A model generated the notes under the pieces. The model ran no database searches and was not told where the DNA came from. It worked only from the letters and a program-made list of their open reading frames with translations. The position numbers and the translations under genes are program-made. From a virus, in the IMG/VR virus record IMGVR_UViG_3300036760_000158, positions 1 to 20,903 of that record: a DNA stretch of 20,903 nt; one strand, written 5' to 3'. How positions within the stretch are numbered: the first letter of the stretch is position 1; every line of letters starts with the position of its first letter. This document shows positions 1 to 20,903 of the stretch, piece after piece.

Positions 1-11
1 GTGGTGGGCAT
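1..11 (-). CDS. Start of a leftward gene leaving the window (partial)
   Basis: Only the first codons (Met-Pro-Thr) are present. The call rests on the control signals. A perfect AGGAGG Shine-Dalgarno (minus strand, plus-strand 19-24) sits 7 nt before the ATG whose complement is at 9-11, and a TTGACA promoter with a 17-nt spacer lies upstream at 69-97, leaving a leader of about 50 nt. The gene is divergent from the rightward operon beginning at 170, the usual arrangement of a phage repressor or early regulatory gene, but no protein sequence is visible to test that. Confidence 0.55.
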
Positions 12-68
12 CGGGGCGCCTCCTGGTTTGGTGGTGCGTGGTGGTGGTGGAGCGTTGCCATGGCAGGC

Positions 69-97
69 AGCGTATGCAAGACGCGAACGTCTGTCAA
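69..97 (-). promoter_or_regulatory. Leftward sigma70-type promoter with internal palindrome
   Basis: On the minus strand a perfect -35 TTGACA (92-97) is followed after 17 nt by TACGCT (69-74), which keeps the TA...T of a -10 box. The spacer holds a perfect inverted repeat AGACG-CGAA-CGTCT (79-92) that touches the -35 box, a typical place for a repressor operator. It serves the leftward gene starting at 11. The assignment is from consensus matching only. Confidence 0.5.
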
Positions 98-122
98 GTC
101 TATTCGTATGCGCCTTGCAAAC

Positions 123-128
123 TATGAT
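123..128 (+). promoter_or_regulatory. Possible rightward -10 box (TATGAT) for the 170-1199 operon
   Basis: TATGAT matches five of six positions of the -10 consensus and lies 40-50 nt before the first rightward gene. No good -35 box is found 15-19 nt upstream, so if used it would be weak or activator-dependent. The stretch between it and 97 holds no coding sequence. Confidence 0.2.
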
Positions 129-169
129 TTCTACTTGCTGTTACAGCGGTTACGTGGCAAGTTCGCGGC

Positions 170-709
170 ATGCGAGCGCGCCGGGTACAACCTGTGCAAC
201 AGCACGAGAACGTGAAACGGAGGCTCCCGGGTTTCCTCGCATGGTCGGAGGCTGTCGCCCTCGTCGGTGCCCCAGCGCTCATCACCGCCGCTGGTCGCAA
301 CCGATCGGTACTCCACGGATGGCGTCATGAACGCGGAGTGCCGTGGCGTGTCGTGGGCCCGCTGCTCATCGCCACGGCGCCGCTCGTGCCACCATCCAGG
401 GCACCCGAGGCGTGGGAGGTCCGCGAGTGGCAGGCCCAGAAACGCTACTGGCAGGCCCTGGTATGCCTCGATATGATGATGGAACGGAAGGAAGAAATGA
501 AACGCGAGCTGGGCGCTATTGCATCGTTACTGGCCGCCATCGTGAAATGGGATGATACGCAACACTGGCGGGGCATCCATCAAATGCGCATTCAAGACAT
601 GGCCACGCGAGTCCGTGCGAGGCTACGAGAAGGTCTGCCGGTAGATGTCGTGGAAGCTGACAAGGCCGCGGTACGAGAACTCTCTGGACGACAGGAGGTC
701 CGCACATGA
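170..709 (+). CDS. Probable helix-turn-helix DNA-binding protein
   Basis: A 179-residue product. Residues about 24-66 look like a Cro/YdaS-type helix-turn-helix: a short helix, an AALITAAGRNRSVLHGW-like segment with small residues at the turn, then an RGVPWRVVGPLL segment resembling the 'W..rg.IPaerv..l' end of YdaS-like domains. This is pattern recognition, not a confirmed match. Residues about 105-127 are charged then hydrophobic (RKEEMKREL...) and could form an oligomerisation helix. The ATG at 170 has no clear Shine-Dalgarno; an in-frame GTG at 212 is an alternative giving a protein starting MKRRLPGF. The stop overlaps the next start (ATGA). The position, divergent from a leftward gene across a palindrome-bearing promoter, suits a lysogeny regulator. 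Confidence 0.55.
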   Translation: MRARRVQPVQQHENVKRRLPGFLAWSEAVALVGAPALITAAGRNRSVLHGWRHERGVPWRVVGPLLIATAPLVPPSRAPEAWEVREWQAQKRYWQALVCLDMMMERKEEMKRELGAIASLLAAIVKWDDTQHWRGIHQMRIQDMATRVRARLREGLPVDVVEADKAAVRELSGRQEVRT

Positions 710-918
710 GAACGCTACGGCTGCTCGCCCTAGGCTTGACGCTCGTGGGCTGCGCCGCGTTACCACGGGCCTCGAGGAGCGACACGTGCCGGCGGCGCGT
801 CGCCACGGACTTCGGCTGGCGGTACGACGCGAGCCGGAACATGGTGGACGGGGCTGGGGTCTCGACGCGGATGACCGAGTACCACGAGAAGGTGCGCGCG
901 TGCGTGGTCGCGGGGTAG
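706..918 (+). CDS. Small predicted lipoprotein
   Basis: A 70-residue protein with a type II signal peptide: MRTLR basic start, hydrophobic LLALGLTL, then a lipobox L-V-G-C with Cys16 as the expected acylated residue. The mature part of about 55 residues is arginine-rich with one further Cys (Cys28) and two more near the end, and matches no family I recognise. It starts inside the stop of the preceding gene (ATGA), so it is probably translationally coupled. Phage lipoproteins of this size are either Rz1-type spanins or surface-exclusion/conversion proteins. No Rz-like partner overlaps it and it lies far from any lysis module, so exclusion or conversion is the better guess. Confidence 0.6.
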   Translation: MRTLRLLALGLTLVGCAALPRASRSDTCRRRVATDFGWRYDASRNMVDGAGVSTRMTEYHEKVRACVVAG

Positions 919-1199
919 GGTATGGACCCTGGCAAGCACTCCTAGCAGTATGGCTGCTCTGGGCCAGGACAACCGTGGCCGGGCCTCTGGCGGACGAGCG
1001 TCACGTGAACAAGAGCGGCATGTTCCTGACGCTGCAAGCTTGTTCCTTGGCGAGGAACGCGGCAGCCCAGGCCATGGCAAGGGTAGGATGGGAAGAGATT
1101 GGCAGGAACGAGGGACATATCATGCTCTTCCGTCTGACGCATGGACACAGCCACGAGACATTGCTCTGGTGTCAAGAGGAATCCAATGCCGCCCCATAA
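900..1199 (+). CDS. Small exported or membrane-anchored protein, unknown function
   Basis: A 99-residue product starting at GTG 900, chosen because GAAGG at 888-892 sits 7 nt upstream and because the next residues form a signal-like segment: basic start (RGR), hydrophobic WQALLAVWLLWA, then small residues TTVAGPLA. The mature part has a regular mixed composition and two cysteines. It overlaps the lipoprotein gene by 19 nt in another frame and ends just before the integrase promoter. No domain recognised. The pairing with a lipoprotein in the lysogeny region suggests two envelope proteins made in the lysogen; this is inference. Confidence 0.5.
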   Translation: MRGRGVGYGPWQALLAVWLLWARTTVAGPLADERHVNKSGMFLTLQACSLARNAAAQAMARVGWEEIGRNEGHIMLFRLTHGHSHETLLWCQEESNAAP

Positions 1200-1204
1200 G
1201 CCCC

Positions 1205-1234
1205 TTGACAGACACCGGGACACTGTGCTAGTGT
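1205..1234 (+). promoter_or_regulatory. Integrase promoter P_int with overlapping inverted repeat
   Basis: Perfect -35 TTGACA at 1205-1210 and TAGTGT at 1229-1234, spacer 18 nt. The same TAGTGT box is used by the leftward promoter at 3791-3818. An inverted repeat GGGACACT-GTGCT-AGTGTTCC (1217-1237, eight-base arms with one G:T) covers the spacer and the -10 box, so a bound repressor would block it. The leader to the integrase ATG is about 105 nt and contains the tRNA-like fragment and the direct repeats. Confidence 0.55.
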
Positions 1235-1274
1235 TCCAAGTCACGTCACCGTAAGTGCGCGATTCTCGGCCCGC

Positions 1275-1315
1275 GGGGGGTTAGCTCAGCCCGGGAGAGC
1301 GCTGGAATCGCACTC
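1275..1315 (+). other. Candidate attP: 5' half of a tRNA-Ala(CGC) gene
   Basis: The stretch reads as acceptor strand GGGGGGT (1275-1281), T8-A9, D-stem GCTC (1284-1287), D-loop AGCCCGGGA with the conserved GG, D-stem GAGC (1297-1300), anticodon 5' stem CTGGA (1302-1306) and loop ATCGCAC (1307-1313) with anticodon CGC. After TC at 1314-1315 the match stops: the expected 3' anticodon strand, T-arm and acceptor strand are absent. It lies 33 nt before integrase. Integrases commonly use tRNA genes, with crossover in the anticodon or T-loop region. Here the likely shared core is around 1303-1315. The host tRNA is not in the window, so attB is inferred. Confidence 0.55.
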
Positions 1316-1316
1316 G

Positions 1317-1339
1317 GTGGCCCAAGGCGTGGCCCAAGG
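1317..1339 (+). repeat. Tandem direct repeat GTGGCCCAAGG beside the att core
   Basis: Two exact copies of GTGGCCCAAGG (1317-1327 and 1329-1339) with a 12-bp period. The second copy contains AAGG of the integrase Shine-Dalgarno. Close tandem repeats next to an integrase core site suit arm-type or accessory binding sites. Binding at the second copy would also affect int transcription or translation. Confidence 0.45.
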
Positions 1340-1347
1340 AGGGTGCG

Positions 1348-2328
1348 ATGGCCTACGGACCGGTGCACGGCCCCTTGACCCGAGCCTCGCTCCGAGCCCG
1401 AGCCCGAGCCCGCCAGGTACGTCGGGTGCTGCCGGGGATCAAGGCACTCGACGCAGATCACGATTCCCGGTCCGTGTCAAGGGGTACGCTGGGCCAGTAC
1501 CTCGCCACGGTGTATCTGCCCCAAGCCTCGCCCCGGTGGTCGCCCACGTGGCGGAAGTCGGTGCTCGTGCTCGTGGCCCAATTGACAGCCGAACTGGGCG
1601 GGGTACCCCTGGCCTTGCTAAGCCGTAAGACGGTCCGCACATGGTGGGCCCTGCACGAGGGCAAGGTCAGCCGTGGCGAGTGGCGACCCGCCACCGCGAA
1701 CCAGCGACTTGGGCTCCTGCGCCATGTCTACAACGTGGCCTTGGCCAACGGGGACGTGGACCACAACCCGACCCTGGGGCTCCGCAAGGCCCGTACGGAC
1801 CCGTCCACGCTGCCGACCGAGCACTTGACGGACGCGGAACGGGATCGGGTCCTGGAGGCCTGTGCCACGGCCTCCCTGGACTTACACGTGGCGGCGCTGC
1901 TGGCCCTGTACTACGGCGCGCGACGGAACACGGTGCTCGTGACCAAGATTCAGGATATTGCCTGGGATCGTGGTGTGCTGACGCTGCACGCGACCAAGAC
2001 ACGGGCACGGCGGGAGCACCCGATCCACCCGCGGGTCGATGCACCATTGCGTGCGCTCTGCGCGGCCCGGGAGGGGGCGGAGGCCCTGGTTCGCTACACG
2101 CCGGCCGGGCTCACCCATGCCTGGGCCCGGGTCGTACGCCGGCTCGGGCTTGGGCGCCGGTTCCGGTTCCATGGCCTGCGCCATGACTTTGGGACTCGGC
2201 TCTTCGCGGGGACCAAGGACTTGAGGCTCACGCAGGAGGCCCTGGGCCATGCCCGGGTGGCCCAGACGGAGCGCTACACCCATGTCGCGGCTGGGGCCGT
2301 CAACGGGGCCCTGCTGGGGCTCCGCTAG
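1348..2328 (+). CDS. int: Tyrosine recombinase / phage integrase
   Basis: A 326-residue integrase, a usual length for this family, that would catalyse site-specific insertion and excision of the phage at a host tRNA gene. The start follows a strong AAGGAGGG at 7 nt. Residues 45-150 form the SAM-like core-binding domain (YLPQASPRWSPTWRKS onward). The catalytic domain follows: Arg I R192 in YYGARRN, Lys217 in HATKTRARR, HGLRH (His275, Arg278, His279), His301 in ALGHA, and nucleophile Tyr310 in TERYTHV. All catalytic positions are present, though the usual Glu after Arg I (RGE) is replaced by RNT. Residues 11-26 are very Arg/Ala-rich, encoded by CGAGCC repeats, where an arm-binding domain would start. 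It is convergent with the small leftward operon, overlapping its last gene by 29 nt. Confidence 0.93.
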   Translation: MAYGPVHGPLTRASLRARARARQVRRVLPGIKALDADHDSRSVSRGTLGQYLATVYLPQASPRWSPTWRKSVLVLVAQLTAELGGVPLALLSRKTVRTWWALHEGKVSRGEWRPATANQRLGLLRHVYNVALANGDVDHNPTLGLRKARTDPSTLPTEHLTDAERDRVLEACATASLDLHVAALLALYYGARRNTVLVTKIQDIAWDRGVLTLHATKTRARREHPIHPRVDAPLRALCAAREGAEALVRYTPAGLTHAWARVVRRLGLGRRFRFHGLRHDFGTRLFAGTKDLRLTQEALGHARVAQTERYTHVAAGAVNGALLGLR

Positions 2329-2509
2329 CGGGGCCGCTAGGCCGCTTCGGGGCCCGCTTCCCGATCTGCCACGTGGGGGTCCGGGCCAAGCTTGCGGCCC
2401 ACGCCCGTAGCTGGGCCGGCGACTTGCGGGCCCCGCCCTTGGCCCCGGCACAGGCTGGGCACTGGAGGGTCACGTGGGGATGCTGGGGACAGGTCGGGGG
2501 AGGGGTCAT
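2300..2509 (-). CDS. Small zinc-binding-type phage protein
   Basis: A 69-residue protein, last gene of the leftward operon. The start codon overlaps the stop of the preceding gene as ATGA (2506-2509), which supports it as real. Residues 7-20 read C-P-Q-H then C-P-A-C (CPQHPHVTLQCPAC), a possible C-x2-H / C-x2-C zinc site. The rest is basic and Ala/Pro/Gly-rich with no recognised fold. Short proteins with a CPxC knuckle followed by a basic tail are common among phage accessory genes of unknown function. Its 3' end overlaps the integrase gene on the opposite strand. Confidence 0.55.
   Translation of the reverse strand: MTPPPTCPQHPHVTLQCPACAGAKGGARKSPAQLRAWAASLARTPTWQIGKRAPKRPSGPASGAPAGPR
2325..2340. 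terminator. Palindrome at the convergent int / leftward operon junction
   Basis: A perfect inverted repeat CTAGCGG-GG-CCGCTAG covers the integrase stop codon, and in the other direction lies inside the end of the leftward 69-residue gene. The place between converging transcripts suits a bidirectional terminator, but there is no T-run on either strand, so this is a weak call. Confidence 0.3.
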
Positions 2510-2823
2510 GCGTCCAGCCGGGCCAGGAGGGCACGAGCCTCGTCAACGCGGGCGATCAATCCCCGGATGGTGAGGACGGGCGAGAAGCCGATCGCCTCGT
2601 CTCGCACCAGGATCATGTTCGACAGGCTCGTGAGTTGAGCCACGATCTCCTCATGCGCGTTGACCGCCTTGACGATCAGAGCGGCGTTGGCGTCGGATTC
2701 CCCTGTCCCCTTGCGACTCAGCACATGGGCCACCGCGTAGCCACGCGGGCAGCGGATGCGGTGGACGCCAGGGCTGTCGGACGGATGATGCAGGCTGATC
2801 CACGGGCGCGGCGTCGGGGTCAT
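2506..2823 (-). CDS. Conserved-type small phage protein, unknown function
   Basis: A 105-residue protein. The middle, ANAALIVKAVNAHEEIVAQL, resembles the 'dA.LI..Avn.h..Ll..L' helix found in many small phage proteins of early or accessory operons, whose role is unknown. The N-terminal part (RCPRGYAVAHVLSRKG) looks like a short beta hairpin. The C-terminal third is a long amphipathic helix (TIRGLIARVDEARALLARLDA) suited to coiled-coil formation. It overlaps its neighbours by ATGA on both sides, so it is translationally coupled in the operon. Confidence 0.6.
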   Translation of the reverse strand: MTPTPRPWISLHHPSDSPGVHRIRCPRGYAVAHVLSRKGTGESDANAALIVKAVNAHEEIVAQLTSLSNMILVRDEAIGFSPVLTIRGLIARVDEARALLARLDA

Positions 2824-3128
2824 CGGGTGGCCTCCTCTCGGCGAGGTGCCAGAGGGGTTGCGATGAGAGCGGTGGCGGGATACCAGCCGGTTGGTACGGC
2901 GGGCGGCTTGCCGTTATCGAACACTTTCTCGGCCGTGTCCCAGACGACGACGACGGCATGGCCCGGATGATCGGCGGCCATCTGGCGCGCACGGCTCAAG
3001 CCGAGAGGCCGCCGGTGCAAGCGAGTCCAGACAGACTGTGGCCATTCGAGTAAGCCCTGTGCCGGGCCATCTCGTGTGATGAGTCGACGGCCATACCCTC
3101 GGGCCGCAACTTCGTACCTCGTTGTCAT
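2820..3128 (-). CDS. Small leftward protein, unknown function
   Basis: A 102-residue product. The start at 3126-3128 is set by a GAAGGAGA Shine-Dalgarno; the frame is open further upstream but that extension is low-complexity Thr/Pro. Internal features: RARQMAADHPGHAVVVVWDTAEKVFDNG, a helix-strand-turn pattern in which a hydrophobic VVVVW strand is followed by a charged turn, then PTGWYPATALIATPL. This suggests a small alpha/beta domain. No named family recognised. The stop overlaps the next gene (ATGA). Confidence 0.6.
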   Translation of the reverse strand: MTTRYEVAARGYGRRLITRDGPAQGLLEWPQSVWTRLHRRPLGLSRARQMAADHPGHAVVVVWDTAEKVFDNGKPPAVPTGWYPATALIATPLAPRREEATR

Positions 3129-3165
3129 GGTCGTCTCCTTCGTCGTGGTCGTGGGGGTCATGGGG

Positions 3166-3501
3166 TTAGGCGGCCGATTCGGCGGCTTGCACGAAACCGA
3201 CCGCGAGATGATAGCCGCAGGCCGGGTCGTGGTGTTGTTCCGGGAGGGGACACGTACAGAGCACGTCCATGATGATCCGACCGGCGGCCGTGATGCGGCA
3301 GAGCCGCGCATCGATCGTCAGGTCGGAGGATCGGACCACGTAGCCGCGCGGGGCATTGGATGGGAACGGTTCGGCATTCCAGGTATCGGCTTTGCGCTGG
3401 GCGGCCGCCTCGCGCCGGTAGATGCGTCCCCCCATGGCGTGCCCCAGGAGATAGCGGCCCTGGGGATTCCAGGGGAAGATGGCATGGAACGTCTGGCTCA
3501 T
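3166..3501 (-). CDS. Small leftward protein with a Cys/His cluster
   Basis: A 111-residue protein starting at 3501 after an AAGGGAG Shine-Dalgarno. The N-terminal half (PWNPQGRYLLGHAMGGRIYRREAAAQRKADTW) reads as strand then helix; PRGYVVRSSDLTIDARLCRITAAGRIIMDV follows. Toward the C-terminus is a Cys/His-rich stretch, CTCPLPEQHHDPACGYH, which could bind zinc. The fold is not recognised. It is second in the leftward operon, 11 nt after the first gene. Confidence 0.6.
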   Translation of the reverse strand: MSQTFHAIFPWNPQGRYLLGHAMGGRIYRREAAAQRKADTWNAEPFPSNAPRGYVVRSSDLTIDARLCRITAAGRIIMDVLCTCPLPEQHHDPACGYHLAVGFVQAAESAA

Positions 3502-3511
3502 GGTCGCTCCC

Positions 3512-3739
3512 TTAGGCGACGAAGACGAAGACGTACCCGTGCTTGATGCTGCCGGCCACGAGTCCGCCCGTCCAGCCCATTTTGGTACACAGCGCCTCAG
3601 CCGCCACCCGGTACACGGCCTCACCCGAGAGCGCATGATCGTAGCCCACCGTGACACGGTTCCCGTCCTCGTCGCTGGCCGTGATCCGGCTCCCGCGCGT
3701 GTTCGTCGGTCCGTGGTATCGGGTCGTGATCGCTTTCAT
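3512..3739 (-). CDS. Conserved-type small phage protein (MKAITTRYHGPTNTRG class)
   Basis: A 75-residue protein, first in the leftward operon. The ATG at 3737-3739 follows a GAGGAGAG Shine-Dalgarno; a longer in-frame start lies too close to the promoter. The pattern, an N-terminal KAITTRYHGPTNTRGSRI, a polar turn (SDEDGN), a strand, then a helix (AVYRVAAEALCTKMGW) and a terminal GYVFVF strand, is one I associate with a widespread family of small phage/prophage proteins of unknown role, usually in early or accessory operons. The family match is from memory. Confidence 0.7.
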   Translation of the reverse strand: MKAITTRYHGPTNTRGSRITASDEDGNRVTVGYDHALSGEAVYRVAAEALCTKMGWTGGLVAGSIKHGYVFVFVA

Positions 3740-3790
3740 GGTCTCTCCTCTCGGCTCGGTCGTGGGATTCAGGTTCGTGGCCATGTCCAT

Positions 3791-3818
3791 ACACTAGCAT
3801 AGCCCGTATGCTTGTCAA
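3791..3818 (-). promoter_or_regulatory. Leftward operon promoter with embedded operator-like palindrome
   Basis: On the minus strand TTGACA (3813-3818), a 16-nt spacer and TAGTGT (3791-3796) form a good sigma70-type promoter; transcription would start near 3784, about 45 nt before the first gene. The spacer is almost entirely a perfect palindrome AGCATA-GCCCG-TATGCT (3796-3812), whose outer bases touch the -10 box. A dimeric repressor bound here would block polymerase. Confidence 0.6.
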
Positions 3819-4252
3819 GGACTATTTTCATGGACCGTGGCCGCGCCTCCGTCTTGCGTCCCGATAACGCACCGCGGCAAGGGACCAGCGCCTATTCCTG
3901 TATATAGAGATAGAGCTAGACCATGGCACGTGTGCTGTGGCTCGTGACACGCGTGCTGTGGCACGTGGCACGTAGGACTAAGTACTTGTTTCTCCTGTCC
4001 TATTCCTACAAAACATGAGTAACAAGAGGGGTGAGAGTAACGAGAGAGGGGAGATTAGCGCACGCGTTTCCCAGGGAAAGCTCACCCCCGGCTGACCCTC
4101 CAGTTCGGGTGGGTCGGCTCCGGCCGGCGCGACCCGGCTGGCATACCCGAGCGTGTCCTTGGCTGCGACATACCAAGCACGGGGCAGGTCCGTCTGACCT
4201 GGCGTAGGCCGGGTGCCGCGTACGTCCAGCCGGCCGTAAGTCCCCGTTCCCT
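3819..4252. promoter_or_regulatory. Repeat-rich intergenic control region
   Basis: This stretch separates the leftward operon from the rightward late genes. It holds a TATATAGAGATAGAG AT-rich patch (3901-3915), two and a third imperfect 21-bp repeats (3927-3976), the 9-mer CCTATTCCT on both sides of them (3891-3899 and 3999-4007), and a purine-rich double repeat of GAGTAAC followed by AGAGGGG-like sequence (4017-4051). A weak rightward promoter is possible (TTGTTT at 3986-3991, TACAAA at 4007-4012, spacer only 15). The only protein-like content is the uncertain frame at 4015-4259. It could be an operator region or a replication origin with iterons; nothing decides between them. Confidence 0.4.
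3927..3976 (+). repeat. 21-bp imperfect tandem repeats with CACG...CGTG ends
   Basis: Units 3927-3947 and 3948-3968 match at 18 of 21 positions and share GTGCTGTGGC; a third copy starts at 3969 (CACGTAGG) and fades. Each full unit begins with CACG and closes with CGTG, so each is also an inverted repeat, as expected of a dimer-binding site. They sit directly after the AT-rich patch. Confidence 0.5.
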
Positions 4253-4259
4253 ATGCTGA
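4015..4259 (+). CDS. Uncertain short gene needing a -1 shift
   Basis: An ATG at 4015 opens a 26-codon frame (MSNKRGESNERGEISARVSQ...) closing at TGA 4093-4095. In the -1 frame from 4059 a protein-like sequence (LTLQFGWVGSGRRDPAGIPE, then CDIPSTGQVRLTWRRPGAA) runs to TGA 4257-4259, with no ATG, GTG or TTG start of its own. That stop overlaps the ATG of the next gene (4253) in the coupled fashion seen elsewhere here, and the next gene has no Shine-Dalgarno, which supports translation through this frame. Joining the two frames needs a -1 shift near ACCCCCGG (4084-4091). It could be a real frameshift, a base missing from the assembly, or chance. No function is visible. Confidence 0.3.
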
Positions 4260-4465
4260 CACGATGCCTCAAGCGTTTGGCCTGTCTCGTGGGCCGGCAC
4301 CAGCCACTCGGCTTGACCTCGTGTTTTCCGTACTTCGAGCGGCTTGAGGATGACGACGGTGTGCCCGTGGTAGACATCCGGCTGTGCGCGCGGTGTGGCG
4401 TCGTCTACTGGACCCCGGCCATGACCCTGGAATGGGAACTCAGCATGGTGGGAGCCAAGCACTGA
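4253..4465 (+). CDS. Small zinc-ribbon-like protein
   Basis: A 70-residue protein. A CLVGRH segment near residues 11-16 and CARCGVVYW near residues 45-53 give a C-x4-H / C-x2-C arrangement. This resembles small prophage zinc proteins of the DUF1660 type, where C-x3-G-H is followed by C-x2-CG; that is a memory-based comparison. No Shine-Dalgarno precedes the ATG, and its start overlaps an upstream possible stop (4257-4259). The stop overlaps the next start as TGATG (4463-4467). First clear gene of the rightward run leading to the terminases. Confidence 0.6.
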   Translation: MLTRCLKRLACLVGRHQPLGLTSCFPYFERLEDDDGVPVVDIRLCARCGVVYWTPAMTLEWELSMVGAKH

Positions 4466-4734
4466 TGGCCTGTGACGAGCCGGGCCACCAGCACGCCCCG
4501 ATCGCCTGTGGCATGTGCGGTAACGCGGTCTGGGTCATCGAGGCAGGGATCACGATGCACCAAGCGGCTCGGATCATCCCGATGACCCTTGGGGGCCTCA
4601 AGCAACACCTGTCGCGGCATCGGGACGTGTTCCCGGCGCGCTACCGGCTGGACCGCGTGCACCGTCGCCATCGTATCTTGTACTCGGGCGAACTCCAGCG
4701 TATCCGCCGGGACATCTTCCGGGGAACCGTGTGA
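4465..4734 (+). CDS. Zinc-knuckle plus HTH-like protein
   Basis: An 89-residue product starting at the ATG that overlaps the previous stop. Residues 3-18 carry C...H.H...CGMC (Cys3, His8, His10, Cys15, Cys18), a possible zinc site. Residues about 27-80 resemble an excisionase/MerR-type winged helix: ITMHQAARIIPMTLGGLKQHL as helix-turn-helix, then basic RYRLDRVHRRHRILYSGELQRI as wing and last helix. Immediately before the terminase genes, it could be a late regulator or itself contribute DNA recognition to packaging. The next gene starts at GTG 4731 overlapping its stop. Confidence 0.55.
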   Translation: MACDEPGHQHAPIACGMCGNAVWVIEAGITMHQAARIIPMTLGGLKQHLSRHRDVFPARYRLDRVHRRHRILYSGELQRIRRDIFRGTV

Positions 4735-4961
4735 GGCTGGCGAGGCTCCCGGAAGCGGACTTCCTCGCGGACCCGACCCTGTGGACATCGGCCGGTCTCG
4801 CGGCTTGGCTCATGGAACAGGGAGTGGATGCGACCCAGCCCTTTGTCCGCATGGAGTCGGAGCACGCCTTGACCTGGTTGCAGAGCGACGACGCGGAGCT
4901 ACTGGGCTACTACGTGGGCTTCTACCAGGCATTGGGCTATGAAGCGACAGCCGAAGCGTGA
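4731..4961 (+). CDS. Small acidic protein, unknown function
   Basis: A 76-residue protein from GTG 4731, overlapping the previous stop. It is acidic and probably mostly helical: LPEADFLADPTLWTSAGLAAWLMEQ, then HALTWLQSDDAELLGYYVGFYQALG. No cysteines, no signal peptide, no recognised motif. The next gene starts inside its 3' end. Its place in a tight run before the probable small terminase suggests a late or packaging accessory role, nothing more specific. Confidence 0.5.
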   Translation: MRLARLPEADFLADPTLWTSAGLAAWLMEQGVDATQPFVRMESEHALTWLQSDDAELLGYYVGFYQALGYEATAEA

Positions 4962-5298
4962 GATGAATCGGACGCCGGCTGCAGTAGACGTGTCGCCGGG
5001 CCCGAACCCTCTCCACGACCCTCTCCCGCGCGTCACCTCGGCCCTGGACATCATCCGGGCCTCGGGCCTCGACCCGGACCATCTGCTGGTCACGGCAGCC
5101 ATCAGGCTCCAAGGGCTCTTGGACAGCGAAGCCCCCGATGTGGTCCTGCGAGCCCTGGACCTTACCTTCAAGCTCCTAGGAGCGTACAGCGCCAAGGCTC
5201 AAGGCGCCCCGACACAGGTCATTGTGCCTGTCCAGGTCAACGTCCCAGGATGGGCACAGCCTCCGAAGTCAATCGAGTCGCGGAGTTCTGAGACATGA
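4939..5298 (+). CDS. Probable small terminase subunit
   Basis: 119 residues. The segment from about residue 34 (SALDIIRASGLDPDHLLVTA) and LLDSEAPDVVLRALDLTFKLLGAYSAKAQ resemble the C-terminal half of small terminases, in which 'd.dp.vRlkALellgk.lGlf..' is common. A short strand-rich tail follows (TQVIVPVQVNVPGW). No classical N-terminal HTH is visible, so DNA recognition might come from the HTH protein at 4465-4734; this is inference. An in-frame ATG at 4963 is an alternative start just after the upstream stop. The stop forms ATGA with the next small gene. Small terminases bind pac/cos DNA and recruit the large subunit. Confidence 0.5.
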   Translation: MKRQPKREMNRTPAAVDVSPGPNPLHDPLPRVTSALDIIRASGLDPDHLLVTAAIRLQGLLDSEAPDVVLRALDLTFKLLGAYSAKAQGAPTQVIVPVQVNVPGWAQPPKSIESRSSET

Positions 5299-5462
5299 AC
5301 ACTGGACTGTCGCTCCAGTGCTTGCTGCCTCGCCCTTGGCACCAGCCCTGCGCGAAGGCCCCCGGCACGGAGCCGGAGGGGGCAGACCCGGAAAATGACC
5401 CGTGCCCCCCATCTGGCGCCGTTCCGCAAGGGCTACCTCAGAGATTCCTCCAGACCCCATGA
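5295..5462 (+). CDS. 55-residue coupled gene, unknown function
   Basis: This short frame has ATGA overlaps at both ends: its ATG at 5295 overlaps the stop of the probable small terminase, and its TGA at 5460-5462 overlaps the ATG at 5459 of the next gene. That double coupling is the main reason to accept it. The product begins MNTGLSLQCLLPRPWH and is Pro/Gln/Cys-rich (4 Cys, about 12 Pro), with no recognised domain. The mRNA contains a strong hairpin (about 5359-5380: CCC and CCGGC arms around ACGGA) inside the gene, which could modulate translation downstream. Confidence 0.45.
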   Translation: MNTGLSLQCLLPRPWHQPCAKAPGTEPEGADPENDPCPPSGAVPQGLPQRFLQTP

Positions 5463-5760
5463 CGTGTTCCGTGGACCGCTGTACTCTCCGTGGCAAGACC
5501 GTAACCTCGCGCGCGGGGAAGCGCTACGAATACTCCTACTGTTACCGACATGCGGGCCGTCGAGGCACCTGCGCGGACTGTGGCGCTGGCACGTACCGCG
5601 GGCAATCAACCTGCAAGGGGTGCCGACCCCGCAAGCGGAAGCCTTCTTCCCGGCCACCACGTCGGGAAATTTTAAAAGTTCGCCCCAGCCCCGAAGGTTC
5701 CTCCGGGACCGCCACGACCTCGCCGACCGCGCCGCCACGTACCTGCGTCACGCTGCTTGA
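5459..5760 (+). CDS. Small zinc-finger protein, probable -1 frameshift end
   Basis: From ATG 5459 the protein has two Cys/His clusters: C-x4-C (residues 3-8, CSVDRC) with YCYRH about 20 residues on (treble-clef style), then CADC...CKGC (zinc-ribbon style), ending in basic RPRKRK. Such proteins usually bind nucleic acid. The zero frame stays open to 6058, overlapping the next gene by 284 nt in sequence that looks non-coding. At 5671-5677 the frame reads T TTA AAA G, a canonical X XXY YYZ -1 slippery site. A -1 shift there leads to TGA 5758-5760, just before the next Shine-Dalgarno, giving about 100 residues. A missing base in the TTTTAAAA run is the alternative. Confidence 0.55.
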
Positions 5761-5774
5761 AGGAGACACGCCCC

Positions 5775-6236
5775 ATGCGCACGCGCCTGATCCTGGTCCT
5801 GGTGCTGATCGGTGGCCTCCTGGGCGGGCCCACGCTCCAGGCCGCGACCCTGTCCACGGATCTGCCCTCGCCCACCAATATCGGCGTCCAGATGCAGAGC
5901 GCCGTCTCCGCGGCGAATACCCAGGTCACGCTGACGGTGGCCTCCCCCGGGACTGGGTTCCGGCACTACGTGGCGGCCATCCTGGTCTCCCGGACGTGTA
6001 CCACGGCCATCGCCGGCACGGCCACCCTGACCGTGACCACGACCAACATCCCGAATAACCCCGTGTTCACCATGGGGAACGCCTGCGCGGTCGGGGCCAC
6101 GCTGAACGACGTGATCTTCGTGCCGCCGTACCCGATCCAGACCACGGCCCAGGCCACGGCCACCACCGTGGTGTGCCCTGGCACCGGCGCAACGGGCATC
6201 TGTACGATCGTCGTGGTCTGGTTCCCCGCCCCGTAA
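5775..6236 (+). CDS. Exported beta-rich protein with Sec signal peptide
   Basis: A 153-residue protein starting at ATG 5775 after GAAGGAG. Residues 1-23 form a clear Sec signal peptide: MRTR, hydrophobic LILVLVLIGGLLGG, then PTLQA with cleavage expected before ATLST. The mature part is rich in Thr, Val and Ala in alternating strand patterns (TATLTVTTTNIPNNPVF; ATATTVVCPGTGATGICTIVVVW) with four Cys that could form two disulfides, as expected for a periplasmic or surface protein. The tail pattern 'TTVVCP..tG..CtivV..' resembles beta-sandwich proteins seen in environmental phage contigs, with no known role. A cleavable signal peptide is unusual for a gene inside a packaging/head operon, where products normally stay cytoplasmic. 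Confidence 0.6.
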   Translation: MRTRLILVLVLIGGLLGGPTLQAATLSTDLPSPTNIGVQMQSAVSAANTQVTLTVASPGTGFRHYVAAILVSRTCTTAIAGTATLTVTTTNIPNNPVFTMGNACAVGATLNDVIFVPPYPIQTTAQATATTVVCPGTGATGICTIVVVWFPAP

Positions 6237-6258
6237 CCGATCCCGAAAGGACACGCCC

Positions 6259-6447
6259 ATGCCCTCGAACACGCGCGGCAGTTCCGCAGACCAGGTCACG
6301 GTGGTGTGCACGGCCAACGCCGCCGGGAACTGTACCTTGACCCCGATCGACACGGACCTGTACATCGGGACCACGATCGTTTTCAACGGCAACGCTGGGT
6401 TCGTGGTCGGCCAGACGTACGCGCTCACGATCGAGCGCCGGAGTTGA
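6259..6447 (+). CDS. 62-residue small beta-type protein
   Basis: Starts at ATG 6259 after GAAAGGAC. Short strands (QVTVVCTANA, NCTLTPIDTDLYIGTTIVF, FVVGQTYALTIERRS) and a Cys pair 8 residues apart suggest a small beta-barrel or sandwich. The TVVC...G.C arrangement is close to the C-terminal hairpin of the preceding exported protein (TTVVCP...GIC), so the two may share ancestry or form one structure. No signal peptide. The stop overlaps the next start (TGATG at 6445-6449). Confidence 0.5.
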   Translation: MPSNTRGSSADQVTVVCTANAAGNCTLTPIDTDLYIGTTIVFNGNAGFVVGQTYALTIERRS

Positions 6448-6707
6448 TGCTGTCCCTGGGCTTGGCCCTGTACGCGGCCGGGGCCTTCCTCCAGATCGCC
6501 GAGGAGTGGCGTCAGCGCGGGCCGACGGACACCTCCTACGTCTCGTTGGCCGCGCTCGTGGCCGGGCCGGGCTTGGTGGCCCTGGCCGTGGTCGGGACCC
6601 AGCACTGGGGCCTGGTCCTGGTGACGGCCCTGCCCTCGGCCCTGGCGGCGTGGCTCCTGGCATGGAAGCTCCGGGATGCGCTCCGGTCCCGGTGGTGGCG
6701 TATCTGA
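6447..6707 (+). CDS. Three-helix membrane protein resembling SemiSWEET/PQ-loop
   Basis: An 86-residue protein, ATG overlapping the previous stop. Three hydrophobic segments: residues about 2-17 (LSLGLALYAAGAFLQI), 33-51 (VSLAALVAGPGLVALAVVG) and 55-76 (GLVLVTALPSALAAWLLAW). The first ends in F-L-Q-I-A-E-E-W-R-Q-R then TDTSYVS, which parallels the SemiSWEET/MtN3 signature 'FlPQi.k.wktKst.diS'. Length (about 85-90) and three-helix plan also fit; the third helix ends in basic WKLRDALRSR as in that family. The proline of the PQ motif is replaced by Leu. SemiSWEETs are dimeric sugar transporters of the inner membrane. A plain phage membrane protein such as a holin is the alternative; the resemblance is by eye. 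Confidence 0.5.
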   Translation: MLSLGLALYAAGAFLQIAEEWRQRGPTDTSYVSLAALVAGPGLVALAVVGTQHWGLVLVTALPSALAAWLLAWKLRDALRSRWWRI

Positions 6708-6710
6708 CCC

Positions 6711-7261
6711 TTGGACGCCCTGGCGGGCCTGATCTCAGCCTATGCCGTGCGCCTCGGGGGCTGGCCCCGGCTGGTGCCCGTGGGCTACGAGGAACTCTCG
6801 GTCGGCGCCGCGGCCCCATCGCCCAGGGCTCCCAGCCGACCGCGGCGACGGCGGGCAACGTGCGGCGCGTGTTGGCCACGACCGAGGGGGCGCTGTTCGT
6901 CCAACTCGGGAGTAGCAACCGCTTCTCGTGCTTCATCCAGGCCGTCACGGTCATGACCCAGTGCCAGGCCGCTCCCGCTGCTGGACTCCGGGCCTACGTG
7001 ACGAGCCTCATCGCTGATAACCAAGTGGCCACTGTCCAGACCCTCGACGTGACGTTCGGGACGGGCGCCAACTGCGCGACGGGGACCACGGCCCTGACCC
7101 ACAAGTTCCAGTTTGGCACGAACGGGACGACGACCTCGCCCTTCCAGGTGAGGGCGACGTTTCCCACGCCCCTGATTCCGACCGCCGCGAACGCCATCTG
7201 TATCCGGCCCTCGGCGGCGACCGCGTTCGGCGCCACGCTGACCGGCTTCATCGCGCCGTGA
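6711..7261 (+). CDS. Beta-rich protein, gene interrupted by an apparent -1 shift
   Basis: The C-terminal 130 residues are clear (NVRRVLATTEGALFVQLG ... CFIQAVTVMTQCQ ... TVQTLDVTFGTGANC ... ending GATLTGFIAP) in the frame closing at TGA 7259-7261. That frame has no good start. Three nt after the previous stop, a TTG at 6711 opens another frame with plausible residues (DALAGLISAYAVRLGGWPRL, then VPVGYEELSVGAAAP). A -1 shift near GCGGCCCCATC (about 6814-6824) joins them as ...GAAAPIAQGSQPTAATAG..., which reads naturally. There is no canonical slippery heptamer, so a one-base loss in the C run or a real mutation is likelier than programmed shifting. A shorter start at GTG 6860 is possible. Cys pairs recall the exported protein at 5775. 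The stop overlaps the large terminase start. Confidence 0.45.
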
Positions 7262-8712
7262 TGGCCCGCCCTCCCGTTGTGTCCACCTCGCACGTGGACA
7301 TCCCCTACGCGTACGCCCCCCGCCCGTACCAGCAGGCCCTCTGGACCGCCTTCCAGGACCCGAAGATTGACCGGGGGGTCATCGTGTGGCCGAGGCGCTC
7401 AGGCAAGGACACCTCGGTCCTGAACCTGACGATCACGCGCATGTTGGCCAGGCCCGGCCTGTACTACCACCTGTTCCCCGAGTTCGCGCAGGGCCGCCGC
7501 ATCCTCTGGGAGGGGATGCGCAAGGACGGGTTTCGGTTCCGGGATCACTTCCACCCGTCCATCGTGGGCAAGCGAAAGGACGGGTCCCTGGACATGGACG
7601 AGCAGGAGATGCGCGTCCGCCTGGTGAACGGGGCCATCTGGCAGATTCTCGGGACGGACGACTACGACAAGGCCCGCGGCACGAACCCGATCGGCGTGGT
7701 CCTCTCCGAGTACTCGTACCAGAACCCGAAGGCGTGGCAGGTCCTGGCCCCGATCCTGGACGAGAACAATGGATGGGCCATCTTCGACTTCACGCCCCAG
7801 GGCAAAAACCACGCTTGGAAGCTGTTCAACGAGGCCCAGGCCCTGCCCAACTGGTTCGTGGAGCGGCTCACGATCCTGGACACCCGCCATATCGAACTGG
7901 CGAAGCTCGAAGAGCAGCGGGCGCTGGGCCTCCTGTCCGAGGAGGACATCCAGCAGGAGTACTACTGTAGCTTCGAGTCCGGGTCCTACGGCTCGTACTA
8001 CGGCCGGCTGGTGGCCAAGGCCTACGACGAGGGGCGCGTGACCCGTGTGCCGTGGGACCCGATGATGCCCGTCGAGACGTGGTGGGACATCGGGGTCAAC
8101 GACCAGACGGCGATCTGGTTCGTGCAGCAGGCGGCCCGCGAAATCCGGGTCATCGACTTCTACGAGAACCAGGGCGAGGGGCTCCCGCACTACGCCGCCC
8201 AGTTGGCGCGTCGCGCGTACCTGTACAGCGAGCACCTGTTCCCGCACGACATGGCGAACCGTGAGTTCGGCACGGGCCGCGCCCGGATCGACGTGGCCTG
8301 GGAACTGGGCCTACGCCCGTCGCGCGTGATCGAGCGGACCGCGGAGCGCGAGGACGGGATCGAGGCGGTACGCCGAGTCCTGCCCCAGTGCGTGTTCAAC
8401 CAGGCCACGACCCAGCGCGGGCTCGACGGGCTCAGCTCGTATCGCAAGGCTTGGGACCCCAAGCTCCAGGTCTTCAAGAAGCAGCCGACGCACGACTGGG
8501 CGTCCAATATTGCGGACGCGTTTCGGACTGGCGCCACGGGCCATAACCCCTTCCGGGGATCAGCCCCGACCCGCCAGCTCGCGGCCGATATCTCGTACGA
8601 CGTGCAGGCGTACACCGCGCAGCCCGTGGCCCCGGTCTCGGGCGCCAAGTGGGGCTCTGAGTACGTCCCGTACACGCGCCGACTCCCCCAACAAGCGGAG
8701 GCCATTCGCTAA
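7261..8712 (+). CDS. terL: Terminase large subunit (packaging ATPase/nuclease)
   Basis: A 483-residue motor protein that pumps DNA into the procapsid and cuts the concatemer. ATPase domain: Walker A-like WPRRSGKDT (residues 43-51) preceded by the adenine-binding RPYQQ region (21-25); Walker B IGVVLSE (144-150) with catalytic Glu150; coupling motif FDFTPQGKNH (175-184). Nuclease domain (RNase H fold): TWWDIGVNDQTA with Asp276, HDMANREFGTG with Asp330, and HDWASNIADAF with Asp412/Asp419 as acidic metal ligands. Length is typical of podoviral TerL. ATG 7261 overlaps the upstream stop (TGATG); a GTG one codon earlier is possible. The C-terminal 50 residues are Pro/Thr-rich. Confidence 0.95.
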   Translation: MARPPVVSTSHVDIPYAYAPRPYQQALWTAFQDPKIDRGVIVWPRRSGKDTSVLNLTITRMLARPGLYYHLFPEFAQGRRILWEGMRKDGFRFRDHFHPSIVGKRKDGSLDMDEQEMRVRLVNGAIWQILGTDDYDKARGTNPIGVVLSEYSYQNPKAWQVLAPILDENNGWAIFDFTPQGKNHAWKLFNEAQALPNWFVERLTILDTRHIELAKLEEQRALGLLSEEDIQQEYYCSFESGSYGSYYGRLVAKAYDEGRVTRVPWDPMMPVETWWDIGVNDQTAIWFVQQAAREIRVIDFYENQGEGLPHYAAQLARRAYLYSEHLFPHDMANREFGTGRARIDVAWELGLRPSRVIERTAEREDGIEAVRRVLPQCVFNQATTQRGLDGLSSYRKAWDPKLQVFKKQPTHDWASNIADAFRTGATGHNPFRGSAPTRQLAADISYDVQAYTAQPVAPVSGAKWGSEYVPYTRRLPQQAEAIR

Positions 8713-9018
8713 ATGCCACAGCCCTGTGCCACGATCGCGGTTCTCCAGGACGAGAAGGGTGTGCCCTACACGACCATGCTCATGCCGCTCGCGTGGCTGG
8801 CGCACCCCGCCGGCCACGAGCTGATGATCCCCGGGGCCCATGGGATGTTCATGCCGGTGGGCCACGTGGGCGCGGCCTCGGTCGAGACCCCGGACGGCTC
8901 CGTGGAGGGCTTCGCGGTGGCCTTCCGGCGCGTACGCAAGATCGCGCTGGTCGGATTGGACGAGACCTTTGAGCGCCTGGTTCCCGTGGACGAGGCCAAG
9001 GTCCCGAAGGCCAAGTAA
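8713..9018 (+). CDS. Small protein after terminase, unknown function
   Basis: A 101-residue protein whose ATG directly follows the terminase stop (TAA ATG), with GGAGG about 11 nt upstream. The composition is strand-rich: ATIAVLQDEKGVPYTTMLMPLAWLAHPAG, HELMIPGAHGMFMPVGHV, FAVAFRRVRKIALVGLDETFERLVPVDEAK. This looks like a compact beta domain. No family recognised. Between terminase and portal, phages often carry small head-completion or packaging accessory proteins. Confidence 0.6.
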   Translation: MPQPCATIAVLQDEKGVPYTTMLMPLAWLAHPAGHELMIPGAHGMFMPVGHVGAASVETPDGSVEGFAVAFRRVRKIALVGLDETFERLVPVDEAKVPKAK

Positions 9019-9276
9019 GTGGCCGTCAACTACCGTCTCATTCGGCGGGCCCAGGTCCTGACGGACGAGGCCCTGGCCCGGAAGCTCGCGCAGCGGGACC
9101 AGGTCCTGACGGACGAGGCCCTGGCCCGGAAGCTCGCGCAGCGGGACCACGAGGGTCGCACGGCCCCGGTCGAGGACGCACCCATCGGGAACCCTGACAC
9201 CGGAGTCGTGCCCGATGCCCCTGATGGGCCCGCGTCCCCGCTGCCCGAGACCGAGGCGCCGTCTCTCCGTGGATGA
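9019..9276 (+). CDS. Small protein with a duplicated 16-residue segment
   Basis: An 85-residue product from GTG 9019, directly after the previous stop, with GAAGG 9-10 nt upstream. The N-terminal half is basic and helical and contains QVLTDEALARKLAQRD twice in tandem (residues 12-27 and 28-43), encoded by an exact 48-bp duplication. The C-terminal half is acidic and Pro-rich (APIGNPDTGVVPDAPDGP...) and probably disordered. Without the duplication the protein would be 69 residues. Function unknown. Confidence 0.55.
   Translation: MAVNYRLIRRAQVLTDEALARKLAQRDQVLTDEALARKLAQRDHEGRTAPVEDAPIGNPDTGVVPDAPDGPASPLPETEAPSLRG
9052..9147 (+). repeat. Exact 48-bp tandem duplication inside a gene
   Basis: Units 9052-9099 and 9100-9147 are identical at all 48 positions, with no silent differences, so the duplication is recent or still exchanging. 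It keeps the reading frame. Confidence 0.95.
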
Positions 9277-9694
9277 CACCTGGGACCGCATCTGGTGTGC
9301 CATCGCCCGGGCCGGGGACCTGCCCTGGTACGGTCCCTCCGCTCGCACTCGCGCCGCGTGGGGGCGTGCCGAGGCCTTCTACGGCGTGGTCCTGTCTGAG
9401 GTGGAGGAGGTCGAGATCGCGGCCTGGGCCTTCCCGTGGTTCGCGGCCGGCCTGCTGAACGTGTGGGTCGCCCCGTCCCGCCGGTGCTTCCAGCGGCAGA
9501 CCGTGGACCAGGTGCGGGATGTGGTGGGGTCGCTCTTCACGCGGTACCCAGTCCTGGTGTGGCTGACGCGTTCCGAGCGCCGGGCGGGCATGTACCAGCG
9601 GGTGCTCGGCGGCGAGGGGCTGGGTCGCGTGCCGCGGTTGCTGGGTGCGCATGACGCGTGGATGGGTCACGTGACGAAGGAGACGCTACGGTGA
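9269..9694 (+). CDS. 141-residue protein, possibly GNAT-like, between terminase and connector
   Basis: The start at GTG 9269 gives MDDTWDRIWCAIARAGDLPWYG; it overlaps the previous gene by 8 nt. Following elements read beta-alpha-beta: AFYGVVLSEVEEVEIAAWAF, a strand LLNVWVAPSRRCFQRQ, helix VDQVRDVVGSLFTRYPVLVWLT, helix RRAGMYQRVLGGEG. This order, with a basic turn after the central strand and a late RR..Y/M segment, recalls GNAT acetyltransferases and the 138-residue T7 gp13 class, but the acetyl-CoA loop is not clear. GTGA couples it to the next gene. Treat the family as a suggestion. Confidence 0.45.
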   Translation: MDDTWDRIWCAIARAGDLPWYGPSARTRAAWGRAEAFYGVVLSEVEEVEIAAWAFPWFAAGLLNVWVAPSRRCFQRQTVDQVRDVVGSLFTRYPVLVWLTRSERRAGMYQRVLGGEGLGRVPRLLGAHDAWMGHVTKETLR

Positions 9695-10977
9695 GTGCCG
9701 AAATCCTGGCCGTGTTCGGGAGTCGCGTGGTCTATGCCATCACGGGGGGCGAGGGCGGGGGCGGCGAACTGGGTGCTGACGTGAACAGCAATGACCCCTC
9801 CCAATCCGAGTTCGGCGGGGTCCAGGGCGAGCGCACCGAGTCCGCTGGCATCGATGCGATGAACCGTGAGTCGGCCCAGCCGAGTGCCGAGCCCGCGGCC
9901 GCAGCCCCAGACCCGGGCCCGGGTCCCAGCGCCAGCCCCAGCAACGCGGGTCCCATTGACGCGGGCCGGTCCAGTGCGGTGAACACGAACCCGAACCAGT
10001 CCGAGACAGAGTCCCCGTCCTTGAGCGGTCACGTCCGCGCGGACACGTCCATTTTTGGGGAGCCACGGGCTGGGCCGGCGGGCCTGTCGTTCGGGCGCCC
10101 GAGCGCGGCCGGCGCCAAGGTCGGGGCCACCGTCGGCGCCTTCGGGGGACTCCCAGGCGTGATCGGGGGCGCCATCGTGGGGGGCCTCCTGGGTGGCGTG
10201 AAGTCGACCGAGGGCCAGCTCGCCGACAACGGCTCGGTGACTGGGGGCTTCTTTGGGGGCCAGCCCCCGGGTCGGGAGGGGCCGACGCTGGGCGGCGAGC
10301 CTGGCCGTGACAAGTTCCACGAGGGGGAGCCTACGCTCCTGGCGCCCGGCTCTGGTGCCCAGGGTGGGAGCGGTGCCGGCGGTGATGGGGGCGGTGAGGG
10401 CGGTGACGGTGGCGCAGGCGGGGACTTCAGCCTGCCGGGTCTGCCCACCCTGCCCGAGCCTCCGGCCATCAACCCGCCGGCCCCGACTCCGACGTTCGGC
10501 GCGGGTGGCGAGGCCACGGACTCGACCAAGGCGATCATCGACCGGGCCCAGAAGTTCGGGCGCGAGGGCACGATCCTGACCGGTGGCGCCGGCCTCCCCA
10601 GCTATGGCGAGACGGTGGCCCCGGGACTCGCCGGGACCGAGGCCACGGCCTTGCAGTCCAAGGTCGCGCCGGGGCCTGCAGGCCGTGAGGGGCAGCGGCG
10701 GCCTTCCATTTCCGATGTATTCGCGCGCCTGGACCACGCCCAGGCGCAACCAGTGACGGCCGATGGCTCGGCCCAGGCAACGTCTGAGGGTCCAGGGACC
10801 GTCGCGCTACCCGAGGGCTACACGGTGGTCCAGGAGTTTTCCACGATTCCGTGGCAGATCGTGAAGAACGCGGACGGGACGCAGTTCCTTCGCAATCTCG
10901 CCACCGGAGAACTGGTCCTGGACACCGAGGCGGCGCCCTCCGACGTGACCCAGGCGGGGTCCCTGCTCCATGGCTGA
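9691..10977 (+). CDS. Glycine-rich low-complexity virion-associated protein
   Basis: A 428-residue protein from GTG 9691 (overlapping the previous stop; GAAGGAGA 8-9 nt upstream). Residues 1-130 are Ser/Pro/Asn-rich. About 140-170 is a glycine-zipper-like segment (GAKVGATVGAFGGLPGVIGG) able to insert in or cross membranes. About 221-245 is almost only Gly with Ala, Ser, Asp and Glu. Around 290-301 is KFGREGTILTGGAG, which resembles the 'GR.STILTGG.G' motif of small podoviral proteins encoded next to the connector. The C-terminal 100 residues are better structured (YTVVQEFSTIPWQIVKNADG). The family core appears expanded here by low-complexity insertions. It ends overlapping the connector start by 8 nt. 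A role in the head-tail junction or DNA ejection is inferred from position. Confidence 0.5.
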   Translation: MSAEILAVFGSRVVYAITGGEGGGGELGADVNSNDPSQSEFGGVQGERTESAGIDAMNRESAQPSAEPAAAAPDPGPGPSASPSNAGPIDAGRSSAVNTNPNQSETESPSLSGHVRADTSIFGEPRAGPAGLSFGRPSAAGAKVGATVGAFGGLPGVIGGAIVGGLLGGVKSTEGQLADNGSVTGGFFGGQPPGREGPTLGGEPGRDKFHEGEPTLLAPGSGAQGGSGAGGDGGGEGGDGGAGGDFSLPGLPTLPEPPAINPPAPTPTFGAGGEATDSTKAIIDRAQKFGREGTILTGGAGLPSYGETVAPGLAGTEATALQSKVAPGPAGREGQRRPSISDVFARLDHAQAQPVTADGSAQATSEGPGTVALPEGYTVVQEFSTIPWQIVKNADGTQFLRNLATGELVLDTEAAPSDVTQAGSLLHG

Positions 10978-12649
10978 TATCGACCCGCGCATCGAGGCGC
11001 TGGACAAGCGCTACCAAAAGCTGCTGGGGCAGCGCTCCCCGTACGAGGAACTGTGGCGCCAGTTGATCGCCCGGGTCCGGCCCGCGCGCACCACCCCGCT
11101 GGTGTCCATTTCCCCGGGCCAGTCCCAGATGACGAGCGTCTTCGACTCGGCGCCGATTCACGCGAACGAGACCCTGGCCGCGTCCATGGCCGGGTCCCTG
11201 ACGAACGGGGCGACGAAGTGGTTCCGGCTGCGGCACCGCCTGGAGGCCGTGAACCAGGACCCGGCCACCCAGCGGTGGCTGGATAACTGCACGACGACGT
11301 GTCACAAGGCGCTCCAGTCCTCCAACTTCGGGAGCGAGGGGATCGAGGGGTACAAGGACCTGGGCGCGTTCGGGATTGCGGCCATCCTCATGCAAGAGAA
11401 CCCGATGCGCCCGAAGGGGACGCGGTTCGGGGGCATGGAGTTCTCGTGTATGTCCCCGGGCGAGTACGTCGTAGCCGAGGGCGCGGGCGGGGTGGTGAAC
11501 ACGCTCTTCCGTACCGTCCCCAAGACCCCGGCTGCCCTGGTGGAGCAGTGGCCGACGATGCAGGCCCAGGACCGGATCGGCCAGCTCCTGGAGTCGGACC
11601 CCGACTCGCCCATCGACGTGGTCCACGCCATCGTGCCGCAGCGCCAGGCCCAGGCCGGGGACAAGCCCTTCGCCTCGATCTACTACTTGCCGCAGGACCG
11701 GACCCTGATCAGCGTATCCGGGTACTGGGAATTCCCGGTCCTGGTCCCACGCTGGTCCAAGTCCAGCCGCGAGGTCTACGGGCGTGGTCCGGGGCACACG
11801 GCCCTCCCCGACATCAACACGCTGAATCGGGTGGTGGAGCAAGCGCTCCGTGCCGCGGACAAGTACATTGACCCGCCGATGAAGGCCCTGGACGAGGGCG
11901 TGCTCTCGTCGGTGCGCATCTCGCCGGCCGGGATCACGTATCTCCGGTCTATGGACGCGCTCCAGATTCTGGAGGCCGCCAGCCCGGGTCTGGTCCAGTT
12001 GGCCCAGCTCAAGGTCCAGGACCTCCAGCACCAGATCAAGGAGACGTTCTACAACCACCAGATTCAGCTGCCGTCCCAGGCCTACATGACGGCCGAGGAA
12101 GTCACGAAGCGGTACGAGCTGATGCAGCGCATCCTCGGCCCGACCCTGGGGCGACTGGAGTCCGAGTTCCTGGCCCCGATGATCCGGCGGCTCTTCATGA
12201 CCCTCTTCCGGGCCGGGATGCTCCCGAACCCGCCTGATGCCGTGATCAAGGCGCAGCAGGCCGGGTTCTCCGAGATCGACATTGAGTATGAGGGCCCCAT
12301 CGCCCAGTCCCAGCGCCGGTCCGACGTGGAGTCCATTCAGCGCACCATCGCCGTGCTCTCGCCGCTGGTCCAGGTTAAGCCCGAGATCATCGACAACTTT
12401 GACCTGGACGGGCTCGCGCGTCAGGTGGCCACGGATAACGGGGTGGCCGCCTCCTTCCTGCGGACCCCTGACGAGATCAACGTGATGCGCCAGGCGCGCG
12501 CCAAGGTCAAGGCCGCCGCCGCTCAGGCCCAGCTCCAGCAGGTGCAATCCCAGACCGCCTCGAACATGGGCTCGGCCTTGGCGCAGGGGGCGCAGGCCGC
12601 CGCGACCGCGACGGACGCGGCCCCGCAGGGAGCCCCGAATGGCGGATGA
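10970..12649 (+). CDS. Head-to-tail connector / portal protein (T7-type)
   Basis: A 559-residue podoviral connector, forming the dodecameric ring at the capsid vertex through which DNA is packaged. The N-terminal helix (IEALDKRYQKLLGQRSPYEELWRQLI) leading into RPARTT and an FDSAPIHANETLAASMAGSLTNGATKWFRLR segment is characteristic of the Head-tail_con family (PF12236). Later elements: the FGGMEFSCMSPGEYVVAEG beta wing, then helical LARQVATDNGV. The C-terminus is an Ala/Gln-rich helix (AKVKAAAAQAQLQQVQSQTA) like the barrel or tail of portals. Length matches the family (about 500-560). It overlaps both neighbours by 8-11 nt. Confidence 0.92.
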   Translation: MADIDPRIEALDKRYQKLLGQRSPYEELWRQLIARVRPARTTPLVSISPGQSQMTSVFDSAPIHANETLAASMAGSLTNGATKWFRLRHRLEAVNQDPATQRWLDNCTTTCHKALQSSNFGSEGIEGYKDLGAFGIAAILMQENPMRPKGTRFGGMEFSCMSPGEYVVAEGAGGVVNTLFRTVPKTPAALVEQWPTMQAQDRIGQLLESDPDSPIDVVHAIVPQRQAQAGDKPFASIYYLPQDRTLISVSGYWEFPVLVPRWSKSSREVYGRGPGHTALPDINTLNRVVEQALRAADKYIDPPMKALDEGVLSSVRISPAGITYLRSMDALQILEAASPGLVQLAQLKVQDLQHQIKETFYNHQIQLPSQAYMTAEEVTKRYELMQRILGPTLGRLESEFLAPMIRRLFMTLFRAGMLPNPPDAVIKAQQAGFSEIDIEYEGPIAQSQRRSDVESIQRTIAVLSPLVQVKPEIIDNFDLDGLARQVATDNGVAASFLRTPDEINVMRQARAKVKAAAAQAQLQQVQSQTASNMGSALAQGAQAAATATDAAPQGAPNGG

Positions 12650-12869
12650 ACGGGAGAAGGTGGTCCGCGCCTATCAGGCCTTCTTCGAGACCGTGGACGG
12701 CCAGGTGATCCTCGCGGACCTGGACACGAACTTTGGGACCCGGACCAGTTACGTGAAGGGCGACACCCACCAGACCGCGTTCCATGAGGGTCAGCGTGAC
12801 GTGGTGGCCCTGATCCACGCCCGCCGTCGGCTCACGCGCACCCAGACCCAGGAGAAGGCGACCGTATGA
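12639..12869 (+). CDS. Bbp19-like small phage protein
   Basis: A 76-residue protein with the pattern AYQAFFETVDGQVILADLDTNF ... HQTAFHEGQRDVVALIHARRR. This corresponds to the family named after Bordetella phage BPP-1 Bbp19 ('aF..vF.t..G..VL.dL...f......f.......t...eGqR.vv..I'), encoded between connector and scaffold in many podoviruses; the assignment is by memory of the family pattern. Function unproved. It overlaps the connector end by 11 nt and shares ATGA with the scaffold gene. Confidence 0.75.
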   Translation: MADEREKVVRAYQAFFETVDGQVILADLDTNFGTRTSYVKGDTHQTAFHEGQRDVVALIHARRRLTRTQTQEKATV

Positions 12870-13732
12870 CGATCGAAGCCGCAGCGACCACCGGAACCGA
12901 GGGCGCAGCCGGCGCAGGCACTGGGGCCCCGGCCTCAGCAGGGGCCGTGACGCCACCCGCAGCCGGGACTGGGACGGGCCTCCCCGCCGACTGGCGCTCG
13001 GGCCTGGCGCCCGACATCGCGGGTCATGCCTCCATCAAGACGTTCAAGACGCCAGGGGACCTGGCCAAGTCCCATGTCGAGGCGCAGGCCCTGATCGGCC
13101 GCTCGATCCAGGTGCCTGGGGCCGCCGAACCGCGCGAGGCCTGGGACCGGGTCTGGAACAAGCTGGGCCGGCCTGAGGCCGCGACCGGGTACGTGCTCAA
13201 GGACCCGGTCCTGCCCGAGGTCGCCGGCAAGTGGGACCCGGAACGGACCAAGAACTTCATGCCATTGGCGCACTCCATTGGGCTCTCCAACTGGCAGGCC
13301 CAGCAGGTGCTCGATGCGTTCGGCCAGCACCTGGCCTCGGCCGCCCAGCCCGCCCGCCCCAGCGTGGACGCGAAGGCGGCCGAGGCGAAGCTCCGTGGCG
13401 CGTGGGGCGGGGCCTTCGAGAAGAACATCGAGGCCGCGAAGCGGTCCATCGCGTTCGCTGGGGGCGAGGAACTGCGTCAGGCGCTCCATGAGACCGGTGC
13501 TGGGTCCCACCCCGCCGTCATCGCGGCCCTGGCCCGGTTTGGGCACCTGCTGGTCGAAGACCAGTTGATTGCCGCGGACGGGGCACTGGCCACGGGCAAT
13601 GACCAGGCCGAGCTGACCAAAATCCTGAACGCGCCCAAGGACCACCCGTTCTGGGACAAGCTCCACGCGGGGCACAAGGACGCGGTCGCCCAGGTCACGC
13701 GACTGAACGAAAAGATTCACGGCAAGGCGTAA
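12866..13732 (+). CDS. Capsid scaffolding protein
   Basis: A 288-residue protein placed directly before the capsid gene. Residues 1-40 are low-complexity Ala/Gly/Thr. Then LPADWRSGLAPDIAGHASIKTFKTPGDLAKSHVEAQALIGRSIQVP, the conserved block of podoviral scaffolds ('W...l.....ik.fk...dlAksy...q.liG..i..P'), followed by KLGRPEAATGYVL. The C-terminal half is helical and charged, ending in basic VTRLNEKIHGKA, the usual capsid-binding end. It would fill the procapsid and leave before or during packaging. Its ATG overlaps the Bbp19-like stop. The next feature is the first tRNA, 15 nt downstream. Confidence 0.85.
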   Translation: MTIEAAATTGTEGAAGAGTGAPASAGAVTPPAAGTGTGLPADWRSGLAPDIAGHASIKTFKTPGDLAKSHVEAQALIGRSIQVPGAAEPREAWDRVWNKLGRPEAATGYVLKDPVLPEVAGKWDPERTKNFMPLAHSIGLSNWQAQQVLDAFGQHLASAAQPARPSVDAKAAEAKLRGAWGGAFEKNIEAAKRSIAFAGGEELRQALHETGAGSHPAVIAALARFGHLLVEDQLIAADGALATGNDQAELTKILNAPKDHPFWDKLHAGHKDAVAQVTRLNEKIHGKA

Positions 13733-13747
13733 TCGCCGTGCCCAAGT

Positions 13748-13820
13748 GTGACGGACCCCCGACGGGGGCTGCCGGCCTGTGAAGCCGGGGCGTAGGGTTC
13801 AACTCCCTACCGTCACCCCA
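13748..13820 (+). tRNA. tRNA-His (GTG), with abnormal D-arm
   Basis: Acceptor GTGACGG (13748-13754) pairs perfectly with CCGTCAC (13810-13816), then C73 and an encoded CCA. Anticodon stem CCGGC/GCCGG is perfect, with loop CTGTGAA and anticodon GTG. The T-arm TAGGG-TTCAACT-CCCTA is normal. C73 is the tRNA-His discriminator, but the -1 base is T, so the His-specific G-1 is not encoded. The D region is only CCCCC-GAC-GGGGG, without U8 and without the G18-G19 pair that docks on the T-loop. It is either a functional but unusual tRNA or a drifting one. Confidence 0.7.
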
Positions 13821-13826
13821 TCGCAC

Positions 13827-13901
13827 GCGAACGTAGCTCAGATGTAGAGCCGCGGTTTTGTAAATCGCAGGTCGGAGACTCAAGCCCTCCCGTTCGCGCC
13901 A
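13827..13901 (+). tRNA. tRNA-Thr (TGT), with weak T-arm
   Basis: Acceptor GCGAACG pairs perfectly with CGTTCGC; discriminator G and CCA are encoded. U8-A9 and D-stem GCTC/GAGC are standard, but the D-loop AGATGTA lacks GG. Anticodon stem GCGGT/ATCGC has one G:T; loop TTTGTAA gives anticodon TGT, reading ACA. The T-arm GGAGA-CTCAAGC-CCTCC has an A53:C61 mismatch and C instead of T54, which is unusual. Six nt separate it from the tRNA-His. Confidence 0.7.
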
Positions 13902-13908
13902 TTCAGGT

Positions 13909-13983
13909 AGCGGGGTAGATCAGCGGCAGATCGCCGGGCTCATAACCCGGAGGCCGTGGGTTCAAATCCCACCCCCGCAACCA
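13909..13983 (+). tRNA. Initiator tRNA-fMet (CAT)
   Basis: The gene shows the initiator hallmarks. Positions 1 and 72 are A and A, unpaired, while 2-7 pair (GCGGGG/CCCCGC). The anticodon stem CCGGG/CCCGG has the three consecutive G:C pairs next to loop CTCATAA. The D-stem GATC/GATC has A11:U24, the purine-pyrimidine order of initiators. The D-loop AGCGGCA has GG; T-arm GTGGG-TTCAAAT-CCCAC is perfect; A73 and CCA are encoded. An elongator Met tRNA would have a paired 1:72 and a different anticodon stem. It would be formylated and start translation at AUG-type codons. It is the best-formed of the three tRNAs. Confidence 0.9.
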
Positions 13984-14210
13984 ACTTGTAGAACAGTCCC
14001 GGGGACCCCGCGAGGGTCCGGGTGCTTCCGCGACAAGCATCGCGGCGTGCAGCCTCGCGTCAGCAGGAAGAAGGGTCGGCATTCAGCCGGCAACCCTCCG
14101 ATGACACGACCATCGCAAAGCACCGCCACGGCATGTGGTGCGTGCAGGAAGGTTCGTGTTGGTCACGTCGCAACAGACGGGCCATCGCGGCCTAACCGGA
14201 GGGTCCTACC
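13984..14210 (+). promoter_or_regulatory. Structured leader between tRNA-fMet and the capsid gene
   Basis: No convincing frame is present. Stem-loops visible: 13998-14022 (GGACCC/GGGTCC plus CCC/GGG with a GG bulge); two mutually exclusive or pseudoknotted hairpins, TGCTT/AAGCA (14023-14039) and CCGCGA/TCGCGG (14028-14045); and 14072-14097 (AGGGTCGGC pairing with GCCG...ACCCT around ATTCA). CCAC/GTGG and TGTTG/CAACA pairs follow. It ends in GGAGG (14198-14202), the capsid Shine-Dalgarno. It could be a processing or stability element for the highly expressed capsid mRNA, or a switch. No T-run terminator is seen. Confidence 0.45.
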
Positions 14211-15089
14211 ATTTCCTTCCAAGTCACCACAGCCTTTGTTCAGCAGTATCGGTCGACCCTGGAGCGTCTCGTCCAGCAGGGCGGGTCCCGGCTCCGCAGC
14301 GCAGTCCGTACCGAGACCCAGGTCGGCAAGAACGAGTTCTTCGATCGTATCGGCGCCGTGACGGCCCGCAAGGTCACGACGCGCCACGACGACAGCCCCC
14401 TGATCTCGACGCCCCACGACCGGCGCCGGGTGTCCCTGGTCGACTACGACTGGGGTGACCTGATCGACAACCAGGACCGCGTGCGGCTGCTGGTCGATCC
14501 GGGGAGCACGTACTCGGAGAACGCGCGGGATGCCTTCGGGCGTGCCATCGACGACGAGATCATCAACGCCGCGTTCGGCACGGCGTACAGCGGTGAGGAC
14601 GGGTCCACCACGGTGGCCTTCCCCGCCGGCAACCAGGTGGCCGTGAACTTCAAGATCGGTGGGGGTGGCGCCAACGGGAGCCTGACCCTCGACAAGATTC
14701 TCGAAGGGAAGCGGCTGATGGACAACGCCGAGGTCCCCAACGAGAACCGATACATCGTCGCGTCGAGCAAGGAGTTCCAGAACCTCCTGAACACGACCAC
14801 GGTCCTGAGCTCGGACTACAACACGGTGAAGGCCCTGGTCAACGGCCAGCCCGGCACCCTGTACGGGTTCGAGTTCCTCCGTTCGGAGCGCCTGCTCGTG
14901 AACGGCTCCTCGCAGAACCGGGTCATCGCGTTCCAGCGTGACGGCCTGCTGCTGAGTATCGCCGCGGACATCACGGTCGAGATGGCGAAGCGCCCTGACA
15001 AGCGGTTCGCGCTCTACGTGTACGTGTGCATGTCCATCGGGGCCACCCGCATGGAAGAGGCGCGCGTCATCGAGCTGATCAGCGCGTAA
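14211..15089 (+). CDS. Major capsid protein, AUU start
   Basis: A 292-residue capsid protein of the podoviral type grouped as Phage_capsid_2 (family by memory). Conserved stretches: FQVTTAFVQQYRSTLERLVQQ at the start, RKVTTRHDDSPLISTPHDRR, VDYDWGDLIDNQDRVRLLVDP, FGRAIDDEIINAAFG, GEDGSTTVAFPAGNQVAV. In this frame the nearest upstream stop is TAA at 14193, and the first ATG/GTG/TTG is GTG 14358, which would delete about 49 conserved N-terminal residues. The only start with a Shine-Dalgarno (GGAGG, 8-nt spacing) is ATT at 14211, so the gene appears to begin with AUU, unless a base is wrong. Capsid protein is the most abundant virion component. A stable hairpin follows the stop. Confidence 0.88.
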   Translation: MSFQVTTAFVQQYRSTLERLVQQGGSRLRSAVRTETQVGKNEFFDRIGAVTARKVTTRHDDSPLISTPHDRRRVSLVDYDWGDLIDNQDRVRLLVDPGSTYSENARDAFGRAIDDEIINAAFGTAYSGEDGSTTVAFPAGNQVAVNFKIGGGGANGSLTLDKILEGKRLMDNAEVPNENRYIVASSKEFQNLLNTTTVLSSDYNTVKALVNGQPGTLYGFEFLRSERLLVNGSSQNRVIAFQRDGLLLSIAADITVEMAKRPDKRFALYVYVCMSIGATRMEEARVIELISA

Positions 15090-15097
15090 GCGCTCAT

Positions 15098-15131
15098 GCC
15101 CCGGCCGGGGCCGCGTGACCTCGGCCGGGGC
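15098..15131 (+). terminator. Ten-bp perfect stem-loop after the capsid gene
   Basis: GCCCCGGCCG (15098-15107) and CGGCCGGGGC (15122-15131) are perfectly complementary around a 14-nt loop, starting 8 nt after the capsid stop. The following TCCTCTC is only weakly T-rich, so this may be a partial terminator or an mRNA end protector that raises capsid over downstream gene expression. Confidence 0.4.
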
Positions 15132-15196
15132 TCCTCTCGCCCACTCACGCACGCTCTGCCTGGGAACGAGAAGAACCTGGGTTCGGAGAAGACACC

Positions 15197-15664
15197 ATGG
15201 CTGGACCGTTCTACAGCGACCAGATCACCAACCTTGACCAGACCACGCCCCGCAAGAACGTGCAGCCCAACGAGCTGGGTGGGCGGCTTCGGGTCGCGCA
15301 CTTCGCGTACAAGACCCCCGCGGCCGGAGCGCCGGCTGTGGGCGAGATCGTGCAGCTCACGCGACTCCCGAAGGGGGCCCGTGTCCTGGCAATCTTCGTC
15401 CAGAACGAGGCCCTGTCCTCGGCCGCCGGCACGGCCGGGGCCGACGTGGGTGACGCCGGGGACGCCGACCGGTTCGTGGCGGCCTACGACATGGATGCCG
15501 CGCACAGCGTGTTCCTGACCCTGCGGACGGACACGGTCACGCCGCCCGTCCTCGGGTACGGGTACGAGACCACGGCCGAGCTGACGCTCACCATGACGGT
15601 GACGGGCGAGGCGTTCGCGGTCTCGAAGTACATCCGCGGCCACGTGGAATATTGCGTGGACTAG
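15197..15664 (+). CDS. Probable capsid-associated (decoration-type) protein
   Basis: A 155-residue protein next after the capsid gene. Pattern: GGRLRVAHFAYKTPAAGAPAVGEIVQLTRLPKGARVLAIFVQNEALSS, then DADRFVAAYDM, then strand-rich TAELTLTMTVTGEA. The 'a..Gdvi.L.rlPkGarvl...v..ea' block is one I associate with small proteins coded right after capsid genes in podoviruses, thought to decorate the shell or act as head fibers. The start ATG 15197 follows GGAGAAGAC. No signal peptide. It is flanked on both sides by strong hairpins, so its mRNA level may be set separately. Confidence 0.6.
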   Translation: MAGPFYSDQITNLDQTTPRKNVQPNELGGRLRVAHFAYKTPAAGAPAVGEIVQLTRLPKGARVLAIFVQNEALSSAAGTAGADVGDAGDADRFVAAYDMDAAHSVFLTLRTDTVTPPVLGYGYETTAELTLTMTVTGEAFAVSKYIRGHVEYCVD

Positions 15665-15682
15665 CGGAGCGGTAGTGCCACA

Positions 15683-15722
15683 GGGGAGGAGCGCGCCATG
15701 GGGTTCGCTCCTCCCCCCGTTT
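15683..15722 (+). terminator. Strong stem-loop, probable intrinsic terminator
   Basis: GGGGAGGAGCG (15683-15693) pairs perfectly over 11 bp with CGCTCCTCCCC (15706-15716) around a 12-nt loop, followed by CCGTTT. The stem is very stable; the T-run is short, so termination may be partial. It lies between the decoration-type gene and the tail adaptor gene. Confidence 0.5.
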
Positions 15723-15755
15723 CACGTGCCATGAACCCTTACCAAAGGTGAACGA

Positions 15756-16367
15756 GTGGCCAGTATCGTGGAGATTGCCTCGAACGCGCTCCGGCTCCTG
15801 GGTGCCAAGCCCGTGACGAGCCTGGACGACGACTCCGAGCGCGCTCGCCAGGTGAACGCCTTCTGGCCCAATTGCCGGGACGCGACCCTCCGCGCGTACC
15901 CGTGGAAGTTCGCGTCCACGCGTGCCGCGCTCGGGCAGTTGGCCGCCGGCCCGCTCTGGGAGTACGCGTACGCGTACCAGCTCCCGACCTCGCCATGGTG
16001 TCTCCGGGTGCTGCGCACGAACCTGGACGACGTGAAGGTCCCCTGGACCCTGGAGGCCGACCGCACGCTGGTGACGGACGCCACGTCCGTTTCCATCAAG
16101 TACACCGCGCGGATCACGGACCCGGGCTCGTACGATGCCTCCTTCGAGTCCGCAGTGACGGCCCGCCTGGCCTGTGACCTGGCGTATCCGGTGGCCGCGA
16201 ACCGTGGCCTGGCCCAGGACATGTGGCAGTTGTACCGGTTCAAGATGCAGGAGGCCCGGTTCCTGGACTCGGGCGAGGCCTCGCCCACGGGCATCGTCTC
16301 CGATGACCTGATCACGGCGCGTCTCTCGGGCGGCACCGCCTTCCTCCCGATCCGGGTCATTTCCTGA
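15756..16367 (+). CDS. Tail tubular protein A-like adaptor (gp11/gatekeeper ring)
   Basis: A 203-residue protein from GTG 15756 after AAAGGTGA. The N-terminus ASIVEIASNALRLLGAKPVTSLDDDSERARQVNAFWPNCRDATLRAYPWKFA is the classic opening of podoviral adaptors ('i.NraL..lGe..I.slddds..A..c...y...rd.vLr..pW.FA'). A beta region (YAYAYQLPTSPWCLRVLRTNLD) and a final helix bundle follow (SAVTARLACDLAYPV, DMWQLYRFKMQEARFLDSGE). The product forms a ring between connector and nozzle. The stop overlaps the nozzle start (TGATG), so the two are made together. Confidence 0.85.
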   Translation: MASIVEIASNALRLLGAKPVTSLDDDSERARQVNAFWPNCRDATLRAYPWKFASTRAALGQLAAGPLWEYAYAYQLPTSPWCLRVLRTNLDDVKVPWTLEADRTLVTDATSVSIKYTARITDPGSYDASFESAVTARLACDLAYPVAANRGLAQDMWQLYRFKMQEARFLDSGEASPTGIVSDDLITARLSGGTAFLPIRVIS

Positions 16368-18733
16368 TGCCAGAGTTCCACTACTACCAGGCCGCATTCA
16401 ACGCCGGGGAACTCTCCCCGCGACTGGACGCCCGGACCGACGCCAAGCGGTACAAGGCGGGGCTCTCGGTCCTGGTCAACGGGGTGGTTCGCGTCCAGGG
16501 TGGCGTCGAGCGGCGTCCTGGGACCCGGTTCGTGGCCGAGTCGAAGTTCTCCGCCAAGCGCGCGCACCTGATCCCGTTCGAGTTCTCGGACGTGCAGGCC
16601 TATGCCCTGGAGTTCGGGGACCTGTACATCCGCTTCTTCGCTAACGGGGGCGTCCTCCTGGACACCACGAACTTCGTGGTCAACGGGACGTTCAACACGG
16701 ACATTGCGTCGTGGACGAATTCCTCGACGGGTACCGGGTCCATCGCCTGGTCCGGGGCTGGTACCAAGCGGATGGACCTGGCCGGCGGCGCCGCTGGGGT
16801 GGGGATTTCGGACCAGAACGTCACCATTCTCCAGGCCGGCGTCAAGCACCGGGTGGTGGTGTCCGTGTTCGGGGGACCGGTCACGGTGTCGGTGGGCTCG
16901 GCCATCGGATTGGTGGACTACCTCGCGGCCACGGTCCTCCAGGCCGGGGTCTCCCAGACGCTGACGTTTACGCCGGCCGGGACCGCGTGCTGGCTCCGGT
17001 TCTCGAATGCGGCCAATGCCACGTACGAGGTGGACGACATCTCGTTGACGCGGTACGCGTACGAGGTCGCCTCGACCTACGTCGAGGCCGACGTGTCCAG
17101 CGTGCGGTGGACCCAGAGCGCCGATACGCTGTTTCTGGTCCACGGCTCGTATCCGCCACGGAAGTTGGTCAGGGCCGGGGCCACGAGCTGGACCATCTCG
17201 GACGTGGTCTTCGTGGACGGGCCGTACCTGGATGCCAATCTCGACACCACCAAGACATTGGCGTCCTCGGTGACGGCCATCGGCGCCGCTGGCACCCTGA
17301 CCGCGGCCGGGCATACCCCGTTCAACGCTGGGCACGTGGGCTCCTTCTGGCGCCTCAAGGTGGGCGCGGCCTGGGGCTATGGGGTGGTGACGGGGTACAC
17401 GTCTACCACGGTCGTGAACTGGACGATCAAGCTCACCATCGGGGGCGTCGGCGCGTCCTCGGACTGGGCCGAGGGGGCGTGGTCCACGTTCCGCGGGTTC
17501 CCGCGCGTGATCACCCTGCACGAGGACCGGCTCTGGTTCGGGGCCAATCTGACGAAACCCCAGACGCTCTGGGCCACCAAGACGAGTGACTGGGTCAACT
17601 TCACGCCCGGGGCCAACGCCGCGGACCCGATCACGGCCACGATCTCCTCCAACAAGGTGAACGTGATCCGGTGGATGCAGCCCTCCCAGGTGCTGCTGGT
17701 CGGCACGCTGGGTGACGAGTTCGCGGTCGCGTCGGTAGGCACTGGGACGATCCAGCCCGCCTCGATCCAGGTCCTGCGGCAGACCTCGCACGGGGGCGCC
17801 GCCTTCGATCCGGTGGCCCTGGGCTCCTCCGTGATCTTCGTCCAGCGCTCCGGGAAGCGGCTGCGCGAGATGGCGTTCGACATCAACCAGAACACGTACA
17901 TTGCCTCGGACCTCGCGCTCCTAGCCGAGCACCTGTTCCGTAACGACCCGCTCGTGGACCTGGCTGTGGCCCGGGAGCCCGACCAGATCGTCTGGTCCGT
18001 GCGCAATGACGGGTACCTGCTGGGGCTGACCTACGACAAGGCCGAGGACGTGATCGGGTGGCACCGGCACGTGACCGATGGCGCGTTCGAGTCCATTTGC
18101 GTGATCCCGCACCCGAACGGGGACCGGGACCAGCTCTGGACCATCGTGAACCGGACTGTGGGCGGGTCCACCAAGCGGTACGTCGAAGTCTTCGAGGACG
18201 TGGCCGGGTACTACGAACTGTTTCATGCTGACTCGGCTCTCCAGTACGTGGGCTCGCCCGTGTCGGCTGTCACGGGCATGGCGCATCTGGTCGGGGAGAC
18301 CGTCTTCATCACCGGAGACGGGGCCGTCCACCCGCCCCAGGTGGTGGACGTGAACGGGTCCGTGGCGCTCCAGCAAGCGGCCTCCATCGTGGAAGTGGGA
18401 CTCCCGTATGCGACCACCGTCAAGAACATGCGGCCCGACGTGGACACCAAGAATGGCACGTCCCAGGGCCGCAAGCGGCGCTGGTCAAAGATATGGGTCC
18501 GACTCATCGACACGCTCGGGGGCTCCATTAACGGGGAAGACATCGACTACCGGTCCTCGGCCGATGCCATGGGCCAGGCCGTGCCGCTCTTTACGGGGAT
18601 CAAGAGCAAGGACGCCGAGGAGGGCTGGGACTCTGACGGGTACGTGACCCTCTTGCAGGAGCAACCGCTCCCGTTCGAGGTCCTGGCCATCGCCGGGGTA
18701 CTCAGCGTCGAAGAGACGACGGGGAACGAGTAA
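16367..18733 (+). CDS. Tail nozzle protein (tail tubular protein B-like)
   Basis: A 788-residue protein of the length usual for podoviral nozzles (T7 gp12 is about 794). The N-terminus YYQAAFNAGELSPRLDARTDAKRYKAGLSVLVNGVVRVQGGVERRPGTRFVAESK (residues 6-60 region) is diagnostic: 'Fn.GelSP.l.gR.Dl.ky..g...l.N..p..qGg..rRpGt.fv'. Residues about 100-250 form a carbohydrate-binding-module-like beta sandwich insertion (NGTFNTDIASWTNSS ... LRFSNAANATYEVDDISL). The region near 390-560 (HEDRLWFGANLTKPQTLWAT, then SGKRLREMAFDINQNTYIASDLALLAEHLF) is the conserved propeller core. The protein forms the distal hexameric tube for DNA exit. It is coupled at both ends. Confidence 0.88.
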   Translation: MPEFHYYQAAFNAGELSPRLDARTDAKRYKAGLSVLVNGVVRVQGGVERRPGTRFVAESKFSAKRAHLIPFEFSDVQAYALEFGDLYIRFFANGGVLLDTTNFVVNGTFNTDIASWTNSSTGTGSIAWSGAGTKRMDLAGGAAGVGISDQNVTILQAGVKHRVVVSVFGGPVTVSVGSAIGLVDYLAATVLQAGVSQTLTFTPAGTACWLRFSNAANATYEVDDISLTRYAYEVASTYVEADVSSVRWTQSADTLFLVHGSYPPRKLVRAGATSWTISDVVFVDGPYLDANLDTTKTLASSVTAIGAAGTLTAAGHTPFNAGHVGSFWRLKVGAAWGYGVVTGYTSTTVVNWTIKLTIGGVGASSDWAEGAWSTFRGFPRVITLHEDRLWFGANLTKPQTLWATKTSDWVNFTPGANAADPITATISSNKVNVIRWMQPSQVLLVGTLGDEFAVASVGTGTIQPASIQVLRQTSHGGAAFDPVALGSSVIFVQRSGKRLREMAFDINQNTYIASDLALLAEHLFRNDPLVDLAVAREPDQIVWSVRNDGYLLGLTYDKAEDVIGWHRHVTDGAFESICVIPHPNGDRDQLWTIVNRTVGGSTKRYVEVFEDVAGYYELFHADSALQYVGSPVSAVTGMAHLVGETVFITGDGAVHPPQVVDVNGSVALQQAASIVEVGLPYATTVKNMRPDVDTKNGTSQGRKRRWSKIWVRLIDTLGGSINGEDIDYRSSADAMGQAVPLFTGIKSKDAEEGWDSDGYVTLLQEQPLPFEVLAIAGVLSVEETTGNE

Positions 18734-19509
18734 TGGCGGGTTGGCTTGATCTGATCACGGTCGGCGTCGATCTCCTGGGCGGGGTCCTCAAGTACCAGTC
18801 CGCCAACTCCCAGGCCGATGCGGCGCGCTCGGCCGGGGACTCCCAGGCCAACGCCGATATCACCTTTGCGCACTCCCGGGCCATCTTCTCCCAGGAGCAG
18901 GCCGATCTCGAAGCCTCGCTCCTGCGCATGGCCGGGGACGCGGCGCATGACGTGGGCGAGTTCAACGCCCGAATCTATGAGGGCAACGCGGAGGTGGCCC
19001 TGAAGCTGGCCACGCGTGAGAAGGCGATCATCACCGACAACGCCCAGATTCAGAAGGTCATCACCCAGCGCAAGTACGCCACCTTCCAGTCCTCCCAGGT
19101 GGCCGCGGTCGGTGGCGCGGGGATTACCCTCTCTGGCTCAGCCCTCTACGTGATGCTTGACTCGGCCGCGGAGGCCGACTACACGTTTGCGGTCCAGGAC
19201 TGGAACCGGGATGTGGCCGTGGAGAACCGGGACATCACCGGCAACCTCGAGGCCTGGCAGAACCGCACGGCCGCCGTGAAGGAACGGTACATGGGTGACC
19301 TGAACCGAGCCCTAAAGTACAAGGAGGCCGACGTGACCCAGGAGTTGGGCGCGCTCGCGGCCAAGACGGAGGAGGACAACGCCGCGGCCCAGGCCGACAT
19401 CGACCGGGCCAAGGGTGACGCCGCGGGGAACGCGGCCCAGGCCAGTGGCACGTCCTCGCTGATCAGCGGCATCGCCGGAGCCGCCGCGGCCGCCGCGAGC
19501 TTCCTGTAA
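18733..19509 (+). CDS. Internal virion protein (T7 gp14-like class)
   Basis: A 258-residue protein, ATG overlapping the nozzle stop (TAATG). The N-terminus has a hydrophobic LITVGVDLLGGVL. A long Ala/Asp/Glu helical part follows with FNARIYEGNAEVA, then RKYATFQSSQVAAVGGAGITLSGSALYVMLDSAAEADY, the block I associate with internal virion proteins placed after the nozzle ('R..ig.qra..aasGv.ls.Gs...v..dta....'). The C-terminus is a Gly/Ala hydrophobic run (SGIAGAAAAAASFL) suited to membrane insertion. Such proteins are ejected first and form a channel in the outer membrane. The next gene's ATG overlaps its stop. Confidence 0.7.
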   Translation: MAGWLDLITVGVDLLGGVLKYQSANSQADAARSAGDSQANADITFAHSRAIFSQEQADLEASLLRMAGDAAHDVGEFNARIYEGNAEVALKLATREKAIITDNAQIQKVITQRKYATFQSSQVAAVGGAGITLSGSALYVMLDSAAEADYTFAVQDWNRDVAVENRDITGNLEAWQNRTAAVKERYMGDLNRALKYKEADVTQELGALAAKTEEDNAAAQADIDRAKGDAAGNAAQASGTSSLISGIAGAAAAAASFL

Positions 19510-20903
19510 TGGGCGCGATCCAGATACCGCGCTTCGAGCCGGGGTCCGGGGTCCAGGGTGGGGCCTCCACCTCCCTCCCGACCGGGGTCCCGGCCTCTGG
19601 GACGCTCGGGTACCCGGACCTGGACGGGATCATCGGGGCGATCAAGCAAGGCTCGGCCCGGGTCCTGGCGAACATGCGCACGCCCCAGGGCCTCTCCCCG
19701 GCTGAGGCCGCGGCAGGGGCCTCCAACAACTGGATGAACTACGCGGGCCAGGCCCTGGAGAGATTCGGCAAGGTCTTCGCCCACATCGCGGACCAGGAGA
19801 ACAAGCTCAACGCGCTCAAGGGGGCCGAGGGCTACCGCGGGGACTACGAACTGGCGTTCTCCAAGTGGAACATCGAGAACCCGACCGCCTCGGCGGACAC
19901 ATACTACGGCACCAGCGAGGCCCTGCGCGCCAAGTTGATGCAGCAGTACACGGCCCAGGCCGGCAGCGGGGACGAGCGCCGGCAGCTCGAAGAGTACATC
20001 GCGCGCTACAACATCGAATCGCGCCACGAGACCGCGCAGACGTACACGGCCAAGCGGATCGGGGGCCTGGTCCAGACCGCGAACGCGGTCATGGACTCGG
20101 TGAAGAACCGCCTGATCACCTCGGACAACGCCACCGAACTGGATGCTGCGGCCCAGGACCTGACGGCCACCATCAAGGGCGGTCTCCTCTCGTCGGGGAA
20201 GTCGATCACCGGCCTCCAGGGTCTGCTGTCGCCCGGCGCAGCCGGGACCTCCGGGTCCGGGACCGCCGTCTCGGCCACCAAGGACTTGGAGGACTTGACC
20301 GCCAAGGACGTGGCCACGCGCCGCATGGACCGGCTGATCAACGCCAGCCCCGAGTCCGCGCGCCAGTTCTTGGACACCGGGTATCAGGACTTCCAGGCCG
20401 GCGGCCGGTTCGGGAACACGCCCGGTGACGTGCTCGCCAAGAAGCAGCAGGAGGCCCGGGACCTGCTGTACCGGAACCTCTCCCAGAACCATGCCCTGGC
20501 CAAAAACGCAAGGGAGGACGCGATCCAGAACGCGAAGGACACGCTGTACCCGGTCCTGGTGCCCGCGCTCCAGCGGCTGATGGCTACCTCGGACTGGACC
20601 CGGCTCAAGCCCGATGAGCAGGAGGCCATCGAAGTGGCTGGGGGACCCGCGGGTGAGGTCGCCCTGGGCCACGAACAGGCCCAGTGGTACCGAGACCTGA
20701 AGCTCAAGGGCTTCGCTCGGGAGGTCTCCATCCCGGGGAGGTACTCGGAGTTGCTGGGCGGCATCCTGTCCGGGAACCTCAAGGACCCGGCCGAGATCGG
20801 GTTCCAGGGCGGGCTCTCGTCCCAGGAGAAGGCCGACCTCTTCACCCGGTGGTCCGACATACGGCTGAACGGCATCTTCAAGGCTGAGGAGTGGTCCGCG
20901 GCC
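19509..20903 (+). CDS. Internal virion protein, N-terminal part (cut by window edge)
   Basis: Open from ATG 19509 (TAATG overlap) to the last base, 465 codons with no stop, so the 3' end lies outside. It begins MGAIQIPRFEPGSGVQGGAS, then an Ala/Gln/Asp/Glu-rich helical protein: NWMNYAGQALERFGKVFAHI, FQAGGRFGNTPGDVLAKKQQ, LSSQEKADLFTRWSDIRL. Charged long helices and position after the gp14-like gene match the large ejection proteins (T7 gp15/gp16 class), which cross the periplasm to pull DNA in. No transglycosylase motif is visible in this part; it could lie beyond the edge. Confidence 0.65.
   Translation, partial: MGAIQIPRFEPGSGVQGGASTSLPTGVPASGTLGYPDLDGIIGAIKQGSARVLANMRTPQGLSPAEAAAGASNNWMNYAGQALERFGKVFAHIADQENKLNALKGAEGYRGDYELAFSKWNIENPTASADTYYGTSEALRAKLMQQYTAQAGSGDERRQLEEYIARYNIESRHETAQTYTAKRIGGLVQTANAVMDSVKNRLITSDNATELDAAAQDLTATIKGGLLSSGKSITGLQGLLSPGAAGTSGSGTAVSATKDLEDLTAKDVATRRMDRLINASPESARQFLDTGYQDFQAGGRFGNTPGDVLAKKQQEARDLLYRNLSQNHALAKNAREDAIQNAKDTLYPVLVPALQRLMATSDWTRLKPDEQEAIEVAGGPAGEVALGHEQAQWYRDLKLKGFAREVSIPGRYSELLGGILSGNLKDPAEIGFQGGLSSQEKADLFTRWSDIRLNGIFKAEEWSAA

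Follow-up and report, generated by a model that had tools for sequence, protein, structure and literature searches.

Probable Integration Site and Integrase Gene

If a phage carries its attachment site between a promoter and the integrase gene, would integration exchange the promoters of the integrase and of the host tRNA gene? This question is raised by the window analyzed here, a 20.9-kb linear fragment (20,903 nt in full) of a podovirus that encodes terminase, portal, capsid, and tail tube genes as well as a tyrosine integrase, and in which a core region (1275–1315) separates a predicted promoter (1205–1234) from int (start at 1348). The portal (PF12236 match, 4e-117) has its closest annotated relatives among the pelagiphages, at ∼33–38% identity. 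A tRNA cluster (13748–13983, plus strand) is located between the scaffold-like and capsid genes; ARAGORN calls His(GTG) and Met(CAT) in this cluster, and a third tRNA (13827–13898, plus strand) is detected by Rfam only, with the anticodon TGT (Thr) read by eye. Two imperfect 21-base tandem copies of TGGCACGTGTGCTGTGGCTCG (3924–3965) occupy an intergenic position ahead of rightward genes.

The product of int (1348–2328, plus strand; 326 aa) is a tyrosine integrase according to PF00589 (3e-20) and phrog_1 (1e-33), in line with the integrase named in the initial annotation, and the gene has the ribosome-binding site AAGGAGG and the catalytic motifs in its reading frame. Residues 53–148 give a weak match to the central domain PF22022, no recognized arm-binding domain was found in the N terminus (∼50 aa), and structure prediction without an alignment gave a pLDDT of 36. 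No relatives of the integrase were found in the viral and phage collections searched. Between the core and the int start, a tandem 12-base repeat, GTGGCCCAAGGC (1317–1340, plus strand), overlaps the int ribosome-binding site; a third CGTGGCCCAA occurs at 1572, beyond this repeat.

The core region itself is the 5′ half of a tRNA-Ala(CGC) gene (41 bases, plus strand), comprising the acceptor strand GGGGGGT, the D arm GCTC-AGCCCGGGA-GAGC, the anticodon stem CTGGA (1302–1306), the loop ATCGCAC (1307–1313, with the anticodon CGC at 1309–1311), and a final TC. A search of one genome per species with the loosened pattern TAGCTCAG-2/3-GGGAGAGCGCTGGAATCGCACTC returned 17 loci from several phyla, 16 of which are intact tRNA-Ala(CGC) genes. 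Each of the 17 shares 23 unbroken bases with the phage, and none matches one base further to the right, so that the identity stops at 1315 (…GCACTC), 2 bases beyond the anticodon loop. ARAGORN and Rfam make no tRNA call on the 5′ half alone, as expected for only half a gene. When the phage half was joined to the natural 3′ halves of 16 loci (L024, the remaining locus, lacks one), tRNA-Ala(CGC) was called by ARAGORN in 15. These results bear out the earlier reading of the element as a 5′ rather than a 3′ half, and its placement of attP in the anticodon arm. Integrases that act at the anticodon loop cut in the region where the phage copy stops, and the overlap for crossover is most likely the loop at 1307–1313. 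With high probability, this segment serves as attP for a podovirus that is temperate or can at any rate integrate.

A Predicted Promoter Upstream of the tRNA Half

A promoter ahead of the tRNA half, with int after it, had been proposed from the layout, and its elements are present on the plus strand: a −35 hexamer TTGACA (1205–1210) and a −10 hexamer TAGTGT (1229–1234), separated by a spacer of 18 bases and with TGC ahead of the −10. The −10 agrees with the consensus at 3/6 positions, which explains why the promoter is absent from the list produced by a standard sigma-70 scan. The same class of promoter recurs in the window: a perfect TTGACA followed after 16–18 bases by TANNNT occurs three times (1205, plus; 3818, minus; 97, minus), compared with 0.017 per shuffle, and TGCTAGTGT is found only at 1226 and at 3799 (minus), in both cases as the extended −10. 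The second of these belongs to a sister promoter, TTGACA-16-TAGTGT (3791–3818, minus strand), which is situated ahead of a leftward operon of small genes and provides a yardstick for the int promoter. From this recurrence, the element at 1205–1234 is probably a real promoter.

Within the leader, the stretch at 1247–1265 (plus strand) is antisense to 1305–1319, with 15 pairs and two 2-base bulges. In the transcript of the free phage, this stretch could form a hairpin over the tRNA half, with a significance that depends on the control: its predicted energy (−29 kcal/mol) was matched by 1 of 2000 shuffled leaders, and in a second control 5% of same-geometry pairs elsewhere were as good, with a z of −0.93 for the whole fold.

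Repeats Flanking the Core

The initial annotation had overlooked that the TTGACA hexamer belongs to a repeat with copies to the left and right of the core. The motif CCCCTTGAC has exactly three copies in the 20.9 kb, at 1201 (plus), 1371 (plus), and 1476 (minus), all of them clustered in 284 bases that surround the core; shuffled windows are expected to hold 0.24 copies, and clusters of three copies within 300 bases arise in them at a rate of 0.05 per window. On the putative P arm, the repeat search identified CCCCTTGACAGACACCGGGA (1201–1220, plus strand), which holds the −35 hexamer, and a near copy, CCTCTTGACA (1170–1179, minus strand), which matches 1201–1210 at 9/10 bases. On the putative P′ arm, within int, it identified the exact copy of CCCCTTGAC at 1371–1379 (plus strand) and CCCCTTGACACGGACCGGGA (1465–1484, minus strand). 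The segment 1201–1220 agrees with the reverse complement of 1465–1484 at 17/20 bases, a score reached by none of 150 control regions.

Given that they flank the core left and right, at the distances of arm sites, these repeats look like integrase arm-type sites, and we infer that the integrase would bind at CCCCTTGAC. Since the −35 hexamer lies inside the repeat at 1201, such binding would be expected to repress the promoter, as for IntS of KplE1; the position of the repeat thus suggests autorepression of the 1205–1234 promoter by the integrase.

Search for a Host

The exact 33-base stretch from the D arm to the core is absent from ∼85,000 species genomes. Searches of genomes and viral contigs with the exact core and with shorter patterns identified no host, and no attB, attL, attR, or lysogen with the exact core was found in the genomes searched. 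A counterpart to a junction is on a contig of a metagenome-assembled genome (L024, 6581–6622), where a tRNA-Ala(CGC) 5′ half breaks off at the very base where the phage copy ends. This half has a promoter-like stretch in front and is followed by non-tRNA DNA with the repeats TTTGGCACAAA/TTTGACACAAA, a pattern expected at the host-side junction of an element integrated in the anticodon arm. The other junction is absent from the L024 assembly. A second match in the same genome (L066) was considered as this other junction and rejected, as it is a different tRNA-Ala with the anticodon stem-loop CTTGCATGGCATGCAAG.

Alternative Readings of the Locus

The L024 junction shows that host DNA ending in a tRNA half can have the appearance of this locus, and the contig analyzed here might likewise be the end of a prophage, with positions 1–1315 representing host chromosome, complete with the native promoter and 5′ half of the host tRNA gene, and phage sequence starting at ∼1316; there would then be neither a phage promoter nor a phage 5′ half. 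Composition is consistent with this reading, in that bases 1–1270 have a GC content of 62.5% compared with 67.8% in the rest of the window, and their word composition, more deviant than that of any same-sized piece elsewhere in the window, could indicate host DNA. An upstream ORF (170–709) also has no relative in the phage collections searched. However, a host flank would not be expected to carry arm-like repeats, which here occur to either side of the core, and the upstream ORFs have no match in Pfam or PHROG, unlike ordinary chromosomal genes. We therefore regard a prophage end as unlikely, and the segment as most likely the attP of a free phage, because the arm-like repeats flank the core on both sides.

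A genuine attP could still lack the promoter, if TTGACA were an arm site only and int were expressed from further upstream together with the preceding genes, in which case integration would provide the tRNA with no phage promoter. The position of the hexamer within the repeat, the lack of a −10 at the other repeat copies, and the weak −10 at 1229–1234 are all compatible with this. Against it, TTGACA with TGCTAGTGT recurs at 3818 (minus) where there is no arm repeat, and cyanophages of Prochlorococcus also have TATAAT ahead of their tRNA half; on this evidence an arm site alone seems rather improbable, though less so than a prophage end. It is also conceivable that the 5′ half is simply a long core, and that integration destroys the tRNA, with the loss tolerated or covered by another tRNA. 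The phage does have other tRNA genes, and tRNA-dependent lysogeny exists (PMC10865867), but its tRNAs are those for His, Thr, and Met rather than Ala. Moreover, the whole 5′ half is kept as far as acceptor base 1, with a promoter ahead, which would be needless for a 10-base core, making destruction of the tRNA the least probable of these readings.

Proposed Exchange of Promoters

The tRNA half and its end point, the integrase gene, the two-sided repeats, and the recurrence of the promoter are established directly. From these features we infer the crossover point, the identity of the arm sites, autorepression, and a swap in expression, the last of which follows from the order of promoter, half, and int. 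Before integration, transcription from the 1205–1234 promoter would run through the tRNA 5′ half into int. Recombination by the tyrosine integrase would take place within the anticodon loop of a tRNA-Ala(CGC) gene in the host (1307–1313 in the phage copy), with assistance from the putative arm-type sites on either side (1170/1201 and 1371/1476); when occupying the P arm, the integrase would in addition repress the 1205–1234 promoter. Because identity to the tRNA loci stops 2 bases beyond the loop, crossover within the loop would connect the phage promoter to the rebuilt tRNA and put int under the host tRNA promoter. One junction would thus consist of the phage promoter, the phage 5′ half, and the host 3′ half, such that the tRNA gene is rebuilt under a phage promoter; the other would consist of the host tRNA promoter, the host 5′ half, and int.

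On balance, we lean toward this full model as the working explanation of the layout. It would imply that integration itself switches expression, by a simple wiring that requires no repressor, that excision and the supply of integrase in the lysogen track the host tRNA promoter, and that the host relies on a phage promoter for one of its tRNAs. Counting against the model are the absence of a host with the exact core from ∼85,000 species genomes, the 3/6 agreement of the −10, the integrase N terminus in which no arm-binding domain is recognized, and the deviant composition of bases 1–1270; in addition, a lysogen whose int is driven by an active tRNA promoter might not be stable. A more elaborate version is doubtful, and we offer it tentatively: a two-way exchange in which the host tRNA would come under a phage promoter autorepressed by the integrase and int under a growth-regulated tRNA promoter, with the hairpin masking the tRNA half solely in transcripts of the free phage.

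Comparison With Known Systems

In the outward-promoter arrangement of ICEclc, the circle places Pcirc ahead of int, so that the promoter faces int only in the circular form; the att site of this element is the 3′ end of tRNA-Gly, and the tRNA keeps its own promoter. The attP of the ICEclc circle is likewise found between an outward promoter and int (Pcirc/intB13; PMC2892462, PMC9286271), although this element is an ICE and not a phage. In KplE1 intS and in prophages with a tRNA-then-int order, the int promoter overlaps att and the arm sites and int is autorepressed (PMC2951348), similar to the arrangement suggested here; these systems differ in using the 3′ tRNA end, and their int promoter stays with int after integration.

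Archaeal integrases of the pTN3 type share further aspects of the model: the tRNA 5′ half is attB, the rebuilt tRNA comes under the integrase promoter, and part of int ends up behind the tRNA promoter (PMC8371274, PMC5495485; for the anticodon-loop cut point of integrases, compare PMC8371274). Their attP lies within int, which is split on integration, whereas int is intact here. A review of the archaeal systems describes a rebuilt tRNA on an integrase promoter as "seldomly" met in bacteria (PMC8371274), and a case from a bacterial phage is worth having for that reason.

The initial annotation had also considered a 5′ half to be atypical of phages. The phage indeed carries one, but so do 9 of the 10 T7-like cyanophages examined, in which a tRNA-Leu 5′ half is beside int, in the int direction and downstream of int. 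In cyanophages, the published attP motifs correspond to the first half of tRNA-Leu, and integration has been shown (Shitrit et al., PMC8776855). The T7-like cyanophages (P-SSP7, S-TIP37, and relatives) resemble the phage studied here in being podoviruses with a tyrosine integrase and a 5′-half attP that extends to or just past the anticodon, and the Prochlorococcus members have TATAAT upstream of the half (∼20 bases ahead of it in P-SSP7, P-SSP2, and P-SSP3; ∼46 in SS120-1). They differ in the position of the half, downstream of int rather than upstream between the promoter and int, and in the tRNA used (tRNA-Leu rather than tRNA-Ala(CGC)); no relative of the integrase from this window was found in the phage collection. 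Each feature of the locus therefore has precedent, and what is new is the succession of promoter, 5′ half, and intact int, in that order, in a bacterial phage.

Layouts of att differ among the relatives of this phage. Two long (40-kb) relatives by portal have a tRNA 3′ half ∼500 bases after int, the usual layout (L041, 146–201, minus strand; L042, 2523–2590, plus strand; both read by eye as tRNA-Pro), and no integrase was found in the relatives by terminase.

In several cyanophages, the tRNA-Leu 5′ half faces the phage RNA polymerase gene (L062, 5700–6045; L079, L080, L082, L084, and L085), and integration would place this gene behind the host tRNA-Leu promoter; in other cyanophages, the half points at different genes. 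If the model proposed here holds, cyanophage attP sites merit rereading in this light.

Follow-up and report, generated by a model that had tools for sequence, protein, structure and literature searches.

The tRNA gene at positions 13909-13983 of the IMG/VR virus contig analyzed here (20.9 kb; "the window" is this whole stretch of DNA) is, beyond reasonable doubt from its identity elements, an initiator tRNA. We consider it probable, at roughly 0.8, that this phage gene yields a functional initiator tRNA, enlarging the initiator pool. The contig carries integrase, terminase, portal, scaffold-type, capsid, and tail genes and is that of a podovirus-like, integrase-bearing virus. The relatives of the portal are in pelagiphages and other phages, all below 40% identity, and the best match among capsid relatives in bacterial genomes has 49% identity, in scattered MAGs, from which no host was assigned. 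The tRNA gene at 13909-13983 comes last in a three-tRNA array (His, Thr, fMet), which separates the scaffold-type gene from the major capsid gene. The region has the following features.

12866-13732, + strand: structural gene upstream of the array, called scaffold-type from its position (PHROG 3742; weak match to protease PHROG 458)
13748-13820, + strand: tRNA-His(GUG), array member (ARAGORN)
13827-13901, + strand: tRNA-Thr(UGU) with encoded CCA and an abnormal T arm (A53×C61, loop CUCAAGC; Rfam, 53 bits)
13909-13983, + strand: initiator tRNA-fMet(CAU) with encoded CCA and A1×A72 (ARAGORN, Rfam, direct feature reading, and published class frequencies)
13984-14210, + strand: structured leader of the capsid gene (fold z-score −2.3)
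14198-14203, + strand: Shine-Dalgarno-like GGAGGG, 7 nt before the ATT (sequence)
14211-15089, + strand: major capsid protein gene with an apparent ATT start (PHROG 3437, E 1.7e-71; start alignment; coding pattern of codons 2-49)

The ORFs of the structural block that flanks the array are intact and lie on the same strand as the initiator tRNA, which is placed between the PHROG 3742 gene and the PHROG 3437 capsid gene. Host contamination is an unlikely source of the tRNA, given the virus record and the position within a structural gene block.

The tRNA-Thr(UGU), which was found by Rfam and not called by ARAGORN, looks partly degraded. Codon compensation was considered as the reason for the array, and ACA, with 11 of the 318 Thr codons, gives no clear reason for tRNA-Thr(UGU); CAC makes up 63 of the 82 His codons. 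Initiation is not a matter of codon usage. The nucleotide at 13747, position −1 of the tRNA-His gene, is T, not G. Elsewhere in the window, 1268-1307, which by eye resembles the 5′ half of tRNA-Ala(CGC) and stops just past the anticodon loop, is a possible attachment site; the integrase gene (1348-2328) follows some 40 nt downstream.

Identity elements of the tRNA

ARAGORN called a tRNA-Met(cat) with borders at exactly 13909-13983, and the Rfam tRNA match has 66.8 bits (E 8e-13). Divided by element, the gene reads AGCGGGG TA GATC AGCGGCA GATC G CCGGG CTCATAA CCCGG AGGCC GTGGG TTCAAAT CCCAC CCCCGCA A CCA. Direct reading of the acceptor, AGCGGGG/CCCCGCA, gives an unpaired A1×A72 at 1:72, with 2-7:66-71 paired. 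The D stem, GATC/GATC, gives A11:U24, and the anticodon stem, CCGGG/CCCGG, gives GGG:CCC at 29-31:39-41. The anticodon loop is CUCAUAA, the T loop is UUCAAAU, and the cloverleaf is intact, with the CAU anticodon, A73, and a CCA end encoded in the gene. The three hallmarks that had been named in the preliminary description, the unpaired A1:A72, three G:C pairs in the anticodon stem, and A11:U24, were all found.

These elements were compared with published class tables for 9,917 bacterial CAU tRNAs (PMC5143459). A11:U24 is present in 4430/4438 bacterial initiators and in 0/5479 elongator Met or Ile2 tRNAs, while GGG:CCC at 29-31:39-41 is present in 3849/4438 initiators and 3/5479 other CAU tRNAs (PMC5143459). 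The A1×A72 mismatch occurs in 39/4438 initiators, 0/2762 Met, and 2/2717 Ile2 tRNAs, thus in 2/5479 of the others (PMC5143459, Table 2). Together, the identity elements and the class frequencies make the initiator class secure, and they agree with the earlier view that this is not an elongator Met tRNA; nor is it a lysidine Ile2 tRNA. A profile from which the diagnostic positions were left out gives an intermediate score, 6.5 bits, between the initiator and non-initiator ranges, which overlap, and does not decide the class; it counts in favor of an elongator Met or Ile2 tRNA mistaken for an initiator, but such a tRNA would have C11:G24 and a paired 1:72, neither of which is present, and with the frequencies above we regard that class as ruled out, with practically no chance of being correct.

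Known initiator tRNAs and capsid relatives

Bacterial tRNA-fMet genes (for example L320 and L330, from the phylum of G010) have the same hallmarks as 13909-13983 and 90-92% identity over aligned positions. However, the sampled bacterial initiators have C1 or U1, U27, and G12:C23, whereas the phage gene has A1, C27, and U12:A23. The tRNA-fMet genes of Stenotrophomonas phage vB_Sm_QDWS359 and the related Bradleyvirinae Xanthomonas phage DoCa5 and Janthinobacterium phage Donnerlittchen resemble it in A11:U24, C27:G43, and the encoded CCA, with 85-87% identity for QDWS359 and DoCa5 and 80% for Donnerlittchen. They differ in having C1 or U1 and in being located just after the terminase gene, while 13909-13983 is located before the capsid gene. 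The initiators of mycobacteriophages Myrna and Erdmann share A1 with a 1:72 mismatch, C27:G43, and A11:U24, but their mismatch is A1×C72 rather than A1×A72, their CCA is not encoded, and they belong to large tRNA arrays in genomes of >150 kb.

Phage initiator tRNAs had been described at first as uncommon, and the searches do not support a rarity that would make them notable. BLAST found tRNAs similar to 13909-13983 in 309 phage records, some of them annotated as tRNA-fMet. Not all of these are initiators: part of the initiator set is missing from the matches in V1VFA-S, Philippe, and BUCTxx99. Strict initiator motifs were found in at least 120 stretches of IMG/VR viral contigs and in 12 more (at least 132), and these contigs may include some host DNA. 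A phage initiator tRNA is an established kind of cargo and involves no new mechanism. Hybrid CAU tRNAs, which have A11:U24 and lack the complete GGG:CCC, were seen at L150, L231, L267, and other viral loci; such hybrids, intermediate between the initiator and elongator types, make up 6 of the 28 non-initiator CAU tRNAs.

Among 105 distinct viral initiators, obtained in part from phage searches with some bias from the query, 7 have A1×A72, 28 have C27:G43, and in 27 the bases at 1:72 could pair. Neither A1×A72 nor a pairable 1:72 is present among 46 distinct bacterial initiators, a narrow sample drawn mainly from the G007 and G010 phyla, and all 46 have U27. The A1×A72 of 13909-13983 is rare, not unique. 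A phage-specific C27:G43 signature (28/105 viral vs 0/46 bacterial) is not claimed, since the phage searches were in part query-biased and only two phyla are well sampled; the pair may be a mark of the host lineage instead of phage origin. At 1, 12:23, and 27:43 the gene departs from every sampled bacterial copy, and in the stems both partners have changed, which preserves the pairing. Its C27:G43, where every sampled bacterial initiator has U27, speaks against recent copying from a host, as judged against the two phyla sampled.

The closest capsid relative, L024, is an 8 kb contig with 82% capsid identity. No initiator tRNA was found in this contig, which has a single tRNA-Gln(CUG) at 4094-4168, at the scaffold-capsid junction. 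The initiator tRNA is thus not fixed at this junction in the lineage. In about 100 further relatives, the sole contig with any tRNA call is L021, on the opposite strand. The tRNA-Gln(CUG) of L024 and 13909-13983 have in common A1, a 7-nt D loop, and CGGGCTC..AACCCG. From their letters, the two may be related through an anticodon switch in one of them, or the likeness may be due to chance.

Proposed role of the phage initiator tRNA

In the proposed role, the tRNA would be transcribed together with the late structural genes and processed from the transcript by host enzymes. Host MetRS would then charge it, the host transformylase would formylate it, and IF2 would bring it to the P site, where it would sustain initiation while the host initiator is limiting. 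Resupply of this kind is favored because the identity set is complete, the CCA is encoded, the structural block is intact, and similar tRNAs are present in many unrelated phages. The lack of an initiator tRNA in L024 and the partly degraded tRNA-Thr count against it. The preliminary description suggested that the phage tRNA could replace the host initiator late in infection, which is a plausible idea.

The host initiator would most likely be limited either by tRNA cleavage by defense or toxin RNases or by a very high late-gene demand. Cleavage of host tRNA-fMet at the A38-C39 position is published for some VapC toxins (PMC4105405), as is the proposal that phages use their own tRNAs for resupply against tRNases (PMC10264068). 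However, the latter paper states that as a rule tRNA-fMet is not encoded by phages where it is a target of VapC-LT2 (PMC10264068). The CUCAUAA loop of 13909-13983 is the ordinary bacterial initiator loop, with the 38/39 site unchanged, and 27:43 differs from the sampled phyla, perhaps not from the host. Since the loop is ordinary at the cut site, VapC resistance of the phage tRNA is not supported, and supply by dosage would be a simpler form of resupply than cleavage resistance. Taken by itself, tRNase attack as the reason for the resupply is a tentative idea, to which we give somewhat less than even odds.

A different role for the array would be that of RNA punctuation, in which RNase P and 3′ nucleases free a separate capsid mRNA with a structured leader, and the identity of the tRNAs is of minor importance. 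Both this contig and L024 carry one or more tRNAs exactly at the scaffold-capsid junction, with different identities, and in both a structured leader follows (z −2.3 here and −2.0 in L024). However, if processing were all that counted, one would not expect the full initiator identity, with A11:U24 and GGG:CCC among its elements, to persist, and almost all of the other relatives have no tRNA at this junction, so we consider punctuation unlikely. The leader at 13984-14210 matched no Rfam family; a hairpin within it, GGGUCGGC..GCCGGCAACCC, is common to L024.

The tRNA could also be passive cargo, gained by recombination, unselected, and decaying. The abnormal T arm of the tRNA-Thr in the array and the different tRNA content of L024 are in keeping with this, but the fMet copy retains every identity element despite its differences at 1, 12:23, and 27:43, with the stems compensated. 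Passive cargo is, like punctuation, an improbable account, and we return to resupply as the preferred reading.

The apparent AUU start of the capsid gene

The major capsid gene seems, from its sequence, to begin at the AUU at 14211. Its reading frame is closed upstream by a TAA at 14193 and contains no ATG, GTG, or TTG before 14358. The ATT at 14211-14213 aligns with residue 1 of the capsid family, and a standard start (ATG, GTG, or TTG) is found within 3 codons of the aligned site in 102 of 103 capsid relatives, the exception having upstream ATGs. In comparison with L024, codons 2-49 have 8, 5, and 17 changes at codon positions 1, 2, and 3, the same pattern as in the rest of the gene, with 32, 28, and 86. 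Because codons 2-49 diverge as coding sequence, the start of translation most likely lies ahead of codon 50. The ATT may instead be a single-base sequencing error; no near-identical contig for comparison at this site was found among the viral contigs searched. Among E. coli genes, infC and pcnB start with AUU. No phage case of an AUU start was found in the literature searched.

The preliminary description had related the tRNA to many non-AUG starts, GTG, TTG, and possibly ATT. What stood of this is the apparent ATT of one gene, the major capsid gene, based on the alignment and the absence of ATG, GTG, and TTG, together with GTG starts at 15756, for tail tubular protein A, and at 7258, for the terminase, where an ATG directly follows. 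These GTG starts are readable by ordinary initiators.

The tRNA might then chiefly aid non-AUG starts, above all the capsid AUU, if greater P-site occupancy allowed weak codon pairing to be tolerated. The apparent ATT start with GGAGGG 7 nt upstream, the coding pattern that begins at codon 2, and the end of the tRNA gene 227 nt upstream of the ATT speak for this. However, the anticodon and the GGG:CCC stem are canonical, which gives no visible change in codon reading, and IF3, which disfavors non-canonical starts, is the known discriminator against them, not the tRNA supply (PMC2268962). Furthermore, initiator tRNAs are present in many phages, where they are not known to be linked to AUU starts. 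L024 has a tRNA at the junction together with an ATG capsid start, showing that a junction tRNA does not require a non-standard start, and the premise falls if one base is wrong. We thus consider this role very unlikely and favor resupply over special support for non-AUG starts. A link between the capsid AUU and the phage initiator tRNA is speculation, and it would be a long shot that the capsid is truly AUU-initiated and that the upstream tRNA makes this start work, as a self-supplied switch for late structural output.

The initiator tRNA at 13909-13983 is one more case in a large set, distinguished by the rarity of its 1:72 mismatch and by the small size of the virus, and the frequent occurrence of strict initiator motifs in viral contigs gives context for the published statement on avoidance of tRNA-fMet where it is a VapC target (PMC10264068). 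The tRNA gene is of a kind already known, and the capsid AUU start is the more unusual part. The setting is useful: the gene with the apparent AUU start encodes a virion protein that is required in hundreds of copies, and it lies beside a phage initiator tRNA, which offers a concrete test for an influence of such tRNAs on the choice of start codon.
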